DNA of 64,000 nt from Bacillota bacterium (lineage in GTDB: Bacteria > Bacillota > Clostridia > Ch29), in contig JABVCK010000029.1 of NCBI GenBank assembly GCA_013540605.1, positions 124,001-188,000 on the forward strand, written 5' to 3'. Of the stretch, positions 1-64,000 are shown one piece after another. Both the position numbers and the translations under genes were made by a program. How positions within the stretch are numbered: position 1 is the stretch's first letter; every line of letters begins with the position of its first letter. Under the pieces are notes generated by a model, which was not told where the DNA came from, did no database searches, and was given only the letters and a program-made list of their open reading frames with translations.

Positions 1-777
1 GTATGTAATTGCCCCTTTATTGCAGTATTGGGGGATAACCTAATCATGCAGCCGTTCAAGAATATAATAGATTATTTTTTAAAGACCGGAGCCGACTGCA
101 CAATACTCCTTTCAAAGGTGGATAGACCGGAAAGATATGGTATAGCAAGCGTTCGTGACGGTAGGGTGGCAGGGGTTATTGAAAAACCCAAGGACAGCAT
201 TGGGAATCTGGGGGTAGTTGGTTTATATGTATTTACCCCAAAAATATTTGATGCGATTGGTCAGATTGAACCATCGGGTAGAGGTGAGTTAGAGATAAGC
301 GATGCAATCACTGACCTGATTAGAAGGGGCCACCTGGTAAACTATGTATATAGTTCCGGTTGGTGGAAGGATATAGGCCGGCCGGAAGACCTCCTTGAAG
401 CAAACAGAAAGGTATTGGAACATCTGGACGCAAGCATCAAAGGGCAGTGCGACAGCAAAAGCAATATTTCCGGACAAATATATTTAGGCAGCGGATCGAG
501 AATCATCAACTGTACCGTTAGCGGTCCGGTGGTTATCGGTGATGATGTGATGGTAAGTGACACCATCATAGGACCGTATACGTCCATAGGTGACAGGAGC
601 AGTATTACCGGCTGCAGAATAGAGAACAGCATCATTCTTGAAAAATGCCTGCTGCAGAATATAATAAATAAAATCGATGCAAGCATAATCGGCAGTGGGA
701 GTGTCATTAGAGAAAGGGAGATTTCAGGAAGCCTGGCAATATGGGTGGATAAGGACAGCAGGATAGAAATATCATAG
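1..777 (+). CDS. Sugar-1-phosphate nucleotidyltransferase, 5' end outside window
   Basis: The frame is open from base 1, so the N-terminal part with the nucleotide-binding loop lies outside the window. The 258 visible codons begin in a typical catalytic stretch (IAVLGDNLI), continue through EKPKDS and the GWWKDIGRPEDLLEAN motif, and end in a left-handed beta-helix-like tail with hexapeptide rhythm (GSGSRIINCTVSGPVVIGDD). This matches the long RmlA family (glucose-1-phosphate thymidylyltransferase), which makes activated sugars in the cytoplasm for surface polysaccharides. Two glycosyltransferase-like genes follow closely. The exact sugar and nucleotide cannot be read from this fragment. Confidence 0.85.
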   Translation, partial: VCNCPFIAVLGDNLIMQPFKNIIDYFLKTGADCTILLSKVDRPERYGIASVRDGRVAGVIEKPKDSIGNLGVVGLYVFTPKIFDAIGQIEPSGRGELEISDAITDLIRRGHLVNYVYSSGWWKDIGRPEDLLEANRKVLEHLDASIKGQCDSKSNISGQIYLGSGSRIINCTVSGPVVIGDDVMVSDTIIGPYTSIGDRSSITGCRIENSIILEKCLLQNIINKIDASIIGSGSVIREREISGSLAIWVDKDSRIEIS

Positions 778-806
778 CCCGATTTTTATTTTATGGAGGC
801 ATCTTG

Positions 807-1523
807 ATGGGTAAAACCGATGACGTCATTATAAATAAGATTATTAAAGGCGAAGTAATACTGGATACCAACCAGGTGTATGAATATGTAAAGAACTCTT
901 TGAAAAACAAGGAGAAGGCTTCAGTTGTAAGAATAGGGGATGGCGAAGCGCTTACCCTGGCACAGCAAGTCGTTCTGCCGTGGAAGCAGGTAGCAAGCCA
1001 CGGTTTTTTGAGATATGCCGGTGTTAAAGTGCCGGATTTTAAAGGAAGAGACGCCCTGGCACTGTCAATTAAGCAGGCAGACATAGTAGGTGTGCCGATT
1101 AATATGATGCCTAATTTTCTTCCATTAACGGTCAAAGCTTTTAAAGCGCACAATATTGATTTGAATAAAATGAAACTGACCAACGCCTGTATAAACTATT
1201 TCCTGTACAATACCGGCAAGCTGAAGTCAATAGTTATCGATGAAAAACCGCGCGTTTTGATAATAGGCAATAAGGGGAAAGAGCTGTCCCGGGTGTTGAA
1301 GAGAGCGGGGGCAAACGTAGTTGGTGTTATCTCTCCGGTATCAGGGTTGAATGATATAGACAGAGTGGTAAGGTCAGCGTTAAAACAAAATTTTGATCTG
1401 GCTCTGGTGGCGGCTGGAGTACCGGCAGTTATCATATGTGAAAGAATTGCGAACGGCAAAGGCAAAGTAGCTTTGGATATAGGGCATGTGGCCAATAATA
1501 TAGTCAAAAGCGGCAGATTTTGA
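807..1523 (+). CDS. GT-D-fold-like protein, probable glycosyltransferase
   Basis: This 238-residue cytoplasmic protein carries an N-terminal VRIGDGEAL motif (about residues 41-49), characteristic of the GT-D (DUF1792-like) glycosyltransferase fold. A later Rossmann-like segment (RVLIIGNKGKELSRVL) and a glycine-rich IGHVANN end complete it. I chose ATG 807 because GGAGG at 795-799 gives normal spacing; the TTG at 804 is too close. It sits between a sugar nucleotidyltransferase and a GT4 enzyme, which supports a role in cell-surface glycan assembly. The substrate is unknown. Family assignment rests on the RIGDGE motif from memory. Confidence 0.65.
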   Translation: MGKTDDVIINKIIKGEVILDTNQVYEYVKNSLKNKEKASVVRIGDGEALTLAQQVVLPWKQVASHGFLRYAGVKVPDFKGRDALALSIKQADIVGVPINMMPNFLPLTVKAFKAHNIDLNKMKLTNACINYFLYNTGKLKSIVIDEKPRVLIIGNKGKELSRVLKRAGANVVGVISPVSGLNDIDRVVRSALKQNFDLALVAAGVPAVIICERIANGKGKVALDIGHVANNIVKSGRF

Positions 1524-2629
1524 GGGAAAAAGGGGGGATTGAACTGGATATTGTCTGTTTTTCGTCTACAAAGTGGGATTTTCTGTGGCAAAGGCCGCAG
1601 CAGCTGATGAGTAGGATGTCCGGCATCAACAGAGTGCTGTATGTAGATCACTTTCAACCTGTAGGAAGCGGCGGGAACTTTGGATACGAAACAGAAAAAA
1701 GATTACGGATGATTAATGACAGCCTATTCATCTTTTCACCCGGATATACTACCAGGCAAAGGCTTATCCAAGCTTTGGACGTATTGTACACCAAAATAGG
1801 TTTTAAAAGGCCAATCCTATTTGCATACTATCCAAGTATTGTTCCGATTCTGGATAAGATAGAGTATTGTCTCCTATGTTACGATTGCGTGGACGATTTC
1901 TCCCAGTTCAGCTGGAATCCGTCCTGGCATCAGGGTATGGAGAGAAAGCTCATTGATCGGTGCGATGTCATGTTCGTTACTTCCAGGAAGCTTATGGAAC
2001 TGAAAAGACCTTTGAAACAAAATATTTTTTTAGTACCCAATGGAGCGGATGTGAGCCATTTTGCAGGTTCAATGGACGAAAACCTTGAGGTACCAAGTTA
2101 CATGAAGGGGATAAAAAGACCGGTTATTGGCTTTATAGGCGCAATATATGAGTGGGTGGATACCGGATTAATCATGGAACTATGCAGACTTAAGCAGGAT
2201 TGGTCCTTTACAATGGTAGGACCGATAGGAAGAAACGCTAAACTGGATGACAAGTACGGGAACCTATTTCTGCTTGGCAAAAAAGAATATGATGAACTCC
2301 CGGGAATAATCAAAGCCTTCGATGTCTGTATAATACCATTTAAGAAGAGCAAGCTCACAGAGAGCACAAACCCTGTTAAGCTTTACGAATACCTGGCCGC
2401 CGGCAAGCCGGTCGTTTCAACGCCTATACCGGAGGTACTGGATTTTCAGGATACGGTTATGGTAGGCGGTAACGCCCGAGAGTTTATAGCGGCGATTGAA
2501 GCATCCCTTGCCGAGGACTCTCCGGAGCTTATACGGAAAAGGATGATAGTAGCGGGAGAAAACAGCTGGGATAAGCGGGTTGAAGCCATGCAAAGGATTA
2601 TTGAACATCAGCTGTCTGCTGATGCATAA
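1520..2629 (+). CDS. Glycosyltransferase, GT4/family 1 type
   Basis: A 369-residue protein whose C-terminal half holds the GT4 donor-binding signature (NPVKLYEYLAAGKPVVSTPIPE, about residues 277-298, shown in two parts: NPVKLYEYLAAGK and PVVSTPIPE) and an upstream VIGFIGAIYEW motif. It should transfer a sugar from a nucleotide donor to a cell-surface precursor at the cytoplasmic face of the membrane. The start is uncertain: TTG 1520 overlaps the stop of the previous gene and has a weak ribosome site, while a strong purine-rich AAAAAGGGGGG stretch at 1527-1537 sits just inside the frame, so a rare ATT start at 1538 is possible. Confidence 0.8.
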   Translation: MREKGGIELDIVCFSSTKWDFLWQRPQQLMSRMSGINRVLYVDHFQPVGSGGNFGYETEKRLRMINDSLFIFSPGYTTRQRLIQALDVLYTKIGFKRPILFAYYPSIVPILDKIEYCLLCYDCVDDFSQFSWNPSWHQGMERKLIDRCDVMFVTSRKLMELKRPLKQNIFLVPNGADVSHFAGSMDENLEVPSYMKGIKRPVIGFIGAIYEWVDTGLIMELCRLKQDWSFTMVGPIGRNAKLDDKYGNLFLLGKKEYDELPGIIKAFDVCIIPFKKSKLTESTNPVKLYEYLAAGKPVVSTPIPEVLDFQDTVMVGGNAREFIAAIEASLAEDSPELIRKRMIVAGENSWDKRVEAMQRIIEHQLSADA

Positions 2630-2669
2630 ATAATTCCGAGTAAAAAAGTAGAAAATAATCGTAGGAATA

Positions 2670-2716
2670 TTGACATTATTATCCGGCTGTGCTATTGTAT
2701 TCGTAGGAATTCCTAC
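2670..2716 (+). promoter_or_regulatory. Promoter and palindromic operator of the isc operon
   Basis: TTGACA at 2670-2675 and TATTGT at 2693-2698 are separated by 17 bases. Directly downstream lies a perfect 14-base palindrome GTAGGAATTCCTAC (2703-2716), and the half GTAGGAAT recurs at 2661-2668 just before the -35 box. Placement around the promoter of an Rrf2-family gene suggests autoregulation by the IscR-like product. The binding assignment is inference. Confidence 0.75.
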
Positions 2717-2747
2717 TAAATAACTAGGGATTAGGAGGTGCACGCCA

Positions 2748-3224
2748 TTGATATTATCAACTAAAGGCAGATACGGGGTGAAAGCAGCCTTCGACCTTGC
2801 CCTTCGTTTTGGAGAGGGGCCCGTTCCTTTGAAAAACATAGCCGAGAGGCAGAACATTTCTGACCCATACCTTGAACAGATTATTGCTGTTTTGAGAAAG
2901 GACGGGCTGGTATCCAGCGTAAGAGGAGCGCAGGGAGGGTATTTTTTATCGAAGGACCCGAAAAGGATAACCGTGGGAGATATAATACGCTCCCTTGAGG
3001 GACCGCTTGCACCTTCGGAGTGCGTTCTTGATGACCAGGATAATGAGTGCATCAGGGCTGATTATTGTGTAACGAGGATAATCTGGGAAAAAATAAAAGA
3101 AAGCATTGATGATGTGATAAACTCAATAAGTCTCCAGGATATGGTGGATGACTACAAAAGAATCGGGAATAATTATCTCGATACAAAAGGGGAGGATAAT
3201 AGTGACCAGACGAGTATATCTTGA
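2748..3224 (+). CDS. iscR: Rrf2-family transcriptional regulator, IscR-like
   Basis: 158 residues starting at TTG 2748, eight bases after AGGAGGTG. The N-terminal winged helix is clear (STKGRYGVKAAFDLA; SDPYLEQIIAVLRKDGLV; SVRGAQGGYFL). Three cysteines in the region PSECV...NECIRADYC match the Fe-S ligand cysteines of IscR-type members, although the first gap is longer than in E. coli IscR. It probably senses Fe-S cluster status and represses the operon iscR-iscS-iscU-mnmA; CymR-like cysteine regulation is the alternative. Its 3' end overlaps iscS by 23 bases, indicating one transcript. Confidence 0.88.
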   Translation: MILSTKGRYGVKAAFDLALRFGEGPVPLKNIAERQNISDPYLEQIIAVLRKDGLVSSVRGAQGGYFLSKDPKRITVGDIIRSLEGPLAPSECVLDDQDNECIRADYCVTRIIWEKIKESIDDVINSISLQDMVDDYKRIGNNYLDTKGEDNSDQTSIS

Positions 3225-4389
3225 TAATGCTGCAACCACACCTGTTCATCCGAAGGTACTTGAGGAAATGCTGCCATATTTCACGGAAAGGTTTGGGAAC
3301 CCTTCGAGCATTCATTCCTTTGGAAGGGAGGCCAAACAGGCGATAGATAAAGCCAGGGAGCAGGTTGCAAAGGCTCTGGGGGCAAGGACCGATGAGATAT
3401 TCTTTACAGGAAGCGGAACCGAAGCTGACAACTGGGCAATCAAGGGGATTGCCTATGCTAACAGGGAAAAGGGAAATCATATAATCACAACCAGGATTGA
3501 GCATCATGCAGTGCTTCATACGTGTGAATATCTGGAGCAGGACGGCTTTGAGGTCACTTACCTGGATGTGGACGAATACGGTATGGTCGATACCGACAAA
3601 CTGAAATCGGCTATTAAGGATACCACGATACTTATAACGGTTATGTTTGCAAATAACGAGATCGGGACAATTCAGCCGGTTGAAGAAATAGGAGAAATCG
3701 CAAAGGAAAGGGGCATATACTTTCACACAGACGCCGTGCAGGCCTTTGGAAACGTTCCGATCGATGTAAATAAAATGAATATTGACCTCCTTTCCATGTC
3801 AGGTCATAAAATCATGGGGCCTAAAGGAATAGGTGTGCTTTATATAAGGAAAGGCGTGAAGATTCACAATCTGATCCACGGGGGGGCGCAGGAGCGAAAA
3901 AGAAGGGCGGGAACGGAGAACCTTGCTTACGTCGTGGGTCTGGGTAAAGCGGTGGAATTGGCCGTTGAGAACCTTGACAACCATATACACAGGCTTTCCG
4001 GCCTAAGGGACAGGCTGATAGCGGGTATAATGGAAAGGATTGACTTCGTGAAACTCAACGGGCATCCGGAAAAGAGGCTGCCTAATAATGTAAACGTGTC
4101 GATCGAGTTTGTAGAAGGGGAATCGCTGCTCTTGAGCCTGGATATGGCTGGGATAGCCGCATCAAGCGGTTCGGCATGCACTTCGGGATCCCTCGATCCG
4201 TCCCATGTTCTTCTGGCTATAGGACTGCCCCATGAGACAGCCCATGGCTCACTGCGGTTCAGCTTAGGAGACGGCACAACCGAGGAAGATATAGAATACG
4301 TCCTGGAGCAATTGCCGCCTATTGTCGACAGGCTGAGGGCAATGTCTCCGCTGTTCAGCCAGTATAAGGGGGGAAAGGTTAATGTATAA
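3202..4389 (+). CDS. iscS: Cysteine desulfurase, NifS/IscS type
   Basis: 395 residues. GTG 3202 is preceded by GGGGAGG and gives the family N-terminus TRRVYLDNAATTPVHP. The PLP lysine is K203 in SGHKIMGPKG and the catalytic persulfide cysteine is C326 in SGSACTSGS. The enzyme strips sulfur from cysteine and passes it to the IscU scaffold and to MnmA, both encoded immediately downstream (8-base overlap with iscU). The length and loop fit group I desulfurases. Confidence 0.95.
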   Translation: MTRRVYLDNAATTPVHPKVLEEMLPYFTERFGNPSSIHSFGREAKQAIDKAREQVAKALGARTDEIFFTGSGTEADNWAIKGIAYANREKGNHIITTRIEHHAVLHTCEYLEQDGFEVTYLDVDEYGMVDTDKLKSAIKDTTILITVMFANNEIGTIQPVEEIGEIAKERGIYFHTDAVQAFGNVPIDVNKMNIDLLSMSGHKIMGPKGIGVLYIRKGVKIHNLIHGGAQERKRRAGTENLAYVVGLGKAVELAVENLDNHIHRLSGLRDRLIAGIMERIDFVKLNGHPEKRLPNNVNVSIEFVEGESLLLSLDMAGIAASSGSACTSGSLDPSHVLLAIGLPHETAHGSLRFSLGDGTTEEDIEYVLEQLPPIVDRLRAMSPLFSQYKGGKVNV

Positions 4390-4750
4390 TGAAAAGGTTA
4401 TGGAGTATTTCACAAATCCGAGAAATGTAGGTGAGATAGAAGACGCCGATGGAATCGCCGAAGTGGGCAGCCCCCAGTGCGGCGACATCATGAAAGTTTA
4501 TATAAAAGTTGAAGATAATATAATTAAAGACATAAAGTTTCAGACCTTTGGCTGCGCTTCTGCAATCGCGTCAAGCAGCATGATGACCGAGATGGTAAAG
4601 GGTAAGACGCTGGATGAAGCCCTTAAGCTTACCAACAGGGAAGTGGTGGACGCGCTTGGAGGGCTTCCGCCGGCCAAGATACATTGTTCCGTGATGGCGG
4701 AGGATGCGATCAGGGCAGCTATAAAGGATTATATGGAAAAGAATAAATAA
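4382..4750 (+). CDS. iscU: Fe-S cluster scaffold protein IscU/NifU N-type
   Basis: 122 residues with the three cluster-assembly cysteines at C33 (SPQCGD, with the exchange-promoting Asp at 35), C58 ([11 protein letters not shown]) and C102 ([12 protein letters not shown]). It receives sulfur from the desulfurase encoded just upstream and assembles 2Fe-2S/4Fe-4S clusters. It lacks the C-terminal NifU domain, so it is a stand-alone scaffold as in clostridial ISC operons. Confidence 0.95.
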
Positions 4751-4769
4751 AGGAACCGTAGGTGATGGA

Positions 4770-5855
4770 ATGAAGAAAGACCGCGTGGTGGTTGCTATGA
4801 GCGGTGGCGTTGACAGTTCGGTGACCGCTGCTCTTTTGCTGGAAAAGGGATTCGAGGTAATTGGAGTTACCATGCAGATATGGCAGGATGAAGGGGCATC
4901 AAAGAGTGAAGGCGGGTGCTGCTCGCTTTCTGCCGTTGAAGATGCAAGAAGGGTGGCCGCTGTCCTCGGCATCCCGTATTACGTTATGAACTTCAAGGAC
5001 TACTTCCAAAGGCGGGTAGTTGATTATTTCGTAGAAGAGTACGCAAGGGGAAGGACACCGAACCCCTGTATCGCCTGCAACAGATATGTAAAGTTCGAGG
5101 AATTTCTCAGGCGGGCTCACAACCTTGACGCATTCTATATGGCTACCGGGCATTATGCAAGGATTGAGTACGACCATTCAGGCAAGAGGTATGCTTTGAA
5201 AAAATCCGTTACCAGGGAAAAGGATCAGACCTATGCCCTGTACAATATGACGCAGTACCAGCTTGAGCATACCTTGATGCCTTTAGGCGAATACACAAAG
5301 GACCAGACCAGGGAGATGGCAAGAAAGCTCGGGCTTAATGTGGCGGACAAGCCCGACAGCCAGGAGATATGTTTTGTTCCCGATGACGACTACGGAAGTT
5401 TTGTTGCGCAAAGGGTCGGAGGCAGCATCCGGCCGGGCCATTTCCTTGATACTTCGGGCAACGTATTGGGCAGGCACAAGGGAATTGTCCATTACACGAT
5501 AGGACAGAGAAAAGGGCTGGGCCTGGCGCTGGGCAGACCGGTGTATGTGGTGGATATTGATGCGGAAAACAATGCTGTTATAATAGGGGAAGGCGATGAA
5601 GTCTTGGGCCGCGGCCTGATCGCCGCAGAAATCAATTTGATTTCGATGGAAACCCTTACCAGGCCTATAGAAGTAAGCGCGAAAATCAGGTATTCAGCCA
5701 AGCCGGCTAAAGCGGTGATTTCGCCCTCAGAAAACGATACGATAAAAGTTGAATTTGAGAGGCCTCAGAGGGCGATTACACCGGGGCAGGCGGTTGTATT
5801 CTACCAGGACGATTTGGTGGTCGGCGGAGGGACGATTCAGGAAGTAATACATTAA
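4770..5855 (+). CDS. mnmA: tRNA-specific 2-thiouridylase MnmA
   Basis: 361 residues. The ATP pyrophosphatase P-loop [10 protein letters not shown] lies near residues 9-18. The catalytic cysteine pair appears to be C103 (NPCIACN) and C201 ([10 protein letters not shown]). A C-terminal beta-barrel (TPGQAVVFY) ends the protein. It thiolates U34 of Lys, Glu and Gln tRNAs, using sulfur from the desulfurase two genes upstream. It is the last gene of the operon and is followed by a terminator. Confidence 0.96.
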
Positions 5856-5859
5856 TTTA

Positions 5860-5898
5860 CAAAAATGCACTAAATTACAGTGCATTTTTGTTTTTTTC
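5860..5898 (+). terminator. Rho-independent terminator after mnmA
   Basis: A perfect 12-base stem (CAAAAATGCACT at 5860-5871 with its complement at 5879-5890), a 7-base loop and a T7 tract. Confidence 0.92.
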
Positions 5899-5950
5899 TG
5901 ATTAACACTATAAATATAGAGAGGCATGTGCATCGAGGGGAGATACTCGA

Positions 5951-6484
5951 TTGAAAAAAATGTCAGAGATTGTTGGTATGAAGGTCTTGGATTCAAAGGG
6001 CGGTTTTGCAGGTGAAGTAGAAACGGTTGTATATTCAAGAAACAGGAGAAGAATAGTAGGTTTATTGCTGAAAAGGGGAAAACTTGCTCGAAGCATGGGA
6101 GCTGTTCTATACAGAGACATTGTCAGTATAGGGGACAGTGTAATAATTGTCGCTCAGAATGCAGTAATGAATCCCGGCAGCAGCGCGGAAATAGAAAGAA
6201 CGATGCAGGAAGACAGCGATATAATAGGTCACCGGGTATTCACAAGCGAAGGTAAAGAAATCGGTATGGTTAAAGATGTGGTGTTTAATGAAAACGGAGG
6301 ATCAGTGGAAGGATATATTTTAGCAGGAGATTTTATCGACGACCTGTTGAACGGAAGAAAGATGTTTAAACTAACGGATAATGCTGTTATAGGAGAGGGG
6401 TCTATAATTCTTAATGGTGAACGCTCTGATTTCTCGACGCTCTCTAACAGCGGTTTGAAGTCGATTTTTGGCCTGAAAGATTAA
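5951..6484 (+). CDS. PRC-barrel domain protein
   Basis: 177 residues from TTG 5951 behind GAGGGGAG. Two PRC-barrel repeats are visible: one begins EIVGMKVLDSKGGFAGEVE (about residues 5-23), the second DIIGHRVFTSEGKEIGMVKD (about 90-109). Such proteins are small beta-barrel modules linked to RNA or photosynthetic/sporulation complexes, but no specific role is known for this one. It is followed 23 bases later by a small membrane-anchored protein. Confidence 0.8.
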   Translation: MKKMSEIVGMKVLDSKGGFAGEVETVVYSRNRRRIVGLLLKRGKLARSMGAVLYRDIVSIGDSVIIVAQNAVMNPGSSAEIERTMQEDSDIIGHRVFTSEGKEIGMVKDVVFNENGGSVEGYILAGDFIDDLLNGRKMFKLTDNAVIGEGSIILNGERSDFSTLSNSGLKSIFGLKD

Positions 6485-6507
6485 TACCAAATAAAGGAGT
6501 GATAGAT

Positions 6508-6681
6508 TTGGACAATAGGTTTATGCGCGGTCTTATAATGGGAGGAGTGATAGGAGCGGCTTTGACGATGATGATGCCGCAGGTTCCGCCCAGAACCCGT
6601 AGAAGGATGTACAGGACAGGAAGACGTATTGCGTCCCGGGCTGTTGATATAATGCAGGATGTAAAACACATGGCAAGATAG
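6508..6681 (+). CDS. Small glycine/arginine-rich protein, YtxH-like
   Basis: 57 residues. TTG 6508 is favoured over GTG 6499 because AAGGAG (6494-6499) would overlap the latter. An N-terminal glycine-rich hydrophobic stretch (LIMGGVIGAALTMMM) is followed by a strongly basic segment (RTRRRMYRTGRR), the layout of YtxH-type small membrane proteins. It may be co-transcribed with the PRC-barrel gene. Function unknown. Confidence 0.6.
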   Translation: MDNRFMRGLIMGGVIGAALTMMMPQVPPRTRRRMYRTGRRIASRAVDIMQDVKHMAR

Positions 6682-6691
6682 ATCAACATCA

Positions 6692-6779
6692 AAAGGGGAC
6701 ATTCCATCGGGGACATTCCGCGGCAAGGAATACCCGCAAGAAGCGGTGTGTCCCCTTTCCGCTAAAGGTGTGTCCCCTT
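6692..6779. repeat. Nested GGGGACA hairpin repeat (REP-like), copy 1
   Basis: A 47-base unit at 6709-6755 starts GGGGACATTCCGCGGC and ends GCGGTGTGTCCCC, so its ends pair. A second pair of outer ends (GGGGACATTCC at 6695, TGTGTCCCC at 6769-6777) encloses it, giving a nested structure. Nearly the same 47-mer recurs at 23968-24014 with two differences. Confidence 0.85.
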
Positions 6780-6783
6780 ACAT

Positions 6784-6812
6784 AGTAAGAAGCGACTCTG
6801 TCGCTTCTTACT
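6784..6812. terminator. Perfect 13-bp hairpin
   Basis: AGTAAGAAGCGAC (6784-6796), a TCT loop, and the exact complement at 6800-6812. There is no T tract, so it may be a repeat-family hairpin or an RNA structure just upstream of the next gene's ribosome site rather than a terminator. Confidence 0.55.
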
Positions 6813-6831
6813 GCATAGAGGAGAGTTAATT

Positions 6832-7878
6832 TTGGAAAGAAAAACAAAAAAGGCTGTTTTATCCCTTTCAGTTGCCGGGATTATCATAGTTTTAATTTTA
6901 TTTCTGTATAGGAACAAAGAAGAATTCAAATCCATATTAGTTCCGTTTTTTGCCGGCGCAGTGATTGCTTATCTGCTTAACCCCGCTGTTACTTTCTTGG
7001 AAAGGCGGGGTTTTAGAAGGGTGGCTGCGGCAGTCACGGTATATATACTGATACTTGCCGCGTTTGCGGGTATTGCCTCATACTTAATTCCCTCCGCATA
7101 CAGGGAAATGATCAGGTTAACAGAGATTCTTCCCTTCTACACCTTTAAAATCAAGGACTACCTGGACACTTTATATATCCGTTTCAGCAAAAGCCTTACT
7201 CCTGAAATAAAAGAAGCCGTGAGGAATAATATTGACGTTATACAAGCGTATATTACAAAGAAAATAACAGGCGCTGCTTCCGCCCTGATAAAAATCTTTG
7301 AAAGCATGATCAATTGGGTTATTGCGTTTATTATTTCTTTTTATCTGGTTAAGGACAAGGACTATTTTACTAATATATTTAAATACATGGTACCCCTGAG
7401 GAAAAGACAGGAAGTGTTTAAACTGGGCAGCCAGATCAATACGGCATTAACCAGGTTTATCAGAGGGCAGCTGATGGTGGCTCTCTTCGTGGGCATACTG
7501 GCTACTTTGGGTTTTTTAATGATAGACTTGAATTTCGCTTTGTTAATGGGCCTCGTTACAGGAATTGCGAACGTAATCCCCTATTTTGGACCGATAATCG
7601 GAGGAGTACCCGTGGCGATACTCGGCCTGCTGGACAGTCCTGCAAAAGCCCTGTGGGCTGTGCTTGTGGTGTTTGTGGTACAGCAGATAGAAAGCGGCAT
7701 AATCACTCCGAAGATAGTTGGGGACAGCGTTGGCATCCATCCCGTCTTCATTATTCTATCCCTGTTTATTGCCGCAAAGTTTTTCGGCATAGCCGGAATG
7801 CTGTTTGCGGTCCCAGTGGCTGCGATTATCAAGATACTCGCCTGCTATGTATTCGAGAAAATTGCCGGCACCCCATAA
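6832..7878 (+). CDS. AI-2E family transporter (YtvI/PerM-like membrane protein)
   Basis: 348 residues from TTG 6832 behind GAGGAGAG. About eight hydrophobic segments are evident. The C-terminal family signature is clear: IANVIPYFGPIIGG, then EN-like VVQQIESGIITPKIVGDSVGIHPVFIIL in pieces (QQIESGIITPKIVG; GIHPVFIILSLF). Family members are polytopic membrane proteins tied to quorum-signal export or sodium/proton exchange; the substrate here is unknown. No clear operon partner. Confidence 0.88.
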   Translation: MERKTKKAVLSLSVAGIIIVLILFLYRNKEEFKSILVPFFAGAVIAYLLNPAVTFLERRGFRRVAAAVTVYILILAAFAGIASYLIPSAYREMIRLTEILPFYTFKIKDYLDTLYIRFSKSLTPEIKEAVRNNIDVIQAYITKKITGAASALIKIFESMINWVIAFIISFYLVKDKDYFTNIFKYMVPLRKRQEVFKLGSQINTALTRFIRGQLMVALFVGILATLGFLMIDLNFALLMGLVTGIANVIPYFGPIIGGVPVAILGLLDSPAKALWAVLVVFVVQQIESGIITPKIVGDSVGIHPVFIILSLFIAAKFFGIAGMLFAVPVAAIIKILACYVFEKIAGTP

Positions 7879-7896
7879 ACGCATATCAAGGATAGC

Positions 7897-7923
7897 ATAT
7901 CAAGGGGACGGTTTTCCTGATAT
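7897..7923. repeat. GGGGACGGTTTTCC half-element
   Basis: ATATCA (7897-7902) and TGATAT (7918-7923) bracket GGGGACGGTTTTCC. This looks like one half of the GGGGAC hairpin repeats seen elsewhere in the window. GCATATCAAGG also occurs twice nearby (7881 and 7896). Confidence 0.45.
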
Positions 7924-7963
7924 ATAACGACAATTATAAATAATAATGATTTTTTCTTTTTCC

Positions 7964-8018
7964 TTGACAGCACGCAAATATACAAGTATAATTGTATACA
8001 ACTATACCGTTATACAAT
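7964..8018 (+). promoter_or_regulatory. Consensus promoter with GTATAC-type operator
   Basis: TTGACA (7964-7969), 17 bases, TATAAT (7987-7992): both boxes match the sigma-A consensus exactly. Overlapping the -10 box is the palindrome TTGTATACAA (7992-8001), and ATTGTATA/TATACAAT form an inverted repeat (7991-7998, 8011-8018). A promoter this strong with overlapping dyads is likely repressed. Regulator unknown; GntR-family binding is an inference. Confidence 0.8.
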
Positions 8019-8042
8019 ATTTACACGTAAGGGGTTGGTTCA

Positions 8043-9215
8043 ATGTTAAGAGGGAAGCATTACGACAGGAATAGGAGGATCTATCTGGTGGATTCCACCT
8101 TGAGAGACGGTGAACAAACTGCCAGGGTGGTTTTCGCCAACAAGGAGAAAATCCAGATAGCCAGAATGCTGGATAGAATCGGAGTTGAACAGATAGAAGC
8201 CGGAATACCGGTAATGGGCGGCGATGAGAAAGAAGCGATTAAGGCCATTGTAAACCTTGGCCTTAATGCGAGCATAATGGGGTGGAACAGAGCAGTAATA
8301 GGGGATATCAAGGCATCCCTGGACTGCGGGGTTGATTCTGTTGCAGTTTCAATATCGACCTCCGATATACATATAAAGAACAAGCTGAAGTCAACCAGGG
8401 AAAAAGTCCTTTATGAAATGGCAAAAGCGGTGGAGTTTGCCCGCAAGAATGATCTGTATGTATCGGTCAATGCAGAGGATGCCAGCAGGACAGATTTTAA
8501 TTTTCTCCTGAAGTTCATCAAAACAGGAATAGAAGCCGGAGCAAATAGATTCAGGTTCTGCGATACAATAGGCATACTTGACCCGATTTCAACTTTCAAT
8601 ATTATTCACGGGATACTGGATGAAATTAAAATAGACATCGAGATGCATACTCATAACGATTTCGGGATGGCTACTGCAAATGCCCTGGCCGGGGTGATTG
8701 CGGGTGCAAGCCATGTGGGCGTTACTGTTAACGGCCTGGGGGAAAGGGCGGGCAATGCGGCCCTTGAGGAAGTCCTTATGGCGTTGAAACATGTTTTAGG
8801 CAGCAAAACGCACCAGCAAACGGCACTGCTGAGGCAGCTGTGCCTGTACGTTTCAAGGGCGTCGGGCCGGGAACTTTATCCCTGGAAAGCAGTGGTGGGA
8901 ACGAATATGTTTGCCCACGAGTCAGGGATACATGTGGACGGCGCCATAAAAGACCCAAAAACATACGAAGCCTTCGACCCGCAGGAGGTGGGCCTGACCA
9001 GAGAAATTGTAATCGGAAAGCATTCAGGGACGGCAGCGATTATTCAGAGGTTGAAGCAAAACGGGGTACACATTGATAACGTAATTGCCGCTGAACTTCT
9101 TCCCGGGGTAAGGAGGGCCGCTGTGGCTCTGAAGAGGCCCCTTATCGACATGGAACTGTTGGACATATATGAGGAATACCTGGCAGGCAGGAGCCTGCTG
9201 GAGAAAAGGGCTTAG
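8043..9215 (+). CDS. Homocitrate/isopropylmalate synthase-family enzyme, probable Re-citrate synthase
   Basis: 390 residues. The HMGL-like TIM barrel opens with LVDSTLRDGEQTA (about residues 14-26) and carries the metal-ligand motif MHTHNDFGMATANALAG (about 202-218) plus VNGLGERAGNA. The family covers NifV homocitrate synthase, isopropylmalate synthase and the clostridial Re-citrate synthase. It lacks the long regulatory C-terminal domain of LeuA. Downstream come an aconitase and an NAD-type isocitrate dehydrogenase, and no nif or leu gene is near, so condensation of acetyl-CoA with oxaloacetate to citrate for glutamate synthesis is the best reading. NifV activity remains possible. Confidence 0.75.
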   Translation: MLRGKHYDRNRRIYLVDSTLRDGEQTARVVFANKEKIQIARMLDRIGVEQIEAGIPVMGGDEKEAIKAIVNLGLNASIMGWNRAVIGDIKASLDCGVDSVAVSISTSDIHIKNKLKSTREKVLYEMAKAVEFARKNDLYVSVNAEDASRTDFNFLLKFIKTGIEAGANRFRFCDTIGILDPISTFNIIHGILDEIKIDIEMHTHNDFGMATANALAGVIAGASHVGVTVNGLGERAGNAALEEVLMALKHVLGSKTHQQTALLRQLCLYVSRASGRELYPWKAVVGTNMFAHESGIHVDGAIKDPKTYEAFDPQEVGLTREIVIGKHSGTAAIIQRLKQNGVHIDNVIAAELLPGVRRAAVALKRPLIDMELLDIYEEYLAGRSLLEKRA

Positions 9216-9229
9216 GGAGGCGAAGCGGT

Positions 9230-11152
9230 ATGGGTAAAAATATTGTGGACAAGATAATTGCCAGCCATAGGATTAACGGGGAAGACGGCGGCAATATCGA
9301 TATAAGGATTGACCAGACCCTAACCCAGGATTCCACCGGTACCATGGTGTATCTACAGCTTGAAGCCCTGGGGATAAAAAGGGTTAAGACAAAGCTTTCG
9401 GTGGCATACATAGACCATAATACCCTGCAAACCGGATTTGAAAACGCCGACGACCACCGGTTTATACAAAGTGCGGCGAGCAGATACGGTATATACTTTT
9501 CCCGTCCCGGGAACGGCATATGTCACCAGGTTCACCTGGAACGTTTCGGGCGCCCCGGATGGACGCTGCTGGGTTCGGACAGCCATACTCCCACAAATGG
9601 GGCCCTCGGAATGCTGGCAATAGGGGCCGGAGGAATGGATGTTGCGGCAGCGATGGCGGGGGGCTGTTACACCATAAAAAGGCCCAAGGTTTGCAACATA
9701 AGGCTTAACGGAAAATTAGAGTTCCCCGCTTCCGCAAAAGATGTTATCCTTAAGATACTCCGGATAATGTCCGTTAAGGGAGGAGTAGGCAAGATAATAG
9801 AATATTCAGGGCCGGGGGTTAGGTCCTTAACCGTTCCGGAAAGGGCAACCATCGCTAACATGGGTGCCGAACTGGGAGCTACCACTTCGATTTTCCCCAG
9901 CGATGAGATTACCCGCCGGTTTTTAATAAGCCAGGGAAGGGGAGAACACTGGGTTGAACTGGAGGCGGATGAAGATGCAGAATATGACGAAACTATAGAA
10001 ATAGATTTGGACAAAATCGAACCAATGGTCGCGAGGCCCCACAGCCCGGATAACGTGGTAGAGGTAAGAAAGCTTGGGAAGGTGAAATTGGATCAGGTTG
10101 CCATTGGGAGTTGTACCAATTCATCTTACAGCGATTTAATGAAGGTTGCAGCCATACTGAGGGGCAAGAAAATTCATCCCGACGTAAGCCTGGTGATATC
10201 CCCGGGTTCGAGGCAGGTACTGAACATGCTGGCTAACAACGGTGCCCTCGCAGACATGATTTCGGCCGGCGCCAGGATACTGGAATGCGCCTGCGGCCCT
10301 TGTATCGGCATGGGCCAGGCTCCTCCAACCAACGGTGTATCGCTTAGGACGTTCAACAGGAATTTTAAAGGGCGGTGCGGTACGTCCAGCGGCAGAGTCT
10401 ATCTTGCCGGACCGGAAGTAGCTGCAGTGTCTGCCATTGAGGGATATATCACAGACCCAACGGGAAAAGTACCGGAGATTTATATAAATGCGCCCGCAAT
10501 TATGGATGTGGATGACAGCATGATAATACCTCCCGCAGATGAGGGGAATAAGGTCGAAATAGTAAGGGGACCGAACATAAAACCTTTCCCCTTAAATAAG
10601 CCGTTGGGAGGAAAATTGGAAGGTGAAGCGGTGCTGAAAGTAGGGGATAACATAACCACCGACCACATTATGCCATCGGATGCAAAGCTTTTGCCCCTGC
10701 GTTCCAATATCCCGGCGCTATCTGTACACTGCTTTGAAGCGGTGGACGGGGACTTTTCCCGCAGGTGCAGGGAAAAGGGAGGAGGATTTATAATTGCGGG
10801 GGCAAATTACGGACAGGGCTCAAGCCGGGAGCATGCTGCCCTTGTGCCCCTTTATCTGGGGGTAAAAGGGGTTGCGGCTAAGTCCTTTGCCAGGATACAC
10901 CGTGCCAATCTTATCAACAACGGCATACTGCCGCTGGTTTTTGAAAATGAAAAGGACTATGAAGCCCTTGAAATGGGGGATGTGTTGATTGCTGAAAATA
11001 TAAGGAATGCGGTTGCCCTTGCGGATACAGTTGAAATGCATGTTAAAAACAAGGACAGAAATATCCGCCTGAGGCTGGAACTTTCCGACCGGGAAAGGAA
11101 TATACTGCTTTGCGGCGGATTGCTGAATTACTGGAGGCGGAAGTTGGATTGA
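9230..11152 (+). CDS. acn: Aconitate hydratase, monomeric 640-aa type
   Basis: 640 residues with the swivel domain at the C-terminus (GANYGQGSSREHAALVPLYL near residue 523). Cluster ligands are C295 (GSCTNSS) and C355/C358 (CACGPC). SDSHTPTNGALG near residue 115 is another hallmark. It isomerises citrate to isocitrate with a 4Fe-4S cluster. It lies 14 bases after the citrate-synthase candidate and before an isocitrate dehydrogenase gene, so the three make a complete path to 2-oxoglutarate. Homoaconitase is less likely, since those are usually two-subunit enzymes. Confidence 0.88.
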   Translation: MGKNIVDKIIASHRINGEDGGNIDIRIDQTLTQDSTGTMVYLQLEALGIKRVKTKLSVAYIDHNTLQTGFENADDHRFIQSAASRYGIYFSRPGNGICHQVHLERFGRPGWTLLGSDSHTPTNGALGMLAIGAGGMDVAAAMAGGCYTIKRPKVCNIRLNGKLEFPASAKDVILKILRIMSVKGGVGKIIEYSGPGVRSLTVPERATIANMGAELGATTSIFPSDEITRRFLISQGRGEHWVELEADEDAEYDETIEIDLDKIEPMVARPHSPDNVVEVRKLGKVKLDQVAIGSCTNSSYSDLMKVAAILRGKKIHPDVSLVISPGSRQVLNMLANNGALADMISAGARILECACGPCIGMGQAPPTNGVSLRTFNRNFKGRCGTSSGRVYLAGPEVAAVSAIEGYITDPTGKVPEIYINAPAIMDVDDSMIIPPADEGNKVEIVRGPNIKPFPLNKPLGGKLEGEAVLKVGDNITTDHIMPSDAKLLPLRSNIPALSVHCFEAVDGDFSRRCREKGGGFIIAGANYGQGSSREHAALVPLYLGVKGVAAKSFARIHRANLINNGILPLVFENEKDYEALEMGDVLIAENIRNAVALADTVEMHVKNKDRNIRLRLELSDRERNILLCGGLLNYWRRKLD

Positions 11153-11207
11153 ATACTAGATCGCAGGCGTCCAGGTTTTGGTTACCCCCTGCCGTTCGCC
11201 GCACATT

Positions 11208-11310
11208 GTTCATCGTTCATCGATCGTCGTTCTTCGTTCAGCGGCAAACACCTGGGCTGCGATGAACCACGAACCACGATCAACGAACTACGAACTACGA
11301 ACCACGAACC
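11208..11310. repeat. Heptanucleotide repeat array in inverted arrangement
   Basis: Left arm (11208-11243) reads as degenerate 7-mers: TTCATCG, TTCATCG, ATCGTCG, TTCTTCG, TTCAGCG. Right arm (11261-11310) is the opposite strand version: GATGAAC, CACGAAC, CACGATC, AACGAAC, TACGAAC, TACGAAC, CACGAAC. The arms can pair imperfectly. It fills the acn-icd gap. Confidence 0.8.
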
Positions 11311-11340
11311 AAATTACAGATGAAAGCGAGTGTTCTACAG

Positions 11341-12342
11341 ATGTACAACATAACGGTAATCCCCGGGGATGGTATAGGACCTGAGGTGGTAGAAGCCTCA
11401 AAATATGTTGTGGACAGTACCGGGATAAATATAAATTGGGAAGAGGTAAATGCCGGTGCTTCGGTCTTGGAGGAGGAGGGTACGGCACTACCGGATAAAC
11501 TGTTGAAAAATATTGAAAAAAACCGGGTTGCGCTGAAGGGCCCTGTTACCACTCCGGTAGGCAGTGGATTTAGGAGTATTAACGTTGAACTGAGGAAAAA
11601 ATTTAATCTATATGCTAATGTAAGACCGGTTACCGCTATTCCCGGTATATTTTCCAGGTATCCCCGGATGGACCTTGTGATAATAAGGGAAAATACCCAG
11701 GATTTGTACTCGGGAATAGAGTACTCTACGGATGATAGTTCCGCCCATGCAATTAAACTGGTTACACGGGAGGCAAGCGAAAGGATTGGACGATTTGCAT
11801 TCGACTATTGTGGAAAAAACAACCGCAGAAAAGTAACCTGTGTGCACAAAGCCAATATATTGAAACTAACCGACGGGCTCTTTTTAGAATCCGTAAGGAA
11901 TATGGCTAAAGATTACCCGGACATAGAATACGAAGAGCTCATAGTGGACAATGCCTGTATGCAGGTGGTGATTGACCCTGGGAGGTTTGATGTTCTGGTT
12001 ATGCCCAACCTGTATGGAGATATCATGTCGGATATGTGTGCCGGCATGGTGGGAGGTTTGGGGCTGGTACCCGGGGCTAATATGGGCGATGAGATTGTTA
12101 TTTTCGAAGCTGTACATGGCAGTGCTCCGGATATTGCAGGGAGGGGAATAGCAAATCCGACGGCGGTTATATTGACTTCCGCCATGATGCTGGATTATCT
12201 AGGAGAAGAAAGGAGCGCCGGCATCATCAGGCGTGCCGTTTACAGTGTTATCAAGGAGGGTGTATGGATAACCCCTGACCTTGGCGGGAAAGCAACTACC
12301 ATGGATATGGCAAGGGCTATAGCAGAATACGTGAATATATAA
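11341..12342 (+). CDS. icd: NAD-type isocitrate dehydrogenase (isocitrate/isopropylmalate dehydrogenase family)
   Basis: 333 residues from ATG 11341 (ATG 11320 in frame is an alternative; neither has a clear ribosome site, perhaps because a repeat array lies directly upstream). Motifs: ITVIPGDGIGPEVVEA at the N-terminus, IIRENTQDLYSGIEY (about residues 113-127), the metal-binding DNACMQVV and MPNLYGDIMSDM, and EAVHGSAPDIAG near the NAD site. RENTQDLYSGIEY favours isocitrate over isopropylmalate. It oxidatively decarboxylates isocitrate to 2-oxoglutarate, closing the three-gene citrate-to-glutamate route. Confidence 0.85.
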   Translation: MYNITVIPGDGIGPEVVEASKYVVDSTGININWEEVNAGASVLEEEGTALPDKLLKNIEKNRVALKGPVTTPVGSGFRSINVELRKKFNLYANVRPVTAIPGIFSRYPRMDLVIIRENTQDLYSGIEYSTDDSSAHAIKLVTREASERIGRFAFDYCGKNNRRKVTCVHKANILKLTDGLFLESVRNMAKDYPDIEYEELIVDNACMQVVIDPGRFDVLVMPNLYGDIMSDMCAGMVGGLGLVPGANMGDEIVIFEAVHGSAPDIAGRGIANPTAVILTSAMMLDYLGEERSAGIIRRAVYSVIKEGVWITPDLGGKATTMDMARAIAEYVNI

Positions 12343-12359
12343 GGGGAGATAAATAATAA

Positions 12360-12396
12360 TTGACAATGCAGGGTATTTTATATATAATCGTATACA
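12360..12396 (+). promoter_or_regulatory. alaS promoter with GTATAC motif
   Basis: TTGACA (12360-12365), 17 bases, TATAAT (12383-12388), again an exact consensus. CGTATACAA follows at once (12389-12397), resembling the motif at the citrate-synthase promoter. Confidence 0.85.
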
Positions 12397-12399
12397 AAT

Positions 12400-12655
12400 T
12401 CATAGTACGCAAAGGCGATGAAGGGGAATAGTAGGTCGATTCCGTTTCCACAGAGAGAAGGCCGTTTGGTGAAAGGTCTTTGAAACAGGGCGGTTGAAGC
12501 AGCTCCGGAGCTCCGGTATCGAAATAACAGTAGATGCCGGCGGATGTATCCGTTATTTGATGCAAGAGGCCGCTTTGCGGCAATTAGGGTGGTACCGCGG
12601 GAAAACTCTCGTCCCTGGCCAAGGTCAGGGATGGGGGTTTTATTGTTTTTTAATT
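12400..12655 (+). promoter_or_regulatory. T-box leader controlling alaS
   Basis: The signature T-box sequence AGGGTGGTACCGCGG is at 12586-12600, preceded by a long structured region (Stem I with an AGTA-type bulge near 12430) and followed by a terminator helix (GTCCCTGGCC...CAGGGATGGGGGTTTT, 12611-12641). Uncharged tRNA-Ala is expected to stabilise the antiterminator. Candidate specifier codons GCA/GCT lie near 12497-12504, but I could not fold Stem I rigorously. Confidence 0.93.
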
Positions 12656-12697
12656 ACTTTTAAATTACTTTATAAGGGCTATAAAGGAGGAAGCATA

Positions 12698-15337
12698 ATG
12701 AAAAAACTGAGTTTGAATGAAATAAGGGAAAAATTTTTAAGTTTTTTCGAGAGCAAAGAACATCTGAGGCTTCCCAGCTTTCCGCTGGTCCCTCAGAATG
12801 ATAAGAGTTTATTGTTGATCAACAGTGGAATGGCTCCGTTAAAACCGTACTTTACCGGTGCGCAGACCCCTCCGAGAAAGAGGGTCACCACCTGTCAGAA
12901 GTGTATAAGGACTCCTGACATAGAAAGGGTTGGCAAGACCGCCAGGCACGGGACCTTTTTTGAAATGCTGGGAAACTTTTCCTTCGGAGATTATTTCAAG
13001 GTTGAAGCTATTTCCTGGGCTTGGGAATTTGTAACGGAGGACCTCAAACTGCCTAAAGACAGGCTATGGATAAGCATATACGAGGATGATGACGAGGCCT
13101 TTGAAATATGGAATAAAGTTGTAGGGGTCCCGGAAGACAGGATTGTGCGGATGGGTAAGGATGACAACTTCTGGGAGATCGGTTTGGGGCCGTGCGGCCC
13201 GTGCTCGGAGCTGTATTTCGACAGGGGCGAGAAATACGGCTGCGGTAATGAGGACTGCCGCGTGGGCTGCGACTGTGACAGGTATGTTGAGTTTTGGAAT
13301 CTTGTTTTCACCCAGTTTGACAAGGATGCTGAAGGAGTTTACCATAGGCTTGCAAATCCTAATATAGATACGGGTATGGGACTGGAAAGAATGGCTGCAA
13401 TCATGCAGGGCGTAAATACGATGTTTGAAGTGGATACTATAAAGCACATACTCGACTATACGGCGACAATAGCCGGTAGGGAATACGGTCAGGATGAAAA
13501 ATCCGATGTATCCATAAGGGTGATAACCGACCATATCAGAGGAGTAACCAACATGATCAGCGACGGTATACTTCCCTCGAATGAAGGAAGAGGTTATGTT
13601 CTGAGGAGGCTGCTGAGGAGAGCGGCCCGCCACGGTAAACTCCTGGGATTGGAAGGAGCGTTTCTCTATGACGTCTCTTCCAAGGTTGTAGAGGTTTCCG
13701 GCGGTGCGTACCCTGAGCTGGTTGAGAAAGAGGACTACATCAAAAGGGTCATCAAGCAGGAGGAGGAAAGGTTCCAGGAGACCCTTGACCAGGGCCTGGG
13801 CATCCTGCAGGAATACGTCGAGCAGATGAAAAAAGAAGGCAAGTCCATGCTCTCCGGGGAAAAGGCGTTTAAACTGTATGATACCTTTGGTTTTCCGCTG
13901 GACTTGACGAAGGATATACTTGAGGAAAACGGTATGAGTGTGGACGATGAAGAGTTTAACAGGCAAATGCAGGCCCAGAGGGAAAGGGCCAGAGCGGCCA
14001 GGATGGATGTTGATACGGTAGGCTGGAATGAAGAGGCCTCTTCCAAACTGGAGGGCATACCCGCAACGAAGTTTGAAGGATACTCGCAGCTGCAGGTTGA
14101 CACAAGGGTGCTTGCGATATTAAAGGATAACGAAATAGTTGAAGAGGCGTACGAGGGCGATAAGGTTACGGTCATCCTTGAGCGCACCTCCTTCTATGCG
14201 GAAAGCGGCGGCCAGGTGGGCGATAACGGCGAGATCATCTCGGACGCCTTTGTGGTGGATGTGGAGGACTGCAAAAGGATTTCCGGGGGACAATACCTGC
14301 ACTTTGGCATGGTCAGAACAGGCACCGTCAGGGTGGACGAGAAGGCGACGGCCAAGGTTGACGCAAGCCGCAGGATGAACACCGCCAGGAATCACACCGC
14401 TACACACCTTCTGCACCGAGCCTTGAGAAACGTCCTCGGGAATCATGTCGACCAGGCCGGTTCCCTTGTGGAACCCGAACGTCTCAGATTTGACTTTACG
14501 CACCTGGCGGCCATGACAGCGGAAGAATTGAAGCAAGTTGAGGGCATTGTCAATGAGAAGATTCTTGACAATCTGGGCATAGATATATTTGAAACCGACC
14601 TGGAAAGCGCAAAGCAGATGGGCGCTACCGCCCTGTTCGGCGAGAAATACGGTGAAAGGGTCCGTGTGGTTAGGATGGGAGATTTCAGCATAGAACTGTG
14701 TGGAGGTACTCACCTGACAACCACAGCAACCGTTGGGCCCTTTGTGGTGCTTGGAGAAAGCGGTATTGCGGCAGGGATTAGGAGGATAGAGGCCCTGACC
14801 GGAAGGAAGGCAATTGAGTATCTGGTAAAACAGGGAGAGACCCTTGAAAGGACAGCACAGGTGCTCAAAACAAACCCTGAGAACTGCCCCGACAGAGCCA
14901 GGAGTATTCTGGACAGTCTAAAGGAAGCGGAAAGGGAGATTAACAATCTCAGGCATAAGCTTGCCGGCGGGGAAATAGACAGATTGTTGAACAATGCGGC
15001 TGAGATAAAAAACTATAAGGTAATTGCTGCAAAGGTGGATGATATGGATATGGATGCGCTCAGGAACATGGGCGATAACCTCAGGGACAGGATAAAATCC
15101 GGTGTGGTCGTTCTTGCCTCGGAGAAAGACGGCAGAGTTAGTTTTGTGGCAATGGCAACCAAAGACGCTGTTGCAGCCGGCGCCCATGCCGGCAACCTGG
15201 TAAAACAGGTGGCGGGTATGGCCGGTGGCGGTGGCGGAGGACGGCCTGATATGGCGCAGGCAGGGGCAAAGGACCCCTCAAGGGTCGAAGAGGCCATTGC
15301 AAGTGTTATTGAAATTCTGCATAAACAATTGATATAA
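12698..15337 (+). CDS. alaS: Alanyl-tRNA synthetase
   Basis: 879 residues from ATG 12698 with AAAGGAGG eight bases before it; the frame stays open upstream but that stretch is the T-box RNA. Class II catalytic core with [15 protein letters not shown] and [10 protein letters not shown], an editing domain with the zinc [11 protein letters not shown] and CGGTHL motifs, and a C-terminal C-Ala domain with the glycine-rich [16 protein letters not shown]. It charges tRNA-Ala. Start of the conserved Firmicute order alaS-ireB-ruvX-yrzB. Confidence 0.98.
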
Positions 15338-15480
15338 ACACTCCCCTATGAGCAGTCCGCGAACATGCGGGCTGTTCGACTTTATGAGCGTATATTTGTT
15401 CCGGTTTTGATTGTATTTAGCGGGCATGTATATTAATATATAATATATGGAAATAAATATTTTAGAGGGGAGTGTTAGAT

Positions 15481-15738
15481 GTGACTAAAGATAACGATAA
15501 GACAATGAAGTTTGATGTGGATAAAGAGGAGCACAACAAGGTTAGAGACACTGTAGCTTCGGTATACAACGCCCTTAAAGAAAAGGGATATAATCCTATT
15601 AACCAGATTGTGGGATATATAATATCCGGAGACCCTACATATATAACCAGTCATAAAAACGCCAGGAGCCTGATCAGCAAGGTTGAGCGCGACGAGATCC
15701 TTGAGGAATTGGTAAAAGAGTACCTGAAAACGCTTTGA
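15481..15738 (+). CDS. ireB: IreB family regulatory phosphoprotein (UPF0297)
   Basis: 85 residues from GTG 15481 (GTG 15472 sits too close to the GAGGGG site). Family signatures: TMKFDV near the N-terminus, [21 protein letters not shown], and [18 protein letters not shown]. In Enterococcus, IreB is a substrate of the IreK kinase that tunes cephalosporin resistance. Its place between alaS and ruvX is the conserved Firmicute arrangement. Confidence 0.93.
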
Positions 15739-15764
15739 TGATTGGTTGGGGTAGGTGTAGTCCT

Positions 15765-17969
15765 TTGAAGAGTAAAATAATAACTGTCTTCGTTTTAACT
15801 TTAATTTTTTTTGTTTTGCTTTTGTCCTTTGTTCAGGCAAGTTCCGGCAGCAGCTCTGTTAATAAGAAGATTCTGATGATTGTAATTGACAGGGTTTCCT
15901 TTGAAGATTTTGAAGGGTATTCTGCCATAGCGGATATAGCACGGAACGGTTCAATAGCCTTAATGAATAACAGGCCGTCGGGCAGCTACAGCGCGTGTAA
16001 AAGCTATGTCGGCATCGGAAGCGGCAACCGGGCGGAAGGCACCCCGTCTGCTGTGACTGCAGTACAGGTGGATGAGGACATCCGGGAGGTCTTCTTCGGG
16101 AGAACCGGCATAAGGGTTTCGGACGGCATGGTGGTCAATCCGGACATAAACAGACTCATCGTCCAGAACGAGAAGGGCGAATATGGCGCTGTTGCAGGAA
16201 ATATCGGCGAAGCTTTGCGCAGCAGTGGATATAAGACGGCTGTTATCGGGAACGGGGATTTGGACAAATCAGAGATACGATGGGCTGTTTCGATAGCTAT
16301 GGACAGGAAAGGAAGGGTTGATTACGGAAGGGTCGACGATGGCATACTGGAAAAAGATAAGACCTTCCCTACCGGACAGAGGACTGATTATGCCAGCATT
16401 GAGTCTTACCTTGATGCTATTGAGAGCAAGGCGGATTTTATCGTTATAGAGACGGGAGACCTGACGAGAATAGAAGAGAGCAGGGACCTTCTCAGCGCTG
16501 ATATGTACAGCTACCACAGAAGTACAGCCCTTGGCAGAATAGATGCCTTTTTATCCGAAATAAGGGAAAGAGCAGACAAAAACGGCTGGCTTTTAATGAT
16601 TGTAACACCGTACCCTTCAAATTCAAGCATTGCAAGGGGAGACAGGCTGACTCCCCTTATAGTTTATGGGGAAGGCTATCCGGGAGGTTTCCTTGTTTCC
16701 GCAACCACCAGGAGGGAAGGGATAGTTGGCAATGTTGATATTGCCGCAACGGTACTGCGGTATATGAATGTAAGCGGAGAAGGCGTTGTTGGAAGACCGC
16801 TGAAGGGCGTTGACATGCCAAACAATATTGATAGGATAAAAGAACTTAATACAAGGGTGGTAAACACTTCAAACTACAGGTATCCCGTTTTAAGGGACTA
16901 TGCAATAATTGTAATAGGGATAATAATACTTGGGCTGATAACGGTTCTATACCCGGGGATACTGGGAGGAAAGCTAAAAGAGTTTGAAAAGGCCATGATA
17001 ATCGCGGTCATGTTCTTCCCGGCGGTACTGCTCGTGCTGCCCTTACTGAACTTAAACACCCTTGCTTCCACAGGGATTTCTATAATAGTAATAGTACTCA
17101 CCCTGGCCATCTTGGTGTACGCGGCGCCAACCGGTACGAACAAAAAAATTTTGATAGTATCCTCGGTAACAAGTGCTGCAGTGCTGCTGGATATAGTTTT
17201 TGGCGGACATTTAATCAAGAACTCCCTGCTGGGGTACGACCCGATAATCGGGGCGAGGTACTACGGTATAGGCAATGAATATATGGGTGTTGTTACCGGG
17301 AGCGCCCTGGTAGCCGTTTCGTCATACCTGGAAGATAGAAAGCTGAATCTATGTTTTGCTGCCATGTTCCTATCTTTGGTATTGCTGATAGTTGGGTATC
17401 CCGGCCTTGGCGCCAACGTTGGGGGGGCCATTACGTGCTTCTGCGCGTTTTCCTTTTATCTGATCAGAGTAAGGGGGAAACGGATAGGCATCAAACAGGC
17501 GCTCTTTGTTTTTCTTGGTCTGCTAGTGCTTGTTGCGGTCTTTATAATTGCGGACATGGTCTTTCTGGAAAACCATTCTCACCTGGCCCTTGCGATTCAA
17601 GACTCTTTAAATGGGGGACCTGCCCATATAATTGGCATAATAAACAGAAAACTGGCAATGAATATAAAACTCTTAAGATATACCATCTGGACCAAGGTGC
17701 TTGTCGCGGTTATTGCTGCCACAGGGATACTGTTTTATAGGCCGGTGGGAATTTTCAAGAAGGTGTTTTCCCGGTATCCATATTTAACGAAGGCGTGGTC
17801 CTCAATAGTGGTGGCAGCGGCAGTCGGAATGGCCGTTAATGATTCAGGGGTTGTGACTTCAGCCACGAGCAGCATATTTTTTATGATGAGCATGCTTTAT
17901 GTTTTCATAGAAGAGAGAGGAGAAAAAGGAGGGGCGAAGGAAGCTTCGCAAAACTTAAATGGATTATAG
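15765..17969 (+). CDS. Membrane protein with extracytoplasmic alkaline-phosphatase-like domain
   Basis: About 734 residues. TTG 15765 gives a canonical signal peptide (lysine start, hydrophobic core, VQASSG) and has GGGGTAGG upstream; the upstream TTG 15735 lacks a ribosome site. Residues about 30-370 resemble an alkaline-phosphatase-superfamily fold (KKILMIVIDRVSFED opening; a late GNVDIAATVLRYM segment). A C-terminal half of about ten membrane helices carries DPIIGARYYGIGNEYMG (about residues 491-507). Genes of this layout occur in Clostridia and Actinobacteria but I know no function. It interrupts the ireB-ruvX order. Possibly envelope-lipid or teichoic-acid related (inference). Confidence 0.6.
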   Translation: MKSKIITVFVLTLIFFVLLLSFVQASSGSSSVNKKILMIVIDRVSFEDFEGYSAIADIARNGSIALMNNRPSGSYSACKSYVGIGSGNRAEGTPSAVTAVQVDEDIREVFFGRTGIRVSDGMVVNPDINRLIVQNEKGEYGAVAGNIGEALRSSGYKTAVIGNGDLDKSEIRWAVSIAMDRKGRVDYGRVDDGILEKDKTFPTGQRTDYASIESYLDAIESKADFIVIETGDLTRIEESRDLLSADMYSYHRSTALGRIDAFLSEIRERADKNGWLLMIVTPYPSNSSIARGDRLTPLIVYGEGYPGGFLVSATTRREGIVGNVDIAATVLRYMNVSGEGVVGRPLKGVDMPNNIDRIKELNTRVVNTSNYRYPVLRDYAIIVIGIIILGLITVLYPGILGGKLKEFEKAMIIAVMFFPAVLLVLPLLNLNTLASTGISIIVIVLTLAILVYAAPTGTNKKILIVSSVTSAAVLLDIVFGGHLIKNSLLGYDPIIGARYYGIGNEYMGVVTGSALVAVSSYLEDRKLNLCFAAMFLSLVLLIVGYPGLGANVGGAITCFCAFSFYLIRVRGKRIGIKQALFVFLGLLVLVAVFIIADMVFLENHSHLALAIQDSLNGGPAHIIGIINRKLAMNIKLLRYTIWTKVLVAVIAATGILFYRPVGIFKKVFSRYPYLTKAWSSIVVAAAVGMAVNDSGVVTSATSSIFFMMSMLYVFIEERGEKGGAKEASQNLNGL

Positions 17970-18909
17970 AGAACTGGGCCGGACAGGTTTAAAAGTATCA
18001 CGCCTATGTTTCGGGAGCCTTACAATGGGGCCGCTTCAGGCCAACCTTTCCGTAGGGGAAGGGGCCGGACTGATAGAATACGCCATGGACAAGGGGATTA
18101 ACTTCCTGGATACCGCAGAGCTTTACGATAATTACCGGTATATTAAGGAAGCTATCAAAGGCAGGCCAAGGGAAGATTTGATAATTGTCACAAAGACCTA
18201 TGCTTTTACGGCGGAGCTTGCCGACAGGAGCCTTAGAAAGGCCCTGAAGGAAATGAGCCTGGACTATGTTGACGTTTTCATGCTCCATGAACAGGAAAGC
18301 GAGCTGACCCTAAGGGGCCATTACGAGGCCATTGAGTATTTTCTTAAGGCAAAGGAAAAGGGAGATATTCGCCATTTCGGCATATCAACCCATTCAATAA
18401 GGGGCGTGTCGGATTCTATAAAGTGGAATGAGATTGAAATCATTCACCCCATTGTCAACAAAAGCGGGTTGGGAATAGTTGACGGCGGGATTCAGGAAAT
18501 GCTTGATGCCGTAGAAAAGGCGTATCTGGCAGGAAAGGGCATATATGCAATGAAACCCCTCGGAGGAGGAAATCTGATACCGCAGTTCAGGGAATGCATT
18601 GAATACGTATTGGAAATACCATTTATACAGTCGGTAGCCATAGGTATGCAGTGCCGGGAGGAAATCGACGTGAACGTAGCGATTGCGGAAGGACAGTCCG
18701 CTGATCCTGAACTGGAAAGGGTGTTGTCCGAAAGGAAGAGAAGGCTCCATATAGCAAAGTGGTGTGAAGGCTGCGGAAGATGTGTCGAAGCATGTGGACA
18801 AGGAGCACTGTTTGTAGACGGCGGAAAGGTCAGGGTCAGGCATGAAAAATGTACTTTATGCGGTTACTGCGCCTCAAAGTGCAGCAACTTCTGTATAAAA
18901 GTGGTGTAA
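17959..18909 (+). CDS. Aldo/keto reductase with C-terminal two-cluster ferredoxin domain
   Basis: 316 residues overlapping the previous gene by 11 bases. The TIM-barrel AKR domain begins MDYRELGRTGLKVSRLCFG and holds the tetrad regions FLDTAELYDNY, VTKTY and VDVFMLHEQE. The C-terminus has two 4Fe-4S motifs (CEGCGRCVEAC and CTLCGYCASKC). Such proteins are common in clostridia and may pass electrons from ferredoxin to a carbonyl substrate; substrate unknown. Confidence 0.88.
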   Translation: MDYRELGRTGLKVSRLCFGSLTMGPLQANLSVGEGAGLIEYAMDKGINFLDTAELYDNYRYIKEAIKGRPREDLIIVTKTYAFTAELADRSLRKALKEMSLDYVDVFMLHEQESELTLRGHYEAIEYFLKAKEKGDIRHFGISTHSIRGVSDSIKWNEIEIIHPIVNKSGLGIVDGGIQEMLDAVEKAYLAGKGIYAMKPLGGGNLIPQFRECIEYVLEIPFIQSVAIGMQCREEIDVNVAIAEGQSADPELERVLSERKRRLHIAKWCEGCGRCVEACGQGALFVDGGKVRVRHEKCTLCGYCASKCSNFCIKVV

Positions 18910-18929
18910 CCGGAATGGGGTGGTGAGCT

Positions 18930-19349
18930 TTGAGGATACTGGGCTTGGACCTGGGAGACAGGACTATCGGCGTTGCTGTTAGCGACGCTCTGGGATGGAC
19001 TGCCCAGGGGGTCGACACCATCAAGCGGGTAAGCCTGGAAGAGGACTTTGCGAGGCTTGACGAAATTATTTCCCGGTATGGGGTCGAAAGGGTCGTGATC
19101 GGTCTGCCAAAGAACATGAACGGGACCATTGGCCCACAGGGAGAGAAGGTGCTGGAATTTGCATCCCTTTTTAAGGAAAGGACTTCACTGGATGTGGTAT
19201 TATGGGACGAGAGGCTGACCACAGTGGCCGCTGAGAGAATGCTGATTGAGGCGGATGTAAGCAGACGCAAAAGGAAAAAGGTAATAGACAAACTCGCCGC
19301 TATATATATTCTCCAGGGGTATCTGGACAGTATAAGCAACATGCGTTGA
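18930..19349 (+). CDS. ruvX: RuvX/YqgF Holliday-junction-resolvase-like nuclease (16S rRNA maturation)
   Basis: 139 residues from TTG 18930. RNase H-fold motifs: [17 protein letters not shown] (first acidic residue), [22 protein letters not shown] and the terminal region with the acidic cluster near [13 protein letters not shown]. In E. coli YqgF helps mature the 5' end of 16S rRNA. The neighbours are as in other Firmicutes. Confidence 0.94.
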
Positions 19350-19402
19350 CAGTCATGGAATAATATAATAAAATTTACCTGAAATCAGGGGAGGTGGACC
19401 TT

Positions 19403-19672
19403 TTGGACGAAGACATGGATATTGTGGTTCTCTTTGATGAAGAGGATAATGAATGTCATTTTGAAGTACTTGCGGTCTTGGATGTTGAAGAAAACAGGTA
19501 TGCAATCCTGCTTCCTGTGACCGAAGAGGGAGAAGAGGAAGAAGAAGCCTATGTATTGAGGATAGAGCAGGATGCGAATGGCGAGGATGTACTCATAGGC
19601 ATAGAGGATGACGAGGAATTGGACACGGTAGTCGAGGCATACGAGGAACTTGTAAGGCAGGAGAATAATTAA
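19403..19672 (+). CDS. DUF1292 protein (YrzB-like)
   Basis: 89 residues from TTG 19403, with GGGGAGGTGG at 19388-19397. Very acidic, with IVVLFDEEDNECHFEVLAVL and YAILLPV, the DUF1292 pattern, and a run of glutamates (EEGEEEEEAYVLR). It always follows ruvX in the alaS-ireB-ruvX cluster of Firmicutes. Function unknown. Confidence 0.9.
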   Translation: MDEDMDIVVLFDEEDNECHFEVLAVLDVEENRYAILLPVTEEGEEEEEAYVLRIEQDANGEDVLIGIEDDEELDTVVEAYEELVRQENN

Positions 19673-19697
19673 GCATACTCTGGAGGTATGCTTTTGA
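19671..19697 (+). terminator. Terminator after DUF1292 gene
   Basis: AAGCATAC (19671-19678) pairs with GTATGCTT (19686-19693), followed by a short T run; it overlaps the stop codon region. Confidence 0.75.
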
Positions 19698-19722
19698 TTT
19701 GCAAATATATGGGAGGATAATT

Positions 19723-21117
19723 ATGGATAGGCTGGTTACGCTGGATCAGGCGCTTGAATTAAATCGGAAGCAGGTAAGGGACAAATACAAAAAGTATGTG
19801 AACCCCGGACTGGTCACTATGATGGGCCTGTTGGACTTTGACAAGAGATTTGTAAAGGCCTCGGGGTGCGAGGTATGGGACCAGGACGGAAATATTTACC
19901 TCGATTTTCTCGGGGGCTATGGTGCATTGAACATGGGGCATAACCCCGAGCCGGTGATTGATGCACTGAATAGGGTTATGGGATCTCCAAACATACTCCA
20001 GGCGTCGCTGAACCCCTTTGCTTCGGTCCTCGCGGAAAACCTGGAGAAAATAACCCCGGGGGATTTAAAGTATTCCTTCTTCTGCAACAGCGGCACCGAA
20101 GCCGTGGAAGCGGCGTTGAAGATGGCGCGGGCAAGTACTGGAAAGAGCACTATACTCTACTGTGACAACTCTTTCCATGGGAAGTCCTTTGGCTCCCTGT
20201 CGGTAACCGGCAGGGAAAAATACAGGAAGCCCTTTCAGCCAACCCTTCCCGGATGTATAAAGGTGGAATACGACAGCCTTTCATCCCTGGAACAGCACAT
20301 GAGCGCCGGGGATGTGGCTGCGGTAATCGTTGAACCGGTTCAGGGCGAAGGCGGAATAATCGTGCCCAAACAGGGTTACCTGGAGGGAGTCCGGGCGCTG
20401 TGCAGCAGGTATGGGGCGCTTCTTATCGCGGATGAAATACAGACCGGTTTGGGCAGGACCGGAAAAATATTTGCGTGTGAGCATGAAAGGGTAGTACCGG
20501 ACATCATGTGCATCGCAAAATCTCTTGGCGGCGGCATGGTGCCGGTAGGCGCCTGCATCGCCACCGAAGAAGTCTATAGTAAAGCCTACGGAAACATGGA
20601 AAAGTGTCTGCTGCATACGTCAACCTTTGGAGGGAATTCGCTGGCTATGGCAGCCGGCATCGCGGCGATTGAGTTTCTGATAAAAAACAACCTTTCGGAG
20701 AAGGCTGCGGAGCTTGGAAGCTATGCGCTGGAAAGGCTGCTGGAGTTGAAATCCAGATACAGCATAATCAAAGACGTCAGGGGAAAGGGCCTGATGATAG
20801 GGATTGAGTTTGCCAGCGGAGAAGGAGGCGTACTGGATGTGCTGTCGGGAGGTACCGCTTCAAAACTGGGCAGGGAGTATATAGGCGCCATGGTTGCAGG
20901 GGAGCTGCTCAACAGGCACAGGATAATTACCGCCTATACGCTGAACAATCCAAATGTCATAAGGTTTGAACCGCCCCTAATAATTACAAGGGAACAGGTG
21001 GATTACATGATACATTCCCTTGAAAGCATACTGGAGAAGAACAATAGCGTGTATAAAATGGCCATTTCGGGGATCAAATCGTCGGTGGCCAGTAAACTAA
21101 GGGGAATAAAGGCGTGA
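19723..21117 (+). CDS. Class III PLP aminotransferase, putrescine/ornithine type
   Basis: 464 residues from ATG 19723 behind GGGAGG. Fold-type I motifs: [17 protein letters not shown] (PLP phosphate binding), [43 protein letters not shown], and the PLP lysine in [11 protein letters not shown]. The N-terminal extension ([22 protein letters not shown], given here as two pieces: [22 protein letters not shown]) is seen in PatA-like putrescine aminotransferases. Acts in polyamine or ornithine degradation; substrate is inferred. Overlaps sfsA by 4 bases. Confidence 0.8.
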
Positions 21118-21827
21118 TAACCACAATTCCTATTTCCGGGGAGAAAAAGATAGCAAAGTTCATAAAAAGGCTTAACAGGTTCGAAGTCCTGGTTGAGTAC
21201 AGCGGCAAAAGCACGCTTTGTCACGTTGCCAATACAGGAAGAATGAAGGAACTGCTTGTTCCCGGCAGGGATGTGGTAATCCGGAGGACCAGTAACCCCA
21301 GGCGCAAGACGGAGTGGGATTTGATAATATCCAACTCTGAACGGGGGGTGCCGGTATTCCTTGAATCGGTCATGGCCAACCGTCTGATTGCAAAGGCGTT
21401 GAGGGAAGAAAAACTAAAGGGATTTAAGGGATATTCGGATATAAAAAGGGAAGTAAACTACGGCAGCAGCCGCTTCGACATCCGGTTAAGGGATAGGGAG
21501 AGAACCTGCTACATAGAAGTGAAATGTGTTACCCTGGTGGACGGCAGTACTGCGAAATTCCCCGATGCGCCTACCGAAAGGGGGAAAAAGCATGTTCTGG
21601 AACTCGCCAGGGCAAAGGCTGATGGCTGCCGTTCCGCGGTAATGATTGTCGCTCAAAGGGAAGATGCCGGCAGCTTCACGCCGAACTGGGATACGGACCC
21701 CGGTTTTTCAAGGGCTCTTGTTGAAGCAGAGATGTCAGGGGTGGAAGTATATGCTTATAACTGCAGGGTTTCCCCGGACAGCATAACTTTGCTGGAGAGA
21801 ATTGCCGTTGACCTCGGCGTCGATTAG
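21114..21827 (+). CDS. sfsA: DNA/RNA nuclease SfsA
   Basis: 237 residues starting at GTG 21114 (GTGA overlap with the upstream stop). Family motifs: RRLNRF-like KRLNRFEVLVEY, CHVANTGRMKELL, SRFDIRL and the PD-(D/E)XK-like YIEVKCVTLV, then FPDAPTERGKKHVLEL. Originally described as a sugar-fermentation stimulation protein, later shown to be a nuclease. Cytoplasmic. Confidence 0.95.
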   Translation: MITTIPISGEKKIAKFIKRLNRFEVLVEYSGKSTLCHVANTGRMKELLVPGRDVVIRRTSNPRRKTEWDLIISNSERGVPVFLESVMANRLIAKALREEKLKGFKGYSDIKREVNYGSSRFDIRLRDRERTCYIEVKCVTLVDGSTAKFPDAPTERGKKHVLELARAKADGCRSAVMIVAQREDAGSFTPNWDTDPGFSRALVEAEMSGVEVYAYNCRVSPDSITLLERIAVDLGVD

Positions 21828-21867
21828 CAGTGCATTCACATCAACTGAGACATGGGGGCACAGAGGC

Positions 21868-23919
21868 ATGAACAGAAAAGAGATGGATATAATCGGACTG
21901 AGCATCGATGATACAGTGTTCCTGAAGAACATTATTGAAAAGAGCGTTAGAGAGGATATAGCAATAAACAGAATGAGCTTTGAGGAGGGTATTGCCCGCG
22001 GAAGAAAAGTTGCGGCGGTTTTGATTTCCGGCGCTTTTCTTCTTGAGCAGGCTAAGGAACTGTATCCGGACAGCAGGATTATAGTTGCAAAACGCATCAT
22101 GACCGGCCAGAATCTTGATAAGGTTATGCTGCTGCCAAAGGGCAAAAAGGTCCTTGTGGCAAACCATCCCCAGGAGGTTACCATGGAGACAATCCAGTCC
22201 CTGAAGGAACTGGGGCTGAATCATCTGCATTATATACCTTACTGGGAAGGCTTGAAAATTGATTTTAAGGGGATTGATACTGCTATCAGCCCCGGGCATA
22301 TATACCTGATTCCCGACTTCATCAAGAACAGGATTGACCTTGGAAGAAGGACCATTGCATTTTCCACGTTCATGGAAGTGCTGATGAGTCTCGACCTCGA
22401 TATCAGGAACGTCGATGACTTTGCGAAATACCACATCCAGCTGATGGTAAAATCCGGGAGAGAAATTGCGAAATATTATAATGAAAAGGAAAAGGCCGGC
22501 AGGGACCTGGAGGTGGTGTTGAACAAGATAAGGGACGGCATTATCGCAATAGACGATAACGGAAGCGTATCGGTTTTCAACCCCATGTCTGAAGCGCTTT
22601 TCAGTCAAAGAGCCGGGTCGGTGCTGGGCAGAAATTACAAAGCTGCGTTCAAGGAGTACCCTGAGTTGATCAGGCTGCTGGATAAAAAAGAAACTGTATA
22701 CGAGCAGATTATAAGCATCAAGAACAAAAAAATAGTCGGCTCCCTGACGTATCTAAACGATAACGGGCACGAGAACAGAATATGCACATTGAACGAAGTG
22801 GCGACCATCCAGCAGTTGGAACAAAACGTCAGGAGGCGGCTGAACGCCAAGGGTTATATAGCAAAGTACAATTTTGACATGATCAAGGGTTCGGGCGATC
22901 TAATCAGATCGGCGAAGGATAAAGCGTTAAAATTTGCCGGGAAGGATCTTACGGTGTTGGTATGCGGGGAAAGCGGAACGGGCAAGGAGCTTTTTGCCCA
23001 GGCCATACACAACGCATCCTCCAGGGCCAACGGCCCATTTATTGCGATAAACTTCGCTGCAATACCCGAAAACCTGGTGGAGAGCGAGCTGTTCGGATAT
23101 GAAGAGGGAGCCTTCACGGGAGCGGTTAAAGGCGGGAAATCCGGGATATTTGAACAGGCCCATAGGGGAACGATATTTCTGGATGAAATAGGAGACGCGC
23201 CTCTAAGCATACAATCCCGTCTGCTTAGGGTTCTTCAGGAACAGGAAGTAATGCGGGTGGGTGCTTCAAAGGTGATTCCCATAGATGTAAGGGTCATAGC
23301 CGCCACCAACAGGGATTTGCTTGAACTCGTCGCAAAGGGCAGGTTTCGGGAGGACCTTTATTATAGGCTGAAGGTTCTGACGCTGAACATTCCTCCGCTA
23401 AGGGAGAGAAGGGAAGATATTCCCGAAATAATCAAGGCAATGCTGGAAGCAAATAACGAGAAGGTTGAGTTTGACAGTGAAGTGATGGATATATTGATGG
23501 AATATGATTGGCCGGGAAATGTCAGGGAACTCGAAAATGCAATTAAATATGTATGCACTGTTTGCAAGCAGAATACAGCAACGGTAGATGATTTGCCCCA
23601 GGAGTTATCAAGCTTATCCGGGTTTCAGAGGAATAGTTACCCGGTTAGTAATGCAAGCCTCATTAACCATGAGTATCCGGAGGGAACACTGTGCTTATTG
23701 TCTGAGATTTATAACGCAAATCGCAAGGGCGAGACGATCGGAAGGGGAAAATTGGTATCATTGAGCATTCTTAAGGAACACGGGCTCACAGAGGCCAAGA
23801 TGAAAACCAGGTTGAAGCAGCTTGGAGAGGATGGGTTGATAAGAAGGGGAAGGACAAAACAGGGGAGCTTTGTAACCGATAAAGGGATAAAACTACTAAA
23901 AGAAAAAGGCATGATATGA
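21868..23919 (+). CDS. Sigma-54-dependent enhancer-binding regulator with PAS and C-terminal winged helix
   Basis: 683 residues from ATG 21868. A N-terminal sensor-like region of about 200 residues (PrpR_N-like by rough pattern), a PAS segment (GIIAIDDNGSVSVFNPMSE), then the AAA+ domain with Walker A GESGTGKE (about 368), the sigma-54 contact loop GAFTGA (about 414), and Walker B IFLDEIGD (about 433). Instead of a Fis helix-turn-helix, the end resembles a winged helix (GLTEAKMKTRLKQLGEDGLI). Two promoters with GG-N10-GC spacing stand before the neighbouring thiolase and symporter operons, the probable targets. Effector unknown; acetoacetate or a short-chain acid is inferred. Confidence 0.88.
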   Translation: MNRKEMDIIGLSIDDTVFLKNIIEKSVREDIAINRMSFEEGIARGRKVAAVLISGAFLLEQAKELYPDSRIIVAKRIMTGQNLDKVMLLPKGKKVLVANHPQEVTMETIQSLKELGLNHLHYIPYWEGLKIDFKGIDTAISPGHIYLIPDFIKNRIDLGRRTIAFSTFMEVLMSLDLDIRNVDDFAKYHIQLMVKSGREIAKYYNEKEKAGRDLEVVLNKIRDGIIAIDDNGSVSVFNPMSEALFSQRAGSVLGRNYKAAFKEYPELIRLLDKKETVYEQIISIKNKKIVGSLTYLNDNGHENRICTLNEVATIQQLEQNVRRRLNAKGYIAKYNFDMIKGSGDLIRSAKDKALKFAGKDLTVLVCGESGTGKELFAQAIHNASSRANGPFIAINFAAIPENLVESELFGYEEGAFTGAVKGGKSGIFEQAHRGTIFLDEIGDAPLSIQSRLLRVLQEQEVMRVGASKVIPIDVRVIAATNRDLLELVAKGRFREDLYYRLKVLTLNIPPLRERREDIPEIIKAMLEANNEKVEFDSEVMDILMEYDWPGNVRELENAIKYVCTVCKQNTATVDDLPQELSSLSGFQRNSYPVSNASLINHEYPEGTLCLLSEIYNANRKGETIGRGKLVSLSILKEHGLTEAKMKTRLKQLGEDGLIRRGRTKQGSFVTDKGIKLLKEKGMI

Positions 23920-23967
23920 AAGCTGAGGGTGGAGAACGGGTCTCCACCCTTGCTGCACTTGGATATC

Positions 23968-24014
23968 GGGGACATTCCGCGGCAAGGAATACCCGAAAGC
24001 AGCGGTGTGTCCCC
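23968..24014. repeat. GGGGACA hairpin repeat, copy 2
   Basis: 47-mer identical to 6709-6755 except two positions; ends GGGGACA and TGTCCCC pair, as do CCGC and GCGG inside. It lies between two convergent genes and could also stop transcription from both sides. Confidence 0.85.
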
Positions 24015-24019
24015 ATACC

Positions 24020-24697
24020 TTACACCTCCATAGTTTTTAGATTGGCGTCTACCTTGAACTCAGCTTCCGTCAGAGATCTTATCAGGTCCAAAGATGCTTC
24101 GGGCGCAATTTCCTTAAGAACCATTTCACCGTCTTCAAAACAGAAAACCGCAAGCTCCGTAACCACCATATCCGCTTCACCTATTCCGGTAACCGGAAGG
24201 CTGCAGTTTTTTACGAGCTTAGGCTTGCCATCCTTGGTAGTGTGGGTCATTGCAACAATAACCTCTTTCGCCCCGCTAACCAGGTCCATGGCTCCACCTA
24301 CACCGAGCTGTTTGCCGTTGGGTATAACCCAGTTTGCAATATCGCCGGTCTTGCTTACTTCAAAGGCGCCGATTACTGTTGCATCTATATGGCCTCCCCT
24401 AATCATTCCAAAGGAGATGGAGCTGTCAAAATAGCAGCAGCCCCTGGTTTCTGTTACCGGCTGCCTGCCGGCATTTATCAGCTGACGATCTGCCATGCCC
24501 TCGGGAGCTACAGGGCCTACCCCCAGCATCCCGTTCTCTGCCTGTACGCATACGTTGCCGCCCTCGATATAATCGGCAACCATTGTAGGAATGCCGACAC
24601 CGAGATTTATTATGATCTTTTTGCTGCTCTCGGAAAACTTCCGGGCAATCCTTTTGGCTATTCTTATCTTTGCTTCTGCTTCCGGAATAATATTCAT
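24020..24697 (-). CDS. 3-oxoacid CoA-transferase subunit B
   Basis: 225 residues. Motifs NLGVGIPTMVADY and the active-site glutamate in AENGMLGVGP define the beta subunit of family I CoA-transferases (AtoA/ScoB). With the alpha subunit encoded immediately upstream (TAATG overlap), it moves CoA between short-chain acyl-CoA and acetoacetate or another 3-oxoacid. Last gene of the thiolase operon. Exact acid specificity cannot be read. Confidence 0.93.
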   Translation of the reverse strand: MNIIPEAEAKIRIAKRIARKFSESSKKIIINLGVGIPTMVADYIEGGNVCVQAENGMLGVGPVAPEGMADRQLINAGRQPVTETRGCCYFDSSISFGMIRGGHIDATVIGAFEVSKTGDIANWVIPNGKQLGVGGAMDLVSGAKEVIVAMTHTTKDGKPKLVKNCSLPVTGIGEADMVVTELAVFCFEDGEMVLKEIAPEASLDLIRSLTEAEFKVDANLKTMEV

Positions 24698-25377
24698 TAT
24701 TTTCCCCCCTTTACTATAACGTCAACAAAAAGATGGGGAGTGATTATGCATTCAGGGTCCAAATCGCCCGGCGCGACTATCTCATCAACCTCTGCTATTA
24801 CTAGGTCAGCAGCCATAGCCATGACAGGGTTGAAATTTCTAGCTGTTTTATAATATATCAGGTTGCCCAAGGCATCTGCTTTATAGGCTTTTATCAAAGC
24901 AACATCCGCATGGACAGCCTCCTCCAGTACATAATCCCGCCCGTTGAAGCTCCTAATTTCCTTGTTCTTGCTGAGTTCGGTCCCTACCGATGCCGGGGTA
25001 TAAAAGGCCGGGATACCCACACCGGCGGCGCGTATGGCTTCAACGAAGGTGCCCTGTGGCAGCAGCTTGACATCGATGACGCCTTCGTTATAAGCCTTTG
25101 CTACTTCCGGATTCCAGTTGTAATAGTTACCAATTAATGACTTAACCTGCCCGTTTGTCAACAACTTACCCAAACCGGTATTTGGAGCACCTAAATCGTT
25201 GCTGATAATGGTAAGGTCCCGAACGCTGCTTTTGGTAAGGGCGTCGATTAGACAGTCAGGGTTGCCTGCAAGTCCGAAACCCCCTACCATAATCCTGCTG
25301 CCGTCTTTTATAAGCAAAATAGCTTCATCCACGCTTCTTATCTTGCCGTTTCCAATCATGTTTTTCGACGCTTCCAT
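24697..25377 (-). CDS. 3-oxoacid CoA-transferase subunit A
   Basis: 226 residues with the alpha-subunit signature IMVGGFGLAGNPDCLI (the GG-GxxGxP oxyanion region) and LLPQGTFVEAIRAAGVGIPAFYTP in pieces (LLPQGTFVEAIR; GIPAFYTPASVGT). AtoD/ScoA type. Ribosome site AAGGAGGAGA. Partner of the B subunit with one-base overlap. Start ATG 25377. Confidence 0.93.
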   Translation of the reverse strand: MEASKNMIGNGKIRSVDEAILLIKDGSRIMVGGFGLAGNPDCLIDALTKSSVRDLTIISNDLGAPNTGLGKLLTNGQVKSLIGNYYNWNPEVAKAYNEGVIDVKLLPQGTFVEAIRAAGVGIPAFYTPASVGTELSKNKEIRSFNGRDYVLEEAVHADVALIKAYKADALGNLIYYKTARNFNPVMAMAADLVIAEVDEIVAPGDLDPECIITPHLFVDVIVKGGK

Positions 25378-25405
25378 AGTTCTCCTCCTTAGGAATCAAA
25401 TATAT

Positions 25406-26605
25406 TTATCTATCTCGGTAATTTTCAAAGATGACTGAAACGCCCAGGCCTCCGGCAACACATATTGTGGCAAGCCCATATCTCTCACCGCGCTTCTTCA
25501 GTTCATGCAGCAGGGTGGTGACTATTCTGGTTCCCGAGCATCCCAGGGGATGACCCAATGCTATAGCCCCCCCGTTAACGTTGACAATGCTTTCATCTAG
25601 CTGCAGCTCTTTTATTACTGCAAGGCTCTGGGCAGCAAAGGCTTCATTCAACTCAATCAAACCAATGTCGGCAAGGGTCAAACCGGCTCTTTCAAGGGCC
25701 TTTCGGGTGGCAGGGACTGGCCCTATACCCATAATCCTTGGGTCAATACCGGCTATACCGGCCGATACAAAAGCAACCATAGGTTCGATTCCCAATTTGT
25801 TGGCCTTTTCCTCTGACATTACAATTACAGCAGCAGCTCCGTCGTTTCTGCCTGAACTGTTGCCGGCTGTAACGGTTCCGTTTTCCTTGAACACCGGTTT
25901 AAGCTTTGCAAGCTTTTCCAGGCTGGTATCTCTTCTCGGGTGTTCGTCGGTATCAAAGGTGAAGGTATCTTTTTTTCTGTCTATCAGTACGGGTGCTATT
26001 TCATCCTTGAACCTGCCGCTGTCTATAGCGGCAGCTGCTTTATGCTGGCTTGAACAGGCAAAACTGTCCTGCTCCTCCCGTGCGATATGGTAGATTTCCG
26101 CCAGGTTTTCTGCGGTAAGTCCCATATTAAAGCTGCCGTATATATCTTCAGGCTGGGATTTGGGCTGGCTCTCGGTGTTCGGGTCGATCAGCTCCCCGTT
26201 CCCGGACTGGTACCCGAACCGGGCCTTCCTTAGATAATACGGGGCAAGGGACATACTTTCCACTCCCCCCGCGACAGCTACATCCGCATATCCTGCCTGT
26301 ATCTGCCATACTGCGTTGATTATTGATTGTAGTCCCGATGAACACTGCCTGTGTACCGTGTATGCAGGAACGCTTTCCGGAATACCCGCCATTAGTGCAG
26401 CCACCCGGGCTATATTTGGCGCATCGGTCGTCTGTTTGGTTTGACCGATTATCACTTCATCTATTTGGTCCTTGGCCAGAAAGGAACGTTTTATTGCAGC
26501 CTCTATGACAACCCGGGTTAGTTCCTCGGGCTGGATGTCGCAGAGCGCCCCACCAAGCCTTCCTATTGGTGTTCTGACCGCTGAGGTGATGACTACTTTC
26601 TTCAT
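25406..26605 (-). CDS. Acetyl-CoA C-acetyltransferase (thiolase)
   Basis: 399 residues from ATG 26605, behind GAGGAGGGCA; the frame is open further up but that stretch holds the sigma-54 promoter. Nucleophile Cys in VHRQCSSGLQSI (about residue 88), His in NVNGGAIALGHPLGCSGTR (in pieces: NVNGGAIALGHP, LGCSGTR), and the final Cys in ATICVAGGLG. It cleaves acetoacetyl-CoA to two acetyl-CoA or runs in reverse. First gene of thiolase-CoA-transferase operon; together they metabolise acetoacetate. Confidence 0.94.
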   Translation of the reverse strand: MKKVVITSAVRTPIGRLGGALCDIQPEELTRVVIEAAIKRSFLAKDQIDEVIIGQTKQTTDAPNIARVAALMAGIPESVPAYTVHRQCSSGLQSIINAVWQIQAGYADVAVAGGVESMSLAPYYLRKARFGYQSGNGELIDPNTESQPKSQPEDIYGSFNMGLTAENLAEIYHIAREEQDSFACSSQHKAAAAIDSGRFKDEIAPVLIDRKKDTFTFDTDEHPRRDTSLEKLAKLKPVFKENGTVTAGNSSGRNDGAAAVIVMSEEKANKLGIEPMVAFVSAGIAGIDPRIMGIGPVPATRKALERAGLTLADIGLIELNEAFAAQSLAVIKELQLDESIVNVNGGAIALGHPLGCSGTRIVTTLLHELKKRGERYGLATICVAGGLGVSVIFENYRDR

Positions 26606-26645
26606 TGTAATGCCCTCCTCTCGCAAAGTTTTACTTAATCTATGG

Positions 26646-26661
26646 TGCAAGAACCGTACCA
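26646..26661 (-). promoter_or_regulatory. Sigma-54 promoter of the thiolase/CoA-transferase operon
   Basis: On the minus strand the sequence reads TGGTACGGTTCTTGCA: GG (26660-26659), ten bases, GC (26648-26647), matching the -24/-12 consensus TGGCACG-N4-TTGCA except one base. It sits 40 bases before the thiolase ATG. Confidence 0.8.
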
Positions 26662-26820
26662 TGTACAGCGCTTAATTCCAGGGCAACTATTAGGATTTAT
26701 CAACCAAATAGGACGCAATAGTATATCCTAAAATATCCTAAAATGATGCCTATATAGCCACCAAGCGCAATAAAAATGGTGAAGGATGATAAATATGCTG
26801 ACACAAAGCTTGTTTCGCAA

Positions 26821-26838
26821 TTGGAATATAATTTGCAT
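26821..26838 (+). promoter_or_regulatory. Sigma-54 promoter of the symporter operon
   Basis: TTGGAATATAATTTGCAT: GG at 26823-26824 and GC at 26835-26836, separated by exactly ten bases. The -24 half is weaker than consensus (TGGAATA), but it is divergent from the other sigma-54 site and 33 bases before the GTG start. Confidence 0.68.
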
Positions 26839-26869
26839 GAGTAAATATGCAAAGACGGGAGGTGATAAT

Positions 26870-27109
26870 GTGGTTAAGGAGAAACAGTTTTTCGAGATGT
26901 CGTCAGGAGATAAGTTTACTTTGGTTGCTTTGCTTGTTTATGCAGTGATTACGTTCTTTTTTGTTCAATCAGGTGCAACTATTTCAAAAATGGCGGTTTT
27001 CGGATGGCTGATGGGAGTATTTATGTTTATCGCTCCAATTATTTCATTAATTTGTATGAATTTAGACTATGCCAAAGCAGATAAGATTAAAGAAAAGGCG
27101 AATAAATAG
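26870..27109 (+). CDS. Small two-helix membrane protein partnered with a symporter
   Basis: 79 residues from GTG 26870 with GGGAGGTGA just upstream; earlier in-frame starts would overlap the sigma-54 promoter. Two hydrophobic segments (FTLVALLVYAVITFFFV and MAVFGWLMGVFMFIAPIISL) and a lysine-rich tail. Small subunits of this size (DUF485/DUF997-like) usually precede SSS-family transporters such as ActP or PanF. The symporter gene follows after 19 bases. Confidence 0.75.
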   Translation: MVKEKQFFEMSSGDKFTLVALLVYAVITFFFVQSGATISKMAVFGWLMGVFMFIAPIISLICMNLDYAKADKIKEKANK

Positions 27110-27128
27110 GAAAGGGGGAAACTGATCC

Positions 27129-28562
27129 ATGAAAACAATAGAATTTACATTGACACTTTTATACCTTGTTGCGTGCATAGGTATAGGTTTTTGGGCGAAT
27201 AAAAAGGTCAAGAGTTCTACTGAAGATTATTGGGTAGCTGGCAGGAATATTGGCACTTTTGCCAACAGCTGGGCTATGATGGCAGCATTGGCAAGTGGCG
27301 GCTCAGTATTAGGGGTTATGGGGCTGGCCTATTCAAGGGGAATTCCTTATACTTTCAGTATGTATGCTGGAGCTGCAGCCGGTTTCCCGCTTGCTGCGGT
27401 GCTTGTTGCCAAACAACTGCGTAATCTCGGCATATATACGATTACAGACTTTCTAAGGTTCAGATATAAAAACAAGGCAATAGAAATTTTAGTACCCGTA
27501 ATAATTATACTAGCTATGGGAGCATATATTGTTGCTCAAATGAAAGCTGCGGGGGTCACAGCAGTATATCTGCTTGGGATACCCTACAACTATGCAATAG
27601 TAGTAACTGCAATAGTGTTTATCCTATATGTATCCATTGGAGGAATGTGGGCAATCACCCTTACAGATATTGTACAAGGCATTCTAATGGTTGGGATGGT
27701 GCTCATTCTTTCAGCGGTATTATTTGGTAACTTTGGAGGAATTACACCCCTCCTCAGCCAGGCTATAGAAGCGAAGCCGGACCTTGGCGCTGTTGTAGGA
27801 TTATCAACAGCTTCATATGTTGGCGCGTTTCTTGTCTGGTTCGTCGCTGCATGTATTACACCTCATCTGATAATGAGAGTATTCACGTCAAGGACCGTAC
27901 GTTCCGCTAAGTACTCACTAAACTATTCCATAGTAATCTACGCATTTATGATTGTTTTTGGGGTTATAGCAATTTCTTCCGCAGGACATATTGTTCTGCC
28001 TGACCTTCAAGACCCCGATACACTGTTTCTCAAATTAATTGAGATGTATCTGCCGAGAGTCATTGGAGGTTTCGCGGTAGCAGCAGTAATGGCTGCTGTA
28101 ATGTCCACAACGGATGCCCTTCTTCTAGCCGTTAGCAGTGCAGTTGTAAACGATATTTACTGCAAATTCATAAATAAAGAAGCTTCTGAAAGACAAGTGG
28201 TTAAGGTCAGTTTGATAGCTACTTGGGTTGTAGGCATCTTAGCCGTTTTCTTCGCCCTTAACCCGCCAAAGCTGCTGACAATGTTCTACACAGCGGCTGT
28301 CGGATGGCTGGGTTCAGCACTTTTCGCACCAGTAATCCTTGGTATATGGTGGAAAAAGGCCACAACTAAGGGGGCGCTGTGGAGTATTATAATAGGTTCT
28401 GCATCATATCTTTATCTATTATGGTTCACTAAAATGCCGGCTTTAACACATATCCTTGTTTCCTTACCCTTGGCGTTCGTGGTCCATATTGCTGTAAGCC
28501 TTGCTACCCAGCCCGTTGATCAGGCAGTGTTATCTAGAGTAGCAGAGCTGCACATAGAATAA
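27129..28562 (+). CDS. Sodium:solute symporter (SSS family)
   Basis: 477 residues, about 13 membrane helices. SSS hallmarks: STEDYWVAGRNIGTF near residues 32-46, YTITDFLRFRYK, and AAVMAAVMSTTDALLLAVSSAVVNDIY in pieces (AAVMSTTDALLL; SSAVVNDIY). It imports an organic solute with sodium. Its sigma-54 promoter and the neighbouring acetoacetate genes suggest a short-chain acid or keto acid as substrate, which is inference. Confidence 0.9.
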   Translation: MKTIEFTLTLLYLVACIGIGFWANKKVKSSTEDYWVAGRNIGTFANSWAMMAALASGGSVLGVMGLAYSRGIPYTFSMYAGAAAGFPLAAVLVAKQLRNLGIYTITDFLRFRYKNKAIEILVPVIIILAMGAYIVAQMKAAGVTAVYLLGIPYNYAIVVTAIVFILYVSIGGMWAITLTDIVQGILMVGMVLILSAVLFGNFGGITPLLSQAIEAKPDLGAVVGLSTASYVGAFLVWFVAACITPHLIMRVFTSRTVRSAKYSLNYSIVIYAFMIVFGVIAISSAGHIVLPDLQDPDTLFLKLIEMYLPRVIGGFAVAAVMAAVMSTTDALLLAVSSAVVNDIYCKFINKEASERQVVKVSLIATWVVGILAVFFALNPPKLLTMFYTAAVGWLGSALFAPVILGIWWKKATTKGALWSIIIGSASYLYLLWFTKMPALTHILVSLPLAFVVHIAVSLATQPVDQAVLSRVAELHIE

Positions 28563-28568
28563 TACTAC

Positions 28569-28596
28569 AGGGGCTATGGAGAAAGGCATAGCCCCT
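28569..28596 (+). terminator. Hairpin after the symporter gene
   Basis: AGGGGCTATG (28569-28578) pairs perfectly with 28587-28596; no strong T tract, so termination efficiency is uncertain. Confidence 0.6.
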
Positions 28597-28657
28597 ATTC
28601 CCATGTATTATTGGAAATGTAGTATTATATATATAACAATACCTGGAGGTGGGAAGG

Positions 28658-29056
28658 TTGATTTTAGGAGTTGTTAACGAAAAGTGTTCAGGATGCCGCA
28701 CGTGCCAGGCATTATGCTCGCTCCAGAACCTGGCGGTCTGGAATCCCAAGAAGGCTGCGCTTAAAGTTATACCAAGGTTTCCGAAGCCCGGAGAGTACGA
28801 GGTGGGGGTGTGCAACCAGTGCGGGGTTTGCGCGAAGATCTGTCCGGCAGAAGCAATCTATAGGGATAGGGATGTCTATTTGATTAATGAAGAGGAGTGC
28901 ACTGGGTGCGGACTATGCGTTGAAGCGTGTCCCAATAATGTTATGGTAATGCTGGGTGATATGAAAGCGCCTTTTAAATGCAACGGCTGTGGCGAGTGCA
29001 TAAGCTATTGTCCCAGGGAAGCGCTGTATGATGTATGCGGGGGTGATAAAAAATGA
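28658..29056 (+). CDS. Polyferredoxin-type electron carrier of the AOR
   Basis: 132 residues from TTG 28658 behind GGAGGT. Cysteine-rich with four cluster motifs: CSGCRTCQALC, CNQCGVCAKIC, CTGCGLCVEAC and CNGCGECISYC; the 4Fe-4S groups combine these. It overlaps the AOR gene by 4 bases (ATGA), so it likely shuttles electrons to or from the tungsten enzyme, as small subunits of this family do. Confidence 0.9.
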   Translation: MILGVVNEKCSGCRTCQALCSLQNLAVWNPKKAALKVIPRFPKPGEYEVGVCNQCGVCAKICPAEAIYRDRDVYLINEEECTGCGLCVEACPNNVMVMLGDMKAPFKCNGCGECISYCPREALYDVCGGDKK

Positions 29057-30894
29057 TCTATGGATATAACCAGAAACTGTTGAGGGTTAACCTTTCCACG
29101 GGAAGGATCAGCGTGGAAAATATTCCTGATGATGTTGTAAGGGAATACATAGGAGGCCGTGGCTTTGTTGCAAAGTACATGTTCGATGAGATACCGAAGG
29201 GTGCAGATCCCCTGGGAGAGGGCAACAAGGTATTTATTGCAGTAGGTCCCTTATCGGCAGCCTTTCTTCCAAGCAGCGGAAAGATTGAATTTGGTGCAAA
29301 ATCACCCCTGACCGGTGGGTATGGGGACAGCAACATGGGTGGACATCTTTCGGCTGAACTAAAGTCCGCCGGATACGACATGATTATAATTGAGGGGATT
29401 GCCGACAAACCTAAATACCTTTATATTGATAATGACAGGATTGAGATAAGGGATGCATCAGAATACTGGGGCATGGGAGCGCTTGATACGGAAGAGGTAT
29501 TGAAGAATGAGCTGGGAGAGGAGTTCCAGATTGCAACCATAGGTCCCGCAGCTGAGAAACTGCTAAAATTTGCCTGTGTATCCCATGACTTTGGAAGACA
29601 GGCAGGACGCACCGGAGTTGGGACCGTTTTGGGATCAAAGAGACTAAAAGCAATTGCAATCAGGGGCAACAAGGATATCAAAGTATTCGACCCCGAGGGG
29701 CTGCTGAAGAAGTCCAAGGAAATGTACGATACGATTTTCTCCTTGCCGGGTTTTACCGAGTGGGCACCCTACGGTACGGCAGATATCACCACATGGGTCA
29801 ATAACGTTGGCGCCCTGCCTACCAGGAACTTCAAACACGGCTATTTCAAGCCGGCTGATAATCTAACCGGAAGGGATATCAGGGAGAAAATCCTTGTGAA
29901 GGATAAGGGCTGCTTCTGCTGTCCCATTCCCTGCGGAAAGTATTCAAAGGTTGAGAAGAACGGCAACGAATACTATGTGGAAGGACCGGAGTATGAAACA
30001 ATAGCCCTCTGCGGCTCAAACCTTATGCTGGAGAACATAGAGGATGTAGCCTACGTTAACTATCTGTTCGACAATTACGGCATTGATACGATGTCCGGCG
30101 GAGGAGTTGTGGCCTTTGCCCTTGAATGCTGTGAAAAGGGGATTATCACACCCGAACAGGTTGAATATAAAGAGCTGAAGTTCGGTGATCTTGATTCGAT
30201 AGAGTATTTAATACATAAAATAGCCAACCGGCACGGGATAGGTGAAATCCTTGCCGAAGGCACAAAAAAAGCCGCATTGGTCCTCGGCAAGGGGTCGGAA
30301 AGGTTTGCAATCCAGGTCAAGGGTCAGGAGTGCAGCGGTTATGACCCAAGAAACGCCGCGGCGACAATTCTTGCATATATGACATGTGACGTGGGGTCTC
30401 ATCACAACAGGGCATGGGCAATAACCTATGACGTTGAAGTCGGGCGTTTTGAAGTAAAGGGCAAGGCTGAAAAGGTTATATGGATGCAGCACGTAAGGCC
30501 TATGCTGGATACCCTGACCGTATGCCGCTTCCCATGGATAGAACTTGGCTTTTCGCTTGACGATTATCCGACGGTATTAAATCTGGTTACCGGGTTCAAC
30601 TATACATGGGAAGATTTGAAGAGGCTGTCCGAACGGGTGTGGAACATAACCAGGGCATTCTGGGCAAGGGAAGTGGAGGACTTTGGCCGTGAATATGACT
30701 GGCCGCCCGCAAGGTTCTACGAAGAGCCAACCATTGGTGGCGCAGTTGACGGAATGCATATAAGTAGGGATACCCTTGAAGAGTTGCTTGACAGGTATTA
30801 CAGCCTGAGGGGCTGGGACAAAAACGGAATTCCTACAAGGGAGAAGCTGGAGGAGCTTGGGCTTAGCTACGTTGCAGAGAGTCTAGGGCTTTAA
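29053..30894 (+). CDS. aor: Aldehyde:ferredoxin oxidoreductase (tungsten)
   Basis: 613 residues. N-terminal AOR domain (RVNLSTGRIS, EYIGGRGFVAKYMFDE), pterin-binding GKIEFGAKSPLTGGYGDSN in pieces (FGAKSPLTGGYGDSN), and cluster cysteines C287, C290, C294 (GCFCCPIPCGKY) with a fourth in TLTVCRFPW. Members oxidise aldehydes to acids or run in reverse with reduced ferredoxin. The operon adds an aminotransferase, a MoaD-like protein and a possible selenoprotein, which suggests a dedicated amino-acid-derived aldehyde pathway and metal cofactor supply (inference). Confidence 0.95.
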   Translation: MIYGYNQKLLRVNLSTGRISVENIPDDVVREYIGGRGFVAKYMFDEIPKGADPLGEGNKVFIAVGPLSAAFLPSSGKIEFGAKSPLTGGYGDSNMGGHLSAELKSAGYDMIIIEGIADKPKYLYIDNDRIEIRDASEYWGMGALDTEEVLKNELGEEFQIATIGPAAEKLLKFACVSHDFGRQAGRTGVGTVLGSKRLKAIAIRGNKDIKVFDPEGLLKKSKEMYDTIFSLPGFTEWAPYGTADITTWVNNVGALPTRNFKHGYFKPADNLTGRDIREKILVKDKGCFCCPIPCGKYSKVEKNGNEYYVEGPEYETIALCGSNLMLENIEDVAYVNYLFDNYGIDTMSGGGVVAFALECCEKGIITPEQVEYKELKFGDLDSIEYLIHKIANRHGIGEILAEGTKKAALVLGKGSERFAIQVKGQECSGYDPRNAAATILAYMTCDVGSHHNRAWAITYDVEVGRFEVKGKAEKVIWMQHVRPMLDTLTVCRFPWIELGFSLDDYPTVLNLVTGFNYTWEDLKRLSERVWNITRAFWAREVEDFGREYDWPPARFYEEPTIGGAVDGMHISRDTLEELLDRYYSLRGWDKNGIPTREKLEELGLSYVAESLGL

Positions 30895-30929
30895 CTGTGG
30901 AAGATCTATCTGAGACGGAGGGAATGAAA

Positions 30930-32276
30930 ATGCGGAAAAAAGAGGACTGCCTATTTCTGAGGGACTATAAATGGGAATATCCTGAGATTGAATACGGTAA
31001 AGGGGTTTATCTCTATGATACCGAAGGCAGGGAGTATATAGATGCATGTGCGGGAGCGGCTGCCGCGAACTTGGGGCATGGCAGCGGTGAGATTGCACAG
31101 GTGATGGCTGAACAGGCAAAGAGGGTTGCCTTTACCCACCTGTCGAGGTTTGTTACAAGACCGGCGTATGAACTGGCCGAAAAAGTAGCGGAAATGACAC
31201 CGGCGGATCTAAACTACGTCTATTTCGTATCGGGCGGTTCAGAGGCCACCGAAACGGCAATAAAGCTCTGCAGGCAGTATTTTCTGGAGCGAGATGGCGT
31301 AACGAGCAAGTACAAAATAATTTCACGGTGGAGGAGCTATCATGGAAATACCATTGGTTCTCTTTCACTGTCAGGAAAGCCCGACCTCAGGAAGAAATAC
31401 GGTCCTCTGCTTCTTGATTTTCCCCATATTACTCCGGCATACTGCTATCGCTGCGAGTACGGTTTGACCTGCGATAAATGCGGCAGTCGGTGCGCCTGGG
31501 ACCTTGAAAAGGCAATCCTAAGGGAAGGGCCGGAGAATGTGGCAGGGTTTATTGCAGAGCCTATTACCGGGTCTGCCGCTCCCGGAGCTTACCCGGTAAA
31601 GGATTACTACAAAATCGTCAGGGAAATCTGTGACAAATACGATATCCTTTTTATATCCGACGAAGTGATGAACGGCTTTGGAAGGACCGGCACAAATTTT
31701 GGCATCGATAATTTTGATGTAATACCTGACATCATGTGTATCGCAAAGGGAATTAGCAGCGGATATTCACCCCTGGGCGGAGCGGTTGTAAGCGAAAAGA
31801 TCATATCAGTATTCAGAAAAGGGTCGGGCAGCTTTACCCACGGCCATACCTATGGCGGCAACCCGCTTTCATGTGCGGTGGGCTCGGTTGTGCTGGATAT
31901 AATTAAGAGGGACGGGATAGTCGAAAACAGCAAAAGGATGGGCGAATTGCTCAAGGCAAAACTGCAAAATGAAATAGGCAGCCATGCAATAGTAGGGGAT
32001 ATAAGAGGTATGGGGCTGCAACTGGGTGTAGAATTTGTTAAGGACAAGAACACCAAGGAGCCCTTTGAGAAGAGCGTAAACCTGAAATCCAAGCTTACTA
32101 AGAGGGGATTGGAAAACGGCATTGTTCTTTATCCCGGGGGTGGCTCCGCCGATACCGTAAGGGGAGATCATATTCTGCTGACGCCTCCCTTAAACATCAG
32201 CGAAGCCCATGTGGATGAAATTGTTGTGAAGCTTAAGAAAACCATAGAGGATGTAAGCCGTAATATCTTCGATTAG
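30930..32276 (+). CDS. Class III PLP aminotransferase with Cys4 insert
   Basis: 448 residues from ATG 30930 behind CGGAGGG. PLP motifs: VSGGSEATETAIKLCRQYF in pieces (VSGGSEATETAIKL), SYHGNTIGSLSLSG, FISDEVMNGFGRTG, and the lysine in IAKGISSGYSPLGG. A four-cysteine insert (CYRCEYGLTCDKCGSRC, about residues 169-185) may bind zinc or simply mark this subfamily. Located between AOR and MoaD-like genes, it could generate the oxo acid or semialdehyde that feeds the AOR. Confidence 0.88.
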   Translation: MRKKEDCLFLRDYKWEYPEIEYGKGVYLYDTEGREYIDACAGAAAANLGHGSGEIAQVMAEQAKRVAFTHLSRFVTRPAYELAEKVAEMTPADLNYVYFVSGGSEATETAIKLCRQYFLERDGVTSKYKIISRWRSYHGNTIGSLSLSGKPDLRKKYGPLLLDFPHITPAYCYRCEYGLTCDKCGSRCAWDLEKAILREGPENVAGFIAEPITGSAAPGAYPVKDYYKIVREICDKYDILFISDEVMNGFGRTGTNFGIDNFDVIPDIMCIAKGISSGYSPLGGAVVSEKIISVFRKGSGSFTHGHTYGGNPLSCAVGSVVLDIIKRDGIVENSKRMGELLKAKLQNEIGSHAIVGDIRGMGLQLGVEFVKDKNTKEPFEKSVNLKSKLTKRGLENGIVLYPGGGSADTVRGDHILLTPPLNISEAHVDEIVVKLKKTIEDVSRNIFD

Positions 32277-32287
32277 AGGGTGGTACA

Positions 32288-32521
32288 ATGAAAATTCAGG
32301 TAGAGGTTATGGGGCATTTAACGGACGTTGTGGCCGGACTGGAAAGGAAGCAAGAGGTTGACTTGCCTGACAACACAGCCTTGTCCATGCTGTTAAGCAA
32401 TCTTGGGATTAAGCGGGAACTTGCATACATGGTCCTGGTTAACGGACAGAGAGAGGATGGATCCCATTTGCTGAGGGATGGGGACAGGGTGACTGTATTC
32501 TCACCCCCGGCGGGAGGCTGA
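32288..32521 (+). CDS. MoaD/ThiS-type sulfur carrier
   Basis: 77 residues with ubiquitin-like beta-grasp pattern (VEVMGHLTDVVAGL; DLPDNTALSMLLSNL; LRDGDRVTVFSP) and the C-terminal Gly-Gly needed for adenylation and thiocarboxylation. Such proteins sulfurate molybdopterin or tungstopterin; the AOR upstream is the likely beneficiary. Confidence 0.88.
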   Translation: MKIQVEVMGHLTDVVAGLERKQEVDLPDNTALSMLLSNLGIKRELAYMVLVNGQREDGSHLLRDGDRVTVFSPPAGG

Positions 32522-32528
32522 TGGATTA

Positions 32529-32816
32529 ATGAAAATCAGGATTGCGGACAACTTCCTGCTGGAATATATTGGGGAACACGGTGCGGAAATCGAGATAAAG
32601 ATAAAAGAGGTTAACACATGATGATTTAAAGTGAAAAAGTGCCCGTTGGGCATAACGAAAAGGCCTAAAGATATTGCCCAATTCAGGATTTTTGAGCAGG
32701 ATGGCATTACAGTCTTTATTCACAAAAGCCTAAGTCTCAGTGAGGGCGACCACAGGATATTGGTGGATTATATGTTCTGGTCCAATATCAGTGTATATTA
32801 TGAAGGGTGCGGTTAA
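32529..32816 (+). CDS. Candidate selenoprotein with two consecutive in-frame TGA codons
   Basis: ATG 32529 has GGGAGGC at 32512-32518. The frame reads 30 residues, then TGA TGA (32619-32624), then 62 or so sense codons to TAA at 32816, about 95 residues in all. The halves look like one small protein: MKIRIADNFLLEYIGEHGAE before, PKDIAQFRIFEQDGITVFIH after. I recall a small CC/Se-motif protein family of this size in which Cys-Cys can be replaced by selenocysteine. A hairpin follows the TGAs. If it is not recoded, it is a 30-residue peptide plus a second frame starting at GTG 32631. Confidence 0.6.
32640..32652 (+). other. SECIS-like hairpin after the double TGA
   Basis: TGCCC (32640-32644), loop GTT, GGGCA (32648-32652), with a possible G-T closing pair at 32639/32653. 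It begins about 15 bases after the second TGA, the range expected for a bacterial SECIS element read by SelB. The loop is small, so the case rests on position. Confidence 0.45.
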
Positions 32817-32872
32817 CGCACTCCTTATCTTTTTGCTCAGATGCGCAAAGCAATAATTTAGTTGGAAAGATA

Positions 32873-32922
32873 TTGACAATCAGGGGGCAATCGGGTAAAA
32901 TATAGTTGATAATGATTATCAA
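32873..32922 (+). promoter_or_regulatory. feoAB promoter with Fur box
   Basis: TTGACA (32873-32878), 17 bases, TAAAAT (32896-32901). A perfect palindrome TTGATAATGATTATCAA lies at 32906-32922, over the transcription start, and matches the Fur/GATAAT consensus. Iron-bound Fur, encoded 3 kb downstream, should repress it. Confidence 0.9.
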
Positions 32923-32943
32923 TTTCATACGGAGGTATTTGCC

Positions 32944-33162
32944 ATGACACTGGACAGGATAAGCAGGGGACAGAAGATAGAAATAGTATCCATACCCGAC
33001 AGGGATATCAAGGACCAGGCAATAAGGCTCGGAATATTCGAAGGGGCACGGGTGACATGCTTTGAAAAGCTGCCCGCCGGCCCGGTCGTAATATTGAACA
33101 GGAAGCAGAAAATCGCAATAGGCAGGAAGCTGGCCGAGAGAATACAGGTTAAGGTTGTATAG
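32944..33162 (+). CDS. feoA: FeoA domain protein
   Basis: 72 residues from ATG 32944. SH3-like FeoA pattern: RISRGQKIEIVSIPD, AIRLGIFEGARVTC and PVVILNRKQKIAIGRKLAERI in pieces (PVVILNRKQKIAIGRK). FeoA is a small cytoplasmic activator of the FeoB ferrous-iron permease encoded 16 bases downstream. Controlled by the Fur box above. Confidence 0.92.
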   Translation: MTLDRISRGQKIEIVSIPDRDIKDQAIRLGIFEGARVTCFEKLPAGPVVILNRKQKIAIGRKLAERIQVKVV

Positions 33163-33178
33163 ACAGGAGGGAACATAG

Positions 33179-35023
33179 ATGAAATGCTGCAGCATACCTG
33201 GACTTGATGCGAAGCTTAAAGATGGGGCAAAAACTGTTATACTTGTCGGCAATCCTAACGTGGGTAAATCGGTCTTTTTCAATGCCTTAACGGGAATGTA
33301 TGTAGATGTCTCGAACTTTCCGGGAACAACCGTGGACATAAGCCATGGCAAATTCGGCGAATACATAGTAGTGGATACTCCGGGCGTGTATGGAGTATCC
33401 TCTTTTAACGACGAAGAACGGGTTGCCAGGGATGTAATCCTATTCGGGGATATGGTTCTGAACATAGTCGACGCTCTTCACCTTGAAAGGGACCTGTTTC
33501 TAACCCAGCAGATCATAGATATGGGGAAACCGGTGGTTGTAGCGCTGAATATGATGGACGAAGCGGTGAAAAACGGTATAGATATAGATGTTGAGCTCTT
33601 GAAGAGACGCCTTGGAGTTCCGGTAATCCCCACCGTGGCAGTAAGGGGCGAGGGTATCGACAGGGTAAAGAAGGCCATCCGGGACCCTTTAAAGGGCAAA
33701 AGAATTCCCCTGGTTGAGGAGCTGTTGAAGGGGTACGAAAACATAATAGAAAATGAAGCGGAAGCCCTTATTGTGCTTGAGGACGATGAAAATGTGGCAA
33801 AACGATATGATATTGAGACTGCGGGCAAAAGGGAAGAAATCTACAGAGAAAGAAGAAAGTGGGTCAACGATATAGTAGATGCGGTGGTATCTGAAACAGA
33901 TGAAGGAGCGTCCTTCAGAACAAGGCTTGGACGGTGGATGGTGAGGCCGGTTTCCGGGATACCGATGCTTATTTTCACGCTCTGGCTGTTGTACCAGATA
34001 GTCGGTGTATTTGTGGCGCAGTGGGTTGTGGGAATAACCGAGGAAACGATTATGAGTGGTTTATACCAACCCTTTATAGAAAACGCTGTGTCAACTGTAG
34101 TTAAGCCGGGTACCTTTCTGGGAGAACTGCTGGTGGGCGAATTCGGACTTATGACAATGGTTCCGGTATATATTTTGGGACTGCTGCTGCCCCTTGTGAT
34201 TGGGTTCTATTTCTTTTTATCCGTGATTGAGGATTCCGGATATCTGCCCAGGATTGCGACGCTGATGGACAGGGTGCTGACTGCATTTGGCCTTAACGGG
34301 CGGGCGGTGATACCCATGATACTGGGTTTCGGCTGCGTTACGATGGCGACCATTACAACCAGGATTCTCGGGTCCAAACGGGAAAGATTTATCGCAACGA
34401 TGCTTCTGGGCCTCGCAATACCGTGTTCGGCGCAGCTTGGAGTAATAGCCGGCATGATGGCGGCACTGGGCGCCAAATACATGTTGGTCTATGGTGTTAC
34501 AATTTTTCTTGTGTTCATAATAATCGGGACCTTACTGAACAAGGTAATGCCTGGGGAATCGACCGTTCTGCTTATCGATCTTCCTCCGTTAAGGCTGCCC
34601 ATTCTAAAGAATGTTTTGATGAAGACCAAGAATAAAGCCGTAATGTTTTTAAAGGAAGCAACACCGCTGTTCTTTTTAGGAGCAGCGCTTATCAGCATCA
34701 TGCAGTATACCGGTATGCTGGAGGGCATACAGACGCTGTTTTCGCCGGTAACGGTCGGACTTTTGAAACTCCCCGCTGAAGCAGCAACGGCCTTTATCAT
34801 GGGGATTATCAGAAGAGATTTTGGCGCAGCGGGATTATATGCCCTTACTATGTCGCCGGTACAAACTCTGGTATCCCTTGTAACCATCACACTTTTTGTG
34901 CCCTGTATAGCGGCTGTAATGATTGTGTTCAAGGAGAGGAGTTGGCTGGAAGCAGCAGTGATTTGGATAGGAAGCTTCGTTATCTCATTTTTAACCGGAG
35001 GTCTGCTTGCCTGGGTTATTTAG
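33179..35023 (+). CDS. feoB: FeoB-type ferrous iron transporter, variant pore
   Basis: 614 residues. G-protein motifs: GNPNVGKS (G1), VVDTPGVYG (G3) and ALNMMDEA (G4). The membrane half has the cysteine motif as GFGCVTMATITTR and a second gate as GIIRRDFGAAGLY, unlike the other FeoB here, which has GFGCTVPAIMGTR. It moves ferrous ion (or possibly another metal) using GTP binding. Under the Fur-box promoter with feoA. Because the pore motif is divergent, metal specificity could differ. Confidence 0.9.
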   Translation: MKCCSIPGLDAKLKDGAKTVILVGNPNVGKSVFFNALTGMYVDVSNFPGTTVDISHGKFGEYIVVDTPGVYGVSSFNDEERVARDVILFGDMVLNIVDALHLERDLFLTQQIIDMGKPVVVALNMMDEAVKNGIDIDVELLKRRLGVPVIPTVAVRGEGIDRVKKAIRDPLKGKRIPLVEELLKGYENIIENEAEALIVLEDDENVAKRYDIETAGKREEIYRERRKWVNDIVDAVVSETDEGASFRTRLGRWMVRPVSGIPMLIFTLWLLYQIVGVFVAQWVVGITEETIMSGLYQPFIENAVSTVVKPGTFLGELLVGEFGLMTMVPVYILGLLLPLVIGFYFFLSVIEDSGYLPRIATLMDRVLTAFGLNGRAVIPMILGFGCVTMATITTRILGSKRERFIATMLLGLAIPCSAQLGVIAGMMAALGAKYMLVYGVTIFLVFIIIGTLLNKVMPGESTVLLIDLPPLRLPILKNVLMKTKNKAVMFLKEATPLFFLGAALISIMQYTGMLEGIQTLFSPVTVGLLKLPAEAATAFIMGIIRRDFGAAGLYALTMSPVQTLVSLVTITLFVPCIAAVMIVFKERSWLEAAVIWIGSFVISFLTGGLLAWVI

Positions 35024-35082
35024 CTGGTTTGTATGATAACTGATAGATGGTGTGTCTTCTTACCTTACAAGGAGGGGTGATA

Positions 35083-35250
35083 ATGGAGGGGAAATGCCCT
35101 AGATGCGGGTTTATTATAAAAGATAAAAGCACGAAGAGGTGCCCCCGTTGTTTCGATGTGCTTGACAAACCTGTCGGCTGCTCACAGTGCAGCGGGTGCG
35201 GTACCCGGTATTGTGCTGCCGGCAAGAAAAAGGAAGATGATGACCGTTAG
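35083..35250 (+). CDS. Small zinc-ribbon protein next to feoB
   Basis: 55 residues from ATG 35083 with AAGGAGGGGTGA ahead. Eight to nine cysteines in CPRC, CPRC, CSQCSGC and RYC motifs. It may bind Zn or an Fe-S cluster. Such small cysteine proteins often accompany FeoB in Clostridia. Function not known. The IS200-type element begins a few bases after its stop. Confidence 0.75.
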   Translation: MEGKCPRCGFIIKDKSTKRCPRCFDVLDKPVGCSQCSGCGTRYCAAGKKKEDDDR

Positions 35251-35264
35251 ATATCTAATGCTCC

Positions 35265-35930
35265 TTTTTTAGTATCAATGCACCAGGTCTAAACCCTTCG
35301 CCTTTCAGGCGAAAAGCTTTGAGCATTGACAAGGCAGGAACTGTCATATAAGATAGCGCTGAGGTGAGAGAGGTGAAGGAATACAGAAAAAACGTCATGC
35401 AGTATACGATATAAAGTACCATGTAATCTGGACAACAAAGTACAGATATAAAGTACTTAAAGGGGAAATAGCCAAAAGGGCAAGAGACCTCATAATACAA
35501 GGGTGCGAGGCAAGAAACATAGTGATAATTAAAGGTAGTGTGGGAAAAGACCATATACATATACTAATATCATGCCCACCTACTATAGCCCCAGCGAAGA
35601 TAATGCAGTATTTAAAAGGGAGATCATCAAGGATGCTACAGGATGATTTTCCAGAACTTAAGAAAAGATACTGGGGGCAGCATTTGTGGTCAAGAGGATA
35701 TTTTTGTGCGACAGTAGGGAGCGTAACAGAAGAGATGATAAAGCAGTATATAGAGAATCAGGGAAGGCAGGAGAATAATGATTTTAAAATTGAAGAATGA
35801 GTTTCAGTCGTAAATTTAAGCTTGCATTTAGCAGATGGTCTTTAAGTGGGCTTAAGCCTAAAAAGCGAGTTTCACTCGCACAAAATTTATTTTGTAACCC
35901 ACCTGCTTCAGCAGGTGGTAGTTTAGTGGA
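35265..35930 (+). mobile_element. IS200/IS605-group element, single tnpA
   Basis: Left hairpin TTCGCC...GGCGAA (35297-35313), the frameshifted tnpA (35373-35800), then right-side hairpins GCGAGT/ACTCGC (35865-35879) and CCACCTGC TTCA GCAGGTGG (35899-35918). IS200-type elements use subterminal hairpins, not inverted repeats. Exact ends are estimates. No tnpB is present. Confidence 0.7.
35373..35800 (+). pseudogene. tnpA: IS200-type TnpA (Y1 transposase), frameshifted
   Basis: The start reads GTG (35373) giving VKEYRKN, then the frame breaks in an A6 run at 35387-35392, where one base is missing; the correct reading resumes as RHAVYDIKYHVIWTTKYRY and runs to 35800. The HUH motif is KDHIHIL and the catalytic tyrosine is in MIKQYIENQ. 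The element may be dead, or the A-run may be a sequence or slippage artefact. Confidence 0.8.
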
Positions 35931-36026
35931 TAAAAAAGTATACTTTCTTATTTATATTGGTATAATGGATTAGAGCAAGAGCAGTTTAACGCCCGGACAT
36001 TATATTTACATATTTTGCTAAAACTA

Positions 36027-36055
36027 TTGACAGGGCTGGCATTTATTTATAGACT
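36027..36055 (+). promoter_or_regulatory. fur promoter
   Basis: TTGACA (36027-36032), 17 bases, TAGACT (36050-36055). The 12-base palindrome AAAGTATACTTT lies further up at 35935-35946. Confidence 0.65.
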
Positions 36056-36099
36056 ATATATGAAAATAATTATTAGTTGAAAAAGAAGGTGAAACGCAG

Positions 36100-36537
36100 T
36101 TGTTCAGCCCTGAAGGCATTAAGGATAAGCTTAAGAATAAGGGATATAAACTGACTCCTCAGAGAAGGGCGACCCTTGACGTGATACTTGACCAGCAGGG
36201 GAAGCACCTTAGCACGGAGGATGTTTATATGCTGGTAAAAGAAAGATGCCCCGAAATAGGCTTGGCTACCGTTTACAGAACACTGCAGCTGCTTGAACAG
36301 TTGGGCGTAATAAGCAAACACAATTTCGATGATGGATGCAGTAGGTATGAACTGGCGGGCAGCGAAGACGACCACCAGCACCATCATTTGATTTGCGTAA
36401 GATGCGGAGGCGTACAGGAAGTTGAAGGCGATTTGCTGGAGCACCTGGAAAAAGAAATCGAGGAGAAGAATAAATTTAAAATTTTAGACCATAAAGTAAA
36501 GTTTTTCGGGTACTGCAATAAGTGCATAGAAGAATGA
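36100..36537 (+). CDS. fur: Fur family metalloregulator
   Basis: 145 residues from TTG 36100. DNA-binding part has GYKLTPQRRATLDVIL and LATVYRTLQLLEQLGVI; the metal site has DHQHHHLICVRCGGVQEVEG and a C-terminal CNKC pair. Most like Fur by histidine cluster, though PerR/Zur cannot be excluded. The two Fur-box palindromes at feo promoters near it are obvious targets. Confidence 0.88.
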   Translation: MFSPEGIKDKLKNKGYKLTPQRRATLDVILDQQGKHLSTEDVYMLVKERCPEIGLATVYRTLQLLEQLGVISKHNFDDGCSRYELAGSEDDHQHHHLICVRCGGVQEVEGDLLEHLEKEIEEKNKFKILDHKVKFFGYCNKCIEE

Positions 36538-36636
36538 AATCTTACTTGTCTGCTTAGCGAGGGCGAATTAAACGGTGAGTTTATCAATATATAAATAACC
36601 TAATGCATCAAGAGGCATGCTGGTTTACGGAAGAGC

Positions 36637-36655
36637 GGCAGTGCTGCCTTTTTTG
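36637..36655 (+). terminator. Terminator after fur
   Basis: GGCAGTGCTGCC (36637-36648) makes a short hairpin followed by T6. Weak but well placed. Confidence 0.5.
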
Positions 36656-36728
36656 TTGCATAATATTTCTTACAATAGGCGCTTTTTTTGTTGTGCGGAT
36701 GGGTATTACCATAAGGAGAGTGATATAT

Positions 36729-38399
36729 TTGTCAACTAGCAAAAAACAAAAGATAAAGATTATTCCGCTCGGCGGTTTGCATGAGATTGGGAAAAACATG
36801 ACGGTGATTGAAAGCAGCGATGATATCCTGGTTATTGACTGTGGTCTGACTTTCCCTGAGGAAGAAATGCTCGGAATCGACGTGGTGATTCCGGACATTA
36901 CCTACCTGGAGAAAAACAAAGAAAAGATCAGGGCAATAATCCTTACCCACGGGCATGAGGACCACATCGGTGCACTGCCCTATGTGCTGGAGAGATTAAA
37001 AGTTCCTGTATACGGCACTAAATTGACGCTTGGTCTCGTGAAGAACAAGCTTTCCGAATTTAACATGGAAGAGATATGCCCGATGAACATTATCAGCGCG
37101 GGACAGACAGAAAAATTCGGCGGTTTTGAGGTTGAGTTCATACGTACCAGCCACAGTATTGCCGATTCAGTTGCTTTGGCAATATTTACTGATCTGGGGG
37201 TAATTGTTCATACGAGTGACTTTAAAGTAGACTTTACACCGATTGACAGAGAGATAATCAATCTGCACCGTTTTGCAGAGCTGGGGCAAAAGGGCGTACT
37301 CATGCTTTTGGCCGACAGCACCAATGTGGAAAGACCGGGCTATACCATGTCTGAAAAGACGGTAGGTGATACCTTCGATGATATTTTTGCAGGCACCAGG
37401 AACAGAATTATTGTCGCTACCTTTGCATCCAATGTTCACCGTATACAGCAGATAATAAATTCGGCGCATAAATTTGGAAGAAAGGTTGCCGTATGTGGAC
37501 GGAGCATGGTTAATGTTGTCAGTGTGGCGTCAGACCTCGGGTATTTGGACATACCGGAGGGTTTGCTCGTGGATATTGAGGATATTGGCAGGTACGGAGA
37601 TCATGAACTGACAATACTGACAACGGGAAGCCAGGGAGAGCCGATGTCGGCCCTTACGAGGATGGCGAATTCCGACCACAGGAATGTGGAGATTTTACCC
37701 GGAGACCTTGTCATAATATCCGCCAGCGCCATTCCGGGTAATGAAAAACTGATAAGCAGGGTAATAAACCGCCTGTTCGCAAAAGGAGCCAATGTCATAT
37801 ATGAAGATTTGGCCGACGTTCATGTATCGGGGCACGCCTGCCAAGAGGAACTGAAGCTGATACATTCGCTGGTACGGCCGAAATTTTTCATGCCTGTGCA
37901 CGGGGAATACAGACATCTGGAGAGACATGCAAGGCTTGCAAAATCCTTGGGTATGAGTTCAAACAATATTATAGTCGCAGAGATTGGAAACGTAATTGAG
38001 CTTACAAATGATACAGCAAAGATCACTGGCAACGTTACCGCAGGGAAGGTATTGGTAGACGGCCTTGGCGTGGGAGATGTCGGGAACGTAGTTTTGCGTG
38101 ACCGGCAGCACCTGGCGCAGGATGGTTTAATGGTAGTAGTTGTTACTATTTCCAAGGAAGTCGGCTCGATCATTGCGGGACCTGACATCATTTCAAGGGG
38201 ATTTGTATATGTCAGAGAGTCAGAGGACTTGATGGAGCAGGCAAGACTGGTTGTAAGGGACGCCCTGCAGCGGTGTGAGGAGAAGCAAATAACTGAATGG
38301 GCAACATTGAAATCAAGCATAAGGGACAGCCTGAGAGCGTTTCTTTATGAAAAAACAAAGAGAAAGCCCATGATACTTCCGATAATTATGGAGATATAA
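36729..38399 (+). CDS. rnj: Ribonuclease J
   Basis: 556 residues from TTG 36729 (AAGGAG ahead); longer in-frame starts lack a site. Beta-lactamase/beta-CASP core: LTHGHEDHIGALPY (metal site), ADSTNVERPGYT, RIIVATFASNVHRIQQI and a C-terminal FMPVHGEYRH. RNase J is the Firmicute 5'-3' exo- and endonuclease for mRNA decay and rRNA processing. Confidence 0.96.
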   Translation: MSTSKKQKIKIIPLGGLHEIGKNMTVIESSDDILVIDCGLTFPEEEMLGIDVVIPDITYLEKNKEKIRAIILTHGHEDHIGALPYVLERLKVPVYGTKLTLGLVKNKLSEFNMEEICPMNIISAGQTEKFGGFEVEFIRTSHSIADSVALAIFTDLGVIVHTSDFKVDFTPIDREIINLHRFAELGQKGVLMLLADSTNVERPGYTMSEKTVGDTFDDIFAGTRNRIIVATFASNVHRIQQIINSAHKFGRKVAVCGRSMVNVVSVASDLGYLDIPEGLLVDIEDIGRYGDHELTILTTGSQGEPMSALTRMANSDHRNVEILPGDLVIISASAIPGNEKLISRVINRLFAKGANVIYEDLADVHVSGHACQEELKLIHSLVRPKFFMPVHGEYRHLERHARLAKSLGMSSNNIIVAEIGNVIELTNDTAKITGNVTAGKVLVDGLGVGDVGNVVLRDRQHLAQDGLMVVVVTISKEVGSIIAGPDIISRGFVYVRESEDLMEQARLVVRDALQRCEEKQITEWATLKSSIRDSLRAFLYEKTKRKPMILPIIMEI

Positions 38400-38401
38400 G
38401 G

Positions 38402-38428
38402 TGGAACTGAGGTTCCATCTTTTTTTAT
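38402..38428 (+). terminator. Terminator after rnj
   Basis: TGGAAC/GTTCCA stem (38402-38407, 38412-38417), loop TGAG, then a T-rich tail. Confidence 0.8.
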
Positions 38429-38465
38429 AGGGCACATTCCTCCCACTCCCATGTTGCGTGTCCCC
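38429..38465. repeat. Divergent GGGGACA-type hairpin remnant
   Basis: AGGGCACATTCC near 38429 and GCGTGTCCCCT near 38456 echo the ends of the 47-base repeat, with the centre replaced. Confidence 0.45.
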
Positions 38466-38500
38466 TTTCATTAATTATTAGAAATATTTTCATTAAGATG

Positions 38501-38556
38501 TTGATTATACCACAGAGCTATGGTATATTGATAATGAAATTCATTATCAATATACC
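38501..38556 (+). promoter_or_regulatory. Second feo promoter with long Fur-box palindrome
   Basis: TTGATT (38501-38506), 17 bases, TATATT (38524-38529). Overlapping it is a perfect 35-base palindrome (38522-38556) centred on A38539; its core GATAATGAAATTCATTATC (38530-38548) is close to the 19-base Fur consensus. Confidence 0.9.
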
Positions 38557-38590
38557 TATATATTGATCCGGGCAGGAGGTGGCGGTAATT

Positions 38591-38896
38591 ATGATGCTGG
38601 CCATGGCACAATCGGGTGAAGAATTTATTGTCACTGAGATTCTATGCGGTTGTAAGCTGAAAAAAATGCTTCAGGAAAGAGGATTGACCGAAGGGGTAAA
38701 TATCAAAGTAATAAAAGGACAGCCAAAAGGTCCATTTATTGTAGAGTTTCGTTCCTCCAGAATAATGCTGGATGGTACGTGCGCTCAAAAAATTATGGTT
38801 GGCCAGGTAAAGGAGGGTGAACATGAGAACTTTGAAAGATGTGAAGCCGGGGGAAACTGTCACCGTCATAGACATCAAAGGGGGTGGAATGGTTAA
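38591..38896 (+). CDS. feoA: FeoA domain protein with Cys/His-rich tail
   Basis: 101 residues from ATG 38591 (AGGAGGT upstream). FeoA core ends near KIMVGQVKEG, after which the frame continues for 24 residues with a tail rich in His and Cys (FERCEAGGNCHRHRHQRGWNG in two pieces: FERCEAGGNCHR, HRHQRGWNG). The tail is encoded in a different frame of the next gene (74-base overlap). Either a real metal-binding tail or the result of a lost stop codon. Under Fur control. Confidence 0.8.
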   Translation: MMLAMAQSGEEFIVTEILCGCKLKKMLQERGLTEGVNIKVIKGQPKGPFIVEFRSSRIMLDGTCAQKIMVGQVKEGEHENFERCEAGGNCHRHRHQRGWNG

Positions 38897-39044
38897 GAGT
38901 AGGCTAATGGCTATGGGAGTCATAAAGGGCTCCAAGATAGCTGTGGAGAAAGTTGCTCCCCTTGGTGACCCAATTGATGTTCGTGTAAGAGGATACCATC
39001 TGTCTTTCAGAAAAAGTGAAGCCGAATTAATATCAGTTAGTTAG
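38823..39044 (+). CDS. feoA: FeoA domain protein, second copy
   Basis: 73 residues from ATG 38823 behind GGAGGGTG. FeoA pattern: DVKPGETVTVIDIKGGGMVKSRL in pieces (KPGETVTVIDIK, GGGMVKSRLM), GVIKGSKIAVEKVAPLGDP. It should precede feoB (40930) but an IS110 element now separates them. Confidence 0.9.
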   Translation: MRTLKDVKPGETVTVIDIKGGGMVKSRLMAMGVIKGSKIAVEKVAPLGDPIDVRVRGYHLSFRKSEAELISVS

Positions 39045-39182
39045 TAGCGTGGTAATATGTCAAGAAAAAGTTTTTGGAAAGTGATGTAAAAATATTGTTC
39101 TGAAGCTTGAAAACAGCAAATAGAATGCCCGACAGCTTGGGAAAGCTGATGGAAATTAGTCCCATAATGTAAAATCAGTTAA

Positions 39183-40439
39183 TCAGTTACACCTCCTAAA
39201 TTTTGGAGAATAATTTTTGTTATCGCGTAGCAGCGCGAAAACAAGGCGAACAAGCTTGCGGGCAGTAAAAACAAGGGCTCTGCGGTGCTTATGAGTCTTA
39301 GACTCATTATGCTTTTGCTGATAATAGGCAATGTACTCGGGAACGAACTGTTTTACAAGGTTTGCGGATTCAGTCATATAGTAACGTAGGTAGGCATTCC
39401 CACTGCGGGTGATAGAAGTATCATCCGCCCGCTGATTCCTACCCGACTTGCTGAATTGCCAGGTCAGTCCGGCATACTTGGCAAGTGCGTTATCATCCTT
39501 AAACCTTGTAATATCGCCGATTTCAGCAATAAGGCCAGCACTGAAGACAGGACCAATACCGCGGATGGAGATCAAAGGGTTATCAAAAACAGCAATCTGT
39601 TTCTTGATCTGCTTGTCAACGATTGTCATCTGCTTTGAGTAGAACCTGATGTTTTCGGCAGTCGTTTTAAGAGCGAAATTGACAGGCTTCTGTAAGTCGG
39701 AGTGCAGTCTGTAAGCCTTCGAAGCAGCATCCTTGAGTTGTTTAGCGATACTGGCCGGGTCTTCAAAGTGCGATTTGCCCTTATCCATAAGGAAGTCTAT
39801 GAGGTCAGGAAGCGGTCTGGCCGCAAGTTCATCAACAGTCAAAAAGTCGTTGATCACGGCTAAAGAAGCAGCGCCAAAGGTATTGGAGAATATGTCCGAC
39901 TGTCTTAAGGAGCTGAACTTTAAAAAAAGCACGCTCAAGAAAATGTTCTTCTCCCTGGCCATGTAATCAGCCAGGTGAAACCGGAGCCTTGTAAGCCTTT
40001 GTAGTGCGATGTAGGGGAAGTTGAAGGCAGCAGGCTTGGGTAGTTTTCCGCAGCGCAACCGGTCGGCGACAGCGAAGGCATCGATAGGATCTGACTTAGG
40101 GTAAATACCCAGAGCTTTTTTATGGGCCTTCACCTGAGCTGGGTTGAAGCAGAAAACCGAAGGTTTGAACTTCCAGAGGATAGGGCTTTGGAGGATGGCG
40201 ACCTCGAGATGCCAGCCTAAAAAGGAAGTCGCTTCGATACCGAACATGATGGCATCAAGATCATGGTGGGACATGGTCTTAGCAATCTGCTCGGTAAGCT
40301 CCTGGGAACCTGGAAGATTATTGGGGTAAACAAGCCTTTTGGGAAAGAGCTTGTTCCCCATATAATCCAGGAAACAGATATCGACGGAATCCAGGCCGAC
40401 ATCGGCGCCAACAAACAGGGTTTTGGCATAATTATGCAT
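39183..40439 (-). CDS. IS110 transposase (DEDD)
   Basis: 418 residues from ATG 40439, behind GGAAAGGAGGTG. N-terminal RuvC-like DEDD nuclease: VGADVGLDSVDIC, MFGIEATSFLGW, DPIDAFAVADRL. C-terminal transposase_20 domain with SIRGIGPVFSAGLIAEIGD in pieces and the serine motif TRSGNAYLRYYMTE. It is intact, and it mobilises the element with a bridge RNA. Confidence 0.93.
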   Translation of the reverse strand: MHNYAKTLFVGADVGLDSVDICFLDYMGNKLFPKRLVYPNNLPGSQELTEQIAKTMSHHDLDAIMFGIEATSFLGWHLEVAILQSPILWKFKPSVFCFNPAQVKAHKKALGIYPKSDPIDAFAVADRLRCGKLPKPAAFNFPYIALQRLTRLRFHLADYMAREKNIFLSVLFLKFSSLRQSDIFSNTFGAASLAVINDFLTVDELAARPLPDLIDFLMDKGKSHFEDPASIAKQLKDAASKAYRLHSDLQKPVNFALKTTAENIRFYSKQMTIVDKQIKKQIAVFDNPLISIRGIGPVFSAGLIAEIGDITRFKDDNALAKYAGLTWQFSKSGRNQRADDTSITRSGNAYLRYYMTESANLVKQFVPEYIAYYQQKHNESKTHKHRRALVFTARKLVRLVFALLRDNKNYSPKFRRCN

Positions 40440-40860
40440 ACTGTACACCTCCTTTCCGTGTAAAGTAGGTCGTGCAATGTGTAAGGAATGTCGGGGGCAT
40501 CCTGGCAACCATACCGTACAGCAACCTTGTAATAAGCGCTTGTCTCTGCAACCTTGATCAGCATCTGCTACTGCGGAGGTTGCAAGGACAGAAGCTGCAA
40601 AGCGTGAGTTTGAAGTGGCAGGCATGGAGCAGGGGGTCTGACTAACTGAGTGCTTGAAAGCAACAGGGAGGTTAAGGCCTTCCCCGGAGAAACCTTACAG
40701 TTCCATCATGCCACGATGCCCACGAGAAGTAAATAGGCCAGAAGGCCGCGCGCCGCTTACTGCGCAGTAAGCGGCATCCTAAGGATGTTTTAGAAAGGCT
40801 TCGAAGAAGTCAATAGCAGTGTTCTTCGAAGAGTCTTTGAAGTGAATTACCAGTTAAATA
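40440..40860 (-). other. IS110 upstream noncoding region, candidate bridge-RNA locus
   Basis: About 420 bases before the transposase start contain strong structures: a perfect 24-base palindrome (GCCGCTTACTGC and complement, 40752-40775), CATCC/GGATG just after it, and a 10-base stem CTTCGAAGAA/TTCTTCGAAG (40799-40808, 40822-40831). In IS110-group elements the bridge RNA is made from the noncoding end before the ORF. Confidence 0.5.
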
Positions 40861-40929
40861 CTGATAATATAAAAGTCCCTGGCACGAGCCTCACGGCTGT
40901 GTACAGGAACTATTATACAAGGAGGTACA

Positions 40930-42819
40930 ATGATGCCCAGTTTAACAGTAGCGTTAGCCGGAAATCCAAACTCAGGCAAGACAACGCTTTTTAATGCCCT
41001 AACAGGGGCCAGGCAGTACGTAGGCAACTGGCCGGGGGTTACGGTGGAAAAGAAGGAAGGAAAGATTAAGTACAAGGGACTGGATATCAAACTGGTGGAT
41101 TTACCGGGGACTTACAGCTTAAATGCCTATTCTATAGAAGAGATCATTGCAAAGGACTACATTGTCAAAGATAATCCTGACGTGGTAATAAACATAGTGG
41201 ATGGCACAAACCTGGAAAGGAATCTATATCTAACGGTGCAATTGCTGGAATTGGGAGTGCCGGTGGTGTTAGCACTAAACATGATGGACGAGGTAGAAAG
41301 GAAAGGCTACCGGATTGATTTTGAAAAATTAAGCCGGTTGCTGGGAGTTCCTGTAGTACCAATTACAGCTATTAAAAAAACCGGCATATCTTCATTGTTA
41401 GAAAAAGTGACAACATATGGGAAGGATGTTGAGAGAGAAGAAACTGCCTTTAATAAATATTACAAAAGCATTGAGAATGAAATTCAAAATCAATCGGGCG
41501 AGGAAGCTTCGGATAAGCTTATAGAAGCAAGATATGATTTTATCGGTGATGTTTTAAGCCAGTGCTTAATAAAAGCAGAAAAGGAAAGCCTTTCTTTATC
41601 CGATAAAATAGACAGAGTCATAACAAACAGGATACTGGGTATACCAATATTTTTAGGGTTTCTGTACCTTATGTTCCAATTCACCTTTGCCTGGGTAGGT
41701 CAGCCGATAGCAGACTGGTTGGATGGATTTTTCGGAGATGTACTGACACCCTGGGTTGAAGAAATCCTTGAAGCTGCAGCGGCAGCGGAGTGGTTGAAGT
41801 CCTTGGTCATTGACGGCATAATAGACGGTGTTGGCGGAGTAATAGTGTTTGTACCTCTAATCTTTGCGCTGTTCCTTTTCATAGCTGTTCTAGAAGATAG
41901 CGGGTATATGGCAAGGGTTGCATTCATTATGGATAGGGCCATGAGGAAAATCGGACTTTCGGGAAAAGCGTTTATTCCGATGATCATTGGTTTCGGCTGC
42001 ACAGTACCTGCAATAATGGGTACAAGGACCCTGGAAGATGACAAGGACAGAAAGATGACCATGCTCATTGCTCCTTTCATGTCATGCGGAGCAAGGCTGC
42101 CCGTATATGCTTTGTTTGCTGCAGTGTTCTTCCCGGGCAGGGAGACAAATGTTGTTTTCTCCCTGTATATTTTAGGCATAGCTATAGCTATAATAATGGG
42201 GCTTATCTTTAAGAATACGCTATTTAAAGGAGAAGCCGTTCCATTTATTATGGAGCTGCCTCCATACCGTATACCTGCATTTAAAGGTGTAGTACTTCGC
42301 GTATGGGACAGGGGAAAACAGTACCTGAAGAAAGCCGGTACCATTATATTCGCCATGTCGGTTGTGGTCTGGTTTTTATCCAGCTATAACTTCAGCGGCC
42401 CGGCGGAAATTGCAGACAGTCTGTTGGCCGGAGTGGGAAGGATTTTGGCTCCGCTATTCAAGGCGAACGGTTTTGGAAACTGGCAGGCTTCTGTGGCTTT
42501 ATTGACAGGTCTCGTTGCCAAAGAGGTTGTTGTTGCGACTATGGGAGTCATTTACGGCATAGGGGAATTGGCTGAAGAGGCTGCGGCAGCTGCAGCGCAG
42601 ATGGGGGGAACCCTGGCACAGTACTTTTCCGCACTGTCGGCCTATGCCTTCATGGCGTTCGTTTTGCTGTACACCCCATGCCTTGCTGTCGTAGGGGTTA
42701 TGAAGAGAGAATTCGATTCGTGGAAGTGGACGCTCTTTGCAGTATTCTACCAGTTTGGAGTAGCATGGGTAGTATCCATGATAATCTATCAGGGAGGAAG
42801 ATTATTGGGCTTTAGCTAG
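40930..42819 (+). CDS. feoB: FeoB ferrous iron transporter, canonical
   Basis: 629 residues. G1 GNPNSGKTTLFN, G3 DLPGTYSL, G4 NMMDEV; pore with GFGCTVPAIMGTR and the second gate GLVAKEVVVATMG. GTP-driven ferrous iron uptake across the cytoplasmic membrane. It belongs to the same operon as the Fur-controlled feoA genes (38591-39044), now broken by the IS110 insertion, so expression may depend on a promoter from the IS or be lost. Confidence 0.95.
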   Translation: MMPSLTVALAGNPNSGKTTLFNALTGARQYVGNWPGVTVEKKEGKIKYKGLDIKLVDLPGTYSLNAYSIEEIIAKDYIVKDNPDVVINIVDGTNLERNLYLTVQLLELGVPVVLALNMMDEVERKGYRIDFEKLSRLLGVPVVPITAIKKTGISSLLEKVTTYGKDVEREETAFNKYYKSIENEIQNQSGEEASDKLIEARYDFIGDVLSQCLIKAEKESLSLSDKIDRVITNRILGIPIFLGFLYLMFQFTFAWVGQPIADWLDGFFGDVLTPWVEEILEAAAAAEWLKSLVIDGIIDGVGGVIVFVPLIFALFLFIAVLEDSGYMARVAFIMDRAMRKIGLSGKAFIPMIIGFGCTVPAIMGTRTLEDDKDRKMTMLIAPFMSCGARLPVYALFAAVFFPGRETNVVFSLYILGIAIAIIMGLIFKNTLFKGEAVPFIMELPPYRIPAFKGVVLRVWDRGKQYLKKAGTIIFAMSVVVWFLSSYNFSGPAEIADSLLAGVGRILAPLFKANGFGNWQASVALLTGLVAKEVVVATMGVIYGIGELAEEAAAAAAQMGGTLAQYFSALSAYAFMAFVLLYTPCLAVVGVMKREFDSWKWTLFAVFYQFGVAWVVSMIIYQGGRLLGFS

Positions 42820-42834
42820 AAAGGGAGGATTGAT

Positions 42835-42990
42835 ATGGTAGGACAGATAATCAGCATAGTTATAGGGCTTGCAATTGTGTATTTTGCGGCAAGGGCGCTA
42901 TTGAAGAGCTTTAAAGACGCAAAAGAAGGAAAATGCGCAGGCTGCCATGAAAACTGCAGTTCCTGTAGTGCCGAAACCAGGGATAAATAA
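42835..42990 (+). CDS. FeoB-associated Cys-rich membrane protein
   Basis: 51 residues from ATG 42835 with AAAGGGAGG upstream. One N-terminal membrane helix (IISIVIGLAIVYFAARALL) and a cytoplasmic tail with CAGCHENCSSC. This layout is the FeoB-associated family (PF12669). It lies 15 bases after feoB and probably joins the transporter complex. Confidence 0.88.
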   Translation: MVGQIISIVIGLAIVYFAARALLKSFKDAKEGKCAGCHENCSSCSAETRDK

Positions 42991-42999
42991 CTCCACAAG

Positions 43000-43058
43000 G
43001 GGGACGTTCTGAATTCCACTTTCTAAAGTGGAATTCAGAACGTCCCCTAAATTTTTTT
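43000..43058 (+). terminator. Terminator-like perfect hairpin of the GGGGAC family
   Basis: A perfect 23-base inverted repeat starts GGGGACGTTCTGAATTCC at 43000-43022, with a CT loop and its complement at 43025-43047, then TAAATTTTTTT. Works as terminator of the feoB operon and resembles the other GGGGAC repeats. Confidence 0.85.
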
Positions 43059-43345
43059 GACTCCTGCACTTGTCCCAGTTGATATTTTGGTCAGGCTGTT
43101 CAGGTGCTGGTAACCTATATTTCTAAACAGCATTGACTGTAAATGGCCGCTTTTTAATGGTATAATAATTTGTACGCTGGGTGCAGTAATGGATGTTAGA
43201 CTGAATATTATGATATGCCTCTACCCGCCTCATTAACTAGGAAAGAGTTGTTGCAAAAAATAATCCTTTGGATTATATGCAGGCAGAAAATGTTATAATT
43301 ATAGTTGTGGGATCTGTGGGAACAAAGCCAAAAGGAGGAGTTGTT
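43059..43345 (+). other. Intergenic region before YibE/F gene
   Basis: No coding sequence recognised. TATAAT occurs at 43161-43166 and at 43294-43299, but neither has a good -35 box at proper distance. Likely the promoter region of the next gene. Confidence 0.4.
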
Positions 43346-44491
43346 TTGACCATAAGACAAAAAATTATACTAATAATAGTCATGATATCTGTTCTTTTTC
43401 TGCATACCGCTGCCTTAGGCGAAGAGTATGAATACGAAGGCGAAGATTTAGGGTACGACGAAGTGATGGCAAAGGGGAAAGTGCTGAAAATAGAGGAGTC
43501 AACTGCCCCAAATAGCCTTGAAGGTACCGGGATACCGCTGACTGTACAGGAGATCGAGGTTAAAGTAACTTCAGGGGTATATAAGGGGCAGGCGCTCCAC
43601 GTTGAGAACCACCTTATGGATAATCCCGCATACGACATAATAGTTGAAGAAGGGGACAGGGTAGAGCTTCTCCTGGAAGTGAAGGACGGTAATATAGAGG
43701 CAGCATATATAACGAGCTATGATAGGAGTGTTTATGTTTACTATCTGGCCGCCGCCTTTATTATATTATTGCTGGTTGTTGGAAAGATGAAGGGACTTAA
43801 GGCAACGGTCTCCCTTGCAGTCATGATATTTCTGATTTTAAAAATCCTTATACCATATATGCTGAAAGGCTATAGCCCCATAATGCTGTCGGTTGTCGTC
43901 ACGGTGATTTCTACGGTGATTACATTTTTGCTGGTAGGCGGAGTAACTATCAAGAGTCTTTCAGCGATCATCGGAACTGCCGGGGGAGTTTTGATTGCCG
44001 CCGGTATCGCCGTAATAGTCGGAAAGCTTGCAAGGTTAACCGGGCTTGGAGTCGAAGAAGCCAGGATGTTGATGTATATACCCCAGGGCATTGAATTTGA
44101 TTTTCAGGGGCTGCTGTTTGCCGGAATAATCATTGGTTCCTTAGGTGCGGTAATGGATGTCAGTATGTCAATCGCTTCGTCCATGGACGAAGTAAAGCAT
44201 GCGAATCCTGATATAGCTACAAACGATTTAATAAAATCAGGAATGAATGTAGGAAGAGACATAATGGGAACGATGAGCAATACACTAATACTGGCTTATA
44301 CGGGCGCATCCATTCCATTATTGCTGCTGCTTTCTGCCTATGAAAATACCTTATCTTCTGTCTTGAATTTTGATTTTATTACTACGGAAATAGTACGTTC
44401 ACTGGCCGGCAGTATCGGCTTAATCGTAACAATACCTTTGACAGCCTTTATAACGGGTTTTCTCGAAAAACTTCAGTCCGGCAACCAGTGA
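43346..44491 (+). CDS. YibE/F family membrane protein
   Basis: 381 residues from TTG 43346 behind AAAGGAGG. N-terminal signal-like helix, an extracytoplasmic segment (about residues 30-135), then several helices with GKMKGLKATVSLAVMIFLILK in pieces and the YibE/F core: PQGIEFDFQGLLFAGIIIG, AVMDVSMSIASSMDEV, GMNVGRDIMGTMSNTLILAY. Function unknown. The stop codon lies inside the start of a heptanucleotide repeat array. Confidence 0.87.
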   Translation: MTIRQKIILIIVMISVLFLHTAALGEEYEYEGEDLGYDEVMAKGKVLKIEESTAPNSLEGTGIPLTVQEIEVKVTSGVYKGQALHVENHLMDNPAYDIIVEEGDRVELLLEVKDGNIEAAYITSYDRSVYVYYLAAAFIILLLVVGKMKGLKATVSLAVMIFLILKILIPYMLKGYSPIMLSVVVTVISTVITFLLVGGVTIKSLSAIIGTAGGVLIAAGIAVIVGKLARLTGLGVEEARMLMYIPQGIEFDFQGLLFAGIIIGSLGAVMDVSMSIASSMDEVKHANPDIATNDLIKSGMNVGRDIMGTMSNTLILAYTGASIPLLLLLSAYENTLSSVLNFDFITTEIVRSLAGSIGLIVTIPLTAFITGFLEKLQSGNQ

Positions 44492-44620
44492 TCAGTGGCC
44501 AGAAAATCAGTGGTCAGTGATCAGTGGACAGTGGCTAGCACCTGTGATCTGTGATCTACGAACTACCAACTACGAACTGTTATCTAATACCTGCGAACTA
44601 CGAACTATGATGAACTAGAA
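44485..44620. repeat. Heptanucleotide repeat array
   Basis: Units of seven bases drift in sequence: GATCAGT, GGTCAGT, GATCAGT, GGACAGT, GGCTAGC, ACCTGTG, ATCTGTG, ATCTACG, AACTACC, AACTACG and so on. It begins within the last codons of the previous gene and ends near 44620, just before the next ribosome site. Confidence 0.85.
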
Positions 44621-44635
44621 CAAGGAGGATATATT

Positions 44636-44920
44636 ATGTGGCTGTATATTCTGTTTCTGACAGCCGGGATTGCGGTGGGTCTATACAATAGCGCTCCTGC
44701 ATGGCTGGAGAAATATAGCGGTGTATTTCAGTTATGGGGCTTGATTATTATACTGTTTGCCATGGGTGTGGCTATAGGGTCGGATAAAGACGTAATCAAC
44801 AGCTTTATGCGGATAGGTGTTCATTCGGTGGTATTTGCCCTTGCCGCCATTACCGGAAGTGTGGCAGCTGTAAGAGTGTTTAGACCGGCAATTCAAAGGC
44901 AGAGGGAACGGGCATCATGA
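44636..44920 (+). CDS. LysO-type exporter, N-terminal half protein
   Basis: 94 residues, three hydrophobic segments, starting MWLYILFLTAGIAVGLY and with FAMGVAIGSDKDVI. It corresponds to the first part of LysO (YbjE), which is one ~300-residue protein in E. coli. Four-base overlap (ATGA) with the C-terminal half suggests coupled translation and a heteromeric transporter. Lysine export is the known LysO function; here inferred. Confidence 0.8.
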   Translation: MWLYILFLTAGIAVGLYNSAPAWLEKYSGVFQLWGLIIILFAMGVAIGSDKDVINSFMRIGVHSVVFALAAITGSVAAVRVFRPAIQRQRERAS

Positions 44921-45519
44921 GCTGGGTTATTCTTTTATCGGTTGGAATCGGGATACTATCGGGAATGATGATAATACCACCTTCTATCAGCCAGCATTCA
45001 GGCGTATTAATTAATATAGGTCTTTGCTTTCTGTTTTTCTGGGTAGGCCTGGATATAGGTAAGAGTAAGGAAAACGTTGCGAAGCTCAGGGAATATGGCT
45101 GGAGGATTGTTCTGGTACCGACCGGAGTGGCAATCGGAAGCATTTCCGCAACAATGCTGGCCGGGATGATGATGGGCTATACCGCCGGAGAGGCAGGTGC
45201 CGTCGGTGCCGGCTTCGGATGGTACAGCCTTTCGGGTGTATTGATTTCGGACCTTCACAGCGTTAAACTGGGCACAATAGCGTTCATTACCAATGTGTCA
45301 AGGGAACTAGTTGCGCTTATCATCATACCCTTTGTTGCAAAAAAAGTTGGTTTTTTGGAGTCGATCGCTCCGGCTGGCGCCACCGCCATGGATACCACTT
45401 TGCCTGTGATTTCCAGGGCAACAAGTCCGGAAATCTCAATAATAGCTTTTCTTACAGGCGTGCTGCTGACAGCAGTCGTTCCGGTACTTGTACCCTTGCT
45501 GCTGAAACTACCGTTTTAA
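44917..45519 (+). CDS. LysO-type exporter, C-terminal half protein
   Basis: 200 residues, about six helices. LysO core: GLCFLFFWVGLDIGKSKEN, GAGFGWYSLSGVLISDLH, FITNVSRELVALIIIPF, SIAPAGATAMDTTLPVI. The preceding gene supplies the missing N-terminal helices. Both flanks hold heptanucleotide arrays. Confidence 0.87.
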   Translation: MSWVILLSVGIGILSGMMIIPPSISQHSGVLINIGLCFLFFWVGLDIGKSKENVAKLREYGWRIVLVPTGVAIGSISATMLAGMMMGYTAGEAGAVGAGFGWYSLSGVLISDLHSVKLGTIAFITNVSRELVALIIIPFVAKKVGFLESIAPAGATAMDTTLPVISRATSPEISIIAFLTGVLLTAVVPVLVPLLLKLPF

Positions 45520-45658
45520 TACAGTGGCCAGTGACCAGTGATCAGTGGCTAGAGAACAGTTCCCAGTTGCCAGTGGCTAGTGATTAGTGCTAGCACCTAG
45601 CACCTAGCACCTAGTACCTAGTACCTGTGATCTGTGATCTGAGAACTGTGATCTGCAT
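45520..45658. repeat. Heptanucleotide repeat array
   Basis: 7-base units CAGTGGC, CAGTGAC, CAGTGAT, then CTAGCAC several times, CTAGTAC twice, CTGTGAT repeated. The register slips by one base near 45590. It fills the space between the LysO and YlbF genes. Confidence 0.85.
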
Positions 45659-45676
45659 TAAAAAGGAGGTTTTTTT

Positions 45677-46015
45677 ATGAATCCTTATGACATAGCTCAT
45701 CAACTTGCACGGACCCTGAAAGATAGTCCGGAATACAAAGAATACCGTGAGCTTAAAAAAGTGGTCGACGCTGATGAAGAAAAGAAAAAAATAGTGGAAG
45801 ACTTCCGGAAAAAACAGTACGAGCTGCAAACCATGAAAGCCATGGGCCAGGACATAGGAGAAGGGGAAATGGAGAAACTGCATTATCTTTATAATCTTGC
45901 ATCGATGGACGAAAATATCAAAAGTCTCATACGGGCAGAGCAGAGGTTAGGCCAACTGCTGACCGACATCTACAAAATAATCGGTGATGCGCTAAAGCCG
46001 GAAGAGCAAATATGA
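45677..46015 (+). CDS. YlbF/YmcA family protein
   Basis: 112 residues, predominantly helical, with DIAHQLARTLKDSPEYKEYRELK in pieces (IAHQLARTLKDSPEYKEY) and ALKPEEQI at the end. In Bacillus, YlbF and YmcA join YaaT in a complex that modulates RNase Y cleavage and sporulation/biofilm entry. This is a single family member; partners are not in the window. Confidence 0.85.
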   Translation: MNPYDIAHQLARTLKDSPEYKEYRELKKVVDADEEKKKIVEDFRKKQYELQTMKAMGQDIGEGEMEKLHYLYNLASMDENIKSLIRAEQRLGQLLTDIYKIIGDALKPEEQI

Positions 46016-46083
46016 CTGCCTGATTGTAAAACTTTGGCGAAGCATATATAATACTAATATAACCACTTTTCCGGGGTGAGCGC

Positions 46084-47136
46084 ATGAAGGGCATTGCTGC
46101 TGTTACAGGAGCAAAAAAACTGAAACTTAAAAGCATGCTGATATTTATAGCAGCATTTATAATGGCGATCCTTCTGGCATTTTTATACATCAGCCAGATG
46201 TTTAAGCCGATGGCCGTTTCTGCGGAAACTTCAGAGATCGTGAGGGTAGAAATCCCCAAGGGGAGTTCAGTTTCACAGATAGGGAAGATCCTTGCAGACA
46301 AAGGATTGATAAGAAATCAAATGGTGTTCAAGGCTGTCACAAAACTCAAGGGGTATGAGAGCAGATACATGGCCGGAACGTATATAATGAACGATAATAT
46401 GGACATTTATGAAATAATGGAAGAAATGATTAATGGGCGGGTTTATACGGAAACGGTTAGATTCACCATACCCGAAGGTTTTGAAGTCAGGCAGACTGCA
46501 GACCTCCTGGAGCAAATGGGTGTAGTAAGCAGGGAAGACTTTCTGAGGGAGGTGAACGAAGGGACCTTCAACTTTGGGTTTCTGCAGAATGTGCCCAGCA
46601 GGGACAACCGTTTGGAAGGGTATTTGTTTCCCGACACATATGAAGTGTATGTCGGGGAATCCGCCCGTTCAATAATACAGCGGATGTTGAAGAGATTTGA
46701 GGAAGTGGCTGAAGAGACCGGACTGCTGGAGTGGAAATCGGACAAGTTCACCTTAGATGATATTGTGATTTTGGCTTCAATCATTGAGAGGGAAGCTGCC
46801 AACAACAGCGAAAGGCCTTTGGTTTCTGCGGTATTCCACAACAGGCTGAGAATGGGGAAAAAGCTGGAATCCTGCGCTACTGTACAGTATGTGCTCAAAG
46901 AGAGAAAAGCAAGGTTAACGTATGATGACCTGGAGATAGAATCTCCGTACAACACCTATAAAGTTCAGGGGCTGCCAGTGGGACCCATAGCGTCGCCGGG
47001 AGCCGAGTCGCTCAGGGCTGCCATGAACCCTGCAGAGGTGGACTTCCTTTATTTTGTACTGCAAAAGGATGGAACCCACAGCTTCAGCAGGAACTATGAA
47101 GAGTTTCTTGAGGATAAGAGAGAGAGCAAAAGGTGA
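46084..47136 (+). CDS. mltG: Endolytic murein transglycosylase MltG
   Basis: 350 residues: a basic N-terminus, one membrane helix (MLIFIAAFIMAILLAFLYI), a LysM-like region, and a YceG domain with the catalytic glutamate in LASIIEREA and with YNTYKVQGLPVGPIASPG in pieces (YNTYKVQGLPVGPI). It cuts nascent glycan strands at the outer face of the membrane. ATG 46084 behind GGGGTGAG. Confidence 0.93.
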   Translation: MKGIAAVTGAKKLKLKSMLIFIAAFIMAILLAFLYISQMFKPMAVSAETSEIVRVEIPKGSSVSQIGKILADKGLIRNQMVFKAVTKLKGYESRYMAGTYIMNDNMDIYEIMEEMINGRVYTETVRFTIPEGFEVRQTADLLEQMGVVSREDFLREVNEGTFNFGFLQNVPSRDNRLEGYLFPDTYEVYVGESARSIIQRMLKRFEEVAEETGLLEWKSDKFTLDDIVILASIIEREAANNSERPLVSAVFHNRLRMGKKLESCATVQYVLKERKARLTYDDLEIESPYNTYKVQGLPVGPIASPGAESLRAAMNPAEVDFLYFVLQKDGTHSFSRNYEEFLEDKRESKR

Positions 47137-47215
47137 TTGAATAAAACATGCGGCAGTGTGGAAAATAGGTGGTATAACAGCCACCTATTGCTTTTGAAAG
47201 GAAGGGGTAGTATTC

Positions 47216-47866
47216 ATGAGTAATATTGCTCAGGATTTTGTTGAAGAATATATTAGGGGAGTTCTGGAGCCTTCACAGGGAATAATCAGGGATATGGAGG
47301 AATACGCCAGTGAAAACAGAATCCCCATTGTGCACCCTGAGGTAGCCAAACTGCTTGAGGTTTTAATAATGGGGCATAACAGCAGCAGAATACTTGAAAT
47401 CGGTACGGCTATAGGTTATTCTGCGATAATCATGGCAAAGGCGGCCGGCGAGAAAGGTACAGTTGATACGATAGAAATTGACGAGGGCATGATAAGCCAG
47501 GCAACCAAATATATAAGGGCTGCCGGGCTGGAAGGCCGGGTGAACGTACTGCAGGGCGATGCAAGGGAAGTACTTAGACAAATGGATGGAAGCTACGACC
47601 TGATTTTCATAGACGGCGCCAAAGGGCATTATGAGGAAATGTTTAACTCGTCGCTGGAGCTTTTGCGTACCGGCGGGATGATCATCTGCGACAACGTCCT
47701 GTTCAGGGGGATGGTTGCCAGCAGCGGGCTGGTAAAAAGGCGGAAGATAACGATAGTAAAAAGGATGAGAAAGTTCCTGAAATACATAACCGCGCACCCC
47801 CGGTTGAATACCGCGATTGTGCCCATAGGAGACGGACTGTCAATAAGCTGCAGGAGGGAAATATAG
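47216..47866 (+). CDS. Class I O-methyltransferase (YrrM-like)
   Basis: 216 residues with SAM motif ILEIGTAIGYSAIIMA, VDTIEIDEGMI, and DLIFIDGAKGHYEEMF, typical of the PF01596 family. In Firmicutes YrrM sits after mltG and before U32 peptidase genes, as here, and is now linked to tRNA 5-methoxyuridine formation (TrmR). Stop and the next start are adjacent. Confidence 0.88.
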   Translation: MSNIAQDFVEEYIRGVLEPSQGIIRDMEEYASENRIPIVHPEVAKLLEVLIMGHNSSRILEIGTAIGYSAIIMAKAAGEKGTVDTIEIDEGMISQATKYIRAAGLEGRVNVLQGDAREVLRQMDGSYDLIFIDGAKGHYEEMFNSSLELLRTGGMIICDNVLFRGMVASSGLVKRRKITIVKRMRKFLKYITAHPRLNTAIVPIGDGLSISCRREI

Positions 47867-49099
47867 ATGAAAAAAGTTGAACTGCTGGCACCCGCCGGAA
47901 ACCTGGAGAAACTTAAAATGGCTGTTATATATGGAGCCGACGCCGTGTATTTTGCCGGTCAGAGATTTGGGTTAAGGGCAGGGGCTGGAAACTTCTCCAC
48001 CGGGGAAATTGAAGAAGGCGTGAAATTCGCCCATTCCCATGGATCCAAAGCGTATCTCACGGTTAATATAATTCCCCATAACGAACATCTCAAGGGTCTG
48101 GACGAATACATAAAGGACATATCGGAGCTTGGGGTGGACGCGCTGATCGTATCCGACCTGGGAGTGTTTTCTATCATAAGGGATATCCTGCCAGGCATGG
48201 AAGTACATATAAGCACACAGGCAAATAACGTGAACTATGCAAGCGCGGCCTTTTGGCACAGGCTGGGCGCAAAGCGGATTATTCTTGCCAGGGAATTGTC
48301 ATTGCAGGAGATTAAAGAAATTAGGGCTAGCACACCGGACAGCCTGGATCTGGAAGTCTTCGTCCATGGCGCGATGTGCATATCTTACTCAGGCAGGTGC
48401 CTTTTGAGCAATTATATGGCTAACAGGGATTCTAACCTTGGCGACTGTGCCCACCCCTGCCGGTGGAAATACCATCTGGTGGAAGAGAAGAGGCCGGGGC
48501 AGTACTATCCGGTTTTCGAAGACGAGAGTGGAACGTTCATATTCAACTCAAAGGACCTGTGCATGATAGAACACCTTCCTGAGCTGATAGACAGCGGTGT
48601 AACAAGCCTTAAGATAGAAGGAAGGATGAAGAGCGCATATTATGTAGCTACAGTGGTAAAAGCTTACAGGGATGCGCTCGACACCTATTATGCCGATCCG
48701 GAAGAATACCGGCGCAGTGCTGCAAAATGGCTGGATGAGGTGTGCAAGGCAAGCCATAGGGAATTCACTACCGGTTTTTTCTTTAGCAAACCGGGAGCAG
48801 AGGGCCAAATCTATGATAGGAGCACCTATGTAAGGGATTATGATTTTGTGGGGCTGGTACTGGACTATGACCCGGCGTCCGGCATTGCGACCATAGAACA
48901 AAGAAACAGGATGTTCACAGGAGATATTGTTGAAGTTGTAGGACCCGGAAGGGATTATTTTGTGCAATCCATTGAAGCTATGAGAAATGACGAAGGAGAA
49001 CCGATAGATGTGGCGCCTCACCCGCAGCAGGTGGTAACGATGCCTATGAAGCATCCGGTGAAACCCTTTGATATGCTCAGAAAGCCGCAGGAGGAGTAA
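47867..49099 (+). CDS. U32 family protein, TrhP/YrrO-like
   Basis: 410 residues. U32 motifs: ELLAPAGNLEKLKMAVIYGADAVY in pieces (LLAPAGNLEKLKMA, YGADAVYFAG), FVHGAMCISYSGRCLLS, CAHPCRWKY and KIEGRMKSAYYV. Cysteines around CISYSGRC and CAHPC are likely Fe-S ligands. Homologues hydroxylate tRNA uridine 34 using prephenate (TrhP). Cluster with the methyltransferase next door supports 5-methoxyuridine synthesis. Confidence 0.9.
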   Translation: MKKVELLAPAGNLEKLKMAVIYGADAVYFAGQRFGLRAGAGNFSTGEIEEGVKFAHSHGSKAYLTVNIIPHNEHLKGLDEYIKDISELGVDALIVSDLGVFSIIRDILPGMEVHISTQANNVNYASAAFWHRLGAKRIILARELSLQEIKEIRASTPDSLDLEVFVHGAMCISYSGRCLLSNYMANRDSNLGDCAHPCRWKYHLVEEKRPGQYYPVFEDESGTFIFNSKDLCMIEHLPELIDSGVTSLKIEGRMKSAYYVATVVKAYRDALDTYYADPEEYRRSAAKWLDEVCKASHREFTTGFFFSKPGAEGQIYDRSTYVRDYDFVGLVLDYDPASGIATIEQRNRMFTGDIVEVVGPGRDYFVQSIEAMRNDEGEPIDVAPHPQQVVTMPMKHPVKPFDMLRKPQEE

Positions 49100-49169
49100 A
49101 CCCAGGTATAAACCTCTCCCTTAAGGCAATAATACCAATATACGGCCTGCAGGGAGAAGGTGCATCTTG

Positions 49170-50843
49170 ATGGATAACGGGAAGCGTATTAATAGGAGAA
49201 TTCTTTTTTTTGCCTGCGTACTGGTATTGATGCTATCATTGTTAATCCTGCGCCTCTTTTATATCCAGATTATTGAAGGCAAGGGTTATGCAAAACGGGC
49301 TGCCAGCCAAAGAATGCTGGATTTGCCACTGGATGTTTCAAGGGGGCAGATATATGATAGGAATATGATTCCGCTGACAGGCAGGACTGTTGTGAACAGC
49401 CTTGTTGTGTTTCCGGCAATCGTCGATGATAAGGATACTGCTGCCAGGCTGATATCGGAGATAACCAACCTGTCGGATAGGGATGCTGTATTATTGCTGG
49501 AAGGGGACAGCAGGCCTATAAAGCTGTCCATAGCTGACGGGAAGGAAGACCGTACAATTCCTGAAGAGGTTAAAGGGTTGATGATTGTCAAGGATGTCGT
49601 GCGGTATGACGATGATAGTGTGGCGAGGCATCTGATTGGATATGTAGACGGGACAGACAGGATAGGAAGGGCAGGGCTGGAGAAGCTGTATCATTATTAT
49701 CTTGCCGGACAAAGGGATGTAAGTATAGCGGCAATGGTAGACGGCAGCAAAAGGTTGATACCCGGACTTGGGTATAAGGCCAGGGTGAACAGTGAAGACA
49801 TTGAATATTATAATCTTGCGCTCACAATAGACTACCATATTCAAAGGGTCGTTGAAGAGGTTATGGACAAAAAACGCATCAACGGAGCGGTAGTAGTGCT
49901 GGATGTCGGGAGCGGAGAGGTCCTGGCTATGGCCAGCAGGCCGGATTACCGCCAGGATAGTGTCGGAGACTACCTTGACGGCAAGAATGGGGAATTGTTG
50001 AATAAAGCTATTCAGCAGTACAACCTTGGCTCTATTTTTAAGATTGTTGTAACCGCAGCCCTGTTGGAGAGAAATCTTGTCAACCCCTTTGAAAAGGTGT
50101 ATTGTCCGGGGTATACATACGTTGGGGATATACAGGTCAAGTGTTCGAGTTTTGAGGATGGGGGACATGGCGAGCTAAATATCTATGAAGCCTTTGCCCG
50201 CTCCTGTAATACCTTTTATATTGAGATGGGCAAAAGAGTCGGTGGAGAGGCGATAATCCGTCTCGCACAGGAATTTGGATACGGAAGCATTACAGGAATT
50301 AACCCATTCGAAGAGCAGCCAGGACTGCTGCCCGATATAAACCAGGTGTACAAAGCCGATATTGGAAACCTTTCAATAGGCCAGGGTAAAATCCTGGTGA
50401 CCCCTATACAGGTTGCAGACATGACGAATACTATAGCCAATAATGGGATAAGGAAGGTCCCCACCGTTGTAAAAGGCCTGGTGAGTGAAAACGGGAAGCT
50501 GATACAGGCCGCTGAAAAAACGAAACCCGAGCAGATTATTTCACCCTTTGTGGCGATGGAGATAAGAAAGATGATGGAAATGGTCGTGGAAGAGGGAACC
50601 GGGAAGGCGGCAGCCATTGAAGGCTGGGAGGGGAGTGCCGGAAAGACAAGTTCGGCTCAGACAGGGCAAAGAATAGGGGAAAGCGAGATAGTTCATGCAT
50701 GGTTCACCGGGTACGTTCCAAAAGTCCGGCCAAAATATGTAATAACGGTAATGGCGGAAAACGGAAAAAGCGGAGGGAGTGTGGCTGCCCCGGTATTTAG
50801 AGATATTGCACAGGGGATACTCGACCTGGGAGATAGACATTAG
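49170..50843 (+). CDS. Penicillin-binding protein 2/SpoVD-like transpeptidase
   Basis: 557 residues from ATG 49170. One N-terminal membrane helix (FFACVLVLMLSLLILRLFY), a dimerisation domain, and a transpeptidase domain with SxxK S288 (GSIFKIV), SCN at S345 and the third motif K492-T-S instead of KTG (AGKTSSAQTG). It crosslinks peptidoglycan, perhaps in spore cortex. No PASTA repeats. The KTS variant may affect beta-lactam binding. Confidence 0.9.
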   Translation: MDNGKRINRRILFFACVLVLMLSLLILRLFYIQIIEGKGYAKRAASQRMLDLPLDVSRGQIYDRNMIPLTGRTVVNSLVVFPAIVDDKDTAARLISEITNLSDRDAVLLLEGDSRPIKLSIADGKEDRTIPEEVKGLMIVKDVVRYDDDSVARHLIGYVDGTDRIGRAGLEKLYHYYLAGQRDVSIAAMVDGSKRLIPGLGYKARVNSEDIEYYNLALTIDYHIQRVVEEVMDKKRINGAVVVLDVGSGEVLAMASRPDYRQDSVGDYLDGKNGELLNKAIQQYNLGSIFKIVVTAALLERNLVNPFEKVYCPGYTYVGDIQVKCSSFEDGGHGELNIYEAFARSCNTFYIEMGKRVGGEAIIRLAQEFGYGSITGINPFEEQPGLLPDINQVYKADIGNLSIGQGKILVTPIQVADMTNTIANNGIRKVPTVVKGLVSENGKLIQAAEKTKPEQIISPFVAMEIRKMMEMVVEEGTGKAAAIEGWEGSAGKTSSAQTGQRIGESEIVHAWFTGYVPKVRPKYVITVMAENGKSGGSVAAPVFRDIAQGILDLGDRH

Positions 50844-50972
50844 CCGGCAATCCAACCAACTAACCTCTATCCAACTATTTTTTTAGAAATAAAAGGAAAA
50901 TAATGCATCGTTGCAGAATAATTAAAGTCATTGGGGATTATAAAAATATTATTTGTATTGGGGGATAAAGCA

Positions 50973-52097
50973 ATGAAGGATATCAGGCTAAAAAAACTGG
51001 CAAATTTACTGGTCAACTATTCTCTGGAGATTAAAGAGGGGGAATACGTGCTAATCTACGGCAGTACTGCATCAGAACCCCTGCTCAAAGAATTGTACAG
51101 AGAGATAATAAGGGTAGGAGGGCATCCTGAGGTGCTTCCTATCATAGAAGGTGCACAGGAAATTCTTTTGAAAAACGGGTCGGAAAAACAGCTGCAGTTT
51201 GTCTCCCCTTTAGACAGACTGATTGCTGAGAAATATGATGCTGTAATATATCTATGGGGAGGCTATAACACCAAAGCATTGTCGGGCATCGACCCCAATA
51301 GGATTGCAATGAGGTCGAAGAGTATGAGGGAATTAGCAGACATTAGAAATGAGAGGGAGGAGAAGGGAGAATACAGGTGGTGTGGGACGCAGTTTCCAAC
51401 GCATTCCGATGCCCAGGAAGCGAAGATGTCCCTTGAGGAATATGAAGATTTTGTTTTCAGTTCAGGTCATATAGACAGCGATGATCCTATTGAAGAGTGG
51501 AAGAACATTTCAAAGTATCAGCAGAGGATTGTTGATTATCTGAATACCAAACAAGAGATACACGTAGTATCAAATAACACCGATTTGAAAATGAGTACCA
51601 GTGGACGAAAGTGGATAAACTGCGATGGCAAAGCAAATTTCCCCGATGGTGAGGTGTTCACTTCACCGGTTGAAGATTCGGTGGAAGGCTATATAAGATT
51701 CAGCTTCCCGGGGATTTTCCAGGGCAAGGAGATAGAGGATATAAGGCTGGAATTCAGGGAAGGTAAGGTGCTGAACGCCAGTGCGGCAAAAGGCGAGGAA
51801 CTGCTGTCAGCGCTCCTGAATATGGATGAAGGAGCAAGAAGGCTCGGGGAGTTCGCCATAGGGACAAACAGCAGGATTACAAGGTTTACCAGGAACATGC
51901 TGTTCGATGAAAAGATAGGGGGGACTGTCCATGCAGCCATTGGATTTGCTCCTTCCGGCACCGGTGGAAAGAACAGGTCGGGGATTCACTGGGATATGCT
52001 GTGCGACATGAAGGAAGAAGGAAGGATTTACGCCGACGGGGAATTGTTTTACCGCAATGGAGCATTTATTGATGAGGTAATAGATGGCTTGAAATAA
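50973..52097 (+). CDS. M29 family aminopeptidase
   Basis: 374 residues from ATG 50973, behind TTGGGGG. M29 pattern: LANLLVNYSLEIKEGEYVLI in pieces (NYSLEIKEGEYVLIYG), FPDGEVFTSPVEDSVEG, EFAIGTNSRITRFTRNMLFDEKIGGTVHAAIG in pieces (FDEKIGGTVHAAIGFA), and SGIHWDMLCDM. The glutamate, histidine and aspartate residues in those motifs are the metal ligands of the family. Cytoplasmic peptide degradation. Confidence 0.9.
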   Translation: MKDIRLKKLANLLVNYSLEIKEGEYVLIYGSTASEPLLKELYREIIRVGGHPEVLPIIEGAQEILLKNGSEKQLQFVSPLDRLIAEKYDAVIYLWGGYNTKALSGIDPNRIAMRSKSMRELADIRNEREEKGEYRWCGTQFPTHSDAQEAKMSLEEYEDFVFSSGHIDSDDPIEEWKNISKYQQRIVDYLNTKQEIHVVSNNTDLKMSTSGRKWINCDGKANFPDGEVFTSPVEDSVEGYIRFSFPGIFQGKEIEDIRLEFREGKVLNASAAKGEELLSALLNMDEGARRLGEFAIGTNSRITRFTRNMLFDEKIGGTVHAAIGFAPSGTGGKNRSGIHWDMLCDMKEEGRIYADGELFYRNGAFIDEVIDGLK

Positions 52098-52101
52098 TTA
52101 A

Positions 52102-52206
52102 TGTTCCGGTGATACCCCCGGGGAGATTGCAGTTGGAACAAAGCTATTTAATGAAGCAATAGCTGAACAAGTAGCAAATAAAATTGAATATCATTGGCAG
52201 AAGTAA
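52102..52206 (+). pseudogene. Short gene remnant
   Basis: An in-frame stretch reads GDTPGEIAVGTKLFNEAIAE and QVANKIEYHWQK before TAA at 52204. No start or ribosome site. It looks like the C-terminal end of a deleted gene; I do not recognise the family. Confidence 0.35.
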
Positions 52207-52333
52207 GTTGTTATATCATATCGCAAATGTCAAGATGAAATTAAAGCAATGCAAAAATGAAGAGTACATGCACATCTCCGTATTACGGTTCATATAATTT
52301 AAGGTGACCCTAAATACGGAGGTGAGCATTTTA

Positions 52334-53029
52334 ATGCTTACGGCAATAGCAGTAATTACCGCAGCCATGATTAAAGAAACTGTGCTATTGTTTTCCTTTG
52401 TTACAGGGAACTCGTCCTTTCCCCAGCCCCTGTCAGAGGAGGAAGAGCAAAACTACCTGCAGTTGTACCAGCAAGGCGATGAGATGGCAAAAAACATCTT
52501 GATAGAGAGAAACCTGCGATTGGTAGCCCATATAGTCAAAAAGTACGGGAATACCGGAAAGGATGTTGACGACCTAATTTCCATAGGAACCATTGGTCTC
52601 ATTAAAGCAATTACCACCTTTGATATGAGCAAGGGCACACGTCTGGCAACCTATGCCGCCCGGTGTATTGAGAACGAGATTTTAATGACGATAAGGTCCA
52701 GTAAAAAGACACAGAACCAGCTCTCCCTGCAGGACCCGATAGGCATAGACAAGGAGGGTAATGAAATCTCGCTGCTAGACATACTGGGTTCGGATAGCGA
52801 TACGGTCCTTGATGAAGTAGAGAGAAAAATTCAAACAACAAAACTGTACAGGATTATGGATAAGGTACTGAAAAAGCGCGAGAGAACGGTAGTTGAACTA
52901 AGGTACGGGCTTTCAAACGGGACAATAAAAACCCAGCGGGAAATCGCCCAGATGCTGGGCATTTCAAGGTCTTATGTTTCAAGGATTGAAAAGCGGGCAA
53001 TAAAAAAATTAAGTAAGGAGTTCATATAG
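52334..53029 (+). CDS. sigK: Sporulation sigma factor sigma-K, pro form
   Basis: 231 residues from ATG 52334 after GGAGGTGAGC. A hydrophobic N-terminus (MLTAIAVITAAMIKETVLL) is the pro-sequence removed in the mother cell. Region 2 has RNLRLVAHIVKKY and DLISIGTIGLIKAITTFD; region 4 ends with REIAQMLGISRSYVSRIEKRA in pieces. SFPQPLSEEEE is the sigma-K mark. The gene is uninterrupted by a skin-type element. Directs late mother-cell gene expression. Confidence 0.95.
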   Translation: MLTAIAVITAAMIKETVLLFSFVTGNSSFPQPLSEEEEQNYLQLYQQGDEMAKNILIERNLRLVAHIVKKYGNTGKDVDDLISIGTIGLIKAITTFDMSKGTRLATYAARCIENEILMTIRSSKKTQNQLSLQDPIGIDKEGNEISLLDILGSDSDTVLDEVERKIQTTKLYRIMDKVLKKRERTVVELRYGLSNGTIKTQREIAQMLGISRSYVSRIEKRAIKKLSKEFI

Positions 53030-53060
53030 AACGGCTGCCATAGAGGACAGCCGTTCTATA
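53025..53060 (+). terminator. Hairpin after sigK
   Basis: A 13-base stem beginning TATAGAACGGCTG (53025-53037) pairs with 53048-53060 across a 10-base loop; it covers the sigK stop and has a weak T tail. It may serve both convergent genes. Confidence 0.65.
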
Positions 53061-53081
53061 ATAATCTTTGTCTTATCCTAA

Positions 53082-53843
53082 CTAAAATCTTAAGGATAAG
53101 CAGCTTAAGCCTCCGTCCAGCTTTCTAAACTCTGATACATCAACTTCAATTATTCTATAACCGGCTTCGGCTATAGCATTTTTTGCCTCGTCAAAGCCTT
53201 TAGGAACCAGAACATAATCATTAACCCAAATGCAGTTGGCCGCATAGCTTTCCTCTTCACTGATTTCAATAATGTTAAAATCTTTAAACATAGGGTGATC
53301 AATGAATTCTCCGGTGGCTAATAAATTATTATGTTCCAAATACGATACGCCGGTTTTTAAATGCAAGAACTTTTCAAAAGGCACTGTAGAACCGGTGTAA
53401 CCGTATTTTTGCAGGTACTCTATCATTTGTTCTGCCCCTTCTTTGTTAGTCCTGGCAGATAAGCCAATATAGAAGTGGTCTCCTACCATCATGATGTCGC
53501 CGCCTTCTATGGTTCCGGGTTCTTTTATAACTTCAATATTGTCATAAAATCCTTTCAGGACTTCGTGTATTTCTTTTTCTTCACCTTTTCTACTCCCTGC
53601 ACCTGGATTTGTAATAACGGCACATTTTTTTGTAAGAAGCGCTGTATCCTCAACAAAGCAAGAGTCAGGATACTTCTCATCCGCTTCCAGTACAGTTACA
53701 TTCACACCACATTGCTTCAACGCTTCTACATAATTATCATGCTGCTTTAAAGCCTTTTCATAATCCGGTTTGCCCAGATTAGCCGTAGTAATACCGTTCA
53801 CCATAGATTGGCCTGGTTTTCTTACAATTACGTTAGTAAACAT
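53082..53843 (-). CDS. Dimethylarginine dimethylaminohydrolase-like amidinohydrolase
   Basis: 253 residues from ATG 53843 (AAAGGAGGG ahead). Guanidino-group-modifying fold with catalytic C248 (GGLSCLSLRF), H161 (KFLHLKTG) and acidic residues in FVEDTALL and TIEGGDIM. The family splits methylated arginine or arginine to citrulline and an amine. Its neighbour is an antiporter and a GntR regulator, suggesting uptake and use of a guanidino compound. Arginine deiminase is less likely given its length. Confidence 0.87.
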   Translation of the reverse strand: MFTNVIVRKPGQSMVNGITTANLGKPDYEKALKQHDNYVEALKQCGVNVTVLEADEKYPDSCFVEDTALLTKKCAVITNPGAGSRKGEEKEIHEVLKGFYDNIEVIKEPGTIEGGDIMMVGDHFYIGLSARTNKEGAEQMIEYLQKYGYTGSTVPFEKFLHLKTGVSYLEHNNLLATGEFIDHPMFKDFNIIEISEEESYAANCIWVNDYVLVPKGFDEAKNAIAEAGYRIIEVDVSEFRKLDGGLSCLSLRF

Positions 53844-53926
53844 AGGAACCCTCCTTTAAATACTTTAGTCAATATTAATAGTTTACATTATTTTATTATA
53901 CAGCAATTAGCCCTGCTTGCTTATAA

Positions 53927-55486
53927 CTATTTCAATTCTACTTTATCTAATGTAGCTGGCTCAATGCTTTTACCTGCATAATGTACTACAAGATATATTC
54001 CTACAATACCCAGGGGTAAGGATATAAGCCATGATACCCCTAAGCCGGCCGGGAGAAATCCAATAATTAAGGCAACTAACCCTCCGATTATGGCGTAAGG
54101 CATTTGAGTCTGTACGTGGTCCATATGATCACATCCCGATGACATGGATGACATAATGGTTGTATCTGAAATGGGTGAGCAGTGGTCTCCCCAAATACTG
54201 CCGGTAAATGTAGCTGCAATAGTCGGAATCAAGGCCCCACCTAAAGTATGTGCCAATGGTATAGATAAAGGCATCAATATTGCCATGGTACCCCATGAAC
54301 TTCCAGTTGTGAATGAAATAAAAGCAGCTACTACAAACACTACAGATGGAATTAAAAATGCCGGCAAATTACCTTCAGCTAATCCTATAATAAAATCTGC
54401 AGTTCCCAGTTCCGAGGTGATAGTACCTACCGACCAGGCGAGGGCAAGAATGAAACAGGCGATTACCATTGCTTTCGCTCCATCGACCCACGCATTGATA
54501 ATATCCACTATCTTAATCCTGCCAATAAACTTTGCAATAACAGCGGCTATCAAGCTTCCCCCAAAGGATGCCCATAGAAGAACAACACTGGAATCTGCAT
54601 TGCCAAATGCTTCTCCTATTCCTATACCTGCCGCTCCGCCGCCATTCCACCATAGGCCGAATACAGTGATAACTGCAATACTAATAATGGGAATAAACGC
54701 TTGGATCCAGGTGATTCCCTCGCCTTCCGGCACTTCCATTTCAGCCAGTTCATTGGAAGCCAGTGGTGTCGCTCCATCCCTTAGCACTTTGCCTGTCTTA
54801 TAAGCTCTTAACTCAGCCTTATACATGCCGCCAAAATCTCTGTTCTTCAATATAACCAGCAGCGCCAGAATAACGGCAAATATACTATAAAAGCTGTATG
54901 GTATACTTTTAACAAATGTGCCATAAGCGTTAAAGTCGATTCCTAATTCTGTAAATGTATCGTTTATAAGGCCAACTTCGTAGGCTATCCATGTCGATAT
55001 TGGTATAATACTAGTTACTGCTGCTGCAGTTGTATCTACAATATAAGCTAATTTCTCTCTCGGCACATTTAATCTGTCGGTTATTGGTCTCATTGTGTTG
55101 CCTACAATTAAAGTGTTGGAATAATCATCATAAAAAATCGCAAGTCCAAGTAACCACGAAGCTAATTTAGCATTTTTTACGGATTTTGCTTTACTTGCTA
55201 TATGTTTACCTATAGCCTGAGCGCCTCCGGCCTTGGTCACTATTCCGATAACACCGCCTAATGCGAGTATAAGTATTATGATTGCTGCATTCCAGCTGTC
55301 AGCAAGTGACTGCAATATATATGTATCCGTAGTTCTTAAAAAGGCGGTCAAAGGATTATAATTATTTAAGATTAAAGCTCCTGCAAAAACCCCAATAAAT
55401 AGTGACAGTAGAATTTCCTTACTACGCCATGCTAATATGATAATTAGCAATGATGGTATCAAAGAAAGAATACCATAGTCATTCAA
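53927..55486 (-). CDS. NhaC-type antiporter (Na+/H+ antiporter superfamily)
   Basis: 519 residues from TTG 55486 (AGGAGGGG ahead); longer in-frame starts lack a site. About 12 helices. Signatures: AIFYDDYSNTLIVGNTMRPI in pieces, FTTGSSWGTMAILMPLSIPL in pieces and IWGDHCSPISDTTIMSSM in pieces (GDHCSPISDTT). Such proteins exchange sodium or organic anions or amino acids. With the DDAH-like gene downstream it may carry the matching substrate. Confidence 0.85.
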   Translation of the reverse strand: MNDYGILSLIPSLLIIILAWRSKEILLSLFIGVFAGALILNNYNPLTAFLRTTDTYILQSLADSWNAAIIILILALGGVIGIVTKAGGAQAIGKHIASKAKSVKNAKLASWLLGLAIFYDDYSNTLIVGNTMRPITDRLNVPREKLAYIVDTTAAAVTSIIPISTWIAYEVGLINDTFTELGIDFNAYGTFVKSIPYSFYSIFAVILALLVILKNRDFGGMYKAELRAYKTGKVLRDGATPLASNELAEMEVPEGEGITWIQAFIPIISIAVITVFGLWWNGGGAAGIGIGEAFGNADSSVVLLWASFGGSLIAAVIAKFIGRIKIVDIINAWVDGAKAMVIACFILALAWSVGTITSELGTADFIIGLAEGNLPAFLIPSVVFVVAAFISFTTGSSWGTMAILMPLSIPLAHTLGGALIPTIAATFTGSIWGDHCSPISDTTIMSSMSSGCDHMDHVQTQMPYAIIGGLVALIIGFLPAGLGVSWLISLPLGIVGIYLVVHYAGKSIEPATLDKVELK

Positions 55487-55580
55487 AATATCCCCTCCTG
55501 TTTCGATATATTTTGATAGCTTTACGTATCGCATGGTGTATAAGAATATAATTCTACATTCTTCTCCTCCTTCCTTTATT

Positions 55581-55611
55581 TAAAATTTAAAATATAAAAT
55601 TTTAAATTTTA
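55581..55611. promoter_or_regulatory. AT-rich inverted repeat in divergent promoter region
   Basis: TAAAATTTAAAA (55581-55592) and TTTTAAATTTTA (55600-55611) are perfect complements with 7 bases between. It lies between the NhaC and GntR genes and is the probable operator. Confidence 0.55.
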
Positions 55612-55746
55612 AATTTTATATCTATATGTTATCATGGTTATTGGATAATGTGTAGATATTCTCACACAATTTTAGTTCTTTTCATTGTTTTCACAAAATT
55701 GGTATTATAGTATTATTAAGACAAGCTAAATAAGGGAGGTAGCCTC

Positions 55747-56421
55747 ATGAAATTTAAGACATTAAAAGACCATATATATGAATATATTTCATCCCGTATT
55801 ACAGATGGTTCATTAAAGGCCAATGAAAAAATAAATGAGAAGGAAATATGTGATGACCTTGATGTTAGTCCCACACCTGTTAAAGAAGTCTTAATTCAGT
55901 TAGAAACTGATGGTTATTTAAAAAGAATTCCAAGAAGAGGCTTTTACGTTAAAGAGCTAACACTAGAAAAGGTCCGGGAAAAATACATTATAATTGGTGC
56001 TCTTGACGGTTTAGCGGCTTCACTTTCTTTGCCCCATATAATCAAAAAAGATATTGAACAAATGAAATATATTACTGAAATGATAGATATAGCAATAAAA
56101 GCAAAGAAGTATAATCAGTACTTTCAACTTCAAACAGAGTTCCACAATGTATATTTGGAAAAATGCGGCAATGAAGAGCTTATTATACTTCTGGACAGGC
56201 TTAAAAAAAGTTTTATAAAACAGACTTATTATATACAGGAACGTGAAGAAAGATTATTTGATATTCTTCAGGAAACAAATAATGAACACAAGAAAATCAT
56301 TAGTCTGTTCGAAATAAAAGATAAAACCCGACTGGAAGACTACATACGGAATATACACTGGAGCGTTAAGCACGCTGGCTTGGATGCATTCCAGAGTAAA
56401 GATAATTCGATTGAAAGTTAG
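55747..56421 (+). CDS. GntR-family regulator with FCD domain
   Basis: 224 residues from ATG 55747 behind GGGAGG. Winged helix: LKDHIYEYISSRITDGSLKANEK in pieces (YEYISSRITDGSL), KEICDDLDVSPTPVKEVLIQL; FCD domain follows. Divergent from the NhaC antiporter, which it likely controls. A+T content is higher than its neighbours, hinting at a transferred segment. Confidence 0.88.
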   Translation: MKFKTLKDHIYEYISSRITDGSLKANEKINEKEICDDLDVSPTPVKEVLIQLETDGYLKRIPRRGFYVKELTLEKVREKYIIIGALDGLAASLSLPHIIKKDIEQMKYITEMIDIAIKAKKYNQYFQLQTEFHNVYLEKCGNEELIILLDRLKKSFIKQTYYIQEREERLFDILQETNNEHKKIISLFEIKDKTRLEDYIRNIHWSVKHAGLDAFQSKDNSIES

Positions 56422-56446
56422 GTTGACTATGAATTCCAACCAACAG

Positions 56447-56475
56447 CAACCCATATCCATATGGGTTGTTTATTT
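56447..56475 (+). terminator. Terminator after GntR gene
   Basis: CAACCCATAT/ATATGGGTTG (56447-56456, 56459-56468) perfect 10-base stem and T-rich tail. Just downstream AAGGTTGGACAATAT-like sequence is directly repeated (56549 and 56565). Confidence 0.82.
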
Positions 56476-56641
56476 ATCTGACTATAATCCTTATTACTGG
56501 CTCAATGTCTTTAAACCAGTAGAGTTTTTAAGTCAATATTAGGTTGGACAATATAAGGTTGGACAATATCATGTTTTGCGTATATACTTTGAATCATCAG
56601 CCATTATTTATCTTATAATCCATGCAGCAGGAGGGAAAGTA

Positions 56642-57106
56642 ATGAAAAGGGACAACATTTCCGGCAACAGCACAACCGTAGGAATTCTATATGCATTTGC
56701 CGCATTTATTCTGTGGGGGTTTTTACCCATCTATTGGAAACTTCTTGACGGGATTCCCGCAGGAGAGATTCTTGCCCACAGAATATTCTGGTCGGCTGTA
56801 TTCCTTGCTTCAATAATTATAGTTAGTGGACGCTTAAAGGATATTAAACGAGCTGTTTCCAATACCCGAAACATGGTTTTTATAACAGCGTGCGCTATCC
56901 TTATCACGATAAACTGGGGAGTGTATATTGTTTCAGCTCCTACGATACAGATTATTATTGGGGTGCTTATGTATGGAGAACAGTTTACCGATATCCATCT
57001 TATCAGCTTTGGATTCATCTGGCTTGGCTTAATAATCTATTCCCTGGCTCAGGTAGGTATCCTGGGAAAAGCTCAAACCAAAATCCCCTATTTCGGAAAA
57101 GAATGA
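56642..57106 (+). pseudogene. RarD-like EamA transporter with internal deletion
   Basis: 154 residues from ATG 56642 (GGAGGG). First part matches RarD (GILYAFAAFILWGFLPIYWK in pieces, LAHRIFWSAVFL, ILITINWGVYI); after residue about 99 it jumps to the RarD C-terminal part (APTIQIIIGVLMYGEQF, SFGFIWLGLIIYSL). Normal RarD has about 290 residues, so about 130 are missing in frame. Probably inactive remnant; reading frame intact. Confidence 0.8.
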
Positions 57107-57125
57107 TTTGATTGGAGGGTCTATT

Positions 57126-58307
57126 ATGAACAGTATCCCGGACAGACAGCGCGTGAAGGATGAGGTTATGCGGGTTTTGCCTGAAGTACAGGATCTGAGC
57201 AGTTGGCTGTACAATAACCCGGAAGTTCCCATGCACGAATATAAGGCTGTGGAGAGAATTACAAAGTACCTCGAAAAGGAAGGCTTTGAAGTTGAAACAG
57301 GAATAGCCGGGCTTGAAACGGCGTTTATCGCCAGGTACAGGATAGGCGGAGGCGGCCCCAGGATCGGTTTCCTTGCCGAATATGATGCTTTGCCGGAGGT
57401 GGGTCACGGCTGCGGGCACAACATCATAGCCGCATCCTGTGTTGGCGCAGCGGCTACCTTAGCAAGGGTATTGGAAGTACCGGCGGAGATAATCGTTTTC
57501 GGAACCCCAGATGAAGAATACGACGGCGGCAAGATAATAATGGCTGAGGCGGGTGTGTTTTCCGGTCTGGATATAGCCATGCAAATTCACCCGAACCCTT
57601 CCGGAAACTATATTTCAACCTATTCAACCCCCCACCGCACCATGGTTATAAGCTTTAAGGGCAAGGCTGCCCATACGGCAGCTAACCCTACGGAAGGAGT
57701 TAATGCGCTAAATGCAGTATTGGTTACGTTTGCGGGCTTAAACGCTCTGCAGCAATACCTGAAACCCGGAAGCAGGATGCCCGCAACCATTACCCATGGA
57801 GGCGGAGCCCCGAACGCAGTACCGGAATTTGCACAGATGCGGGTACATCTTACAACCCTTGAACCCGATTATCTGCTTGAACTCGTAGAGAAGGTAGAGA
57901 ATTGCGCAAAAGCCGGAGGGCTGGCTACGGGAGCGGAGGTCGATATACGGAAAGGACCGATATATAAAAGGCTGTATTCTAACCGTGGTTTATCAAGGAT
58001 AATGGAGCAAAAGATGCAAGACCTTGGTTTGAAATTTGATGGATATAAGGATTCGAACGCAGCGACCGATGTGGGTAATGTGAGCTGGGAGTGCCCTACG
58101 GTTCTCGGTTTCCTTTCGTTGGAGGTCCCTGAGCATCCTTTGCACTCGAAAGATTTTGCTTTAGCTACAATCAGTGAAAAGGGCCAAAAGGCGCTGATGA
58201 ACGCGATTGTGATTATGGCGGAAACCGCCCTGGAGGTTATATGCAATGCTGATGCTCTTAAAGAATGCAAAGACGAATTTAACGTGTTAAAGAGTCAGAT
58301 AAAATAA
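57126..58307 (+). CDS. M20 family amidohydrolase
   Basis: 393 residues from ATG 57126 (GGAGGG ahead). M20D pattern: FLAEYDALPEVGHGCGHN, GTPDEEYDGGK, MQIHPNPSGN, HTAANPTEGVNAL, THGGGAPNAVPEF. Close to AbgB-like hydrolases that split p-aminobenzoyl-glutamate or N-acyl amino acids. Substrate unknown. The preceding gene is a RarD remnant. Confidence 0.88.
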   Translation: MNSIPDRQRVKDEVMRVLPEVQDLSSWLYNNPEVPMHEYKAVERITKYLEKEGFEVETGIAGLETAFIARYRIGGGGPRIGFLAEYDALPEVGHGCGHNIIAASCVGAAATLARVLEVPAEIIVFGTPDEEYDGGKIIMAEAGVFSGLDIAMQIHPNPSGNYISTYSTPHRTMVISFKGKAAHTAANPTEGVNALNAVLVTFAGLNALQQYLKPGSRMPATITHGGGAPNAVPEFAQMRVHLTTLEPDYLLELVEKVENCAKAGGLATGAEVDIRKGPIYKRLYSNRGLSRIMEQKMQDLGLKFDGYKDSNAATDVGNVSWECPTVLGFLSLEVPEHPLHSKDFALATISEKGQKALMNAIVIMAETALEVICNADALKECKDEFNVLKSQIK

Positions 58308-58339
58308 AGAAGTTAAGTACTAACACTGGAGGTATCGTT

Positions 58340-58906
58340 ATGAAATACTTTAAAAAGATAGTTGGAGAAAGACTGTTTCTTTCACCAATAGACCCTGAAG
58401 ATGCAGAGCTTTATGCAAATTGGATCAACGATTTGGAAGTAAGCATCTATTTGACATCAGCGCCTGATATCTATTCTTTAGCGAGAGAAAGAGAAACACT
58501 GGAGCGTATCAGCAAGGAAGGGTATGTCTTTGCAATCGTTGATTCGGAGAAGGAACAGGCAATAGGCAATTGTGGCGTGATGAACGTTGACCTGATAAAC
58601 AGGAAGGCCGAATTGGGCATATTTATCGGAGCCAAAGGCTATTGGGGCAAGGGCTATGGTAAAGAGGCAATAGAGCTGCTTCTGGACTTTTCCTTCAATA
58701 TCCTCAATCTGAACAGCGTTATGCTGATTGTAAAGGAGTTTAACAAAAGGGCAATAAATTGTTATGAAAAATGCGGGTTTAAGCTTATTGGGAAAAGACG
58801 TGAAGCAGTTATTTTGGGGTCCCAAAAATACGATGAATACTATATGGATATATTAGCGACAGAATTTAAAAAGAATTCTATTCCCCGCATAATAGAAAAT
58901 CATTAG
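58340..58906 (+). CDS. GNAT acetyltransferase (RimJ/RimL-like)
   Basis: 188 residues from ATG 58340. GNAT core: IGNCGVMNVDLINRKAELGI in pieces, IGAKGYWGKGYGKEAI (acetyl-CoA loop), LNLNSVMLIVKEFNKRAINCYEKCGFK in pieces. Acetyl acceptor unknown. Confidence 0.85.
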   Translation: MKYFKKIVGERLFLSPIDPEDAELYANWINDLEVSIYLTSAPDIYSLARERETLERISKEGYVFAIVDSEKEQAIGNCGVMNVDLINRKAELGIFIGAKGYWGKGYGKEAIELLLDFSFNILNLNSVMLIVKEFNKRAINCYEKCGFKLIGKRREAVILGSQKYDEYYMDILATEFKKNSIPRIIENH

Positions 58907-59055
58907 TTTAAACACTTATTGCTTTACTCTTTGTCATCTTTACCTTTTTGAAAAGAAATGAATTCAAAGCCTAAATGCTTAGTCTAAAATCATTCTTTAG
59001 CAGCGGCCTGCAAGGTTCGACCACGTGGTGAATGCGACAATTATGGAGGGTAATC

Positions 59056-59562
59056 ATGAAAATCAGAAAAGCAAGATTAGGAGAGGAAAAAGATATTGCA
59101 AATGTTGTTGTTAGTACCTGGAAAGTAGCTTATAAAGATATTTTGCCGGATGAATTTCTAAAGTCATTAACAACAGAACGGCATGAGAAGATATTAAGAG
59201 AACATATTGAAAAACAGACGGAAACTGTACTTGTCCTTGAAGATGACGATGAAAGAATAGTGGGCATGATTTCAGGAGGAAAAGACCGCTCGGGTCTATA
59301 TGATTGTGAGGTTGTGGCGATTTACATAATACCGGAGCACCAAAAGAAGGGTTATGGGAAGGAATTATTTAAAGCATTAATCAGGGAGTACAAAAAGAAT
59401 AGCTATAAGACAATGATTGTCTGGGCATTTAAAGAGAACAAAGACCAGAAGTTTTATGAAAAACTGGGAGGGACCATTAAACAGCAAAAAGTCGAGGCCC
59501 TATGGGGTATTGAAAAAACCATAGTAGGATATGTATGGGCAGATATAAATACTATAGTTTAA
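59056..59562 (+). CDS. GNAT acetyltransferase
   Basis: 168 residues from ATG 59056 behind GGAGGG. Motif A reads YIIPEHQKKGYGKELF (acetyl-CoA binding); VWAFKENKDQKFYEKLGG is motif B. Acceptor unknown. An in-frame upstream TTG lies before the ribosome site and is not used. Confidence 0.87.
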   Translation: MKIRKARLGEEKDIANVVVSTWKVAYKDILPDEFLKSLTTERHEKILREHIEKQTETVLVLEDDDERIVGMISGGKDRSGLYDCEVVAIYIIPEHQKKGYGKELFKALIREYKKNSYKTMIVWAFKENKDQKFYEKLGGTIKQQKVEALWGIEKTIVGYVWADINTIV

Positions 59563-59639
59563 GCTTTACCAATTGAAAAAGATTTGCGATAGGGAAAATT
59601 GGGTCGGATAAATTAAGGATTGTTTGGAGGGAGAGATGA

Positions 59640-59915
59640 ATGGACTTAAACAACGAATTGAAAGAGATAGCTTTGCGTAATGGCATTAGCTATTTCGGGG
59701 TGGCGGAATTATCAGCAGTACAGGATGTGCTGCGTGAACAGGGCGGTGATGACGTTACCGGTTATCCCTATGCAATTTCCCTGGGTATTGCTCTAATCCA
59801 TCCATATGACGCAAGGAAATGCGAGAGATACTTTGACAGCATGAAGGAAAAGGGTGAGTTAGAGGTTTGCGGCCTATGCTTATATGTTTGCCCTTTTGGG
59901 AGAAAACATAAGTAG
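59640..59915 (+). pseudogene. QueG-like 4Fe-4S protein with internal deletion
   Basis: 91 residues. The N-terminus (LKEIALRNGISYFGVAELS, YPYAISLGIALIHP) joins directly to the C-terminal DARKCERYFDSMKEKGELEVCGLCLYVCPFG in pieces (YDARKCERYFDSM; CGLCLYVCPFG). Homologues with two-cluster domains have about 250-270 residues, so the middle with the first cluster is missing in frame. Probably non-functional. Confidence 0.7.
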
Positions 59916-59972
59916 TACAAAAGAGGTAAGAGAGATAGATTTACTACCAAAAGATATTAGGGGGTCGGAAAC

Positions 59973-60593
59973 ATGATTGCCGTTGAAAGGCTGTTGTCAT
60001 TTGACAAAAATGATTTGCCGGAAGTATCAAAAACCCTTTGCAGAGATGATATACCACAGCTTGTCGAGTGGCTATCGGAAAAAGATGACATAATAAGATA
60101 TCATTCACTTCTTCTATTGCAGCAGCGCTCATTATACTTTGACGATGTATACCCCTTCTGGAATACATTCCGTAAAAAGCTAAAAAGTGAAAACTCATTT
60201 CAGAGAAACATCGGCCTTATTCTTATTTCCGCCAATGCAAAATGGGACAAGGATAAAAGGCTTGATGATACAATCGACGAGTACTTATCGCTTTTAAATG
60301 ACGGAAAACCAATAACCGTACGCTATTGTATTCAGTCTTTACGGGATATAGTACCTTTTAGCAAACATCTGCACCATAAAATAGCAGATAAAATCATGGC
60401 TGTTAATATTTCGGACGTTAAAAAGACAATGAGAAAGCTCATATTGCTTGATATACTGGGTGTTCTTGCAGTGATCCGGAAATATCAGACTAACGACGAA
60501 ATTGAAAGTTACATAATTAATGCCATTACAGGGGGCCTGCTTGATAAAAAAGCAATAAAACAGGTTGAGTCAATATTGAAATTAAATGAATAA
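59973..60593 (+). CDS. HEAT/ARM-like helical repeat protein
   Basis: 206 residues, nearly all helical, with repeating IRYHSLLLLQQRS and VRYCIQSLRDIVPF segments, suggesting an alpha-helical repeat scaffold. No enzymatic motif. Function not recognised. Preceded by GGGGG and followed by a GntR gene. Confidence 0.6.
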   Translation: MIAVERLLSFDKNDLPEVSKTLCRDDIPQLVEWLSEKDDIIRYHSLLLLQQRSLYFDDVYPFWNTFRKKLKSENSFQRNIGLILISANAKWDKDKRLDDTIDEYLSLLNDGKPITVRYCIQSLRDIVPFSKHLHHKIADKIMAVNISDVKKTMRKLILLDILGVLAVIRKYQTNDEIESYIINAITGGLLDKKAIKQVESILKLNE

Positions 60594-60594
60594 C

Positions 60595-60617
60595 AGTATA
60601 CAATAATAGTATACAAT
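60595..60617 (+). promoter_or_regulatory. Tandem AGTATACAAT operator sites
   Basis: AGTATACAAT occurs at 60595-60604 and 60608-60617, 13 bases apart, directly before the GntR gene. Confidence 0.65.
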
Positions 60618-60637
60618 CAGAGCAAGGGGTAATACAT

Positions 60638-61321
60638 ATGGAGAAGCGTGAGAAAGGTCAACCCGCAGAAAAATACGTATACAGCAAGATAAAAGAAGCT
60701 ATAATTAAGCGCAATATCCGTCCCTGCAATCAGCTGGTGGAAACCACTATTGCGGAACGGCTTGGGGTGAGCCGCACTCCGGTAAGAGCGGCGATCAAGA
60801 GATTGGCCTATGAAGGATTCGTTGAGATATGTCCCGCACGGGGGGCTTTTGTAATTAAGCCTACGGCGGAGGAGATCAATGACACCTTCGACGTAAGAAT
60901 ACACCTGGAAGGATACTCTGCATTTCTGGCCGCGTCAAACATGAGAACCGACGACTATGCTGAATTGGAGAAATTAATCGAACAGGAGCATAAGGCATTT
61001 GAATGCCGCGATTTTGAAGCATACAGCAGTATAAACGATCAGCTGCATATGTATATTGCAAAAAAATCCGGCCGTAAGGTGCTGTATAATTATATTTGCG
61101 ATATCCTAAACAAAACAAACATATACTTGATATTGTTTGACCCGTTTTATCATATACAGTTCAATCCTTCCATGGATGAGCATAGAAGTATCGTGGAGAT
61201 GCTGAAGGAGGGTAATGGTGAAGGGGCGTCAAAGGCGATGAAGGACCACCTTAATACTACTTTGAATGGTCTCAATCTGGATGAGATTCAGGTTGAAAGC
61301 GACAACTCATTGTTCCTCTGA
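60638..61321 (+). CDS. GntR-family regulator with FCD domain
   Basis: 227 residues from ATG 60638. Winged helix: YSKIKEAIIKRNIRPCNQLVE in pieces, IAERLGVSRTPVRAAIKRLAYEGF in pieces (RLGVSRTPVRAAIKRL). FCD domain has the metal-type motifs (DTFDVRIHLEGYSA; HRSIVEMLKEG). GTATAC sites flank the gene and the antiporter after it, which it may repress. Confidence 0.9.
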   Translation: MEKREKGQPAEKYVYSKIKEAIIKRNIRPCNQLVETTIAERLGVSRTPVRAAIKRLAYEGFVEICPARGAFVIKPTAEEINDTFDVRIHLEGYSAFLAASNMRTDDYAELEKLIEQEHKAFECRDFEAYSSINDQLHMYIAKKSGRKVLYNYICDILNKTNIYLILFDPFYHIQFNPSMDEHRSIVEMLKEGNGEGASKAMKDHLNTTLNGLNLDEIQVESDNSLFL

Positions 61322-61346
61322 TATGGCATTTTTTATTTCGGCTTAC

Positions 61347-61386
61347 ATTGTATACAGAATTGGTGTACCATGCCAAGGGTATACAG
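61347..61386 (+). promoter_or_regulatory. GTATAC operator sites before antiporter
   Basis: ATTGTATACAGAAT (61347-61360) and GTATACAG (61379-61386) upstream of the NhaC gene; same motif class as the tandem sites at 60595-60617. Confidence 0.6.
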
Positions 61387-61472
61387 TTGTTGAAGCAAGA
61401 AAAATATACATTTCAGGAAAGGAGGGCAGAGATAGCAGCATTTATTTAGCCAAAATACAAGGGGGTATTTAA

Positions 61473-62888
61473 ATGAGTACAAAAGAGATTAGGAAGGCAA
61501 CTCTATTTGAAGCACTTATCCCTATAGCGTGTCTGGTACTCTTCCTAGCAGTATCCATTCTTAAGTATGAAGCAAGTCCACATATACCGCTTGTTGGAGC
61601 AGCATTGGTAGCCGCGCTCGTTGCAATGCGTTTGGGCCATTCCTGGCTATCATTGGAAAAGGGTCTGATAAATACAATAATGATGTCTATGCAAGCGATT
61701 TTAATACTTCTGATAGTCGGTATGCTGATAGGCAGCTGGATCATTGGGGGGGTTGTTCCTACGATGATCTATTACGGTCTGAAAATCATCTCTCCCGGGT
61801 TTTTCCTGGTAGCTGCGTGCATAATATGCGCTATTGTTTCCCTCGCTACAGGCTCCTCCTGGGGGACCGCCGGAACCGTCGGTATTGCTCTTATCGGTAT
61901 CGGCCAGGGTCTCGGAGTACCACTGCCCATGGTAGCCGGGGCAATAATTTCCGGGGCGTATTTCGGTGACAAAATGTCGCCCCTTTCAGATACAACAAAT
62001 CTAGCTCCTGCTATGGCAGGATCCAACCTCTTTGACCATATTAAACACATGGTTTATACTACAGGTCCCAGCCTTTTGATTGCTTTAGTGCTTTATGGTA
62101 TACTTGGGGCGAGATTTGCCAGCAAGGAGCTTGACATAACACAGATCAACGAGATTCTAGATGCATTGTCGGCAAACTTTAATATTAGTCCGGTCCTTCT
62201 CATACCGCCTCTGGCCGTTATATTGATGGTGGCGTTTAAGATGCCTGCTATACCCGGTCTGGTCGGGGGCGTAATTCTTGGATTCCTCTCCGGTCTTCTA
62301 TTCCAGGGTGCTTCCCTTGGTGACCTGATCAATGCCGCCCATTATGGATACGTTTCTGAAACAGGAGTGGAAGTGGTTGACGGTCTATTGTCAAGGGGAG
62401 GCCTTGACGGGATGCTGTATTCAATATCCCTTGTGCTGTGCGCCCTGGCCTTTGGAGGGATAATGGAAAAATCGGGTCTGCTGGAGGTTTTATCTGAAAG
62501 ACTTCTTGCCTTTGTAAGAAGTACAGGCAGCCTGATAGCGACTACGGTTTTTTCCTGTATTTTTACAAACGTAATTATGCCCGACCAGTATCTTGCGATA
62601 GTACTCCCGGGCAGAATGTTCAAGGCAGAATATGAAAAGAGAAAACTGCATCCCAAAAACCTTTCCCGGTGCCTTGAGGATTCAGGTACTCTGACATCCT
62701 CTCTTATACCGTGGAATACTTGCGGAGCCTATATGCTGGCTACACTGGGCGTATCTCCCCTTCTGTATGCGCCGTTCGCATTTCTGAACTGGATAAATCC
62801 TCTGATATCAATAGCATACGGAATTACAGGGTTTACTATAGAGAAGCTTCCCGATGAGGCTATGGAAAGCGCAAGTGAAGCCAATTAG
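61473..62888 (+). CDS. NhaC-type antiporter, second copy
   Basis: 471 residues from ATG 61473. About 12 helices; motifs SLATGSSWGTAGTVGIALIGIG in pieces, GAYFGDKMSPLSDTTNLAP in pieces, and C-terminal SRCLEDSGTLTSSLIPWNTCGAYM in pieces (EDSGTLTSSLIPWNT). The GDKxSPLSDTT site parallels the other copy. Substrate unknown; adjacent to a lysine/amino acid dehydrogenase. Confidence 0.88.
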   Translation: MSTKEIRKATLFEALIPIACLVLFLAVSILKYEASPHIPLVGAALVAALVAMRLGHSWLSLEKGLINTIMMSMQAILILLIVGMLIGSWIIGGVVPTMIYYGLKIISPGFFLVAACIICAIVSLATGSSWGTAGTVGIALIGIGQGLGVPLPMVAGAIISGAYFGDKMSPLSDTTNLAPAMAGSNLFDHIKHMVYTTGPSLLIALVLYGILGARFASKELDITQINEILDALSANFNISPVLLIPPLAVILMVAFKMPAIPGLVGGVILGFLSGLLFQGASLGDLINAAHYGYVSETGVEVVDGLLSRGGLDGMLYSISLVLCALAFGGIMEKSGLLEVLSERLLAFVRSTGSLIATTVFSCIFTNVIMPDQYLAIVLPGRMFKAEYEKRKLHPKNLSRCLEDSGTLTSSLIPWNTCGAYMLATLGVSPLLYAPFAFLNWINPLISIAYGITGFTIEKLPDEAMESASEAN

Positions 62889-62942
62889 CTGGTAAAATTG
62901 ATATCCTGAAGAGGAGTATCTTAAAGATAGGAGGAGATAAAA

Positions 62943-64000
62943 ATGCGTGTTATAGTATTGGGCGGAGGCCTGGTTGGAGGAGTAATGGCTAAAGACCTGG
63001 CAAAGGATCCCCACATTGAAGTGACGGTAGCGGATAGGGACGAGGGGGTTTTAAACCGCCTGGCAGGAGAAGCTCCCGTAAAAGGTGTCAGGGCTGATCT
63101 TTCCGATGCAGGCACCATAAAGGATCTGGTTAAGGATTATGACCAGGTGGTCGGAGCCGTACCGGGTTTTATGGGTATCAACATGCTAAAAGCAGTCATT
63201 GAAGCAGGAAAGAACATTTCCGACATATCATTTGCGCCGGAAGACTTTATGGAGCTGGACGACCTGGCCAAGAGCAAGGGTGTTACCGCAGTGGTTGACT
63301 GCGGAGTGGCGCCTGGCATGAGCAATATGATAATCGGTTACGTAGACAGCCTGCTTGATGAGACAGAACGTGCCCTTATTCTTGTTGGAGGGCTGCCGGT
63401 GGTCAGGGAGTGGCCCTATGAATACAAGATAGTATTCTCTGCCATTGACGTGATAGACGAATACCTGCGCCCGTCCAGAATGGTAGAGCACGGCAAAGTT
63501 GTCGTCAAACCTGCGCTGTCGGATTTGGAACTGATCGACCTGCCCGGTGTAGGTACCCTTGAGGCCTTTAACACCGATGGACTGAGAAGTCTTGCCTATA
63601 CAATGAATATTCCGTTCATGAAGGAGAAAACCCTGAGATTTCCCGGCCACGTTGACAGGATGAGAATGTTGAGAGAAACCGGATTTTTCAGCTATGAACC
63701 AATAAACGTTAAAGGTATGAGCATCAGGCCGATCGACGTTACGGCCAGCCTCCTGTTCCCGGCATGGAAGCTTAAGGAAGGAGAAAGGGAGTTCACTGTA
63801 ATGCGTATTGAAGTAGAGGGTAAGAAGGATGGAAAACGGCTGCTCTACACATACGACCTCTTGGATTACTTTGACGATAAAACGAAAACTACTTCAATGG
63901 CCCGTGCCACCGGCTTCCCCTGCGCCGTCATGGCCCGACAGATTGCCGAAGGCAAATACGACCGTAAGGGCATATGTCCGCCCGAATTCGTTGGGCAAAA
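62943..64000 (+). CDS. Saccharopine dehydrogenase-family oxidoreductase, cut by window end
   Basis: The frame is open from ATG 62943 (GGAGGAGATA ahead) to the end of the window, at least 352 residues. N-terminal Rossmann fold (RVIVLGGGLVGGVMAKDLA), DISFAPEDF, VVDCGVAPGMSN and the LEAFNTDGLRSL region are typical of lysine 6-dehydrogenase/saccharopine dehydrogenase-like enzymes. Likely NAD(P)-linked amino acid oxidation, perhaps fed by the antiporter upstream. Substrate is inferred. Confidence 0.85.
   Translation, partial: MRVIVLGGGLVGGVMAKDLAKDPHIEVTVADRDEGVLNRLAGEAPVKGVRADLSDAGTIKDLVKDYDQVVGAVPGFMGINMLKAVIEAGKNISDISFAPEDFMELDDLAKSKGVTAVVDCGVAPGMSNMIIGYVDSLLDETERALILVGGLPVVREWPYEYKIVFSAIDVIDEYLRPSRMVEHGKVVVKPALSDLELIDLPGVGTLEAFNTDGLRSLAYTMNIPFMKEKTLRFPGHVDRMRMLRETGFFSYEPINVKGMSIRPIDVTASLLFPAWKLKEGEREFTVMRIEVEGKKDGKRLLYTYDLLDYFDDKTKTTSMARATGFPCAVMARQIAEGKYDRKGICPPEFVGQ

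Follow-up and report, generated by a model that had tools for sequence, protein, structure and literature searches.

A conserved tandem TGA in a Bacillota AOR operon probably encodes adjacent selenocysteines in a small protein of the CC/Se motif family

The window analyzed here is a stretch of 64,000 nucleotides from a Bacillota bacterium of the class Clostridia (GenBank assembly GCA_013540605.1, contig JABVCK010000029.1, positions 124,001 to 188,000). It contains an operon with genes for a polyferredoxin, a tungsten aldehyde ferredoxin oxidoreductase (AOR), a class-III aminotransferase and a MoaD/ThiS-like sulfur carrier, followed by a small gene with two consecutive in-frame TGA codons (Table 1). 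Both the doublet, which a preliminary description of this DNA had placed in a gene of about 95 codons behind the MoaD-like gene, and the setting that it had named, an AOR operon with an aminotransferase, were confirmed. Neighbouring genes of the operon either share 4 nt or have gaps of 2–11 nt between them, and 7 nt lie between the MoaD/ThiS-like gene and the start of the 95-codon frame. Since a terminator-like hairpin spans its stop codon, the tandem-TGA gene is probably the final gene of the AOR operon.

In the following region, a consensus scan detected a strong promoter-like element (TTGACA-17-TAAAAT, from 32873) and then the Fur-box-like sequence GATAATGATTATCAAT, both ahead of feoA/feoB (32873-32935). 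Further frames in the window resemble a Fur regulator (36100-36537) and a second FeoB (40930-42819), and between the two feo regions lies a transposase-like frame on the minus strand (39183-40625), of the IS110 type as judged by eye.

Table 1. Features of the AOR operon and of the tandem-TGA gene (window positions).
Feature	Position	Strand	Remarks
Polyferredoxin gene, overlaps AOR start	28649..29056	+	Fer4 families
Aldehyde ferredoxin oxidoreductase (tungsten AOR family) gene	29053..30894	+	PF01314, PF02730; same operon
Class-III aminotransferase gene	30897..32276	+	PF00202; same operon as tandem-TGA gene
MoaD/ThiS-like sulfur carrier gene	32288..32521	+	PF02597; same operon as tandem-TGA gene
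Putative tandem-Sec selenoprotein gene, UU subfamily of NF041239	32529..32816	+	ATG, 95 codons (95 aa), TAA
TGA TGA doublet	32619..32624	+	Sec31-Sec32 reading; same in 24 distinct homologues; distant members CC/CU/UC there
Lowest-energy hairpin GTGCCC-GTT-GGGCAT	32639..32653	+	starts 15 nt after second TGA; fits published bSECIS constraints
Family-register SECIS stem CGTTG-GGCA-TAACG, 5 pairs	32644..32657	+	alignment A3 and pair counts; overlaps lowest-energy hairpin
Terminator-like hairpin spanning stop codon of tandem-TGA gene	32805..32823	+	consensus match only

When selenocysteine (Sec, U) was read at the TGA codons, the window protein matched the NCBIfam model NF041239, the "CC/Se motif" (seleno)protein family, with 41.7 bits, the curated cut-off being 40 bits. 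The preliminary description had named this family correctly. All of the 16 members with two TGAs (UU members) that were scanned matched the model, the others with 33.7–53.9 bits, some of them under the cut-off; no Pfam model matched the window protein. Of 399 genomes sampled from the phylum, 90 had NF041239 matches; most of these matches contained a single in-frame TGA, and a subset contained two. A profile was built from the 16 two-TGA members, and every match of at least 77 bits had two TGAs, the next one scoring 47 bits; the scores of its own members are inflated, as these are its source sequences.

The TGATGA doublet was read in the DNA of 24 distinct homologous genes, at the same place and with the protein conserved on both sides, and therefore the tandem TGA is not a product of chance. 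Neither Cys nor a sense codon occupied either doublet position among these 24 clade members. In distant members of NF041239 the aligned pair is CC (e.g., L128, L129, and L135) or CU (L014 and L015), or has U at the first place and then A or C (L021 and L030), so that the Cys-Cys expected in relatives is present within the same family. By residue count to a conserved Pro in our own alignment, the single Sec of the distant members appears to fall on the two doublet positions, and the window protein has UU at the motif pair, for which NF041239 requires Cys or Sec and other members carry CC, CU or UC. The window copy is divergent (28% identity to its relative at locus L052); MAFFT shifted its doublet by one column in alignment A1, and probably in A4, and the lists of invariant columns there are not literal. 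In one strain the doublet is preceded by TGC, giving TGC TGA TGA, that is, Cys-Sec-Sec (L074:8088-8096).

The 24 members were found in Bacillota and Chloroflexota, the carriers being Thermosediminibacter-like and other Bacillota and Anaerolineae-type Chloroflexota. Cultured species are among them: Thermosediminibacter litoriperuensis (L071), Thermovorax subterraneus (L072) and Fervidicola ferrireducens (L073). A scan of 84,980 species genomes, with patterns that also allowed CC and were taken from a 7-member subset since the 16-member alignment was too divergent, recovered only TGATGA relatives plus one short CC match (L084), which was dismissed as due to chance. No TGATGA relatives were detected in the viral contigs scanned. 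In a tree with U coded as C, a branch with support 97/92 separates the 24 UU genes from the rest, and the window gene, on an end branch of 1.92, groups with L052 (support 97/89). The genome of the window carries a second TGATGA paralogue (L064:6965-7249, C25:195186 region), located after genes for ArsR, Acr3 and a YfcE-type phosphodiesterase.

Downstream of the doublet, the pairwise dN/dS values, where estimable, were 0.04–0.34 and similar to those upstream, and on these sequence comparisons the codons after the doublet are under purifying selection. The coding-like sequence reported on both sides of the TGA codons corresponds to a protein conserved in 24 genes. No homologue ended at the TGA or started at the GTG codon at 32631, one of the findings that the preliminary description had named as counting against its proposal. 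The genes selA, selB and selC (tRNA-Sec), which it had suggested looking for, are present side by side in the genome of the window (TIGR00474, TIGR00475, ARAGORN, and RF01852).

A hairpin had also been reported about 15 bases downstream of the doublet, and one was found 15 nt after the second TGA. The bacterial SECIS (bSECIS) model describes a stem of 4–16 bp and a loop of 3–9 nt with G in the first two positions, 16–37 nt from the UGA and with an energy of at most -7.5 kcal/mol (PMC13188914). The window hairpin lies within all of these published constraints, with 6 bp, the loop GTT and distances of 20 and 23 nt from the two UGAs, although its energy (-7.6 kcal/mol) is only narrowly inside the limit. 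The local fold of the window by itself was no better than that of shuffled sequences (z = -0.73), and its significance thus rests on the relatives. No Rfam match was found around the gene.

In the 24 genes, a stem of 5–8 pairs lies downstream of the doublet, with a 4-nt loop in most members, and the loop starts at +22 (about 21–22 nt past the second UGA and about 24 nt past the first) in 21 of them. Compensatory changes altered five of the eight stem pairs on both sides; covariation scored 0.309, a value reached by none of 500 shuffles, the slid controls being more than threefold lower (at most 0.084). In L057, L058, and L060, Pro is encoded by CCG where other members have CCA, and the partner codon is one for Thr or Ala (ACG or GCG) where they have one for Met or Val (ATG or GTG), so that a change in the protein preserves the RNA pair; the same pair is retained as G-U in L051 and L064. 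The loop of the window is GGCA or GTT, compared with GGTC or GGTT in the relatives. Among members of the family with a single Sec, the loop is located at +22 in those with CU and at +24 in most others, and both distances from the doublet are therefore near ones that the family already uses. Having one covarying hairpin after the doublet, with its loop at +22, suggests that one bacterial SECIS can suffice for the two codons; SelB docked on this hairpin would then serve the two UGAs in turn.

The tandem-Sec interpretation of the preliminary description is thus supported by comparative sequence evidence. With a probability of about 0.88, a figure that covers the tandem-Sec reading and excludes the role of the protein, the product of the window gene is a small selenoprotein that has Sec-Sec at residues 31-32 and belongs to a tandem-Sec subfamily within the CC/Se motif family. 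That the gene simply ends at the first TGA after 30 codons, with a separate gene from GTG 32631 or nothing beyond, is extremely improbable: TGA is a stop by default and a 61-codon frame from that GTG exists, but all of the homologues run through both TGAs with the protein conserved on either side, distant relatives have Cys in place of TGA, the downstream codons are under purifying selection and SelA, SelB and tRNA-Sec are encoded in the genome, so that this explanation is already refuted on comparative grounds. The UU subfamily could also be real and the window copy decaying, its SECIS being devoid of the GGTC loop and its translation halting at the first UGA. The long branch, the low identity to relatives and a local fold not above shuffles would agree with such decay, which is nevertheless unlikely, since the frame is intact through to TAA, five stem pairs, with pairs changed on both sides among them, are retained in the family register, the NF041239 score exceeds the cut-off and the gene is the last of an intact operon like that of L052. 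Another explanation is that only one UGA is read as Sec, the other being passed by a near-cognate tRNA, by bypassing or inefficiently, which would yield a mostly single-Sec or terminated product. The two UGAs differ in their distance to the hairpin, and in the textbook bacterial case one SECIS serves one UGA; both spacings, however, are within 16–37 nt, and the absence of Cys and sense codons from both positions throughout the clade, even though single-Sec and CC relatives exist, makes this explanation improbable as well.

The structure model of the window protein was poor (pLDDT 53), which may be partly due to the one-column misplacement of its doublet by MAFFT. In the model of the relative at L082, which reached a pLDDT of 93, two long strands are joined by the turn that contains the Sec pair. 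A fold search of the PDB with this model gave, in the first ten places, IscA, SufA, DsrR and other Fe-S assembly-type proteins, as weak matches (E 0.01–0.4 and TM 0.39–0.52, with IscA ranked first at E 0.0099). A PDB sequence search gave nothing significant, no significant Pfam match (PF01521 included) was obtained for the 16 UU members, and hhalign against HesB-like selenoproteins left the motif unaligned. NF038090 gave weak matches in 4 of the 16 UU members and none for the window protein. The predicted fold of the relative, in which a beta turn holds the Sec pair, looks distantly IscA/HesB-like, and topology suggests that the Sec site may be the equivalent of the first IscA cysteine. The UU proteins differ from the HesB-like selenoproteins (TIGR01911/NF038090, UxGP) in having neither the UxGP motif nor a Pfam match. 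HesB-like selenoproteins (GxGU-GGP) were observed in L125, L126, and L127, from genomes of the same family, and none was found in the genome of the window.

Ferredoxin and AOR genes precede the UU gene, all with the same orientation, in the window, in L052, whose operon resembles that of the window, and in seven more loci (L053-L058 and L060). The AORs of these seven are ~29% identical to that of the window, so that two AOR types occur with a UU gene, which often comes after MoaD in the operons of both. The other branch of UU genes lies for the most part in an ars context, next to ArsR, Acr3, phosphodiesterase, ArsD, ArsA or ArsM (L061, L063, L064, L079, and L082) and, in several Chloroflexota, next to ArsR, ArsP, ArsM, ArsD or Acr3-like genes; neither an AOR nor an ars context was clear in L050, L051, L059, L062, and L081. 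The same neighbourhood search detected no AOR or Acr3 near 24 non-UU loci of the family. AOR-family genes were also seen near arsenic genes, convergent in L061 and 3–4 kb downstream in L076 and L078 from Chloroflexota, an arrangement that may hint at an arsenic-linked AOR.

Of 30 loci with the window's AOR type, L052 was the only one apart from the window where a UU gene was found within the stretch examined; of 30 AOR2-type loci, 7 had such a gene. The genome of the window has 15 AOR-family genes and two UU genes, and only the AOR of the window was found adjoining one of the latter. As most of the related AOR loci have no UU gene, AOR does not need it in cis, and the link between AOR and UU genes is real but optional. 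This optional link, the clade defined by the doublet and the second copy in an arsenic operon of the same genome go beyond the preliminary description. A small MoaD-like gene ending in GG was also noticed by eye after six AOR2-type genes without a UU gene (L180, L181, L187, L188, L189, and L198).

In the most likely, though tentative, role of the protein, the Sec pair would form a vicinal diselenol/diselenide site, serving either to bind a soft metalloid or as a redox site of low potential. The vicinal diselenol might bind a metalloid such as As(III), or a low-potential diselenide might be formed; in the AOR operon the protein could assist the tungsten AOR as an optional accessory with a redox or protective function, and in the sister group it could be part of arsenite resistance. 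Vicinal thiols are known As(III) ligands, and the proposed role therefore agrees more closely with the ars branch than with the AOR one. An obligate function in the maturation of tungsten AOR, by cofactor sulfuration or metal insertion, would agree with a gene located downstream of AOR, often after MoaD, in the operons of two AOR types. This is doubtful given that most related AOR loci are without a UU gene, that the genome has 15 AORs and two UU genes, and that the sister group lies in ars operons; the few UU genes among the AOR loci surveyed lower the idea. Considered as a whole, the data make it fairly likely that this is a bacterial clade with obligate Sec-Sec from UGA-UGA via one shared SECIS, in which an encoded vicinal diselenol/diselenide would serve arsenic handling and would have been co-opted in tungsten AOR operons.

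The CC/Se motif family was described in a 2026 review with one Sec and the motif CxxU, and an adjacent UU motif is absent from the 119 families in its table (PMC13188914). NF041239, a hypothetical selenoprotein of Moorella thermoacetica, shares with the window gene the family, the length, the place of the Cys/Sec pair and the downstream hairpin; by contrast, here both positions are predicted to be Sec, in a separate clade and in an AOR or ars context. The metal-binding double selenoprotein MbdU and other two-Sec bacterial families likewise have more than one Sec per protein, and none is listed with adjacent UU. Two consecutive Sec residues have been reported, as the first case, in the algal PDI_e with its GUGUU motif (PMC7539508). 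That protein has consecutive Sec in common with the window protein, but is eukaryotic and from an unrelated family. The eukaryotic SECIS is located in the 3' UTR; in the window gene, both codons would have to be served by a single local hairpin. No case of bacterial Sec-Sec was found in the literature searched, an earlier mention in that on the CC/Se family being possible, and the NCBI pipeline may already annotate some UU members. What is known is thus a family with one Sec, and what appears to be new is the bacterial UU form of that family.

Bacterial Sec insertion is usually described in terms of one UGA, one hairpin and a set distance. The conserved UGA-UGA and its single hairpin suggest that SelB can act twice in succession, at two spacings, and that such double events are tolerated and have been kept in a clade, and the pair makes the mechanics of the SECIS directly testable. 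If the tandem-Sec reading is true, the clade would contain a natural vicinal diselenide, rare among known proteins, and selenium would be linked to arsenic handling and to tungsten enzymes.
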